DNA from: a virus
Virus record (IMG/VR): IMGVR_UViG_3300006805_000082
Coordinates: 1-34,906 of that record
Length of the DNA stretch: 34,906 nt
Strand: one strand, 5' to 3'
Positions 1 through 34,906 of this stretch are shown piece after piece. Within the stretch, counting starts at the first letter, position 1. Every line of letters starts with the position of its first letter. Both the position numbers and the translations under genes were made by a program. The notes under the pieces are model-generated. The model ran no database searches. It saw only the letters and a program-made list of their open reading frames with translations, and had not been told where the DNA came from.

Positions 1-22
1 CCATGAAACCGTTACCCATCAT
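1..22 (-). CDS. 5' end of GNAT acetyltransferase gene (continues at 34906)
   Basis: Two adjacent ATG codons at 22-20 and 19-17 follow the stop of the S74-domain gene by one base, and a TGGAGG ribosome binding site sits 6 bases upstream of the first ATG. The frame stays open through position 1. Joined to position 34906 it reads straight into the GNAT gene that ends at 34521, giving 136 codons including stop. This is the main evidence that the window ends are contiguous in a circular or circularly permuted genome. Confidence 0.75.
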
Positions 23-23
23 G

Positions 24-1040
24 TCACGCCTCCAAAGCCTTGCCGTAATCAACGAACTTAACGCCCGCGATCTCGTGGACCGCTTCGGGATTGACCTTCT
101 CGACCTCATCCGCCATGAAGCCGATCTGCACCGGCCCTTCGCCAAAGTACCGGAAGGCATAGATCGGCAGGCCATTGTCCGACTTGCCGATTTGGCGGAT
201 GTCCGTTTTGGTGCGGCGATCTGACAGAACGCCCAGCATATTGAGGATGCCCAAGCCTGCCGTGGCACCGCCGACGATGGAATTGAAGGGCGACTGTTGG
301 GGAAGGTCGGTCGTGCTCGACGTTGAGCCGCCGCCTGCGGCATTGAGTGCCGCCAGATAATCGACGGTGCGCTGCCAATCGGCATTGGAATTGTAGTTAT
401 AGCGTTCCTGATCCGAATTGATCAGGTTCTGCAACTGCTGTTCGCGGATCGAACCCACCGCACCCAACTGATTGATGTCGGTGTAATCCTGGTTCGCCAG
501 TTCCGGCGCGAACATCATGCCCCGGATCATGTTGTCTCGTTCACGCCCGAAATTCTGGTAGGCCATGTTGCCAGCCATGTTCGACAGGGCTTCATTCAAT
601 CCAGTCGTGGCGCTGTTGATGGCGTCTTGATGCAGGCCGGAATTGGTGCGGCCCGAGGAAGCAAACTGCGAGGTGATGCCGGGCAGGACCGAATCGGTGA
701 AGTTCCGCATCACCGGGGCAGCCGCCGCGTTGAAGGCGTTCTGCATGTAGGGGTTGCCCGCCATCAAATAGTCGCCGCGCATGGTCTGCGTCAACTGGTC
801 CTGCGCTGCGGCGGTCAGGGGCGATCCCTGAAGGGCGCGGTTGGTCTGCCACTGCAATGCGCCTTCGGTTTCCGGCGCGAAAGGAGCAACGGTGTTGCCG
901 GGGTAGTACGCAGGCGCACCCTGCCCGTAAAGCTGCTCAAGATTAGAATAGCCGCGTTCAAGATACGGCTTCAGCTTGTCCCAGGGTTCCGCAGTCGTGT
1001 TGGTCGTCTGCGTTCCGCCGCCGCCTTTGCCACCGCCCAT
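24..1040 (-). CDS. Virion protein with C-terminal S74 (intramolecular chaperone) domain
   Basis: A 338-residue protein. The Gly-rich N-terminus (MGGGKGGGG) leads into a mostly helical, Asn/Gln-rich body and a short hydrophobic stretch at about 252-270. The C-terminal 66 residues match the start of the peptidase S74 family: Ser273-Asp followed by RRTKTDI, then a GFMADEVEKVNPEAV segment. In that family the Ser is the catalytic residue and the chain is cut just before it after trimerisation. The domain is shorter than usual and lacks the C-terminal coiled coil. It is the last gene before the lysis region in the late operon. The body lacks obvious beta-helix repeats, so an ejection or internal virion protein is as likely as a tail fibre. 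Confidence 0.7.
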   Translation of the reverse strand: MGGGKGGGGTQTTNTTAEPWDKLKPYLERGYSNLEQLYGQGAPAYYPGNTVAPFAPETEGALQWQTNRALQGSPLTAAAQDQLTQTMRGDYLMAGNPYMQNAFNAAAAPVMRNFTDSVLPGITSQFASSGRTNSGLHQDAINSATTGLNEALSNMAGNMAYQNFGRERDNMIRGMMFAPELANQDYTDINQLGAVGSIREQQLQNLINSDQERYNYNSNADWQRTVDYLAALNAAGGGSTSSTTDLPQQSPFNSIVGGATAGLGILNMLGVLSDRRTKTDIRQIGKSDNGLPIYAFRYFGEGPVQIGFMADEVEKVNPEAVHEIAGVKFVDYGKALEA

Positions 1041-1481
1041 TTACGCCTCCGCCAAGTCCTTGACGAGAATCGGCAACCCGGTTTCGGGATGCAGCCCTCG
1101 TTCTTCAAAGCCAAACCGCTTCCAGCCTCTACGCCCGCTGCCTTCCATGAACCGGCACTCGTGGTCTATCGCCCATGCCGTGAGCATCCGAAGCGCCGGT
1201 TCGATCCATTTCCGCATCGACCGCCCACCGATCCACGGCACCCGGCAGACCTTCACCGGGCTTGGGTCGTAGGTGATGATTTCGGTGATGATCGCGGCGG
1301 CTACAGTGTCCTTGTCCGTATCCCACGCGATCCACAATTGCCGCTCGCCCGATTGCAGTGACCAGAACAGGGACGCTGCCGAAGGTCCGTTGGAAAATCT
1401 GTCAATGGCCGGTTGCAGCCAGTTCCACGCCTCTACCCAGACATAGGCCACGTTCTGGCGCGTGACGCCTTCGAAGATCAT
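1041..1481 (-). CDS. Small GNAT-fold-like phage protein
   Basis: A 146-residue protein starting MIFEGVTRQN; this ATG overlaps the upstream stop as ATGA, and a longer reading would overlap the previous gene by about 180 bases. It has the outline of an N-acetyltransferase fold: a central strand segment LWIAWD, a VPWIGGRSMRKWI segment in the position of the cofactor loop, and a late GRRGWKRFGFEERG that resembles the usual GNAT end motif. Similar small GNAT-like proteins sit in podovirus tail regions, for example the T7 internal virion protein A type. Enzyme activity is not shown. It abuts the S74-domain gene without a gap. Confidence 0.5.
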   Translation of the reverse strand: MIFEGVTRQNVAYVWVEAWNWLQPAIDRFSNGPSAASLFWSLQSGERQLWIAWDTDKDTVAAAIITEIITYDPSPVKVCRVPWIGGRSMRKWIEPALRMLTAWAIDHECRFMEGSGRRGWKRFGFEERGLHPETGLPILVKDLAEA

Positions 1482-1804
1482 CCCATTACCAGACACACAT
1501 ACCCCCGCGTAGAAGCCGAAGCCGACCGGGATGGATGTGTCAGCGTGAATGCCCCCGCCGTCCGCGTCGAAACATAGACGCCGGTCAAGTCCGTCGCCGA
1601 CAGGTTGCCGGTTGCCATCAGTCCTACCCACACGTCTGGATGTGCGTCGATACATGAGACCGTCGTGCTGGTTGCATTGGCCTTGAGCGTGGCTGTGATT
1701 ACCGAATTGACCTTGCCCCGCCGCAGGGAGTTGACCGCTTCCGCCACTTCGCGCGGGGTGCCGCCGCCTTGAGGAAGGACGCGATAGCCTTTTTCGTTCG
1801 CCAT
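1478..1804 (-). CDS. Hypothetical virion-operon protein, 108 aa
   Basis: Unrecognised. The first 30 residues are polar with an arginine-rich end (SLRRGKVN); the rest is rich in Thr, Ser, Ala and Val in an alternating pattern typical of beta structure, as in small phage head or tail accessory proteins. It is coupled on both sides: its ATG touches the stop of the gp10-like gene at 1804 and its TGA overlaps the next ATG. A structural role is inferred from position only. Confidence 0.6.
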   Translation of the reverse strand: MANEKGYRVLPQGGGTPREVAEAVNSLRRGKVNSVITATLKANATSTTVSCIDAHPDVWVGLMATGNLSATDLTGVYVSTRTAGAFTLTHPSRSASASTRGYVCLVMG

Positions 1805-3279
1805 CAGCGCACCCCGTTGGGGTTGATCTCTAGATCGATGCCCTGCACCTGGCTGAACCCGCCTGTAACCGCCAGCCTGACGCGCTGGTAACGCCCGTTA
1901 GCCCTGAGCGGGCAGCGCCCGATGGCGTTGCGCGTCGATGCCGTGGTGTAGGCCACCGTGTCTGTCAGGGTTTCCCTCTGCCCGACGCTGACTTCGATGC
2001 TGCTGCTTGAGCCTTCGACCAGCGGCGCGGATGAGGTTATCCACGTCCTGCGGCCCGGGGTAAGCTGCGCCTCTCCGGTGATGAACTCGGCCTGCTTGTA
2101 GCTGCCGGTGTTGAACGAGATCAGCTTGTGCGTCGAATCAAACCCCGCCAGCAGCTTCAACCCACCCACCCACGCTCGGGAGTCCAGAGAATAGGGCAGG
2201 GCGTCGAGGCTGGAACTGATCGCGTCCAACCCCTCAAGCGTGTAACCATCGGTCAAACGGGAATAGATGAACTCAAGAACCTGATCCGCCGTCGCCCAGC
2301 GCCCGGTTGCCCAGTTGTAGATGATAAGCCGACTGCACAGGCCCGAGGTATTGCCGCGACCGGGATAGGAAACGATATAGAGCTTGTTGAACGGATCGAT
2401 GGTCGAGGAAATGCGATAGAGATAGTTGCTGTCCAGATCGTCAAAGAACGAGCGGTCAACCTGCCCGTTGCCGATAGGCCGCACGCTCTGCCCGTCGCTG
2501 GTGAAAAACCCGGTATCAGACAGGAAGAACGTCACCCCACCAGAACGAGCGACCGAACCGGAGGCATAGCAGCCGATGGAACTCTCAACCTGGTCGAACT
2601 GGAACACCACCGGAGGACCGGCGTAGGTCATGCGCCAGACGGAGTTTTCCGTCAGCACCAGACCGAACTCCCCACCCACCACTTTCTGAACGCGGCTGTT
2701 GTCGCCAATCAAATCCTGATAGTCCGATTGCGTCGTTGGCGAAACATTCCAGTCCAGCGGATTGGAGATTGCCGACCACTGCACCCGATTGGGCGCGCCG
2801 ACCATGTTCCCGCCGACAACGAAATCCCGCACCGTCGCAATGTGCGCCATCAACGGTGCGGAACCGGAGAGCGTGGCGAACCGTGTCGAACTGCCCAGCG
2901 ACCAGATCTGGTTGACGTTGCCGCCGACCGCAATAACCGTGTCCTGAAACACGGCAAATTCCCACACGCCCTCGGTCCCAATGGCGTAATTCAATGCCGC
3001 ACTGCCCGAGGCGGAGAACCGAGTCACGTCCGACCAAGACGCGGTGCCCAGCCTGTAGAGCTTGGTTTCCGTGCCGGCGAAATTCGTCACCGCTTCCGAA
3101 GTGTCCCGCGCGGCAAAGGCAGAACGGACCGCCGCCGCAAGGGCATCCGAAGCCGTTGCGGGTTCCGGAAACGGACCATAGCCCTTTTCGTAGGGGATGC
3201 AGTTGTTCGCCGTCAGCAAGCCGCCGTTGTCGAGTGACGGCTGATCGGGCGTTAGGTTGGTGAAGGCAACCCTGAGCAT
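1804..3279 (-). CDS. Tail hub / DNA-stabilisation protein, P22 gp10-like
   Basis: A 491-residue protein, close in length to P22 gp10 (about 470), the tail hub that plugs the head after packaging. The N-terminus (NLTPDQPSLDNGGLLTANNCIP) has the pattern of podovirus proteins with this role. The body holds repeated short strand units with FAGTETKLYRL, WEFAVFQDTVIAVGG and FVVGGNMVGAPNRVQWS, as expected of a beta-propeller. It follows the adaptor and a Gly/Gln-rich protein, the expected order for a short tail. Homology to gp10 is inferred from pattern, length and order. Confidence 0.6.
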   Translation of the reverse strand: MLRVAFTNLTPDQPSLDNGGLLTANNCIPYEKGYGPFPEPATASDALAAAVRSAFAARDTSEAVTNFAGTETKLYRLGTASWSDVTRFSASGSAALNYAIGTEGVWEFAVFQDTVIAVGGNVNQIWSLGSSTRFATLSGSAPLMAHIATVRDFVVGGNMVGAPNRVQWSAISNPLDWNVSPTTQSDYQDLIGDNSRVQKVVGGEFGLVLTENSVWRMTYAGPPVVFQFDQVESSIGCYASGSVARSGGVTFFLSDTGFFTSDGQSVRPIGNGQVDRSFFDDLDSNYLYRISSTIDPFNKLYIVSYPGRGNTSGLCSRLIIYNWATGRWATADQVLEFIYSRLTDGYTLEGLDAISSSLDALPYSLDSRAWVGGLKLLAGFDSTHKLISFNTGSYKQAEFITGEAQLTPGRRTWITSSAPLVEGSSSSIEVSVGQRETLTDTVAYTTASTRNAIGRCPLRANGRYQRVRLAVTGGFSQVQGIDLEINPNGVR

Positions 3280-3860
3280 CAGCCGTATAGCTTCTGCCAG
3301 TCGGAATCAGTGCGAAGGTCAAGCGGACCAACGGCCGATTTGATGTCGGGACTGAACCACTGCGGATCGAGCGTCGCCATTCCCTGACCTGGCAGATAGG
3401 CATAGCCCTGCGTCATAAGCTGGCGGAACGGGTCATTGGGCGTATTACCGCCACCCGAGCCGCCGCCGCTTTGGGTTCCGACGGTCGGTCGCCAGCCGGT
3501 TGCCGTGCCGCCAGCCTGTCCCGCCTGCTGCATCTGCCAGCCCGGCAGGTTCAACATGCCGCCATAGGGCTGCGGGTTAGGCTGCTGCGCCGGTTGATAG
3601 CCGCCGGGCGCACCAAGGTTGAACTGCGGCATGGAGCGATGCCACGTATAGGCTGGCATCTGGAAGCCTGGATAGGACGCGCCGCCCTGCCCGCTCATCG
3701 GCGTTCCGCCCGGCAAGCCACCGGCACCACCGCTTTGCTGCTGTCCGCCCTGCTGAAACTGATTCAGGAAGCCGCCCAGCTTGCTTTGCAGTTGGGGGAA
3801 CATGTTTGAGAACAGTTGCGCGAACTGCCCGCCGCCGCCGCTGCCTGAGAATCCACCCAT
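3279..3860 (-). CDS. Gly/Gln-rich low-complexity virion protein
   Basis: A 193-residue protein with an unusual composition: runs of Gly, Gln, Pro and Met throughout (GGFSGSGGGGQF at the start, QQGGQQQSGG, PGWQMQQAGQAGG). Only the last 30 residues, ending SDWQKLYG, look like ordinary folded sequence. Its ATG overlaps no stop but lies one base from the adaptor gene, and its stop overlaps the gp10-like start. No function is recognised; flexible linker or ejection-type proteins with such composition occur in short-tailed phages. Confidence 0.55.
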   Translation of the reverse strand: MGGFSGSGGGGQFAQLFSNMFPQLQSKLGGFLNQFQQGGQQQSGGAGGLPGGTPMSGQGGASYPGFQMPAYTWHRSMPQFNLGAPGGYQPAQQPNPQPYGGMLNLPGWQMQQAGQAGGTATGWRPTVGTQSGGGSGGGNTPNDPFRQLMTQGYAYLPGQGMATLDPQWFSPDIKSAVGPLDLRTDSDWQKLYG

Positions 3861-3861
3861 G

Positions 3862-4473
3862 TCAGAACCAAGTCGGGCGCACTTTGCCCGATCCTCTTAC
3901 GTTGGATTTTGCCTTGAGGTAGTCGAACGCTTCCCTTTCGCGCTGCTTGCACTTGGCGTAGTTGTCGGCGTCCATCACCACGTCCAAGTAAAGATTGGCC
4001 TTGGCGCGGTTGCGGATCAGTTCTTCCGCCTCGACAAACCATGCCGAAGTGTCGGTCCCGCTGCTGGGCGCGGTGAATTTCTCGGTGCCGCTCAGATAGA
4101 TCGTATAGTCGGCATCGCTCATGCAGTCGTAGATGATGTTGCCGCCGAACAGCGCATATTCGGTCGGGCGCGCGGCGTGGGTTATGTCCTGCGTTTCCAG
4201 AAGATATTTCGCATCACGCGCCACAAGGTTAAGCTCGATGGCGGCTGACCGTACCAGCGTGATGTTGCTCAGGTGCAGGACATTGCTCGGCAGGGTCGTG
4301 GCATAGGTGCTGACGCTGATCGAAGCTGTAGAGCGGTATAGCCGATTGAACCAGAATTCCTCCGCCTCGTAAGCCTTGATGGCGTCCAAAATGGCGTACT
4401 GAATTTGCGACGTGAGATCGGAGCGGGCGATCTCGTCCGCAATGCGCGTCTGCATCGTCGCATAGGTGGTCAT
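3862..4473 (-). CDS. Head-to-tail adaptor (P22 gp4-like tail accessory factor)
   Basis: A 203-residue helical protein. The N-terminal part (MQTRIADEIARSDLTSQIQYAIL, then a helix with EAEEFWFN) fits the phage adaptor family that docks under the portal ring. The middle segment with LPSNVLHLSNI and the late helix EELIRNRAKANLYLDVV are also typical. P22 gp4 is 166 residues. It begins a tail block with the Gly/Gln-rich and hub proteins. It lies far from the portal gene because the capsid genes and a sugar-transferase cassette are inserted between. The family call is made by eye. Confidence 0.6.
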   Translation of the reverse strand: MTTYATMQTRIADEIARSDLTSQIQYAILDAIKAYEAEEFWFNRLYRSTASISVSTYATTLPSNVLHLSNITLVRSAAIELNLVARDAKYLLETQDITHAARPTEYALFGGNIIYDCMSDADYTIYLSGTEKFTAPSSGTDTSAWFVEAEELIRNRAKANLYLDVVMDADNYAKCKQREREAFDYLKAKSNVRGSGKVRPTWF

Positions 4474-4655
4474 TGGGCAACCTTCGCCTTGCGGCCACGG
4501 CGAGGCTTCATGGTCTTGTCGTTAACCGAATTCGGTTTGTCGCTGGCCGAATTCGGTTTTGCCTCGCCAAAATGCTGGCGGAATATTTCGGCCATGCGCT
4601 CGGCGTTCTTCGACCGCCTGCGGCCTACGTTGGTGGGAAAGCCTGTCTGGTACAT
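4470..4655 (-). CDS. Small basic protein, 61 aa
   Basis: Unrecognised. It is rich in Lys/Arg at both ends (GRRRSK near the start and KPRRGRKAKVAQ at the end), with an internal duplicated phrase: KPNSASD followed by KPNSVND. It is coupled to both neighbours: its ATG sits inside the TGATG junction with the glycosyltransferase gene and its TGA overlaps the adaptor ATG as ATGA. The basic tail suggests nucleic acid or membrane contact, but that is only inference. Confidence 0.5.
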   Translation of the reverse strand: MYQTGFPTNVGRRRSKNAERMAEIFRQHFGEAKPNSASDKPNSVNDKTMKPRRGRKAKVAQ

Positions 4656-5386
4656 CAGTCAATGCCCTCGTAATGGTTTGCCAAGGCCAATTCCCGGTTC
4701 CAGACGCCCGCGTAAGGAACATGCTGGTATTCGGGAAACCACGGCCCGCCCTTGGTGTAGTGAACCGCCTTCGGATCGCCTTGGGTGACGCCCTCGATCC
4801 AGTTCCAGCGCGCGTCCAGATCGCCGATCTCGTCGTCCTTGAGCCAGCCGAAGCCGTGCAGCCACGAGCCAGGCTCGCGGTTGACCGCATCGACCGTCAG
4901 CAATTTGTTTGTCGGGTGGCCGCAATTCCACAGGATCAGGCTGGACCAGTTCTTGCGCTTGTAGGTGGACTGCAACATGCCGTCCATCTTCACCGCCTCT
5001 TTCGGCTGGTGAAGCTGCTGGCAGACCATTACCGCCTTTGAGTCATCCGCTGCCGCAAATATCTCCGCAACGTCCGCCATAAAGGCGAAATCGCAGTCAA
5101 CGAACATTGCCCAGCCGGAATATTGCTTGAGCGCCGGGACGAGGAATCGAGTGAAGCTGAAGTCCGTCGAAAACGGCTTGCCATCCAGATCATCAATGCG
5201 CTGGCCCTCCACCTCATGCCATGTCCGACGAAAAAGCCCGCTGTGTTGCAGCGGGCCAATCTTCAACGGCTGAATGTGCAGCGGGCTATCCGATCTTCGG
5301 ATCAGCGACCTTCGGCATACGCGATAGGCCTCATCCTCTCGGGCATCATACCCGATGAAGATGTCTAGGATTTGATCGGACGGCAT
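4655..5386 (-). CDS. Glycosyltransferase, GT-A fold (GT8-like)
   Basis: A 243-residue enzyme. It starts MPSDQILDIFIGYDARED, an N-terminal strand typical of nucleotide-sugar transferases. FVDCDFAFMADV supplies a DxD metal and nucleotide-sugar binding motif near residue 98. A C-terminal WFPEYQHVPYAGVWN block is also present. The ATG at 5386 is preferred to longer readings because GGAAGGAG lies 11 bases upstream; it overlaps the methyltransferase gene by 22 bases. It is the third gene of a cassette with a TPR glycosyltransferase and a SAM methyltransferase. The acceptor is unknown; a capsid or tail protein or host surface glycan are candidates. Confidence 0.7.
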   Translation of the reverse strand: MPSDQILDIFIGYDAREDEAYRVCRRSLIRRSDSPLHIQPLKIGPLQHSGLFRRTWHEVEGQRIDDLDGKPFSTDFSFTRFLVPALKQYSGWAMFVDCDFAFMADVAEIFAAADDSKAVMVCQQLHQPKEAVKMDGMLQSTYKRKNWSSLILWNCGHPTNKLLTVDAVNREPGSWLHGFGWLKDDEIGDLDARWNWIEGVTQGDPKAVHYTKGGPWFPEYQHVPYAGVWNRELALANHYEGID

Positions 5387-5880
5387 ATAAAGAGAAACTC
5401 CTTCCCGTTGTACCATTCGCTTTTCAGCGGCTCGAAATACTCGACCAGTTTCGTTGTCCACCAGCGCGAACCCTGCTGGATCAGGTGGGCATTCCTGCCA
5501 TCGGCCAGCACCTTGCCCGCCGGGCCGGTATGGACCACCAGCAGCGCGATTTCCCTAGTCAGCCGCGCCAGATCGGCCAGCACGGCGTCGAGGCATTCCG
5601 GCTCGATGTGTTCCAGAACGTCGGTGCAGACCACCACATCGGCCGGCTGCGGCGGCGCATCCAGTCCTTCAATCGCCGGGTCGTAGCAAGCCACGTTGTA
5701 GGCAGGTCCGAGGGCCTTCTTGAGCGTCTGCTGCCCGCAGCCATAATCCAAGATCGACTTGCGGCCCGATTGGGATAGCTGGCGCACCGTTTCGGCCCAG
5801 TGGAAGCCGACGATTCCATATTGCCCGGTTGCGTGCAGCGCCTTCTGCTGCGCGAGATAGTCGTCAGTGATTAAGGTCAC
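5365..5880 (-). CDS. Class I SAM-dependent methyltransferase
   Basis: A 171-residue protein with the usual order of Rossmann-fold methyltransferase motifs: motif I ILDYGCGQQTL (residues 43-53), the acidic end of strand 2 in CYDPAI, motif IV VVVCTDVLEHIEPE (84-97), and a later beta strand IALLVVHTG. The DVLEH signature is typical of small-molecule and sugar methyltransferases rather than DNA methylases. It starts at a GTG that overlaps the preceding glycosyltransferase stop by 17 bases. Sitting between two glycosyltransferases, it probably methylates a sugar or the glycosylated product. Confidence 0.75.
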   Translation of the reverse strand: MTLITDDYLAQQKALHATGQYGIVGFHWAETVRQLSQSGRKSILDYGCGQQTLKKALGPAYNVACYDPAIEGLDAPPQPADVVVCTDVLEHIEPECLDAVLADLARLTREIALLVVHTGPAGKVLADGRNAHLIQQGSRWWTTKLVEYFEPLKSEWYNGKEFLFICRPIKS

Positions 5881-7264
5881 TTGCCACCCTTGCGATAACC
5901 TCCGACCATTTTTGGTCCTTGGCCTGCCGGTACATTTCGACCGAGCCGTAGAACGGATTCGGCCCCTTCAGCCCGTAGCGCCACGCCGCCGCGAAGGGCG
6001 TCAGGCACCATGTCTTGACGCCCATCGAGCCGCACAGATGCACGATGCTGGTGTTGATCGTGATAACCAGATCAAGCGCCTCGACCAGCCCCGCCGTTTC
6101 GTCGTAGCTGTCGATGGCGTCCTGCCAATGATGGATCGGCACACCCCAGGCCGCGCCCATCATCGCCGCCTCTTCCGCCGCCCATTTGTGATATTGCAGG
6201 CTAACCAGTGTCACCCCCGGCACACGCGCTATCGGCTCCCAGAGCGGCAGCGGAATCGATCTCAAGTCAGTGCGCGTGTATTTCGATCCCCCCACCCAGC
6301 TGATCCCAACCTTCTTGCCTGGCAGCTTGTCCAGTTCGCCCTTCCAATACGCGACCTTCTCGGGATCCGCCTTGATGTAGGGCACCTTTGGAAAGTCCGA
6401 ATCCTTGGCGCGGAACCAGCGCCCTAGGCTTCCCATTGCAATCCGATAGTCGGGCGGGTCGTCCTTGATCCAGGTCGGCTCTTCCGCGCTTGTGGTGTAG
6501 ATCGTGCAGTCGGGGAAGGAACGTTTGAATAGCTGTTCAAGTCTCTTGTCGCAGTCGATGATGACTCGGCCCGCCCTCGCCTGAAGGTCGGAGATCATCG
6601 AGGCGAACATCAGTTCATCGCCAATGCCCTGCTCGCCATAGACCACAACCGAAGCCTTGCGCGTTCGCTTGCTGGGAAACCATTCCGGCTTGCCGCCATA
6701 GTCCCGCAGCTTGCGATCCGCCGCTTTGCCCTGATCCGACCGGAACCCAGCCTTGTCGTAGGCATCGAAGCCTTCGACCCAGCGGCCCAATTCAAGATAG
6801 GCGATGCCCCGGTTCCACAGCGCGAAGCGGTGATCCGGCTCCAGCGCCAGTGCCCGGTCGCACAGGTCAACCGCCTTCTGCGGTTCGCCCATGTTCACAT
6901 AGAGCGTCGCTTCGGCCACCAGCGCATCAGCCCGGTGTTCGTCGTTCTCCGCTCTTTGATATGCCTTGCGGAAGGCGGCTGCCGCCTCATCCGTCTTGTT
7001 GTCCGCTCGCAGGGCATTCCCGAGATTGTGGTAAGCCTCGAAGCGGTCATATCCCTTGTCGATGCCGGTCTGCAAAAGGAAAGCGGCGAAACCGCTCCAC
7101 CCCTTCTGCGCCTGTATTGTGCCCAGCGCCTGAAACAACTCGGGCCGCTGCCCGAACGTCGAAAACAGGTTCTGAAAAATTCCTTCGGCCTTCGCCATAT
7201 CGCCCTGCCGCATGCTGGCGATGGCGATCTCCATTTGCTGTTCGTAGACTTTTTGCGCTTCCAA
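5864..7264 (-). CDS. TPR-containing glycosyltransferase (GT-B fold)
   Basis: Up to 466 residues. The first 180 are tetratricopeptide repeats (EAYHNLGNALRADNKTDEA, RFALWNRGIAYLELGRWVEG). The C-terminal half resembles heptosyltransferase/GT41-like GT-B enzymes: VVVYGEQGIGDELMF near 210, GKKVGISWVGGSKYTRTD near 315, and DLVITINTSIVHLCGSMG near 400, the last being the usual nucleotide-sugar site. The farthest start is a TTG inside the U-tract of the terminator at 7262-7295, without an obvious binding site; the ATG at 7234 is an alternative. Such TPR transferases act on proteins or glycans. In this context, modification of virion proteins is a plausible inference. Confidence 0.75.
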   Translation of the reverse strand: MEAQKVYEQQMEIAIASMRQGDMAKAEGIFQNLFSTFGQRPELFQALGTIQAQKGWSGFAAFLLQTGIDKGYDRFEAYHNLGNALRADNKTDEAAAAFRKAYQRAENDEHRADALVAEATLYVNMGEPQKAVDLCDRALALEPDHRFALWNRGIAYLELGRWVEGFDAYDKAGFRSDQGKAADRKLRDYGGKPEWFPSKRTRKASVVVYGEQGIGDELMFASMISDLQARAGRVIIDCDKRLEQLFKRSFPDCTIYTTSAEEPTWIKDDPPDYRIAMGSLGRWFRAKDSDFPKVPYIKADPEKVAYWKGELDKLPGKKVGISWVGGSKYTRTDLRSIPLPLWEPIARVPGVTLVSLQYHKWAAEEAAMMGAAWGVPIHHWQDAIDSYDETAGLVEALDLVITINTSIVHLCGSMGVKTWCLTPFAAAWRYGLKGPNPFYGSVEMYRQAKDQKWSEVIARVASDLNH

Positions 7265-7295
7265 AAGAAAAGGGAGGCCGGTTGCCCGACCTCCC
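7262..7295 (-). terminator. Rho-independent terminator after the capsid genes
   Basis: On the minus strand a 10-pair stem (GGGAGGTCGG with CCGGCCTCCC, one G-T pair) closes a four-base GCAA loop and is followed by TTTTCTTTTG. It lies 16 bases past the stop of the decoration-like gene and immediately before the TPR glycosyltransferase gene, so it should end most capsid transcripts and lower expression of the cassette and tail genes unless late antitermination or read-through occurs. Confidence 0.85.
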
Positions 7296-7310
7296 CTCCT
7301 ATCTGTGGGG

Positions 7311-7748
7311 CTAGGCCCCGTTGCAGATGTATTTCACGACCCAGGCAAACGAATTGGTCGTGGTGACCGACGCGCTCGCCGTGGTGATGGATGCCAGCAG
7401 AGTCGCATAGCGATTCTGCGCGTCATCCGAGACGCTCACCGTGTACGGCAGGGCCGTGGTGACGACGACAACGGAGCGAGCCGTTGCCGACGCCGTGGCC
7501 GAGCCGAACGTGGTGGTTGCGCCGCTGAAGCCGAGAGCGAAGTGGATATCGCCATCGGTCACGACGCCGTACTGCACGATGTCGGTGATGACCGCCCCGT
7601 GGGGAATCTTCACCAACTGGATCGAGTCGCTGGTCGTGGGCTTGGCCGTGGTCGCGTAAGAGGCGACACGGGTAACCGTTTCGCCGCCCTTCGCACCACG
7701 AGCCGAACCGCCGCCAGCAGGAACCGCGCTAGAATAGAAAGTAGCCAT
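7311..7748 (-). CDS. Capsid decoration-like structural protein
   Basis: A 145-residue Thr/Ser/Ala/Val-rich protein with long alternating stretches (VKIPHGAVITDIVQYGVV, then DIHFALGFSGA) that predict beta structure. It directly follows the major capsid gene (16-base gap) and precedes a strong terminator, so it is co-expressed with the capsid at high level. That context and composition fit a head decoration or cement protein, but no family is recognised with certainty. An AGGAGGT-like site stands just before its ATG. Confidence 0.55.
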   Translation of the reverse strand: MATFYSSAVPAGGGSARGAKGGETVTRVASYATTAKPTTSDSIQLVKIPHGAVITDIVQYGVVTDGDIHFALGFSGATTTFGSATASATARSVVVVTTALPYTVSVSDDAQNRYATLLASITTASASVTTTNSFAWVVKYICNGA

Positions 7749-7764
7749 GTGTGATTACCTCCTA

Positions 7765-8847
7765 TCAAACGGGGCTGGTGGCACGGGTGGAGATGACAAT
7801 CGACCCGAAGTCCGACCCGTTGAAGCGGGTCTTCTTCATGCCGAAAATCGTCTGCCACGACACGCCGAAGCGACGCTGATAGTCGAAATATTCTTCGACC
7901 CAGTCGCCGCGCTCGGAGTAGCCCTTGCCGTAGGCCATCAAGCCAGCCTGCGCGCCGCAGAAGATGGCGCGGCGAACCGTAGTGGTTCCCGGTGCCAGCG
8001 GAACACGCCGGTTTTCATGGATGACCGTGTTGTTATAAACACCCAGAGCGCCCGTGAAGATCGGGTTCTCGTTGACTTCGCCGCCCATCATCGCGGCCTT
8101 CTGGATGTCGAGCCATCCACCCGTCGAGGTCGTGGTCCGCAGGGACCGCGCCTGGTCGGGGTGGATAAAGCACACGTAGTAGTCCTGGTTGCCGACCTTG
8201 ATCGGACGAATCGGGGGCGACGTGCGCTTGGCGAGGTTCACCGCCACGTCAATCGAGGTCAGGCTGAACGTGTCAGCCGTGCCCGACGCCGACAGAGAGT
8301 TCTCCGTCGTGTGGTTGCCCAGCCCGCCGTAGATGATGCGCTGTGCATTGGTGTTGCCCGCCGAGGACGAAGACGGGTCCAGCGGCGAATTGAAGCCGTT
8401 GTAGACGCCTCGGGTCTCGGTTGAAACGCCAGCAAGCTGGTTGAAGAACATCGTATCGATGCGATTCGCATACCACTGCTGGAGCATCATTCGCGCATCT
8501 TCACGCAGGCGCATCGGAACGCGCTGCTTGTCGATACGCTCCTTGAGTTCCACCGCGTGCGCCAGTTCGTTGATATAGAGGCTGTCGCGGTAGTAGGTGA
8601 GGGCCTCTTCGTTGCCTTCCAACGAAGTGCCCTCGGAAACGCCGTCGCCGGTCAGATCGACCAGCAGCGGCACGTGGACGGTATCACCCGCGTCTTTCTG
8701 AGTTTCGGTCACGACCTGCAAGAGGCTGCCCGGATCGCTGCCCATGAACTGGGAAGCGTGCGTCTGGGACAGGGCCTCGTAGAAGGTCTTTTTGGACCAA
8801 AGCTCAGCAGCAAGCGGATGGCCGACCGGGAATTCGGTCGATGCCAT
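7765..8847 (-). CDS. Major capsid protein, N4 gp56 family
   Basis: A 360-residue protein of the size and pattern of the N4-gp56 family coat protein (HK97 fold). Seen features include TVHVPLLVDLTGDGV near residue 57, ELAHAVELKERIDKQRVP near 95, a WYANRIDTMFFNQLAG helix near 125, and DYYVCFIHPDQARSLR near 223 followed by GALGVYNNTVIHENRR. An AGGAG site lies 8 bases before the ATG. The scaffold gene is immediately upstream across a 134-base gap that may carry its own signals. The family call is confident; the portal, in contrast, is P22-like. Confidence 0.85.
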   Translation of the reverse strand: MASTEFPVGHPLAAELWSKKTFYEALSQTHASQFMGSDPGSLLQVVTETQKDAGDTVHVPLLVDLTGDGVSEGTSLEGNEEALTYYRDSLYINELAHAVELKERIDKQRVPMRLREDARMMLQQWYANRIDTMFFNQLAGVSTETRGVYNGFNSPLDPSSSSAGNTNAQRIIYGGLGNHTTENSLSASGTADTFSLTSIDVAVNLAKRTSPPIRPIKVGNQDYYVCFIHPDQARSLRTTTSTGGWLDIQKAAMMGGEVNENPIFTGALGVYNNTVIHENRRVPLAPGTTTVRRAIFCGAQAGLMAYGKGYSERGDWVEEYFDYQRRFGVSWQTIFGMKKTRFNGSDFGSIVISTRATSPV

Positions 8848-8981
8848 TGCATTGACTCCTGTGAGATTGGGTTAAGAGACTTTGAGACACCCGGCATGAC
8901 GCTGCCCGGCAGGCGACTCGGCATTTAACGTGTGCCGTCACGAATCGCTGCTATACCCCAGCGAGGGTTTACGCTTGACGC

Positions 8982-9944
8982 TTACCGGGAACCGCTGCGG
9001 AACAGCTTGTCCCAATTCTTGCCCTTGGTCTTGGCGATGAACTCTTCCGCCGGAAGGTTCACCAAGTCCCGTAATGTGGTGTTCGACGGGGCCTTGCCCG
9101 CCGCATTCGACAATGGCGACATCGCCTGTTGCCGCTTGTTCTGAAGCTCGACTTCCTCGCTTGCCGCCGCAGCGGGCGCTTCCGCCGCCTTGGGGGCATA
9201 ACCGCGCAGCTTCGCCATTTCATAGACGGCCTGCGCGGGGTTCTTGCCCATCCGCAATTGGGTGGCGACGAATTGCAATTCGGTGTTCATCAGGTGGTTG
9301 CGCCGGGCGTTCGGATCGCCCATGCCCTGCATCGCCAGTTCCTGGTCGAGCTTGGTATACAGGTCGTTGTAGGCGTCCAGAAAATCCGGCGTTGCCGCCT
9401 TGAACTGGTCCGCCGCCGCCTTGTAGGTGTTCGCCAGCATCGCAACCTGCTGCTGCTGGGCAATGCCGTGCGTTTGCTGCTGGAATGTCTGCTCAAGCCG
9501 GGCGCGGGCTTCGCGCTCCTGTGCAAGCTGGTGTTCCAGATACCCCAGCGGATCGCTGTCGCGGTCGGGCACCTGCGGCTGGGGCTGCTGCGGCTGCTGG
9601 ACCGTCTGCGCCTGCTTCTGGGATTCCTCCCAAGCCTGCTGAATGAGGGCCAGACGCTCGCTTGCCTTGGCGAACTCGATTTCCTTCTCGCGGGCGATGC
9701 GCTCGGCCTCTTTCCGCTTGCCGCGTTCGGCCTTTAGCGCGCGGAGATCGACCAGGGTTTCGGTTTCGCCGTCATCTTCATCGTCCCAGCCCTTGGCGGG
9801 CTTTTCCTCGGCCTTCGGTTCGGGCGCTGCGGTTTCGACCGCTGGGGCCTCTTCCTCAACCTCGGGCTTGGGCAGCTTGTCAGCCGGAATTTTGGCAACG
9901 GCCTGCTCTACCCAGTTCCCACTGGGTTTTTCAGTCTCGCTCAT
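8982..9944 (-). CDS. Capsid scaffolding protein
   Basis: A 320-residue highly charged helical protein. An acidic, Pro-rich N-terminal third is followed by long coiled-coil segments (LRALKAERGKRKEAERIAR), a Gln-rich middle (QTVQQPQQPQPQ) and a basic C-terminus (KGKNWDKLFRSGSR) of the kind that docks on coat protein. Position directly before the major capsid gene is the usual one for a scaffold. The start MSETEKPSG is chosen because AAGGA stands 5 bases before its ATG; a further upstream reading lacks support. Confidence 0.75.
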   Translation of the reverse strand: MSETEKPSGNWVEQAVAKIPADKLPKPEVEEEAPAVETAAPEPKAEEKPAKGWDDEDDGETETLVDLRALKAERGKRKEAERIAREKEIEFAKASERLALIQQAWEESQKQAQTVQQPQQPQPQVPDRDSDPLGYLEHQLAQEREARARLEQTFQQQTHGIAQQQQVAMLANTYKAAADQFKAATPDFLDAYNDLYTKLDQELAMQGMGDPNARRNHLMNTELQFVATQLRMGKNPAQAVYEMAKLRGYAPKAAEAPAAAASEEVELQNKRQQAMSPLSNAAGKAPSNTTLRDLVNLPAEEFIAKTKGKNWDKLFRSGSR

Positions 9945-9987
9945 GTCTGTCCTTGAATGCGGGAAACGGCCCGCGCCGGATCGGGAG

Positions 9988-10155
9988 TTAGCTGTCCCGT
10001 GCAGCCTCACGCGCCTTCATCACGTTGCGGATATAGGCTTCCGCTTCGATCAGCACGTCCAGAACCTTGGTCTCTTTCGAGACCGCAAGTCTCATGTCCT
10101 CAACTTCGTCGCTCGTGACAATCACGCCGTTAGGCGTCCTGACAATGTGCAGCAT
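9988..10155 (-). CDS. Small hypothetical protein, 55 aa
   Basis: A 55-codon gene not obvious by length alone. It begins MLHIVRTPNGVIVTSDEVED and ends MKAREAARDS. Its ATG overlaps the stop of the repeat protein gene as TGATG, showing translational coupling, and it fills the gap before the scaffold gene. It has a beta-hairpin-like start and a helical end. No family is recognised; a virion assembly accessory role is inferred from position. Confidence 0.6.
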   Translation of the reverse strand: MLHIVRTPNGVIVTSDEVEDMRLAVSKETKVLDVLIEAEAYIRNVMKAREAARDS

Positions 10156-12188
10156 CACGTCACCAGCAACAAAACGTCTTCGTCGTCGGCCTCAAGCTCG
10201 GCCTGCCACAGCATTTCCCGCACGGCGGCAATCTGCTTCAGCATCCGGTCGATGGCCTGCCGCGTCTGCAATTCCCTGTAGCCGTATTCGACCGCACGCA
10301 GTTCCGCTTCCAGCCGGGCGATGCGCTCGACCTCCTCGGCATCCAGTGCCGCCAGAACCCTCGGGGCGGCCTGTTCGCGATACTGCTCGACTTCCTTGGC
10401 GAGTTTCCTGTCCCGGCGCAGCTTGCGCGCCTTGGACCACTCAACCCACCAGTCGGTAAAGTCAGCCTTGCGCTTTTTCCATCCACCGCCGCCACCCGTG
10501 GCGACCACTTCGGCCACCACTTCCGCAGCGGTAATCACGGCATCCATGCTGGCCGTGGCCGTCATTGCCGCCTGAATGGCCGCGTCCATGCTGGCGGTGA
10601 CGGTGCCGCCCGCCGCTGCCGTGGTGATCACAGCATCCAGCGAGGCCGTGACCGACCGCGCCGCCTGGATTGCCGCCGACAACTGCGCCGATACGCTGGC
10701 GTTGATCTGAATCGCCGCGTCCATTGCGGCTTCTGCCGTCTGCGCCTTCTGGACCACCGCATCGAGGGACGCGGTTTCCAACATCGTCTGTTGCAGGGCC
10801 GCATCCAGCCCCGCACTGGCCGTCTTTGCCGCTTGGATCGCTGCGTTCAGACCCGCTGACGCGGTGCCCGTTTTGCTCACGGCGGCGTTCATGCCTGCCG
10901 TTGCGGTGCCCGTTTTGCTCACGGCGGCGTTCATGCCTGCCGTTGCAGTGAAGGTCTTGCTGATCGCCGCGTTTAGGGACGCCTGCGCGGTCTGCGCCTT
11001 CTGTACCGCTGCATTGAGGCTGGCGGTCGCTGTGCCGGTTTTCTGGATTGCCGCGTTGAGCGAGGCGGTGATTGTGTAAGTCGTCGGCGCGTCGCCAAGT
11101 TGGAGGCCGGCAAAAGCGGCGTTCTTGATGTCTGACTGAGTTGTGCCGGATTCGGATCTGTAGCGAATCAACCATGTCGTACTGCTGGCCGTCAGGGTCG
11201 ATATGGCTCCGTAGCCGTGATCATACCAGTCGGGCGTACCGTTCGATTCGCGCTCTGCCTCGACGCTGATTGCCGCGCCGCCGCGCGTGTAGTCGGTGTA
11301 GGCGCTGGTGGTCGTGCTCGCGTGACGCCGCGAACAGGCGAACAGTTGCAGGTAATCCGCTGCGACCGGCGTATCTGTCACCGACAGTTTGGTTTGCGCG
11401 CTTGTGCTGGTGGTGCTGGTCACCCCAAGGCTGTCGCCATAGATCACATCGGAGAATTGCGACAGATCGAGGGCAATCAACGATGTGTTGCGCGCTCGCG
11501 CCGTGGCAATGCCGTTGCTTTTAAATCGAACCTTGTAAGTCGTGCTGCTCGCCGGGCTGACCTTTACGATCTGCCACCACGGTGTATAGTTGGTCGTGTC
11601 CTGTAGATAGGCGTCGCCATTCACCGTGATCTGGCTCGTGCCGTTGTGAATCTCCCACTCGCAGCCCGAGTTGGTCGCGCTTTGGTTGATTTCCGAAGTG
11701 ACGAGAAGCAGCCAATCTCCGGCCCCACAGGTCACACTTGCGCCAATATCCCCCATAGAACCGACGGCGCGCGTCTTCTCCGCCAGCGTCGTGCTGGTCA
11801 GGTCCGTACTCGCCAGTTCCAGCGCGATCAGGTATCCATCCTGACAGCCGGCCGTGCTGCCGCTGGCCTCGTGGCTGTATTCAACACTGAAGGTCTGCGA
11901 AGTCGGACTGGCCGATGCGGTGTATATCCATGCCGCCGCGACCTGAAAGTCGTCGGTAGTGTCCTGCGCTTCAAAGTTGAACGTGTTGAACGCCGTCGCC
12001 GCCGTGTCGTGATACAGTCGCGCCCGAACGTCTGCCGTCCTGCTGTCGTTGTCCAGCAGGCAGCCCCACAGCATCAGGTATTTCTTGTTTGCCGTGCCGG
12101 TGAAGGTCAGCGAGACCTGATCGCTGTAGCTGATCGTGGTGCTGGTGTTCCGCCCGACACCAGTCGAAGAATAGTAAACTCGCGCCAT
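10155..12188 (-). CDS. Structural protein with thirteen 14-residue repeats
   Basis: A 677-residue protein in three parts. Residues 1-370 are Thr/Ser-rich beta sequence starting MARVYYSSTGVGRNTST, like a carbohydrate-binding or fibre head. Residues 374-559 are about thirteen copies of a 14-residue unit of the form TASLNAAIQKTGTA (Asn or Asp at position 5, hydrophobic at 4 and 8). Residues 560-677 are a Gly-rich hinge (GGGGGW) and a charged coiled coil. Two neighbouring repeats are identical at DNA level (10861-10902 and 10903-10944). The gene lies between the portal and scaffold genes. A fibre or spike is the best guess; no close family is recognised. Confidence 0.65.
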   Translation of the reverse strand: MARVYYSSTGVGRNTSTTISYSDQVSLTFTGTANKKYLMLWGCLLDNDSRTADVRARLYHDTAATAFNTFNFEAQDTTDDFQVAAAWIYTASASPTSQTFSVEYSHEASGSTAGCQDGYLIALELASTDLTSTTLAEKTRAVGSMGDIGASVTCGAGDWLLLVTSEINQSATNSGCEWEIHNGTSQITVNGDAYLQDTTNYTPWWQIVKVSPASSTTYKVRFKSNGIATARARNTSLIALDLSQFSDVIYGDSLGVTSTTSTSAQTKLSVTDTPVAADYLQLFACSRRHASTTTSAYTDYTRGGAAISVEAERESNGTPDWYDHGYGAISTLTASSTTWLIRYRSESGTTQSDIKNAAFAGLQLGDAPTTYTITASLNAAIQKTGTATASLNAAVQKAQTAQASLNAAISKTFTATAGMNAAVSKTGTATAGMNAAVSKTGTASAGLNAAIQAAKTASAGLDAALQQTMLETASLDAVVQKAQTAEAAMDAAIQINASVSAQLSAAIQAARSVTASLDAVITTAAAGGTVTASMDAAIQAAMTATASMDAVITAAEVVAEVVATGGGGGWKKRKADFTDWWVEWSKARKLRRDRKLAKEVEQYREQAAPRVLAALDAEEVERIARLEAELRAVEYGYRELQTRQAIDRMLKQIAAVREMLWQAELEADDEDVLLLVT

Positions 12189-12610
12189 CAGAACGTCGCG
12201 GCCAGTGCAAACAGATCGTCAATCTCGCGCTCAGTCTTGCCCAACTGCGCGCCCATCGCCGCTACCATCGGATGCAACCGCTCAAACTGCGTCGCATATT
12301 CCCACTCGATGCGCGTGGCCCGGTCAGCGCCCTGCATTGCGCCATCGACCGTATCCAGCAGGCCCGATTGCAACAGCGCCAGCCGCAACTGCCGGGCAGC
12401 CACGACCTTCACCCGCGCCTGTTCGTATTCGATCTCCGCCCGCCGCGCCTCGACCTCGGCCAAGGTCGGCTTCGGCCCGGTGTAGTCCGCGCTCCAGACA
12501 ATGCGGGACTGGAAGTCGGCGTCATCTGCAACCGGCATGTTGACCGCGCGGCACTGCGCGGCGGCACCCGGCCAGCCTTTCAGCAACAGATCGAACGAGG
12601 TCAGGGCCAT
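12188..12610 (-). CDS. Phage accessory protein, tail-fibre-assembly-like
   Basis: A 140-residue helical protein with a layout common among tail fibre assembly and XkdW-like proteins: a short N-terminal domain, a linker ADYTGPKPTLAEVEARRAE, then a helical C-terminal domain (QLRLALLQSGLLDTVDGAM and WEYATQFERLHPMV). It is coupled to the next gene, the large repeat protein, by overlapping stop and start (TGATG), which fits a chaperone paired with a fibre. It overlaps the preceding small gene by 10 bases. Confidence 0.5.
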   Translation of the reverse strand: MALTSFDLLLKGWPGAAAQCRAVNMPVADDADFQSRIVWSADYTGPKPTLAEVEARRAEIEYEQARVKVVAARQLRLALLQSGLLDTVDGAMQGADRATRIEWEYATQFERLHPMVAAMGAQLGKTEREIDDLFALAATF

Positions 12611-12798
12611 TTCTTTTCCCGCGTCAGGCGCACGCCGTCAGGCGTGACGTAGCAGAACACGCCGTCCAACTCGCCCACCAGCCATGTCACTCGGTAATTG
12701 TCGGGCGAACCAAAGTTCTTGATCGCATGACGCATGAACGCCTGCCCGCCCTCCGCTACGTCCAGCGACGGCAGGCCATCAAATCTCGTCGTAGGCAA
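12601..12798 (-). CDS. Small hypothetical protein, 65 aa (TTG start)
   Basis: Unrecognised. The reading begins at a TTG with GGAG 10 bases upstream and overlaps the previous gene by 20 bases; a shorter start at an internal ATG (12735) would give 44 residues with a more distant site. The C-terminal half (YRVTWLVGELDGVFCYVTPDGVRL) looks like a small beta domain. It ends overlapping the fibre-assembly-like gene by 10 bases. Function unknown. Confidence 0.5.
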   Translation of the reverse strand: MPTTRFDGLPSLDVAEGGQAFMRHAIKNFGSPDNYRVTWLVGELDGVFCYVTPDGVRLTREKKWP

Positions 12799-13270
12799 TC
12801 GTCATTGTCTCCGAGGACAGAATGCCCGGCTGCACCGTGCTATCCACGGTCAGAACCATCATCAGGTAGTTCCCCACGTCGCCCGTGGCGCTGTAGGGAC
12901 CGGCCCCAATCGTGAGGGGCGAACCGCTGGTGTAGGTGAATGCGCTGGTATAGGAGGCAATCGAGGTTTCTTCCGCCGGGGTGGTGTAGCTGGTGGTGGT
13001 TTTCCACGACAGGGAAACACCCGCGCTCCAGGCCTTCGCGCCGTCGGTATAGGCCACGATGTTGCTGATCTTGTCCGATGCGGGGGTATCCAGCTTGACG
13101 CGGATATATTTGATGTAGCTGTAATCCGTGCCAGCGCCGGGCACGACCATGGGATTGTTGGAATCAACCGTGGCGTTGTCGGCGTTCTTGAAACGGATGG
13201 TGCCCGAGGTCTTGTCGGTCGCGGTCTCGCCTGCGCCGTTTTTCTCGCGGATCAGAACTGTTGCGACCAT
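12779..13270 (-). CDS. Beta-rich structural protein, 163 aa
   Basis: The sequence runs as alternating Thr/Ser/Val strands with internal signposts SYIKYIRVKLDTPASDKISN and GNYLMMVLTVDSTVQPG, as in Ig-like or jelly-roll phage structural domains. Its ATG overlaps the portal stop (TAATG), so it is made together with the portal. No family is recognised. Head-surface or fibre-base protein are possible roles, inferred from position between portal and fibre-like genes. Confidence 0.55.
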   Translation of the reverse strand: MVATVLIREKNGAGETATDKTSGTIRFKNADNATVDSNNPMVVPGAGTDYSYIKYIRVKLDTPASDKISNIVAYTDGAKAWSAGVSLSWKTTTSYTTPAEETSIASYTSAFTYTSGSPLTIGAGPYSATGDVGNYLMMVLTVDSTVQPGILSSETMTIAYDEI

Positions 13271-15483
13271 TACTGCACCCCTATCGCTCGCCCGTCAGGG
13301 CCGCGCACGACCTGACGCATGACATCGCCCACCTGCACGCCCATTGCCTTGCCGTCAGGCCCGCGCACAATCGAACGCGGAGCCGACTGCATGGCCTTGT
13401 TCTCTTCCAGACTCCGCCCAATCGCCGCCATCTGCTGCTGGATGCCGTCCAAGGCACCACCAAGCCGCTGGTCAAGCATGGACATGGCCTGCGCCATCAC
13501 CTGCCCGACCTCGGCCAGCGCGTTGGAGTGGTTAATCAGGTCTTTCTGCTCGGGCATCATCATCTGCTGGGCGTTCATGGCCCGCTCGTCTGCCCGGTCG
13601 ATAAGCTCGATCTGCTTGACCTGAAGTTCCTGCTCCTTGATGCCCAATTCCTTGAGTTTCAAGGCTGCGTCGATCTCGAAATTCTTGCCCTGCATCAGCG
13701 TGGCCTGGGCGTCTGCCTCATCCTTCGACGCCTTGGCCGCTTCCTGCCGCAGCTTGATCTGTTGGGCCTGCTGCTGCATCGGGTCGGGCTTCTGGCCGAT
13801 TTCCTTGATCTTCTCGACCAAGCCTTCGGGCAACGGCGTGTATTCCAGCAGCAATCCCACGACGGGCGGGGTGAGCTGGTCCTTCAGCACGGGGAGAAGG
13901 GCCTGCAACACGCCAAAGACGCGCTCTTTCTCGTTCGGGCTGGTCGCCGTCTGGTCAACGATCACGTCGTACTTCACAGCGTCGGGTTGGCGAACGAGCG
14001 GGATATACTGCTCCTGCCCCGATTCCTTGCCGACAATGCGGATCAACCGGCCGTCCGAGATGTAGTTGGTGATGAAGTGCAGCAGAACCCGCCCCGACAT
14101 CTTGCGGAAGCGGCGCAGGCTGTCGAACAGCGGCGCAAGGATGGTGATTGCCGCCTGTTTACGCTGGTACTCGAGCACGCCGGCCTGCTGCCGGTCGGCC
14201 ATGCCCATCATTTCCTGGTTGACGCCAGAGACCTCGCCGAAAGCCTGCAAGGCAAGCTGCAACAGGCGATCCAGTCCGGTCGGAAACTGCGCCATCGGCT
14301 TGGGCTGGATTGCGCCCTCTTTCAGCGCGCCGGGATTGACCCATGTCACAGCGTCGGAACTAGTCCAGCTAGCCTCAAATTCATGCACATCCGGCACGGC
14401 GGATTTTTCCGCCATAACCCCGCCCTTGGCCTGCGTGTTCAGCACGTGCATGGACTGCGACAGCCACTTGTTGGCCCACTCCTGCGGGTCTCTCAGGGCG
14501 CGCACAACGCCGTACCAGAGATTGCGATTGCGGTCGTACTTGCCTGTGATCGCGCAGTAGCTGAAATGCTCGGGATCGGGCGCGGGGCCTTCGCTCAGAA
14601 TCTCGCCGCCAGCGACGAACACGCGACAGACCTTGGTCTTGCGGAACTTCGCCGCCTGCAAACGGTCCTTGCCGAACATCTTGAGCGACTGGCGGTAGAT
14701 GTCCTCGTCTACTTCCTCGGTCACGCCGGTAAGCGGGTTAACGACCTTCCAGCCCGTCGCCGCTTCCTTGTATTGATATTCCCAAACCCGGATATCGCGC
14801 TGTGCAGGGCTGTCGCTCATGCGGTTCTGGTAGGCGATCCGCTCGGTAACGCCCGTCTGCGTGTCGGCCAAGCTCTCCTCAAAGCCCTTCAGCGCATCGG
14901 CGCTGATATCGGCATCGGGAAACTGGGCGCGGAACTGGTCCTTGGTGAGGAACTTCTCGCGCAGCACCCAGCGGGCATCGTCCAGATTGGGTTTGCGTGC
15001 CGTCGCGTCCCACGCCATCTCCAGCGGATCGACGCGCTCGATCGCAACGTCCGTATCGGGGTTTTGTTCGTCGGTCAGACGAACCTCGGCCCAGCCCATG
15101 CCGCAGATCACCGCGTCACGGAACGCTGTGCTTTCCTCGGTATCGGCGTCGGTCTCGTCACGCACCCATTCCGCCGCAGCAGTCAGGATTTCGTTCGGCC
15201 GCGCATCGCCCTGCGTGCGCGGAATGAACCGCACTTCCTGGCGGTTGTTGATCTCAAAGCCGACGATGGCATCAACCACGGGAGCCACGCGGTTGAACAC
15301 AATGGCCGGGCGCTGCTGCTGGGCAAGCATGTCGAGGGCTTCAGCGTCCCACTGCTCGCCGCTGTAGAAGTCGTAGTCCTTGCGGGCTTCGTCGCGCCAC
15401 GATTGCTGATGCTCGCGCGCTTCCTTCCAGCAAGCCTTGATCTTTTCAAGGAGGTCGTCGTCGCTGTCGTAGTCGTCAGCCAT
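13270..15483 (-). CDS. Portal protein, P22-like
   Basis: A 737-residue protein, matching the length class of P22 gp1 (725). The N-terminal region has WRDEARKDYDFYSGEQWD, RPAIVFNRVAPVVDAIVG and the segment DAVICGMGWAEVR, all typical of the P22-like portal family. The C-terminal 200 residues are Gln/Lys-rich long helices (MQQQAQQIKLRQEAAKASKD) that would form the barrel. It stands just after the terminase genes (9-base gap). Twelve copies should form the DNA channel at the head vertex and bind the terminase and adaptor. Confidence 0.85.
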   Translation of the reverse strand: MADDYDSDDDLLEKIKACWKEAREHQQSWRDEARKDYDFYSGEQWDAEALDMLAQQQRPAIVFNRVAPVVDAIVGFEINNRQEVRFIPRTQGDARPNEILTAAAEWVRDETDADTEESTAFRDAVICGMGWAEVRLTDEQNPDTDVAIERVDPLEMAWDATARKPNLDDARWVLREKFLTKDQFRAQFPDADISADALKGFEESLADTQTGVTERIAYQNRMSDSPAQRDIRVWEYQYKEAATGWKVVNPLTGVTEEVDEDIYRQSLKMFGKDRLQAAKFRKTKVCRVFVAGGEILSEGPAPDPEHFSYCAITGKYDRNRNLWYGVVRALRDPQEWANKWLSQSMHVLNTQAKGGVMAEKSAVPDVHEFEASWTSSDAVTWVNPGALKEGAIQPKPMAQFPTGLDRLLQLALQAFGEVSGVNQEMMGMADRQQAGVLEYQRKQAAITILAPLFDSLRRFRKMSGRVLLHFITNYISDGRLIRIVGKESGQEQYIPLVRQPDAVKYDVIVDQTATSPNEKERVFGVLQALLPVLKDQLTPPVVGLLLEYTPLPEGLVEKIKEIGQKPDPMQQQAQQIKLRQEAAKASKDEADAQATLMQGKNFEIDAALKLKELGIKEQELQVKQIELIDRADERAMNAQQMMMPEQKDLINHSNALAEVGQVMAQAMSMLDQRLGGALDGIQQQMAAIGRSLEENKAMQSAPRSIVRGPDGKAMGVQVGDVMRQVVRGPDGRAIGVQ

Positions 15484-15492
15484 TACGCCTCC

Positions 15493-16926
15493 CTAGGCCG
15501 CCTGCCATGATCTGCCGAGATTCTTCTTCTTGCGCGAGTAGGCGCGGTACTTGTCCACGGCAACCGCCTTGTGATAGCCGCCCGCAAGCGTCAGCAAGAA
15601 CGCATCGGCAAGGTCGGGGCTGTGAAGCCCGCGCTTTTTCATGTCGTCCTTGCTCTCAACGACGATCTTGCCCGAGCTGGTGAACGTGTATTTCGGGGCC
15701 GTAAGTTCTGCGATCAACGCCGGATCATCCGGCATCATCACGTCCTTGGCGTCGAACCACTCGCGGCCCTTGAACCAGAGTTCGTCGCGGAACCGCATGT
15801 ATCGTTCGTTGGAAGAAGCAGCTTCACCCACGTTGATGCCACGGACAGGGAGGCCAAGCTCGCGCAGGCGATCCACAACGCCAGCACCAATGCCGATAAC
15901 GTCCACCAGGATTTCGCCGGGCCGTTCGTCATAGGCTGTCTGGTCCCATTCCGATTTGATCCAGCCCGCCGTCTGCATCAGGTCAAACTGCCGCTTGAAC
16001 TTGATCGACTCCAGCAGGCGATTGCACTGGCGCTTGGCTAGTGCTGTCCGGTCGTCGCCGAACCGGGCCACGTCCACTCCCCACACCGGGGCAAAGGTTT
16101 TGATGGGTTCGATCTTGCGGGTTAAGGCCGCCTCGACCAGAGACAGGCTGATAACCGCATCGTCCTCGGTGTCGGGAAATTCCCCCAGCACGCGCACCCG
16201 ATAGGCGTTCGAGTCCTTACCGTATTTGGTTACGATGTCCTCGATATGCCCTCGGGCGTTGGGCACGTCTTCCGAGTTAACACGCTGGGTCCAGAACTTG
16301 GCCCTGAGCGTCGTGTGGCTGTCGTAGAAATATCCGCTAGTCCGAGTCGGGTTTCCCAGCATCAGCAGCTTGGCTCCAGGTGTGGACAGGGCACCCAACC
16401 CGATCTCGAACACGATGTCGGGAATGCCCGAGGCTTCCTCGATCCAGAAGAACAGGTTGTCTTCGTGAAACCCTTGCAAGGCTTCAGGATTGTCCTTGCT
16501 GGCCGTTCGGGCCGTGGCAAAGGCGCTGTCAGGAGCCGATTTGCGCCGGATGCGCTCGGCGTCGATTACAATCTGGTCCTTAAGCTCGGCAGGCAGGTAT
16601 TGCGCCTGCTTGCGGATTTCAGGCCAAACGATGTCTCGAAGCTGGTCTTGAGAGTTGGCCGTGATCGGGATCTTGAACCGGGGTCGCGTGAACATGAACC
16701 AGAGGATCAGCCACGCGCCAAAGGTGGTCTTGCCTACGCCGTGACCCGCTCGAATGCTCAGGCGGTCATGCGTTCCAGCAGCCTCAAGGGCCTCTGCCTG
16801 CCATGGGTATGGGCTCAGGCCAAGAACGTCAGTGACGAATATCCGAGGGTTGTTCTTGCTCGCTATCAGCGCAAGCTGCCACGGCAGCCGCGATGCCGGC
16901 GCTGTCGAGGCGGTCGATGATTTCAA
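15493..16926 (-). CDS. terL: Terminase large subunit (ATPase/nuclease)
   Basis: A 477-residue packaging motor. Walker A is RAGHGVGKT (59-67) and Walker B is FFWIEEA (159-165, catalytic Glu pair). The RNase H-like nuclease domain shows Asp286 in VDVARFGDD, Asp342 in VDVIGIGAG and Asp438 in HSPDLADAF. The start is a TTG with GGAG 7 bases upstream; no later start fits because conserved sequence begins at once. It overlaps the small-subunit gene by 98 bases on the DNA but in another frame. The domain order and the SPDLADAF motif are typical of phages with P22-like heads. Confidence 0.9.
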   Translation of the reverse strand: MKSSTASTAPASRLPWQLALIASKNNPRIFVTDVLGLSPYPWQAEALEAAGTHDRLSIRAGHGVGKTTFGAWLILWFMFTRPRFKIPITANSQDQLRDIVWPEIRKQAQYLPAELKDQIVIDAERIRRKSAPDSAFATARTASKDNPEALQGFHEDNLFFWIEEASGIPDIVFEIGLGALSTPGAKLLMLGNPTRTSGYFYDSHTTLRAKFWTQRVNSEDVPNARGHIEDIVTKYGKDSNAYRVRVLGEFPDTEDDAVISLSLVEAALTRKIEPIKTFAPVWGVDVARFGDDRTALAKRQCNRLLESIKFKRQFDLMQTAGWIKSEWDQTAYDERPGEILVDVIGIGAGVVDRLRELGLPVRGINVGEAASSNERYMRFRDELWFKGREWFDAKDVMMPDDPALIAELTAPKYTFTSSGKIVVESKDDMKKRGLHSPDLADAFLLTLAGGYHKAVAVDKYRAYSRKKKNLGRSWQAA

Positions 16927-17161
16927 TCAGGCGCTCCAGCGAATCCCCGGCGTTGACGTTGAGATTGTTTTCCTTGGGCAGCAGGCCGGCGACGACGCGC
17001 ACGTAGGTCGAAGGGTCTTCGGCGCGCAGGCTGGTCAGAACGGACGGGCCATGCTGTCTCCAGTCGTCGTGCAGATCGCGCACGAAGGCATCGCAAAGCC
17101 CGTTGCGGTCGCCCTTTGGCCTGCCGCCAGGATTGCCCGACTGACCCTTTACGAAAGGCAT
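16829..17161 (-). CDS. Small terminase-like subunit (DUF5681-type N-terminus)
   Basis: A 110-residue protein starting MPFVKGQSGNPGGRPKGDRN, the characteristic opening of the DUF5681 group found next to large terminase genes in many phages. A helical middle (RVVAGLLPKENNLNVNAG) and a variable C-terminus follow. The ATG at 17161 is chosen over a TTG three codons earlier. Position directly upstream of and overlapping terL supports a DNA-recognition role in packaging, though the family's function is inferred mostly from context. Confidence 0.7.
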   Translation of the reverse strand: MPFVKGQSGNPGGRPKGDRNGLCDAFVRDLHDDWRQHGPSVLTSLRAEDPSTYVRVVAGLLPKENNLNVNAGDSLERLIEIIDRLDSAGIAAAVAACADSEQEQPSDIRH

Positions 17162-17190
17162 TGCTGTCAAACCCTAAGCCATTGAAAGGC

Positions 17191-17307
17191 TTACTTGCCC
17201 TTCTTGGCAACGGCCATCTGGGGCTTCTTGCCGGTCGAGTAGGTGACGCTGCCGCCCTTGCCGGTGGCGTTGGAGGGCTTCTTGCCCATCGAATACTTGG
17301 TTGCCAT
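17191..17307 (-). CDS. Very small Lys-rich protein, 38 aa
   Basis: A 38-codon gene with a GGAG site 8 bases before ATG. The protein is almost all Lys, Gly, Ser and Thr and contains an internal duplication: YSMGKKPSNA and YSTGKKPQMA. It is the second gene after the late promoter, between a 48-residue gene and the small terminase gene. Its cationic, repetitive make-up hints at DNA binding, but nothing is recognised. Similar tiny basic proteins are often missed in phage annotation. Confidence 0.55.
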   Translation of the reverse strand: MATKYSMGKKPSNATGKGGSVTYSTGKKPQMAVAKKGK

Positions 17308-17312
17308 GTCGG

Positions 17313-17459
17313 TCACTCCATTGGTTTGACGAAACGAATTGCCTTGATCTTGCGGGACCAGTTGAGTTCCAGCCGGTTGACGCGGCCATCCCTGAATCGC
17401 CAGCCTATCCAGGCATCCCACCAGCCGGGCAGGACACGATGAAAGCCATAGGTCAGCAT
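17313..17459 (-). CDS. Small hypothetical protein, 48 aa
   Basis: A 48-codon gene starting MLTYGFHRVLPGWWDAWIGW, rich in Trp and Arg with a beta-strand pattern (RVNRLELNW). It ends 5 bases before the 38-residue Lys-rich gene. It is the first gene after the promoter at 17529-17558. No strong ribosome binding site is visible, so the call is moderate. Function unknown. Confidence 0.5.
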   Translation of the reverse strand: MLTYGFHRVLPGWWDAWIGWRFRDGRVNRLELNWSRKIKAIRFVKPME

Positions 17460-17528
17460 AGGGTCCGGGAATCAAAACGCCTGCTCGGGAGGTTCCCTGC
17501 GGGCGCAATTCTAATCGTCGATATTGTG

Positions 17529-17558
17529 TATATAGGCACATCTGGCGCTTAATGTCAA
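17529..17558 (-). promoter_or_regulatory. Near-consensus sigma70-type promoter for the late operon
   Basis: On the minus strand TTGACA (17558-17553) is followed after 18 bases by TATATA (17534-17529). The -35 box overlaps the stop codon of the preceding 108-residue gene, at the junction of early and packaging genes. About 70 bases of leader separate it from the first small gene. It should fire with host polymerase, so late timing must come from another control or from repression. Confidence 0.7.
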
Positions 17559-17881
17559 CCATTTGCATCCTTGGCGCTTAACCCAAGGCCCTTGAAAGCG
17601 ATTGCCCGCATGTCGTTCAAATGCTTCCGTTGAGCCTCCATCACCGTCGCGCCATCCAGGGCAACAATGCCGAGGCGCGCGGCCTCATCCACAACGGACT
17701 GAAGAAACTGGCGCATTTGCCACTCATCCAATTCCATAGTTGGTTCAACAGCCACCCCTCGCTCGCGTGGCTCAATTGAAATCCGCGCCACCGATTCTTC
17801 CGTCACCAGCCAGAACCTATGCGTCAGCGTTTCCATCCGTCGCTCGACGTGCGCCTTCCATGTCGGGATTTTAATCATCAT
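17555..17881 (-). CDS. Hypothetical protein, 108 aa, last gene of early operon
   Basis: Unrecognised. Starts MMIKIPTWKAHVERRMETLT at an ATG overlapping the upstream stop (ATGA). A beta-like first half (HRFWLVTEESVARISIEP) leads into helices (LDEWQMRQFLQSVVDEAARLGI). The stop codon lies within the -35 box of the late promoter. The final position before late genes is where lambdoid phages carry antiterminators, but no such motif is visible. Confidence 0.55.
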   Translation of the reverse strand: MMIKIPTWKAHVERRMETLTHRFWLVTEESVARISIEPRERGVAVEPTMELDEWQMRQFLQSVVDEAARLGIVALDGATVMEAQRKHLNDMRAIAFKGLGLSAKDANG

Positions 17882-18306
17882 GCCAAGCTCCAATCATCCA
17901 AAGCCCCGCGCAAAAGCCCTATTGCCTCGCGGTCGAATTGCCGTTCCATCTTCAGCCATTCCACCACCACATGCGGGCGGATGTTCCGGCGGCGGATCAG
18001 GTCATTGCCCCATCGGACATACTGATCCCAGAGCCTTACGGCCTTCCTGCCCATGGAGCCCCTGCCCCGCTCGATTGGGGACAGATCAAGTGGCCGATAG
18101 CCCAGAACGCCCGTAATGACCTCGAACGCCTCCATGATCTCCCAAGCTGCCTCGTATTGCTGGGAATCGATGCGGAAGGTCACGTCCTTGGACTGGAATA
18201 GCCTGTTGACGATACACCCCCTCGCCTTGGCTAGAGTCTCAGGGGTGGCCGCTACCCGCTCCTCGGTGTTCACGATCAAGCGGAACTTTCGTTTGGGCTT
18301 TCTCAA
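17878..18306 (-). CDS. Hypothetical helical protein, 142 aa
   Basis: It starts at TTG with AGGAG 9 bases upstream (MRKPKRKFRLIVNTEERV) and is basic and largely helical (WEIMEAFEVITGVLGY, AVRLWDQYVRWGNDLIRRR). It is the penultimate gene before the late promoter, and its charge and helix content would suit a transcription regulator. This is inference from position; no known HTH or Q-type motif is certain. Confidence 0.5.
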   Translation of the reverse strand: MRKPKRKFRLIVNTEERVAATPETLAKARGCIVNRLFQSKDVTFRIDSQQYEAAWEIMEAFEVITGVLGYRPLDLSPIERGRGSMGRKAVRLWDQYVRWGNDLIRRRNIRPHVVVEWLKMERQFDREAIGLLRGALDDWSLA

Positions 18307-18312
18307 ATGTTT

Positions 18313-18627
18313 TTACTCCTCGGAGGGTGGGGGCGCTGGCTGAACAATATTCGCCGGTACGCACGCAATTTCGTCGTACCATGTTCTCCCGTCCCAATAG
18401 GCTCTCCGAAAAACGACTGGTTCGTTGAGATACCAATTCACCCAGTACCAGCCAGGCACTACTGGATCCTCGGCTAGTAGGCCAGCGCGGACGAGCAACC
18501 ACGCCAATCTGGACACGTCTCCGCCCGTGTCTCCACCAACGCGGCCCGCTTCCTCTGTCCAGTAGACAGACGAAACAAATGGCCTCAGCGCCTCTACCAC
18601 CTGCTGCTTTGTCGGCTTGCTGGTCAT
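18313..18627 (-). CDS. Hypothetical protein with DUF551-like Trp/Tyr module
   Basis: A 104-residue protein. The N-terminal half is helical (KQQVVEALRPFVSSVYWTEE). The C-terminal half has GWYWVNWYLNEPVV and YWDGRTWYDE, the aromatic strand pattern of small phage proteins of the DUF551 kind (two related proteins lie at 29430-29840 and 30227-30406). Its TGA overlaps nothing but lies 6 bases from the next gene, and its ATG overlaps the stop of the upstream gene (ATGA). Function unknown. Confidence 0.5.
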   Translation of the reverse strand: MTSKPTKQQVVEALRPFVSSVYWTEEAGRVGGDTGGDVSRLAWLLVRAGLLAEDPVVPGWYWVNWYLNEPVVFRRAYWDGRTWYDEIACVPANIVQPAPPPSEE

Positions 18628-18938
18628 GGGACGGCCTCGTAGGTTTCAGCGAAGATGTCGGGCTTGCACGGGTAGAACTCGCCCTTCACACCCTTGATAA
18701 TCCAATCTCCCGGTGACGCCTCCATCTCTCCCTCAAGCGTGGGGATCATCAGAAACCAGAGGCACCGCAGCGGCTCGTCTGGGAACACCTTCTGCTTGAT
18801 CCAGATGCCGCCGCTCTCGTCCCGCCTGAACAGCGGCTTTTCCCAGCCACCTTGCGCCCAATCCACAATTGCGTTGGCGTTCTTGCCGTCCCATTGCATC
18901 GCTTCGACAACAACTGGCTTCTTTCGATACTTCTCCAT
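18624..18938 (-). CDS. Conserved phage protein (PGDWIIKGVKGEFYPCKPDIF family)
   Basis: A 104-residue protein beginning MEKYRKKPVVVEAMQW and ending with the block GDWIIKGVKGEFYPCKPDIF, both highly characteristic of a widespread small phage and prophage protein whose function is not established. The ATG at 18938 has AGGAGG 7 bases upstream; a GTG one codon earlier is in the same frame. It probably forms a compact beta-rich domain. It sits in a run of coupled accessory genes of the early operon. Confidence 0.7.
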   Translation of the reverse strand: MEKYRKKPVVVEAMQWDGKNANAIVDWAQGGWEKPLFRRDESGGIWIKQKVFPDEPLRCLWFLMIPTLEGEMEASPGDWIIKGVKGEFYPCKPDIFAETYEAVP

Positions 18939-18941
18939 CAC

Positions 18942-19268
18942 CTATCCTCCTGATTTGATGCTGATGGGGATGGGATTAGATGCAACGCTCGCTGCGCTCG
19001 CTGCCCGTTGGGCCACCCGAACGGCGTTCGCGGCAACTAAAGCCGCGCGCATCTCCGCGAACACTAATTCTCGATAAGCTCGCCACGGCTCCGCTCTATC
19101 GGCCAACTCAAGCAATTCGCCCCACGATGTCTCTTCCATGAATCGCGGGGCGCGGCCAGAATTGCGCCATACATTCCATGCAGCCTCGCTTGCGGCTAAA
19201 ACTTCATGATGTGTCGGAGCGTTGCCATCCGCCTGCGAAGCGCCGTCAGTTCCTTCCTTGTCCGTCAT
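18942..19268 (-). CDS. Hypothetical protein, 108 aa
   Basis: Unrecognised. A polar N-terminus (GTDGASQADGNAPTHHEV) leads into helices with WNVWRNSGRAPRFMEETSW and an Ala-rich end (VRVAQRAASAASVASN). It overlaps the neighbouring gene's stop by 4 bases and ends 3 bases before the next ribosome-coupled start. No motif is assigned. Confidence 0.5.
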   Translation of the reverse strand: MTDKEGTDGASQADGNAPTHHEVLAASEAAWNVWRNSGRAPRFMEETSWGELLELADRAEPWRAYRELVFAEMRAALVAANAVRVAQRAASAASVASNPIPISIKSGG

Positions 19269-19645
19269 GCTGCCCTCGCAATCTGTGGCCTCGGTTTCTC
19301 AACCCATTTCCAGCCGTACTCGGTGCATAGCTGGTCTATCTGGTTCTTCCATTCTCCGGCGTCCGTGTGGTCCAGCGGTCCAAACCTCTGCGCTCTGGTC
19401 TGGCAGATGAATCGGCGCATGAACTCCTCCCAATCCGCTTTGGAAATTCTCAACGGTGCGCCAGCGGCCACGGCTTCCCGAGCCATCTCCATGGCAAAAA
19501 CCTTCATGCCCGCAACCAGATCGGCGGGCTTTCCAGACAACTTGGTTTGGCTCAACCAGATTTGGTATTCGCCGTGGATCCTCTCCCGGCGTCGGTGCGC
19601 GTCCGCATGGGCTTTCGGGGCCATCTCCTTGTCGGTGGCGCTCAT
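19265..19645 (-). CDS. Hypothetical protein, 126 aa
   Basis: Mostly helical and charged: HRRRERIHGEYQIWLSQTKL, then MKVFAMEMAREAV, ending with GWKWVEKPRPQIARAA. It is coupled by 4-base overlaps to the methyltransferase upstream and the 108-residue gene downstream. No family is recognised; placement beside a DNA methyltransferase does not by itself define its role. Confidence 0.5.
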   Translation of the reverse strand: MSATDKEMAPKAHADAHRRRERIHGEYQIWLSQTKLSGKPADLVAGMKVFAMEMAREAVAAGAPLRISKADWEEFMRRFICQTRAQRFGPLDHTDAGEWKNQIDQLCTEYGWKWVEKPRPQIARAA

Positions 19646-20343
19646 AGCATCGCCTCCTGCTTTGGCTTGGCAGGCGGTTCAATGAACATATCGGGCTGCT
19701 TGTAGGCTTCCTCGATCCGCTTGCAGGCAATGTCGAAGTAGCGTTCTTCAATTTCCACGCCGATGAACTTCCGCCCCAGCTTGGCGCAGGCTACGCCCGT
19801 GGTACCGCTGCCCATAAATGGATCGAGGATGGTTTCGCCTTCAAGGGAAAACCGCTGAACAAACCTGAGCATCACGCCCGGCGGTTTGGGGCAGCAGTGC
19901 GTTTTAGCCAGATCCCCGTGCGCCGGGATGACGCCGCCGCCCGCGAAATGGAAACGGTCAGATTTAATTATCCCGTTTACGTTCCCAAAACCGGGCAAAT
20001 CCTCCCCATAAAACAGCACCGGCTGCCATTGGTTAATTCCAAGAAACCCATAAGTGCTCGTGGTTTCCCAGGTCCACGCCCCGATCCATTTCGGAGTCGG
20101 GTAACGATGAATATTAGTAACTCCCGGCGTTATGATTGCGCGGCGAGCGGAAAGCACATAAGGGAAAAATCCATCTATAAGGACATCCAGATTTTCAGGT
20201 GTGTCCTCATAGGACAGATAATCAAAATTCAGCCCATACGGCGGATCGGTCACCACAGCATCGACCTTGCCCAGCGTCGGCAGGATTTCGAGGCAGTCAC
20301 CAAGGTACAGCGTGGCGTCGCCTATGCGCTCAATGCGGCTCAC
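19642..20343 (-). CDS. DNA methyltransferase, beta class (N6-A or N4-C)
   Basis: A 233-residue amino-methyltransferase. Motif IV TDPPYG (residues 32-37) comes before motif I, LDPFMGSGTTGVACA near residue 175, followed by FIGVEIEERYF. That order is the beta class, as in CcrM-like enzymes. No restriction partner is adjacent, so it is probably a solitary phage enzyme that protects DNA from host restriction or mimics a host methylation pattern. It overlaps the DUF1376 gene by 4 bases. Adenine versus cytosine N4 specificity cannot be read with certainty. Confidence 0.85.
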   Translation of the reverse strand: MSRIERIGDATLYLGDCLEILPTLGKVDAVVTDPPYGLNFDYLSYEDTPENLDVLIDGFFPYVLSARRAIITPGVTNIHRYPTPKWIGAWTWETTSTYGFLGINQWQPVLFYGEDLPGFGNVNGIIKSDRFHFAGGGVIPAHGDLAKTHCCPKPPGVMLRFVQRFSLEGETILDPFMGSGTTGVACAKLGRKFIGVEIEERYFDIACKRIEEAYKQPDMFIEPPAKPKQEAML

Positions 20344-21131
20344 AGTCCGGCCTCATCATGAAACCAGCCCAGCTTGTTCTCGCGGCTGATCTTCTCGCAG
20401 AGACGGGCAGCCTCGATGTGCCCCTCAGCGCTGGGCGTCCTTGCCGCCGAGACGGTGTTCCGCGCCGTCAGTTCGTCCATCGAGCAATGGCTGGCAAGAA
20501 AGGCTTCCATCGCCGCGTCCGCGTTGCGTGGGTTTTTCAGCCGCTTGCCCGCGCCGATTTGCTTGAAGCCGCCAGCGACGATCCTGGTTTGCACAGGCGG
20601 TGCGCGTCGCATGAACTCGGGCAGTTCAAGTCCGTCATCTTCCGCCTTCCCGCTTTCCTCTTCAAAAATCTTAGAAGGTGATTGTGTATGTGACTGTGAT
20701 TGTGATTGGTTGACTTGCCGTTGAGGTTTCGTTGCCCCTTCCGTTGGCGTTTCGTTGGAACGGGAAGGCAACGGCTGTTCAACGGGTGTTGACTTGCCGC
20801 TGGCCTTCTGTTGAGCAGACGCCTTGCCGGCCGTAGATTTCTGCGCAATCAGGCCCTTTGCCTTGGCGATCTCGGCATCAACGCGCTTATGACGCCACAC
20901 GCCATCGGCAACCGTGAAAAACCGGGACAGCCTCTTGCTGGCCTTTTGGAAGGCTTCCAGAGGCATCCGGCAAATTGCCGCCAATTCCTCGTCATCATCC
21001 GGCAACGGTCCCTGCTGCTGCCAATAGGCCATCAGAAGCAGCAAATAAGCGCCGTGCTGTTCCGTGGTCAAAGACTGGGTGTCCGCCAGATAATCGGGGA
21101 CGTAGAGCGGGAACCAGAGAACCTTAGCCAT
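20340..21131 (-). CDS. DUF1376 (YdaU-type) replication-associated protein
   Basis: A 263-residue protein whose first 95 residues are the DUF1376 domain: WFPLYVPDYLADTQSLTTEQ, then HGAYLLLLMAYWQQQGPLP. A low-complexity Lys/Ser/Gln/Thr linker (about 95-150) leads to a helical C-terminal region. DUF1376 proteins occupy the replication initiator position in many prophages. It overlaps the DnaA-like gene by 8 bases, which supports a joint role in origin recognition or helicase recruitment. Confidence 0.7.
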   Translation of the reverse strand: MAKVLWFPLYVPDYLADTQSLTTEQHGAYLLLLMAYWQQQGPLPDDDEELAAICRMPLEAFQKASKRLSRFFTVADGVWRHKRVDAEIAKAKGLIAQKSTAGKASAQQKASGKSTPVEQPLPSRSNETPTEGATKPQRQVNQSQSQSHTQSPSKIFEEESGKAEDDGLELPEFMRRAPPVQTRIVAGGFKQIGAGKRLKNPRNADAAMEAFLASHCSMDELTARNTVSAARTPSAEGHIEAARLCEKISRENKLGWFHDEAGL

Positions 21132-21663
21132 TGGCGCTCCCGTTCAGCAGAAGTCGAACAACCGTCTCCGCTCTCTCCGCGAACATGGGGTCCAGCTTCA
21201 TCAGCCTTTCGGCCTGCGTGATTGCCGCCTTGACTGTCGTGTGGTCGCGGTTGCCGAAACTGCGGCCGATGGCCGGGAGAGAAACCGAACCCGGTTGCCA
21301 ATACTTGCGGGCAAAGAACATTGCCAGTTGCCGGGGCCGGGCGAACACTCTCTCCCGGCTGGTGCCAATCAAATCGGCGGGCTTGACTCCGAAGACGCTG
21401 CATACCGCGTTGATGATGATTTCAATCTCGATATTCGGCCCGATCTGCAAGACGCGCTCTGCCCGCGCCGCCAAGGCATCCGCTTCCGCCTTTCGTCTCG
21501 CATCGCGCTCGGCTTCCAATTCAGCCAAGGCAGCATTCAGCTTGGCTTGCAGGCCGTTGACCTGGGCGCACAGAACCGCAACCCTTTCCCCCCGTTTGTC
21601 GGGGCGGGACAGCAGCGGCCGGTAGTCCTTTGGCAACAGCCTTTGTCCGTTCCTAATTTCCAT
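21124..21663 (-). CDS. DnaA domain IV protein with coiled coil
   Basis: A 179-residue protein. Residues 30-70 form a strong coiled coil (LNAALAELEAERDARRK). Residues 78-175 match the DNA-binding domain IV of the replication initiator DnaA, with SRERVFARPRQLAMFFARKY and the signature RSFGNRDHTTVKAA that contacts the DnaA box. The AAA+ ATPase domain is absent. It sits next to the DUF1376 gene. It may bind DnaA boxes on phage or host DNA to start replication or to interfere with the host initiator. Confidence 0.8.
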   Translation of the reverse strand: MEIRNGQRLLPKDYRPLLSRPDKRGERVAVLCAQVNGLQAKLNAALAELEAERDARRKAEADALAARAERVLQIGPNIEIEIIINAVCSVFGVKPADLIGTSRERVFARPRQLAMFFARKYWQPGSVSLPAIGRSFGNRDHTTVKAAITQAERLMKLDPMFAERAETVVRLLLNGSANG

Positions 21664-21790
21664 CCCCTACTGCCTCCAATGCTTCGATCTTCTTTGCCTG
21701 CTGTGATATGATTGCTCTCAACCGCTCGTTAGCCTTCTTCATCCGCTTGATGAGAAGCTTTGCCTCCGAGAGAGTGCTGGGTTCGTTCAC
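21653..21790 (-). CDS. Small coiled-coil protein, 45 aa (GTG start)
   Basis: It begins at a GTG overlapping the upstream stop (GTGA), with CGGAG 8 bases before. The chain is one charged helix (AKLLIKRMKKANERLRAII, then QQAKKIEALEAVGDGN) with a heptad-like spacing. It overlaps the DnaA-like start by 11 bases and may interact with that protein's coiled coil, an inference from adjacency. No family is recognised. Confidence 0.55.
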   Translation of the reverse strand: MNEPSTLSEAKLLIKRMKKANERLRAIISQQAKKIEALEAVGDGN

Positions 21791-22023
21791 CGCTGTTTCT
21801 CCGGTGCCATCAGAACCCCCGCCAACCGCACCTTCTCTTGCCCGTCAGAACAGAAGCTCTGGCCGTTGGCGATCAAACACCGCTGCATTCCGAAATCCTT
21901 GGAACGCATCAAATCAGCACACGCCTCAATCGTGCAGGCCGTTCTCATGGTCCAGCACTGGGCATTGGGCTTGACGACTTCAATCGGGCAAAATGTGAGG
22001 TAGAGGATGAAGGCGGCGGTCAT
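21787..22023 (-). CDS. Hypothetical protein with N-terminal hydrophobic segment, 78 aa
   Basis: It starts MTAAFILYLTFCPIEVV, a short hydrophobic stretch that could be a signal or membrane anchor. Several cysteines follow (QCWTMRTACTIEACAD and later RCLI, FCSDGQ), which suggests disulphides in the periplasm. Its ATG overlaps the upstream membrane protein's stop (ATGA). Together the two look like a small envelope-directed pair in the early operon, perhaps for superinfection exclusion. That role is a guess. Confidence 0.5.
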   Translation of the reverse strand: MTAAFILYLTFCPIEVVKPNAQCWTMRTACTIEACADLMRSKDFGMQRCLIANGQSFCSDGQEKVRLAGVLMAPEKQR

Positions 22024-22172
22024 GTGCTACGCCCCTTCGGGGCTGCCTGTCGGCGTACTGCCCGATATACCGAGCGTGCGCCGTTAAACAACGCGCGTAG
22101 AATGCAGTGTGCCCCAATCACTGCCGCCAAGATCAGCAGCGCCAAAGCAGCTGAGAATCCGACCTCGCCCAT
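22020..22172 (-). CDS. Small single-pass membrane protein, 50 aa
   Basis: A 50-codon gene. The start MGEVGFSAALALLILAAVIG is one transmembrane helix, followed by a basic tail (RSVYRAVRRQAAPKGRST), so the C-terminus is probably cytoplasmic. GAGG stands 5 bases before the ATG and the stop overlaps the next gene as ATGA. Function unknown. Confidence 0.55.
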   Translation of the reverse strand: MGEVGFSAALALLILAAVIGAHCILRALFNGARSVYRAVRRQAAPKGRST

Positions 22173-22233
22173 TCGACCCTCGTAAGAAAATCATCGGCGG
22201 CAGCCGATAGCCGCGAAGCGGCGTTGCGCCTGA

Positions 22234-22545
22234 TTACTTCACCACCCAAACAATCCCCTTACGCCCACTCGCCAGCTTCCTTGTCTGGCCGCTGTCCCTG
22301 ACCAGCCCTCTATCGACCAGCTCAGATCTCCGTGTACGGAAGTGGCTCGACCTGCTGCCCATGGCTGCAAGCAATTCCTCATCCGTTGCCCCGTTGGGTT
22401 GCTTGCCTAGCCAGTCCAACACCTGTTGTTGTGCATCCCGTATTGCAGGGCTTACCGATTCAGCAGCCTCTACGGATGTACTTGGATCTGTACTGCGATA
22501 GCGCTGGGGTGGAGGCGTCCAGGCCAGGAGATCGGGTTGGTTCAT
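22234..22545 (-). CDS. Winged-helix-like small phage protein
   Basis: A 103-residue protein with a polar N-terminus typical of phage proteins (RYRSTDPSTSVEAAESV). A likely winged-helix domain follows: AQQQVLDWLGKQPNGATDEE, then SSHFRTRRSELVDRGLV and a final strand KGIVWVVK. Similar proteins occur near replication genes. It may bind DNA. It overlaps the C5 methyltransferase gene by 4 bases. Specific role not known. Confidence 0.6.
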   Translation of the reverse strand: MNQPDLLAWTPPPQRYRSTDPSTSVEAAESVSPAIRDAQQQVLDWLGKQPNGATDEELLAAMGSRSSHFRTRRSELVDRGLVRDSGQTRKLASGRKGIVWVVK

Positions 22546-23351
22546 GTCACCACCTTCATGATTGCCCTGCCGATGATTTCCGGGATTTGCGGGACGACGG
22601 CGTTGCCGAGGGATTTGACGCCCGAGGCGATTGCGCTTCTGTCCAGTTTTGTGGAAACCCCATCATCCATTCCACGAAGCGCCTCAAACTTGGTTTGCCA
22701 GTGATCGGCCCACCAAGCTCCTGTACGAGTTGCGTCATCAATCCGTCGCCGGATGTCTCCGAGCAACCGCGGCGGTTCCAATTGCCAGACACCGTTGGCG
22801 TTGCTAGACGCTTCAACTTCTTCCGCGCTCCAGAGCCACCATCCAGCGCCCGCGTTGCGCCTGAACGGCCGCTGGAACTGGTTGGCGTCGGCAATGGCGA
22901 TCCAAACGCGGTCACGCCCGTGGGGCGCGCCGAGGTCGGCAGCCGAAATGCAATCCCATTCCGCATCAAGCCCGTCCTCGGCCACATCTCCGAGAACTCG
23001 GCCCATCCCGAAACCCAACAACGCTGCCACGTTTTCCAAGATCGTGAACTTGGGTCGTACCAAGCGAATGGCTCGTAGTACCTCCCGATAGAGTCCTGAA
23101 CGCTCCCCGGTAACGCCGGCGCGTCGCCCGGCCAAGCTAACGTCTTGGCAAGGGAACCCGCCGCAGATGATATCTGCGCTGGGAAACTCTGCGTGTCGCA
23201 CGTCACCAAGGATGGGAACGTTGGGCCAGTGCTTGGCGAGCACTCGCCGGCAGAAGGGGTCGATTTCGCAGAAGGCGACGGTTCGCATCCCGGCCCGTTC
23301 GAGGCCGAGGCTGAAGCCTCCGATGCCTGAGAAGAGGTCCAGGACATTCAC
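22542..23351 (-). CDS. DNA (cytosine-5) methyltransferase
   Basis: A 269-residue C5 methyltransferase from the GTG that overlaps the VRR-NUC stop (GTGA); an ATG four codons earlier (23363) is the alternative. Motifs are in order: I DLFSGIGGFSLGLE, IV GGFPCQDVS with the catalytic Cys, VI ENV, VIII GAPHGRDRVWI, X GNAVVPQIPEIIGRAI. The target recognition region (about 155-230) is short, as in many phage enzymes. It probably protects phage DNA. A second long frame lies inside it on the same strand (22556-23347). Confidence 0.9.
   Translation of the reverse strand: MNVLDLFSGIGGFSLGLERAGMRTVAFCEIDPFCRRVLAKHWPNVPILGDVRHAEFPSADIICGGFPCQDVSLAGRRAGVTGERSGLYREVLRAIRLVRPKFTILENVAALLGFGMGRVLGDVAEDGLDAEWDCISAADLGAPHGRDRVWIAIADANQFQRPFRRNAGAGWWLWSAEEVEASSNANGVWQLEPPRLLGDIRRRIDDATRTGAWWADHWQTKFEALRGMDDGVSTKLDRSAIASGVKSLGNAVVPQIPEIIGRAIMKVVT
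22556..23347 (-). CDS. Overprinted 263-codon frame inside the C5 methyltransferase gene
   Basis: An ATG-started open frame, shifted +1 relative to the methyltransferase, spans nearly the whole gene. The translation includes FAWYDPSSRSWKTWQRCW, WPRTGLMRNGIAF, LPTPTSSSG and FVEWMMGFPQNWTE. From memory these resemble a recurring type of phage/prophage hypothetical protein (patterns SSSWRT, WPRSGMMR, PTP and WVEWLMGFP). Length alone proves nothing, because other shadow frames here are equally long. It is either a real dual-coding gene or a shadow of conserved methyltransferase DNA that databases have accumulated. Confidence 0.3.
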   Translation of the reverse strand: MSWTSSQASEASASASNGPGCEPSPSAKSTPSAGECSPSTGPTFPSLVTCDTQSFPAQISSAAGSLAKTLAWPGDAPALPGSVQDSIGRYYEPFAWYDPSSRSWKTWQRCWVSGWAEFSEMWPRTGLMRNGIAFRLPTSARPTGVTAFGSPLPTPTSSSGRSGATRALDGGSGARKKLKRLATPTVSGNWNRRGCSETSGDGLMTQLVQELGGPITGKPSLRRFVEWMMGFPQNWTEAQSPRASNPSATPSSRKSRKSSAGQS

Positions 23352-23680
23352 TTCACCCCCCATGCCTCTAGCGTGCCCTGTACCTCTGCGAGAGAGCGGC
23401 AGAGGGCATAGAGAGCGCCCGCTTCCCTTGCCTGCATTTCAAACACCGCTTGGGATTCCGATTGCCGCCCGGCGTCGGACTTCAATTCAATGAACGCAGC
23501 TTTGCCGCCGGGGAGAATGAAGGTGAAGTCGGGAACACCCGCCCTCCGGCCCATGCGCTTTGCCTTCACGCGGGCAACGACGGACAGATGGCCTTGCTGG
23601 TGCGAATGCCACCAGACCAGCTTGGGAAACTGTGCCCGCAGCCAGTCGGCTATGGTGACGTGCAGGCTGTATTCGCTCAT
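23348..23680 (-). CDS. VRR-NUC family nuclease
   Basis: A 110-residue PD-(D/E)xK nuclease of the VRR-NUC group. Seen motifs are RVKAKRMGRRAGVPDFTFIL, with the catalytic Asp in GVPD, and AAFIELKSDAGRQSESQ, with the Glu-x-Lys pair. These small enzymes process branched or Holliday-like DNA or act in phage recombination and packaging. It overlaps the ParB-like gene by 4 bases and the methyltransferase by 4. It could also act as a restriction-type nuclease with the adjacent methyltransferase, but resolvase-like processing is the usual view. Confidence 0.85.
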   Translation of the reverse strand: MSEYSLHVTIADWLRAQFPKLVWWHSHQQGHLSVVARVKAKRMGRRAGVPDFTFILPGGKAAFIELKSDAGRQSESQAVFEMQAREAGALYALCRSLAEVQGTLEAWGVK

Positions 23681-24106
23681 GCCGCCAGCCTTTGATAAGC
23701 CCGCGCAACGTCGGCCGGCGTGACTGTTGCCAGAAGCGCAATAAACCGCTCGGGGTCGGGCAGTTCTTGAATCATCAAGGCCAGTTCTTCCGCTGCCGAA
23801 AGACGAGCCCCCTTGTCTGCCCGCTGCGCTTCCTTGATGCGTTTTTCGTCGGCGTACTGGCGAATGATCGCGGCCTGCTGCTGCGCGGGAGCCTTGGCGG
23901 CGGTCAGCAGAGCCGATTGGTTATCGTCAAGTCCAACATCGCGGGCGGCTGCCTTAGCCTCTGGCGCAAGGGAGGCGATCTGCTTGGCGCGGCGGATGTA
24001 CTGTCGATCAACATCAAGATCACGGGCCGCTAGTCGTTCGCCGCTGGCTGGCCGCCCTCGCCCTATTTTTGGTTCAACTTGAACCGAAATTCGGTGGCTC
24101 AGACAT
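23677..24106 (-). CDS. ParB-like DNA-binding protein; 5' end in doubt (possible +1 frameshift)
   Basis: The C-terminal 130 or so residues are clearly coding: KIGRGRPASGERLAARDLD, YIRRAKQIASLAPEAKAAA, VGLDDNQSALLTAAKAPAQQ. This matches the helical region of ParB-like regulators of alphaproteobacterial elements. The N-terminal nuclease-like domain of full ParB is absent. The best start (ATG at 24106, GGAG 7 bases upstream) reads only 10 codons, MSEPPNFGSS, then a TGA; the conserved frame is +1 from it. The open frame without this shift runs back to 24633 through unlikely sequence. A frameshift, a sequence error or an unusual start are all possible. Confidence 0.55.
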
Positions 24107-24633
24107 TGCCTCGCTCCATTCCGTACGTTTCGGGAATGGACGAGGTTGATGAACGAGACGACGCGCCGATCAGTTGGAAGCCGGTGGGCGTGTTCGTCTC
24201 TCGCATCGTTCACGAAATTAGGGAGGCCCGACTGTCTCAACTCGAACGCGAGACAGCCGGGCCGGGCGTCGCCATTGGCCGCAATAGTGAGATTGCGACG
24301 GTCGCTGCTGGGGGATGCAGGGGCGACCTTGGCGACAGCGAAGAAAAGCCCCGTACGAATCCGGGGAAGGTGCCCGCGTTGGGGAGGAGAGACGCGCGGG
24401 GATGAAGGGCTGTGGAGCGGGCCGGGCGCAACTCCGACTCTGTGGGGAGGGATACCCCTTGGGCTTGTTACGAGGCGCGTCCCTTCGCCCAGCCCGCGTG
24501 TCTGCTTTCCACGCCGCCGCTCCACAGGAGAACGGACCACAGACGGGACAACCAAGGCAGCAGCTAAAACAGCGCCAGCCCCTACGCCCGTGATCCGCTC
24601 ACCAATAGAGCGATATGTTGCCCCCCGGAGCAT
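24107..24633 (-). other. Unassigned stretch between Cro-like and ParB-like genes
   Basis: About 530 bases with no convincing gene. On the minus strand an open frame runs from an ATG at 24633 (2 bases past the Cro-like stop, GGAG 11 bases upstream) straight into the ParB-like frame. Its first 45 residues (MLRGATYRSIGERITGVGAG) could be a small membrane protein; the rest is Pro/Arg/Ser-rich shadow-like sequence. On the plus strand an ATG at 24136 opens a frame starting MDEVDERDDAPISWKPVG that looks partly protein-like. In lambdoid order this is where a CII-like gene would be, but none is recognisable. Confidence 0.4.
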
Positions 24634-24635
24634 GG

Positions 24636-24824
24636 TTAGGAATGCTCCGCGATGAATTGCAGAACCCGTCCAGCCGACCGAAGCGTTGCCCTGCCCTCGC
24701 GAATCCGCTTGATGAGCTTGTGATCCCGCGAGGTCTCCAGGCTCAGTTTGCGTTCGCTCATCCCAGACTTGGCGAGGAAGCGGTCTATCTTCTTGACGGC
24801 GATCTGCTGGAGTTCGTTTTGCAT
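24636..24824 (-). CDS. Cro-like HTH regulator
   Basis: A 62-residue protein starting MQNELQQIAVKKIDRFLAKS, with a helix-turn-helix segment GMSERKLSLETSRDHKLIKR followed by a stabilising helix. The HTH half resembles that of the divergent repressor (both have R.LSL and a KxI turn), as expected for a Cro/repressor pair. It is the first gene of the leftward early operon. The promoter -10 box ends only about 8 bases before its ATG, so the mRNA should be nearly leaderless. Confidence 0.75.
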   Translation of the reverse strand: MQNELQQIAVKKIDRFLAKSGMSERKLSLETSRDHKLIKRIREGRATLRSAGRVLQFIAEHS

Positions 24825-24825
24825 C

Positions 24826-24911
24826 GTGGGGTATTTAAACCCGACACGGGGGATAATGCAAGACCTTTTTCCCCCGCCATGCCCTAGGGGATTTTATTAT
24901 TGTCCCCCGGA
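24826..24911. promoter_or_regulatory. Divergent early promoter/operator region
   Basis: Leftward promoter: TTGCAT (24861-24856), 17 bases, TTAAAT (24838-24833). Rightward promoter for the repressor: TATTAT (24895-24900) with a poor -35 box, as expected of an activated maintenance promoter. Operator-like G/C-tract dyads overlap both: GGGGTATTTAAACCC (24828-24842), CGGGGGATAAT (24847-24857) opposite ATTGTCCCCCG (24899-24909), and GGGGA with TCCCC around the rightward -10. The spacing suggests two or three binding sites for the repressor and Cro. Confidence 0.65.
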
Positions 24912-25583
24912 ATGAGGACAAAACCTGACACCCCTCTCACCCGCGCCCTGATTGCCTACATGGCAAAGCAGGGTGTGTCTGCACGCGCCCTGTCCCTCAA
25001 GGTCGGCAGTAACGATTCACTGGTGAAGTCGATCCTTGATGGTCGCTCGAAAAATCAGAGAGCCGACACACTGGCAAAACTCGCAGCCGAGATAGGGCTT
25101 TCCGTTGCGGAGTTGACCGGCGAAACTATTCAGAGGGAGAATAACCCCTCTCCGAATGCAGTGCCTTTATCCACCGAATCCCGACCTAGGCTCAAGGACT
25201 TGCCCGTTTACGGGGCGGCCGAAGGGGGTGACGGCGTCATGATTCTTGACAGCGAACCCATTGAATATAAAGAAAGACCTGCTAATCTACTCAACGTCAG
25301 AGACGCTTTCGCGGTTTACATCGTCAACGACAGCATGGCCCCGGCCTACGAACAGGGGGACCAGGTTAACATCCACCCACGGAAGCCGGTAAAGCCCGGC
25401 AAGGACGCGCTTTTCATCCGCCGCGAGAGCGACGGAACCGAGCATGTCATGGTCAAGCGCCTCGTGCGCGCGACGGATAAAAGCTGGCGAGTGAAGCAGT
25501 TCAACCCACCCAAAGAGTTCGAGTTGTCGAAAGACACATGGCAACGAGCCTTAAGAGTGGTTGGCTCCGATAGATCGGATTAG
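24912..25583 (+). CDS. Phage repressor, HTH plus S24 LexA-like peptidase domain
   Basis: A 223-residue repressor from the ATG at 24912 (a TTG at 24900 is in frame but lies in the -10 box). HTH: GVSARALSLKVGSNDSLVKS (21-40). S24 domain: VYIVNDSMAPAYEQGD with nucleophile Ser141, and HVMVKRLVRA with Lys182 as general base. The hinge has VYGAAEGG and lacks the Ala-Gly pair usually cut on induction, so RecA-stimulated self-cleavage is uncertain. It should hold lysogeny by blocking the Cro-like gene and the rightward operon, and it ends at a terminator. Confidence 0.85.
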   Translation: MRTKPDTPLTRALIAYMAKQGVSARALSLKVGSNDSLVKSILDGRSKNQRADTLAKLAAEIGLSVAELTGETIQRENNPSPNAVPLSTESRPRLKDLPVYGAAEGGDGVMILDSEPIEYKERPANLLNVRDAFAVYIVNDSMAPAYEQGDQVNIHPRKPVKPGKDALFIRRESDGTEHVMVKRLVRATDKSWRVKQFNPPKEFELSKDTWQRALRVVGSDRSD

Positions 25584-25596
25584 AAAAACTCCAGCA

Positions 25597-25630
25597 AAAC
25601 CGGCCCGCTAACCCGCGCCGGTTTATTTTT
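25597..25630 (+). terminator. Rho-independent terminator after the repressor gene
   Basis: An 8-pair stem (AAACCGGC with GCCGGTTT) around a 12-base loop is followed by TTTATTTTT. It lies 14 bases past the repressor stop and separates it from the promoter of the rightward operon. Confidence 0.75.
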
Positions 25631-25633
25631 ATC

Positions 25634-25690
25634 CACTATGGGGTAAATATCCCTTGACCATAGGATAAATATACCCCACTATCCCCCTCA
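25634..25690 (+). promoter_or_regulatory. Promoter and operators of the rightward operon
   Basis: TTGACC (25654-25659) is followed after 17 bases by a weak -10 (CACTAT, 25677-25682). Two inverted operator-like sites flank the -35 box: GGGGTAAATATCC (25640-25652) and GGATAAATATACCCC (25663-25677), with a further C-tract after them. The same GGGGTA core appears at 24828, so the repressor probably controls both operons. Confidence 0.6.
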
Positions 25691-25733
25691 GAGACAGCAG
25701 CCCACCACGGGCGAAACACTGGAGTGGAATGAA

Positions 25734-25919
25734 ATGAACAGACGAGCGCCGCTAACGGCCGATGAGGCTCGCGAGATCGTTCGGGACATGCGCGCCAAAA
25801 CCAGCCGCAAGGCGGCCGCGGCGTTTCTCAAGGCCGCCTTGCGCATCGGCAATCTAAGCGCAGACGCCACAGAAATTTACAGCACTGAGCTGCGCCGCTT
25901 GGAAACAGAGCGTCCGTAA
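25734..25919 (+). CDS. Small hypothetical protein, 61 aa, first rightward gene
   Basis: A charged, Ala-rich helical protein: NRRAPLTADEAREIVRDMRA, then TSRKAAAAFLKAALRIGN. GGAGTGG lies close before the ATG. It is the first gene after the operator-controlled promoter, a position often used for regulators or host-takeover proteins. No family is recognised. Confidence 0.55.
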   Translation: MNRRAPLTADEAREIVRDMRAKTSRKAAAAFLKAALRIGNLSADATEIYSTELRRLETERP

Positions 25920-25927
25920 TTCTGGAA

Positions 25928-26467
25928 ATGCTAACCGTGCTTTCCCTTTGCGACTACACGGGCGAATGGTCCCGGCCCTACCGGGAGGCGGGCTACGAGG
26001 TCGTGCAGGTTGACATCAAGCACGGTCGGGACGTGCGACTGCTGGAGTTCATGGGCCCGGTGCGCGGGATTCTCGCTGCGCCACCCTGCACGGAGTTTGC
26101 GGGATCTGGCGCTCGCTGGTGGAAGGCCAAGGGCGAGGCGGCCCTGCTCGAAGGGCTTTCAATCGTGGACGCCTGTTTGCGCATTGTCACGGTGCACAAG
26201 CCGCTCTGGTGGGTGCTGGAAAACCCGGTCGGCAGGCTCAACCGTTTTCTTGGGCCGCCCGCGATGACGTTCCAGCCATCCGACTATGGCGATCCCTACA
26301 CCAAGCGCACCTTGCTCTGGGGCCGATTCAATCCGCCAGTCAAGCGCCCGGTTGAACCTGTCGAGGGCAGCAAGATGCATCGCCTTCCGCCGTCTCCAGA
26401 AAGGGCCGCGCTCCGCAGCATAACGCCCCCTGGATTTTCAAAAGCGTTCTTCGAGGCAAACCCGTAG
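25928..26467 (+). CDS. Divergent cytosine methyltransferase-like protein
   Basis: A 179-residue protein with the outline of a small C5-methyltransferase: VLSLCDYTGEWSRPYREAGY replaces motif I (DxFxGxGG), then EVVQVDIKHGRDV, the motif IV-like AAPPCTEFAGSGARWW with a possible catalytic Cys, and motif VI-like WWVLENPVGRL (ENP instead of ENV). A conserved end block DYGDPYTKRTLLWG follows. No target recognition domain or motif X is obvious. Such phage proteins are often labelled DNA methylases, but activity is unproven. Confidence 0.6.
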   Translation: MLTVLSLCDYTGEWSRPYREAGYEVVQVDIKHGRDVRLLEFMGPVRGILAAPPCTEFAGSGARWWKAKGEAALLEGLSIVDACLRIVTVHKPLWWVLENPVGRLNRFLGPPAMTFQPSDYGDPYTKRTLLWGRFNPPVKRPVEPVEGSKMHRLPPSPERAALRSITPPGFSKAFFEANP

Positions 26468-26473
26468 GAGGGG

Positions 26474-26776
26474 ATGATGGAGAGATGGTTCTACCAGCAG
26501 GCGTTCGATCCCGCCCCAGTGCGGGGCGAGCCTCGCAAAATGTCCCATGAAGTGCATGACGCTCACGGCGAGCCGATCTGCGTCTGCAAGACCGAACGGG
26601 AGGCGCGCTTCATCGCCAACGCTTTGAATGAGTACGACCAAGCAGGTGACGCCCCTGATCTTCTGGAGGCGTTGAAATTGATTGCCGCGCATCCGGGGCC
26701 GCACGCCGACGAAAGTGCGTGGTATCGCGTCGATGTCGCCCGCGCCGCCATGGCCAAAGCCGCAGGTGCCGCATGA
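26474..26776 (+). CDS. Hypothetical phage protein, 100 aa
   Basis: An AGGAGGGG site stands directly before tandem ATG codons. The sequence EVHDAHGEPICVCKTEREAR, then FIANALNEYD and LLEALKLIAAHPGP follows a pattern shared by many small phage proteins that end AAMAKA. It resembles the protein at 27105-27485 in its end (LLxA then AIAKA). Function unknown. Confidence 0.55.
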   Translation: MMERWFYQQAFDPAPVRGEPRKMSHEVHDAHGEPICVCKTEREARFIANALNEYDQAGDAPDLLEALKLIAAHPGPHADESAWYRVDVARAAMAKAAGAA

Positions 26777-26820
26777 ACCACCACCCCACCGGCTACCTGC
26801 GAAACGGAAGGAGCCCGCAC

Positions 26821-27108
26821 ATGGCGCAGATCGACCGTCTGGAAAACGACCTCGACAATCTCGCCGACCAGAAAGCGGAAATCGAGAAGGCCCGCATCGC
26901 CTGCCGAGAAGCCTGCTCGTTCGCCCTTACGCAGTTCGCCAAAGAGTGCGAGCGCGGCGGCGGCAATCCTGGATTAGAGGGCACGTTGAGGGCGCTCGAT
27001 GATCTTCTCGGCGACATGGAATACGACAGCATGGTGAAGCTGGGCCAGGAAATCGACTCCATAAGCCTTTCTCTGGGTGTCGAGTACCGCAAGCAAGGTG
27101 TCGCATGA
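26821..27108 (+). CDS. Coiled-coil hypothetical protein, 95 aa
   Basis: It begins MAQIDRLENDLDNLADQKAE with AAGGAG 7 bases upstream. An in-frame ATG at 26773 that overlaps the previous stop (ATGA) would give 111 residues, so both starts are possible. The first 40 residues are a coiled coil; the rest is helical and acidic. It overlaps the next gene by 4 bases. No function is recognised. Confidence 0.5.
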   Translation: MAQIDRLENDLDNLADQKAEIEKARIACREACSFALTQFAKECERGGGNPGLEGTLRALDDLLGDMEYDSMVKLGQEIDSISLSLGVEYRKQGVA

Positions 27109-27485
27109 GCAAGGACATTGATGCAACGCCGCCGCAGACGGCGACTGCCGCAGGCGCTCCGAAGCATACACCGGGACCGTGGCGCGCTGAACGGTCAGAG
27201 CATTGGCCAAACGAGTTTGTCATTACCGGCAGCAACGAACACGGCGGTTCCGTTCTTCCGATACTCGGGCGAACGCACAATTGGCCCAACAATGCAGAGG
27301 CCAACGCCCGCCTGATCGCCGCCGCTCCTGATCTGCTGTGGGCCTGTCACGTCGCGCTTGCCGCCATGGGCAACTCCGACGCCGGAAAGGTTGTTCGCGC
27401 CGCCATCGCCAAGGCGATAGACGCGCCGCAGGCAGCGAGTGAAACGAGCGTCACCCCTACTCCTGAACCCAAAGGTGAAGCATGA
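27105..27485 (+). CDS. Conserved phage protein (HTPGPW / ARLIAAAPDLL family)
   Basis: A 126-residue protein with the two hallmarks of a very common phage and prophage family of unknown function: KHTPGPWRAE near residue 20 and NARLIAAAPDLLWAC near 87, ending with an RAAIAKAID helix. It is coupled to both neighbours by 4-base overlaps. A small single-domain cytoplasmic protein. Confidence 0.7.
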   Translation: MSKDIDATPPQTATAAGAPKHTPGPWRAERSEHWPNEFVITGSNEHGGSVLPILGRTHNWPNNAEANARLIAAAPDLLWACHVALAAMGNSDAGKVVRAAIAKAIDAPQAASETSVTPTPEPKGEA

Positions 27486-27730
27486 GCGAGAGAGATGATG
27501 GTGGGCCGGCGTTTCCTAGACCGCACGGCGTAGTCGGTGAATTGACTCCTATGGACGGCATGACCCTGCGCGATTACTTCGCGGCCAAGGCGCTGCCATG
27601 GGCTCTCGCCCGTGACTACGGCAACGACTGGGGAGAGCGCGGTGTAAGGCATCTTCCGCTTGCGGCCAAGGCTGCATACAAAGCAGCCGACGCCATGCTT
27701 CTCGCTCGCAAGGAGGGTTCCCATGACTGA
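27482..27730 (+). CDS. Conserved phage protein (GGPAFPRP / MTLRDYFAAKAL family)
   Basis: An 82-residue protein with DGGPAFPRPHG followed by DGMTLRDYFAAKALPWAL and an end helix AYKAADAMLLARKEG. That combination defines a widespread small phage protein without known function. It overlaps the next gene by 8 bases, and the next gene's AAGGAGGG site lies in its last codons. Confidence 0.7.
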   Translation: MSERDDGGPAFPRPHGVVGELTPMDGMTLRDYFAAKALPWALARDYGNDWGERGVRHLPLAAKAAYKAADAMLLARKEGSHD

Positions 27731-28082
27731 CGTAACAGACGCGCCGGGCGGTGAGATACCGGAGGAGGTGGTGCACGCGATGTGGGCTCATCTGTCTGTG
27801 CGGTGCTGCAATTTCTCCCCTGCGTCCATGCTGATCGACATGGACGATTTGCGCGCCGCCCTCTCCGCAGCAGGCGTGGGGAAGCTGGTGGAGGCGCTGG
27901 GAGCCGCCCCGATTTTCTCCAAATATCACACTGGCAGCGGGTTTGATTACATCCGATTCGCGGACGACTACCACGCGTGGAAAAAGCAGGCCCGTTCCGC
28001 CCTCTCCTCTTTCACCGACACCAGGACAGCCGTAGCACACCCTGCATCCGTCAGTTCCAAGGGAGACAGTGACCATGGCTGA
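27723..28082 (+). CDS. Hypothetical protein, 119 aa
   Basis: The ATG at 27723 has AAGGAGGG 5 bases upstream; a longer reading to 27660 is a shadow. The protein is mixed helix and strand (EEVVHAMWAHLSVRCCNFSP, then MDDLRAALSAAG) with a C-terminal Ser/Thr-rich tail. The DDLRAALxAAG segment is common in small phage proteins. It overlaps the next gene by 8 bases. Confidence 0.55.
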   Translation: MTDVTDAPGGEIPEEVVHAMWAHLSVRCCNFSPASMLIDMDDLRAALSAAGVGKLVEALGAAPIFSKYHTGSGFDYIRFADDYHAWKKQARSALSSFTDTRTAVAHPASVSSKGDSDHG

Positions 28083-28245
28083 TCCAGTTAAATCCCTTCT
28101 CTCCTACAAGTCTGGATTCTCTCTGATGCTGATTACAGGGGCGATAACTGCTCCTCAGAGGGTGAGGAAAAGGAAGTGGTGGGCAACGGCCCTAAAGGGC
28201 CTAATCGGCTACCGCCGATTGATTTTCTTTCGAGGAGGAAAATGA
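28075..28245 (+). CDS. Small basic, possibly membrane-associated protein, 56 aa
   Basis: A 56-codon gene with AAGGGAG 9 bases before the ATG and an ATGA overlap with the next gene. It starts MADPVKSLLSYKSGFSLMLI (weakly hydrophobic) and ends basic and aromatic (RKRKWWATALKGLIGYRRLI). The cationic amphipathic end could bind membrane or nucleic acid. No family is recognised. Confidence 0.5.
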   Translation: MADPVKSLLSYKSGFSLMLITGAITAPQRVRKRKWWATALKGLIGYRRLIFFRGGK

Positions 28246-28433
28246 ACCCGCATCGACTGATGGACGATATCGACCTTGCCATTCACCGGCTTCAACAGGG
28301 CGAGTGGGCCGCAGCACGGCAGATCCTGTTGCGCATCCAAGACGAGGCGGAACGGGAAGCCCTCGAAATGGACCGCTGGGGCGATCACCACGCAGAAGCG
28401 CAGGACGTGCTTCGCGAATACCGATTCGATTAG
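28242..28433 (+). CDS. Small hypothetical protein, 63 aa
   Basis: GAGGAGG lies just before the ATG, which overlaps the previous stop. The chain is two helices (DIDLAIHRLQQGEWAAARQI and EAEREALEMDRWGDHH). It precedes the ERF gene by 9 bases and may be part of the same recombination module. No family is recognised. Confidence 0.55.
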   Translation: MNPHRLMDDIDLAIHRLQQGEWAAARQILLRIQDEAEREALEMDRWGDHHAEAQDVLREYRFD

Positions 28434-28442
28434 GAGGCAGAC

Positions 28443-29129
28443 ATGCAACGCAGCGAGCAAATCAACGAACTAACGGCGGCGCTTGCCAAGGCGCAGGCGG
28501 CCATCGAGGGCGCGGTTAAGGACAAGAAGAACGATCACTTCAAGGCCAGCTACGCCGACCTTGGGGCGGTGTGGGATGCCATCCGCGAACCGCTCACCAA
28601 GCACGGTCTTTCCGTGGTGCAGTTCCCGCGCGCCTGCGAAATGGGCATCGAGGTTGAGACCACACTCCTGCACACCAGCGGGCAGTACATGTCCGACACC
28701 CTCGCCATGCCTGTCGGGCGGCGTGATGCGCACGGCTTCGGAAGCGCCATCACCTACGCGCGCCGCTACGCCCTCATGGCTGTGGCTGGAATCGCTCCGG
28801 TGGATGATGACGGCAACGCCGCAACGGCTCGCACGGATAACGTCGAGCCGATGGGCAGCGGCAAGCCCCGCGACGACATTGGCAAGGCCGATGCCTGGGA
28901 AGACTGGGCGACCGCCGGCAAGGGCAGCGACTGCGAAAAGTGGCTCAAGACCGCCAAGGCCATGATCGCCCAATTCCAGATTGTCGAGGATATAGACGGC
29001 TGGATGACGCAGGCCGAGGCCGCCAAGCGGATCAAGGCGCTGCACGATCACCACCCCGAGCGATACGACTGGCTGATGAAGCTGGTCAACGACAAACGCG
29101 ACGAACTGCGGGCCAAGGAGGCCGCATAG
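28443..29129 (+). CDS. erf: ERF-family single-strand annealing protein
   Basis: A 228-residue recombinase of the ERF type (P22 Erf is 204). The core runs ALAKAQAAIEGAVKDKKNDH, FKASYADLGAVWDAIREPLT, HGLSVVQF and the signature FGSAITYARRYALMAVAGIA near residue 105. The C-terminal half is helical and variable. ERF proteins anneal single strands to circularise and recombine phage genomes. It is followed at once by a DUF736-like gene with an acidic end that may work on the same DNA. An AGGAGG site precedes the ATG. Confidence 0.85.
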   Translation: MQRSEQINELTAALAKAQAAIEGAVKDKKNDHFKASYADLGAVWDAIREPLTKHGLSVVQFPRACEMGIEVETTLLHTSGQYMSDTLAMPVGRRDAHGFGSAITYARRYALMAVAGIAPVDDDGNAATARTDNVEPMGSGKPRDDIGKADAWEDWATAGKGSDCEKWLKTAKAMIAQFQIVEDIDGWMTQAEAAKRIKALHDHHPERYDWLMKLVNDKRDELRAKEAA

Positions 29130-29131
29130 CA

Positions 29132-29428
29132 ATGGCATTTGAAACCAGAGACAACAGCGGCGCGCTGTTCAAGAACAGCCGCAAGGAAAGAGAAAATCAC
29201 CCCGACTATACCGGCGACGGAATGGTCAACGGGCAGAAGGTCAGGATCAGCGCGTGGATCAAGAAGGCCAAGAGCGGGTCTACCTTCATGTCCCTCGCCT
29301 TCTCCCCGCCGCGTGACGCCCATACGGACGGAGAGCGCAGCTACGATCCGCCGCCCCAACGGAATGCGCCGAACAGCAAGGTTGCTGGTGCGCTAGAGGA
29401 TGACGTGCCCTTCGCCCCGGAGTTTTGA
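29132..29428 (+). CDS. DUF736-like protein with SSB-like acidic C-terminus
   Basis: A 98-residue protein. MAFETRDNSGALFKNSRKER and HPDYTGDGMVNGQKVRISAW, then KSGSTFMSLAFSP, match the DUF736-type and related small OB-like proteins of phages and plasmids. The end (GALEDDVPFAPEF) contains DDVPF, very like the DDIPF tip by which SSB recruits partner proteins. AAGGAGG lies upstream of the ATG. It is directly behind ERF, so a single-strand DNA partner is a reasonable inference. Confidence 0.6.
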   Translation: MAFETRDNSGALFKNSRKERENHPDYTGDGMVNGQKVRISAWIKKAKSGSTFMSLAFSPPRDAHTDGERSYDPPPQRNAPNSKVAGALEDDVPFAPEF

Positions 29429-29429
29429 G

Positions 29430-29840
29430 ATGGACAATGGAACTGACGGCGCTAAAGCGCCTGCCGCAGGCGCACCGGACGGAACGCCCAAGCCAATGAA
29501 GGATGATCTTCTGCGGCGGATGGACGATGCAGCCGCGTTGATGCGGCAAGGTCACGCCGTGTTCGCTCATCGCGTGATGGAACAGGCGGCCGCCCGCATC
29601 CGAGAGCTAGAGGCCGAGAGCGAATGGAGGCCAATTGACGAGGCGGCAAAGAAGGCGGGCCGCGTCGAACTCTACTACCCGTCGCAGAATGTGGTGAGGA
29701 TCGGACGTTGGGACGAGCAATACAACTACTGGTCTGCGGATCAATGGTTCCACGAGCGCCCGCCGTCGCACTACAGGTTTCTACCAAAGCCGCCGCCCGT
29801 CAATCCAGGTGGCCCAACGGGCAGGCCCGAAGGGCCGTAG
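29430..29840 (+). CDS. DUF551-like protein with long N-terminal extension
   Basis: A 136-residue protein. The N-terminal 70 residues are Ala/Gly/Pro and then helical (LLRRMDDAAALMRQGHAV). The C-terminal part has SEWRPIDEAAKKAGRVELYY, YNYWSADQWFHER and YRFLPKPPPVNPGG, the Trp-rich pattern of DUF551 proteins. GGAG lies 7 bases before the ATG. A short relative lies at 30227-30406. Function unknown. Confidence 0.6.
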   Translation: MDNGTDGAKAPAAGAPDGTPKPMKDDLLRRMDDAAALMRQGHAVFAHRVMEQAAARIRELEAESEWRPIDEAAKKAGRVELYYPSQNVVRIGRWDEQYNYWSADQWFHERPPSHYRFLPKPPPVNPGGPTGRPEGP

Positions 29841-29843
29841 CAC

Positions 29844-30230
29844 ATGAAGCCCCGCATAGATAAGGGCCTATCCAAGCCTACCCGCAAGGAAAGGCCGGGG
29901 ATGAGTGCCAGTCACCTAGCCATGGTGAGGAAGCTGCCGTGCTGTGTGTGTGGGTTGTACGGCTACGACATTCAGGCTCATCACCTCCTGAGGACTGGCG
30001 AGCATGGCATGGGGCGCAAATCGTCGGATCGGTACGCAATAAGCCTTTGCCGCTTCCACCACGATCAGCTGCACGCGCACGGTGACGAAGAAGATTATCT
30101 GATGCGCTGGGGGATACCGGGGCGAGAATTGGCCTCGGCTCTCTGGTCCAAGCGCGGCGATCTTGAGGCGATGTCTCGGGTGCTTTTCAACTTCCAACAG
30201 CAGGCACAGCTAAAGCGGAGGACGGCATGA
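29844..30230 (+). CDS. HNH-type zinc nuclease-like protein
   Basis: A 128-residue protein. LPCCVCGLYGYDIQAHHLLR gives a Cys-x-x-Cys pair and the HH of an HNH core; GMGRKSSDRYAISLCRFHHD with a final LH supplies the remaining ligands. Homologous small phage proteins of the DUF968/HNH kind sit near recombination genes and are thought to be endonucleases or junction resolvases. It overlaps the next gene by 4 bases. A structural zinc role without catalysis cannot be excluded. Confidence 0.7.
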   Translation: MKPRIDKGLSKPTRKERPGMSASHLAMVRKLPCCVCGLYGYDIQAHHLLRTGEHGMGRKSSDRYAISLCRFHHDQLHAHGDEEDYLMRWGIPGRELASALWSKRGDLEAMSRVLFNFQQQAQLKRRTA

Positions 30231-30406
30231 GTGAGTGGCAACCGATAGAGACGGCACCGAAGGATGGGCGCTATTTGCTGTTGCTAGCAGACAGCCAGTT
30301 CCACCGCATTGGTTTTTGGAACGGGTCGTCATGGGATGACGGAGATTTCTACGACCACATGGCCGACATCACCCACTGGATGCCCCTGCCGGAGCCGCCC
30401 AAGTGA
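30227..30406 (+). CDS. DUF551 family protein, 59 aa
   Basis: A 59-codon gene: MSEWQPIETAPKDGRYLLLL, then IGFWNGSSW and THWMPLPEPPK, the textbook DUF551 pattern in minimal length. GGAGG is 5 bases before the ATG, which overlaps the HNH stop, and its end overlaps the next GTG start. The function of the family is unknown; it is common in phage early regions. Confidence 0.7.
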   Translation: MSEWQPIETAPKDGRYLLLLADSQFHRIGFWNGSSWDDGDFYDHMADITHWMPLPEPPK

Positions 30407-30744
30407 CCAACGCCCCCATTCTCGACGCCAACAGGATCGCCGCAGAACTGGAACGGCTAGGAACCGAATGGGCAGACAATCAGGCTGCCGCCTCAGTCAT
30501 GGAGGAAACAAAGCCCACTCTGCTTGCCAAGATCGCCAAAGAGCATATGGCCGATGGAGCCTCTGCGACCAAGGCCGAACTGCTGGCAAAGGCCGATCCT
30601 GTCTATGAGCAGCACGTCAGGGACATGGTTGAAGCTGAGAGGAAAGCGGTGCGGGCGAAGGTCCGGTACGACACCTACAAGATCAAAGCGGAGTTGTTGA
30701 GGTCAAATGCTTCGACTGAAAGAGCCTTGGCTGTTCTGAAATAG
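30403..30744 (+). CDS. Coiled-coil hypothetical phage protein, 113 aa
   Basis: Starts at GTG overlapping the previous TGA (GTGA). Helical and charged throughout: DANRIAAELERLGTEWADNQ, then DPVYEQHVRDMVEAERKAVR and YDTYKIKAELLRSNAS. This pattern is known from small phage proteins of uncertain function near recombination genes. Probably an oligomeric helical bundle. Confidence 0.55.
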   Translation: MTNAPILDANRIAAELERLGTEWADNQAAASVMEETKPTLLAKIAKEHMADGASATKAELLAKADPVYEQHVRDMVEAERKAVRAKVRYDTYKIKAELLRSNASTERALAVLK

Positions 30745-30753
30745 GAGATAGCG

Positions 30754-31068
30754 ATGACCGATAGCATGGTGGAGAGAGTGGCGAGGGCGATTTGCCCAGA
30801 ATACGACGAACTGCCAGACATAGCGTCGTACAGCCAGCGCAAGCGCGCCCTGCCAGAACAATACTGGAAGGACAAAAGTGAGGTTCGCGACGATGCCCGC
30901 GCCGCCATAGAAGCGATGCGAGAGCCGACGGCGATCATGTGGAGGCGTGGTTCGGAAACACGAACTGACGATCATTCAACGGGAGAAATCTACCGCGCCA
31001 TGATCGACGCCGCCCTAGACGACGGGACCGGACCTATCCCGATCTACGGGGCTAAGAACAAGGAATGA
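30754..31068 (+). CDS. Conserved small phage protein (MVERVARAIC type)
   Basis: A 104-residue protein with MVERVARAICPEYDELPD, RDDARAAIEAMREPTAIMW and a late IYRAMIDAALDD, the repeated pattern of a common family of phage and prophage proteins of unknown function. It overlaps the excisionase-like gene by 4 bases. AGGAG precedes its ATG. Confidence 0.65.
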   Translation: MTDSMVERVARAICPEYDELPDIASYSQRKRALPEQYWKDKSEVRDDARAAIEAMREPTAIMWRRGSETRTDDHSTGEIYRAMIDAALDDGTGPIPIYGAKNKE

Positions 31069-31415
31069 CCCTCCCCGCCATCTACCCACTGGACGAAGTG
31101 GCCGAGAGATTCGGGTGGGGGCGGCAGACCTTGACGCGCGCTCTTGCTCGGCATGGAATCTCGCCGGTCGGCAAGGGCCGCAGAGCCAGGCTTACCGAGG
31201 TTGACGTTCTCAAACTGATAGAGGCCGAACGATGCCGTTCAAACTTGTCCCTCCCGGCAAGCGGGGAAGGTTCTGGTACGTCCGGGGCACGCTCTCCGGC
31301 AGACGCTTTGAGGTCTCAACGGGCACGACAGACCGCAAGGGCGCTGAGGGCTTCGCAATCCAGTACGTCGCCCAGCTCGAAGGTGATCCCATTGCCGGGG
31401 CCGGGGCCGCGCTAA
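31065..31415 (+). CDS. Excisionase-like HTH protein overlapping integrase
   Basis: The first 55 residues look real: IYPLDEVAERFGWGRQTLTR, then GISPVGKGRRARLTEVDVLKLIE, a winged-helix (MerR/Xis-like) fold with a basic wing. The frame then continues for about 60 more codons of low-complexity Ser/Pro/Arg sequence inside the integrase gene, overlapping it by 184 bases. The extra tail may be real or only a lack of stop codons. Position just upstream of the integrase fits a recombination directionality factor. Confidence 0.6.
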   Translation: MTLPAIYPLDEVAERFGWGRQTLTRALARHGISPVGKGRRARLTEVDVLKLIEAERCRSNLSLPASGEGSGTSGARSPADALRSQRARQTARALRASQSSTSPSSKVIPLPGPGPR

Positions 31416-32218
31416 AGTACCCGGAAGCCGCCGCAGCCTATCGAGCTTACAAACCACCCCGAGGCAAAGAGATCGCCCGGCATGACAGGCTCGATGTCTA
31501 TTTCGCCGGCAGGGACATTCGAGACCTGAAACACGCGCATCTTGTCGAGGCCGCGAACGCGCTGTTCCCCAAAGCCTCCAACGCCACCAAGAACCGCGAA
31601 GTCATTTCGCCAGCATCCGCCGTCCTGCACTACGCCGCCGATCAGGAGTGGTGCACCTATCGCAAGTTCCGCAGGTTCAAAGAACCGCGCCGGTCAAACC
31701 GCAAGCCCGTAAGCGATGAGGATATGTCCCGCCTGATAGGAGCCACTCGCGGACACAAGCAACTGTTCCTGACGCTGGCCTATGAGACCGGCTTGCGGTT
31801 GGGGAATATCCTTGGATTGCGCGAAAGCCAACTGGACCTGACGGCAGGAACGCTGATGGTGGACGTGACCAAAACGGGGGAGCGGATCGCCCTGCGCCTA
31901 TCCCCGTCCCTTGTGGCCGCGCTCGCCAATACGAAGCGCTGCGAAGGGGGCCGCCTTCTTCCGTGGCGCACAGCCTCCGGGGTTTACAAATGGCTGTGGC
32001 CGCTTCGCAGGGCCTTGGGCGTGCACTATACGCCGCACCTGTCGCGGCACGCGTTGGCGACCGATCTGCTGAAAGCCAGGGTACCCGACAAGATCGCCGC
32101 CGCTGCCGGGGCATGGCAGGACGAACGCAGTCTGCACCGCTACCAGCATGTGGGAACGGACGATCTGCCGCTGCGGGATTCGGGGGCAATTCGGGGGAAG
32201 GACAAGGCAAGTGCTTGA
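31232..32218 (+). CDS. int: Tyrosine recombinase (integrase)
   Basis: A 328-residue integrase. The start MPFKLVPPGKRGRFWYVRGT is an N-terminal arm/strand region. The catalytic domain has Arg189 in ETGLRLGNILGL, a Lys in the hairpin DVTKTGER, His269 and Arg272 in HLSRHALATDLL, Trp295 and nucleophile Tyr304 in HRYQH. It ends 18 bases before a tRNA-derived attachment site. It should insert the phage into a host tRNA-Val gene and, with the excisionase-like protein, remove it. Confidence 0.92.
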   Translation: MPFKLVPPGKRGRFWYVRGTLSGRRFEVSTGTTDRKGAEGFAIQYVAQLEGDPIAGAGAALKYPEAAAAYRAYKPPRGKEIARHDRLDVYFAGRDIRDLKHAHLVEAANALFPKASNATKNREVISPASAVLHYAADQEWCTYRKFRRFKEPRRSNRKPVSDEDMSRLIGATRGHKQLFLTLAYETGLRLGNILGLRESQLDLTAGTLMVDVTKTGERIALRLSPSLVAALANTKRCEGGRLLPWRTASGVYKWLWPLRRALGVHYTPHLSRHALATDLLKARVPDKIAAAAGAWQDERSLHRYQHVGTDDLPLRDSGAIRGKDKASA

Positions 32219-32236
32219 AAGGACTTACCAGCGCCG

Positions 32237-32285
32237 CCCCTTCACACGGGGAAGGTCACAGGTTCAATCCCTGTCGCGCCCACCA
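32237..32285 (+). other. attP core: 3' half of tRNA-Val(CAC)
   Basis: The segment holds an anticodon arm CCCC-TTCACAC-GGGG with anticodon CAC, a 5-base variable region, a T arm ACAGG-TTCAATC-CCTGT, the 3' acceptor strand CGCGCCC, discriminator A and CCA. The 5' half of the tRNA (D arm and 5' acceptor) is missing. Next to the integrase, with phage genes on both sides, this is an intact attP rather than a prophage end. Confidence 0.8.
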
Positions 32286-32371
32286 TTTTCCGGCGGAAAA
32301 TCTGTCCACACCTGTACGAACCCACCAGAACGTTTCTGGAATCTGGGGGCAGAGTGGGGGAAACTGTTGCT

Positions 32372-32833
32372 ATGATGTTCATGGCCGTTTTGCTCGCCCA
32401 ACTGACGGCTACCGAGATCGTCGGCCAAGCCTCAGTAATTGACGGCGACACGATAGAGATACAGGGACAGAGGATAAGGCTTCACGGCATAGACGCCCCG
32501 GAATCAAGCCAGACTTGTTCTAGAGATGGCAAAGCCTGGAGATGCGGTCAGCAGTCAGCCCTAGAGCTATCAGCCTGGCTAGCCCGCTCGCCCGTTACCT
32601 GCTCTCCGGTTGCTACGGATCGTTACAAGCGGATGGTGGCAAGATGCTCAAAGGGCGGTCAGGACATAGGCTCTTGGCTGGTATCCAATGGCTGGGCGCT
32701 GGATTGGCCGCAATACTCTAGGGGTGAATACAGTAGGGATCAGGAAGCGGCCAAGGCCAAGGGGCTGGGGATTTGGCGGGGTGAGTTCACAGAACCATGG
32801 CTATGGCGAGCGCAGCGCCCTGCACAACGATAA
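32372..32833 (+). CDS. Thermonuclease (SNase family), secreted or periplasmic
   Basis: A 153-residue protein. The hydrophobic start MMFMAVLLAQLTATEIVGQA looks like a signal peptide. The staphylococcal-nuclease fold follows: VIDGDTIEI, RIRLHGIDAPESSQTC with the catalytic Arg and Glu, and TDRYKRMVARC with the second Arg. WLVSNGWALDWPQYS completes the family. It lies alone between attP and the lysis genes, on the strand opposite to lysis. It overlaps the 3' end of the convergent 105-residue gene by 47 bases. It could be a cargo gene expressed in the lysogen. Confidence 0.8.
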   Translation: MMFMAVLLAQLTATEIVGQASVIDGDTIEIQGQRIRLHGIDAPESSQTCSRDGKAWRCGQQSALELSAWLARSPVTCSPVATDRYKRMVARCSKGGQDIGSWLVSNGWALDWPQYSRGEYSRDQEAAKAKGLGIWRGEFTEPWLWRAQRPAQR

Positions 32834-33104
32834 CGAAGGCGAACACCTTTGACGCCCTCTGCGGGTCGCGGCGCGTCCATTCCGTTGTCCGGTTCTTGTA
32901 CCAGTGCCAGAAGGATCCATCCCGCGTAGGCTCGGGGTAGGTCTCACACCAGCCCAAGAGATTGCGCCACCGCTCCTTCTCCAGCGTGACCAGCCCCCAT
33001 GCCGAGCCTATGATGCACAGGGGTAAACGCAGGGTGCCGCCCAAGGGAGTCTTGCGATCAAGCGCGCCCAATAGGAACAGGTAGGGCCATTGAAGCCATT
33101 TCAT
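32787..33104 (-). CDS. Membrane protein, 105 aa, last late gene
   Basis: Hydrophobic segments near the start (WPYLFLLGALD), at LPLCIIGSAWGLVTL and at the end (VFAFVIVVQGAALAIAMVL) flank a charged, Trp-rich loop. It follows Rz1 with a 4-base overlap. It could be a holin, a superinfection exclusion or a lysis accessory protein; the position after the spanins and the size fit but prove nothing. Confidence 0.5.
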   Translation of the reverse strand: MKWLQWPYLFLLGALDRKTPLGGTLRLPLCIIGSAWGLVTLEKERWRNLLGWCETYPEPTRDGSFWHWYKNRTTEWTRRDPQRASKVFAFVIVVQGAALAIAMVL

Positions 33105-33394
33105 TTCGTCGGTTCCTTCTTAAGCGCCCAATCCACTAACGACTGATGCCTATAGGCGCAGTCCCGATTGGCGAAGTGCAGTTCGGCTATCCATGTCGCT
33201 AGAAGCTGGTCGTCTGCGTCATTCCCCGGAGGGGTTGGCAGAGGCTTGCAGGCTTGGGTTAGAGACGCATCCGGGGTGCGCTCAACGAGTTTGACCCCCT
33301 CCGTCGCGCAGGCCGTTAAGAAGCTCACGCATAGCAGGGCTAGAGGCACACGCACGAGTCGCTGGGACCGCGCGGATACGGGCGATGAGGTCAC
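33101..33394 (-). CDS. Rz1: Outer-membrane spanin lipoprotein (Rz1-like)
   Basis: A 97-residue lipoprotein from a GTG at 33394 (AAGGA 7 bases upstream). The signal region VPLALLCVSFLTAC ends in a lipobox with Cys; the mature part is Pro-containing and short (KPLPTPPGNDADD). Its 5' part lies inside the Rz gene in another frame, the classical nested arrangement. It should pair with Rz to join inner and outer membranes at lysis. Confidence 0.75.
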   Translation of the reverse strand: MTSSPVSARSQRLVRVPLALLCVSFLTACATEGVKLVERTPDASLTQACKPLPTPPGNDADDQLLATWIAELHFANRDCAYRHQSLVDWALKKEPTK

Positions 33395-33662
33395 GGGTTT
33401 TTCCTTCCAGTTCTGAAATCCTGGCGTCACGGGCGGCGATGATGGTTCTCGCCAGTTCCCTGTCCGCCTGTATGGCTTCGATGGCTGCCAGAGCATCGTC
33501 CGCTTGCTTGCGGGCAAGGTCTCGCTCGGCAGCGAGTTGGCCGTTTCGGAGGTAGAGCCCGCCAACGATGAGCACGACAACCGCCCCGCCGATCAGCCAG
33601 AACTTGATGCCGGAGGCGAAGCCGAGAGCGGTCCTGCCCCAGCCGAGGATGGTTGCGATCAT
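33282..33662 (-). CDS. Rz: Inner-membrane spanin (Rz-like)
   Basis: A 126-residue protein with one N-terminal membrane helix (FWLIGGAVVVLIVGGLYL) and a long periplasmic coiled coil (LAAERDLARKQADDALAAIE, then RTIIAARDARISELEGK). Its 3' end overlaps the Rz1 gene by 113 bases. It follows the endolysin gene with a 4-base overlap. Confidence 0.75.
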   Translation of the reverse strand: MIATILGWGRTALGFASGIKFWLIGGAVVVLIVGGLYLRNGQLAAERDLARKQADDALAAIEAIQADRELARTIIAARDARISELEGKTRDLIARIRAVPATRACASSPAMRELLNGLRDGGGQTR

Positions 33663-34297
33663 CGCCGTCCCTTCCTGCTATCGTCCCAGCGGGCGTAGAT
33701 CGTCATGCCGATACCCACGAGCATCAGAACCACACAGACGATCTTGATTATCTCCGCATAGTCGGAGACCGACTGAAGCATGTAGCCAGCCTCTTGCACC
33801 GTGCCACCCACTGCACCAAGGCCAGTCATTGCCGAGCCTGCAAGGGTGCGGGACTTGTAGAGCGGCTTGGCAGGGTTGATGCCCCACGCCCTTGGGTTGC
33901 CCCACGTCCTTGCCGGTCCTAGGTCAATGTGCATGAAGTTGTTGTGCGGTTCTGGATAGAACCCGAAGCCCTTGAATCCTACTGCCTTGGCGGCTTCGTA
34001 GAACTCCGCCGGATCGTGCCCTACCATCGAAATATCGACGGCGGTTCCTCTGGTGTGCTGACTGTCCTTCGCTGACCCGGGGAGCGTGGCGTTATACTCT
34101 GGCGTTCTGTAGCCGGAGTTGATCGTCATCGGCCTGCCCAGTTGAGTGCGCAGGGCTTCCAGCTTGTCGAGCAGTTCGGTTGATACCTTGAGGCTGTCCT
34201 TGCCTGGCTGTCCACGGCAGGCAAGCTCTTGGGGCTGGAAGTGCGGCCAGCGCCAGCCGACTACATCCCGCCAGTGATTGGCTTCGATAAGGCTCAT
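33659..34297 (-). CDS. Endolysin, M15-type peptidase with C-terminal membrane segment
   Basis: A 212-residue protein starting MSLIEANHWRDVVGW at an ATG that overlaps the previous stop (ATGA). The catalytic domain is an M15/D-Ala-D-Ala peptidase: INSGYRTPEYN, then SQHTRGTAVDIS with zinc ligands His81 and Asp88, and FMHIDLG with His123. After residue 150 a Gly/Ser linker leads to a membrane helix IIKIVCVVLMLVGIGMTIY near 180-198 and a basic end. The tail is unusual for a soluble endolysin and may give the protein a holin-like or membrane-tethered release. It cuts peptidoglycan cross-bridges. Confidence 0.8.
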   Translation of the reverse strand: MSLIEANHWRDVVGWRWPHFQPQELACRGQPGKDSLKVSTELLDKLEALRTQLGRPMTINSGYRTPEYNATLPGSAKDSQHTRGTAVDISMVGHDPAEFYEAAKAVGFKGFGFYPEPHNNFMHIDLGPARTWGNPRAWGINPAKPLYKSRTLAGSAMTGLGAVGGTVQEAGYMLQSVSDYAEIIKIVCVVLMLVGIGMTIYARWDDSRKGRR

Positions 34298-34521
34298 CGT
34301 TTCCTCTGAATGTGACCGCACAGCAGCTTGGCCCCCATGCTGACCAAGGCAGCCAAGTGGCCGGGCTTTAACGGGATGGCGTGGTGCTTGCCTTCAATGA
34401 CGACGCAAAGCTCTGCGCCGGTATCTCCCTCGCGGAAGAACGCGAGCGTTGGGGTGTCAAGTTCGGGGAACTCTCGCGCGAGATCGTTCTGGCGCTTCTG
34501 GTAGGACCAGCCGTCACCCAT
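34294..34521 (-). CDS. Small hypothetical protein, 75 aa
   Basis: Unrecognised. GDGWSYQKRQNDLAREFPEL then LAFFREGDTGAELCVVIEGK, with a later HAIPLKPGHLAALVSMGAKL; no membrane helix. It is coupled to the GNAT gene (TAATG) and to the endolysin gene (ATGA). A lysis-timing or virion role is possible from position only. Confidence 0.5.
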   Translation of the reverse strand: MGDGWSYQKRQNDLAREFPELDTPTLAFFREGDTGAELCVVIEGKHHAIPLKPGHLAALVSMGAKLLCGHIQRKR

Positions 34522-34906
34522 TAGGCCGCGCTCCTTTCGAGATATTTCCGCCAGTACAGCGGAAATGGATAAAGCTCATCGGCCCAGCGGACCGGCGGCG
34601 TGTACAGCCGATAGCCGCAGGCGATGAAATTGTTTGCGCTATGCGTGTTGTCGGGGCGGCAATCCGAGATCATCGCAAGCCACCCCAGCTTGCGCGCCTT
34701 GCGTTCGCGGACGCCGATCAAGCGCCGCTGCAACCCGCGCCCTCGATAGATCGGATGAACGGCGGCCCTCGCCAAATAGCCAGTCAATGGCGTTCGCACC
34801 GAAGGCCACAGCGCGGCAAAGCCAACAACCTGCGTCTGGTGTTCCACAACCCACCAATAGGTGTCCGGCAGGCCGAAATTGATCATCTCGTAGTCGGGAA
34901 ACGCGA
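34521..34906 (-). CDS. GNAT acetyltransferase-like protein (5' end at 22-1)
   Basis: Together with positions 22-1 the gene is 135 codons. The N-terminal region FPDYEMINFGLPDTYWWVVE leads to VVGFAALWPSV, the central strand, and HPIYRGRGLQRRLIGV, the acetyl-CoA binding motif A (R/QxxGxG/A). The C-terminal ANNFIACGYRLY matches the end of the GNAT fold. It follows the S74-domain protein in the late operon and may acetylate a virion or host protein. Read without joining ends, an ATG at 34886 would give 121 residues. Confidence 0.75.
   Translation of the reverse strand, partial: AFPDYEMINFGLPDTYWWVVEHQTQVVGFAALWPSVRTPLTGYLARAAVHPIYRGRGLQRRLIGVRERKARKLGWLAMISDCRPDNTHSANNFIACGYRLYTPPVRWADELYPFPLYWRKYLERSAA

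Follow-up and report, generated by a model that had tools for sequence, protein, structure and literature searches.

Few long genes that code in two frames of the same strand are known from DNA phages, and most have been inferred from single cases. Among the C5-cytosine DNA methyltransferases (MTases), M.EcoHK31I is made from a small-subunit gene nested in the large-subunit gene in another reading frame, and M.EaeI is likewise a two-polypeptide C5 MTase. In the account given in PMC3404938 (citing Lee, Kam and Shaw 1995), M.EcoHK31I (YGGCCR) consists of a larger polypeptide with motifs I-VIII and X and a smaller one with motif IX, and its predicted TRD is placed in the large subunit. M.AquI also comprises two polypeptides, split in the variable region (PMC3404938). 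A hidden frame of another kind, the HNH endonuclease known as the ShiLan domain, has been described in mycobacteriophage methylases (PMC11855218).

The window analysed here, a virus record taken over its whole 34,906 bases, carries a C5-cytosine MTase gene (alpha), within which a second open reading frame (beta) is nested in the +1 frame (Table 1). The reading favoured here, with a probability of about 0.87, is that the two frames of this gene encode both subunits of one C5-cytosine DNA methyltransferase.

Reading frames of the locus

Alpha matched phrog_363 (E = 1e-73) and, over residues 6-156 only, PF00145 (E = 3e-38), and beta matched phrog_1008 over residues 60-187 (E = 5e-17), with no Pfam match for beta in the profile search. 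A first-pass annotation had drawn attention to the ATG-started +1 frame and to its motifs, all of which are present as described there. The duplex of GGGGGGTG with the anti-Shine-Dalgarno sequence had an energy of -10.6 kcal/mol, and a beta-frame start with good Shine-Dalgarno (SD) pairing was found in 194 of 249 related loci, the other two frames having one in 150 and 103 loci, so that the advantage of the beta starts is modest. Elsewhere in the window, the same phage harbored a second DNA methyltransferase-like gene (19642-20343, minus strand; phrog_67, E = 2e-52), and a 749-codon ORF starting with TTG (13261-15510, plus strand) lay antisense to the gene for a 737-aa portal protein (13270-15483, minus strand), this ORF probably being a codon-bias shadow.

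Table 1. Features of the nested gene, in window positions
Feature	Position	Strand	Remarks
alpha, C5-cytosine methyltransferase frame, 273 aa	22542..23363	-	motifs I-VIII and X; without canonical motif IX
alpha start codon	ATG 23363; GTG 23351 possible	-	
beta, hidden ORF in the +1 frame of alpha, 263 aa	22556..23347	-	own ATG at 23347
beta constrained part, about residues 80-240	22628..23110	-	frozen synonymous codons; AlphaFold2 strands 90-135, helix 221-228
beta motif WPRTGLMRNG, residues 122-131	22955..22984	-	P123, G126 and G131 at at least 90% (146 sequences)
beta LPTPT, TRD 'TL'-like	22880..22894	-	P153, T154 and P155 almost invariant
beta motif IX FVEWMMGFPQNWT, residues 224-236	22640..22678	-	matched by profile to motif IX of related MTases, where it is in frame
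alpha motif X GNAVVP, residues 253-258	22590..22607	-	
alpha motif IV, catalytic PCQ, residues 71-73	23145..23153	-	invariant (alpha alignment)
alpha motif VI ENV, residues 110-112	23028..23036	-	E110 and N111 invariant, V112 almost (alpha alignment)
Shine-Dalgarno-like GGGGGGTG	23354..23361	-	6 nt upstream of the beta ATG, within the first alpha codons

Selection on both frames

It had been cautioned in the first-pass annotation that long shadow frames are common in this DNA, and as far as openness is concerned the caution holds: the gene is GC-rich and the +1 frame was as open in 2.2% of 2,000 synonymous recodings of alpha, so that openness is weak evidence. In no other window gene tested was this frame so complete. 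The conservation of the frame, on the other hand, exceeded that of every recoding. Against a profile built without the window, the window's beta scored 231.9 bits, compared with a mean of 100.1 bits (SD 11.5, maximum 141.5) for 1,000 recodings. Moreover, in all 79 scorable loci, selected solely by their methyltransferase, in a sample of the 80 MTases closest to the window's and thus not evidence that all C5 MTases are nested, the +1 frame (165-291 bits) outscored all 50 of its own synonymous recodings (per-locus null maximum 101-168 bits), and the +2 and the three reverse frames of these loci never exceeded 20 bits. Single-chain C5 MTases do exist.

Substitutions in eleven close pairs of loci revealed the same dependence between the frames. 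Inside the overlap, the rates were 0.056 for changes altering both proteins, 0.167 for those altering alpha only, 0.136 for beta only and 0.615 for neither, and the corresponding rates outside the overlap were 0.036, 0.049, 0.307 and 0.464. The alpha-silent changes that alter beta thus fell from 0.307 outside to 0.136 inside, indicating that beta constrains the alpha-silent sites, and the rates also indicate a tolerance of alpha-altering changes that leave beta unchanged. A split at motif VIII was scorable in six of the eleven pairs, in which alpha was the more constrained frame before the motif and beta after it (alpha-only changes 0.263 versus beta-only 0.078 past motif VIII), so that, unusually, the named gene ranks below its 'shadow' frame in the second half. 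Among alpha-altering changes past motif VIII, the odds ratio of beta-silent versus beta-altering ones was 6.5 (p = 1e-25), and outside the overlap there was no such effect (p = 0.42). When the window was paired with L089, its nearest relative (71% identity), the overlap as a whole gave p = 0.003, with the signal confined to the part past motif VIII; before it the rates were 0.145 and 0.140, with no beta constraint visible, and the evidence for beta constraint there comes from the other pairs and from the frozen codons.

Synonymous codons were frozen across the 249 loci from about alpha codon 103 (R103) to 241 (D241), equivalent to beta residues ~98-236. The alpha codons concerned included R103 (CGA in 86%, background 27%), A128 (GCC in 97%, background 36%), G131 (GGG in 89%, background 23%), G235 (GGG in 94%, background 23%) and D241 (GAC in 99%, background 59%), whereas the upstream invariant catalytic codons G69, P71 and C72 lay far nearer to background. 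As codons were frozen only where beta is conserved, the constrained protein spans about residues 80-240, and beta is passive shadow over its first ~80 residues and in its tail beyond residue ~240. The proposal that the 263 codons form a large overprinted gene under selection in both frames is therefore borne out by the recoding, substitution and frozen-codon results for this central part and not for the two ends, and the resemblance that had been seen between the C-terminus and an out-of-frame GNAVVPQI belongs to the passive tail, outside the conserved protein. The comparison of homologues suggested there revealed synonymous-site constraint in both frames, and the frequent stops or free substitution of the alternative frame that would have spoken against a real gene were not what the homologues displayed. 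In short, purifying selection acts on both frames, and since both are under selection as proteins, both must be translated.

These results leave it scarcely credible that beta is no more than a passive shadow cast by an MTase gene that is GC-rich and conserved. Conservation of the MTase by itself does explain about 100 bits of the profile score, recoded alpha still scoring about 100 bits as an echo of it, and openness alone gives only p = 0.02; but the shadow reading was rejected at the family level by the recoding, substitution and frozen-codon tests, and the beta frame was open for at least 200 codons even in genomes of 33-37% GC.

Distribution and identity of beta

The search of beta against viral proteins recommended in the first-pass annotation led, in addition to phrog_1008, to 27 phage records and 113 IMG/VR stretches (tblastn), and a profile search also detected beta in bacterial genomes of many phyla. 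In all 305 loci the beta match overlapped a C5 MTase, nearly always in its +1 frame, and a non-redundant set of 249 related loci encoded the same protein in the +1 frame of their C5 methyltransferase. All 146 aligned beta relatives matched phrog_1008 and none of them matched Pfam. Stand-alone beta genes were absent among the 305 loci, except for one beta-like TRD/motif IX fragment that lies past a nested gene in Paenibacillus bovis (L315).

Several members of the family showed peculiarities of their own. The nested pair was also present in E. coli prophages of PT62 (L313:3700-4556) and PCP07014 (L312:3776-4577), the latter copy having an internal stop and a pseudogene annotation, and blastn probing of E. 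coli genomes returned prophage relatives only. An unusually long open beta frame was observed at L100:1550-3496 (about 650 codons) and L224:2407-4629 (about 740 codons). Single beta relatives matched HNH, NinG and endonuclease PHROGs, which perhaps points to hidden insertions of homing endonucleases resembling the ShiLan domain. In Paenibacillus plasmids (L314:1931-2998 and L315:2270-3713), extra TRD/motif IX segments (LNPAWVECLMGFP... and INPAWIECMMGFP...) followed downstream of the nested beta, with one extra copy situated in an ORF without an MTase match across it; these copies could possibly be specificity modules.

The identity of beta is suggested by its last conserved segment, LxPxFVEWMMGFPxGWT. 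An in-frame equivalent of this segment occurs just before LGNAVVP in the MTases of eight relatives (L198, L201, L218, L306, L042, L004, L007 and L267), to which the beta C-terminus was matched by profile with 98.6% probability (E = 1e-15), and the in-frame MTase profile in turn aligned to M.HhaI 273-314, 'KLHPRECARVMGYPDSY...FGNSVV', that is, to motifs IX and X. By this pattern, motif IX was located in beta in 238 of 249 loci, in the MTase frame in six and in neither frame in five (variants, truncated or broken copies), and in 244 of these loci motif X belonged to the MTase frame, usually 30-90 nt past the beta motif IX. Judged by sequence, the beta C-terminus is the motif IX of a C5 methyltransferase.

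Upstream of motif IX lie LPTPT repeats. In TRDs, the 'TL' motif P[STCA]PT is located 10-50 residues ahead of motif IX and continues as PT[ILV][TASV] (PMC2413257). In beta, an A or S comes after PTPT in place of PT[ILV][TASV], so the assignment is one of resemblance, and this region is best described as TRD-like. A different arrangement was encountered on an Embleya plasmid (L316:2409-3627), where alpha ends after motif VIII and only partly overlaps beta, and where the beta-frame ORF unites LPTPT, FVEWLMGLP (motif IX) and LGNSVVP (motif X) in one chain, a split that looks like an evolutionary link.

Structure models agreed with this division of labor. In AlphaFold2, alpha was confident in the catalytic domain and the motif X helix (pLDDT about 84-98 for residues 1-160 and ~81-93 for 251-270) and of low confidence at residues 161-250 (~49-64), which is where the TRD and motif IX belong, and the best fold match of the model was M.HhaI. 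Modelled alone by AlphaFold2, beta reached a mean pLDDT of 63, with confident strands at residues 90-135. Its model had no fold match in PDB and two matches with E < 1e-3 in BFVD, one of them by name a phage methyltransferase. Such a poor lone model is expected for a half-enzyme and would fit one, without amounting to proof. A PDB sequence match of beta to a glycolipid transfer protein (E about 0.006) was limited to a single 50-residue stretch and was taken as chance.

A proposed nested two-subunit methyltransferase and its known counterparts

In the proposed enzyme, alpha (frame 0) would supply the AdoMet-binding and catalytic domain (motifs I-VIII) together with motif X, and beta (+1 frame) the small DNA-recognising domain, made up of the TRD-like region and motif IX. 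Translation of beta would start inside the alpha gene, probably at the ATG at 23347, and the two chains would presumably both be needed, pairing into the usual two-domain C5 methyltransferase, which would methylate phage DNA at a putative recognition site. Of the genes examined in the window, none was identified as a partner restriction enzyme. This fits an orphan methyltransferase of the phage that may protect or mark the phage DNA.

Two other readings likewise accept the hidden frame as real. It is improbable that a single chimeric polypeptide is made by a ribosome that moves into the +1 frame once past motif VIII, translates the TRD and motif IX there, and returns before motif X. Past motif VIII alpha drifts and beta is conserved, and motif IX lies at the canonical distance from motif X, both in keeping with such a chain; yet both frames together constrain the stretch of DNA at alpha codons ~103-141 (frozen codons; odds ratio 2.9 in pooled pairs, p = 5e-6), which is hence translated twice, and this makes a single frameshifted chain unlikely; the reading would also need two precise shifts and leaves the SD-paired beta-frame starts of most loci against it. 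A real beta that is no MTase subunit, for example an anti-restriction factor or an inhibitor with MTase-like motifs, might be suspected from the conserved N-terminal half (WPxSGmmxNG), which has neither a named relative nor a Pfam match. It is very improbable, however, since beta possesses the motif IX missing from alpha, at the canonical distance from motif X, and since in relatives the same segment belongs to the methyltransferase chain. A search for PADLOC matches and other features in support of an anti-restriction role returned none, so that, of the 'anti-restriction or methyltransferase partner' considered in the first-pass annotation, it is the partner that is strongly favoured by motif IX and the TRD-like region.

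Beyond the window, the proposed two-subunit methyltransferase may represent a more general arrangement. We lean, with less assurance than for the window itself, towards a wider view of one of the commonest families of phage C5 methyltransferase, which occurs across many bacterial phyla: that a large share of it is an ancient, obligately dual-coding gene for complementary enzyme halves, that selection switches frames from one part of this gene to the next, and that small indels convert it to and from single-chain and AquI-like split forms. Hundreds of divergent copies allow both frames to be measured. If the two-subunit reading is true, many phage 'DNA methyltransferase' annotations describe half an enzyme, and cloning the annotated frame by itself or recoding it (as in codon optimisation) would be expected to wreck the second subunit and to yield false negatives when methylation is assayed; a convenient test case is the prophage copy in E. 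coli PT62. No earlier report of a phage-wide nested family was found in the open-access literature searched, and the breadth of the arrangement in phages seems to have gone unnoticed. The YGGCCR MTase of P. aminophilus proved to be an m4C enzyme and was set aside as irrelevant.

The two halves are already represented in the PHROG library, where PHROG 1008 ('DNA methyltransferase'), matched by the beta relatives, and PHROG 363, matched by alpha, stand as separate methyltransferase families and not as two frames of one gene. The ShiLan domain is similar in that a phage methylase gene contains a functional ORF in a different frame, but the methylase gene is another one (ShiLan gp65) and the domain is a homing element inserted into it, whereas beta is an integral, near-universal part of its MTase family. 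M.AquI differs in that its small subunit carries motifs IX and X, while motif X here stays in alpha; the Embleya plasmid split, in which IX and X occur together, looks like its counterpart. The closest likeness is to M.EcoHK31I as described in the literature, with motifs I-VIII and X on the large chain and motif IX on the small one, and the differences are that its predicted TRD is assigned to the large subunit, whereas the TRD-like region here is in beta, and that the gene in the window is a phage gene. On its architecture, the window's gene is classed with the M.EcoHK31I type.
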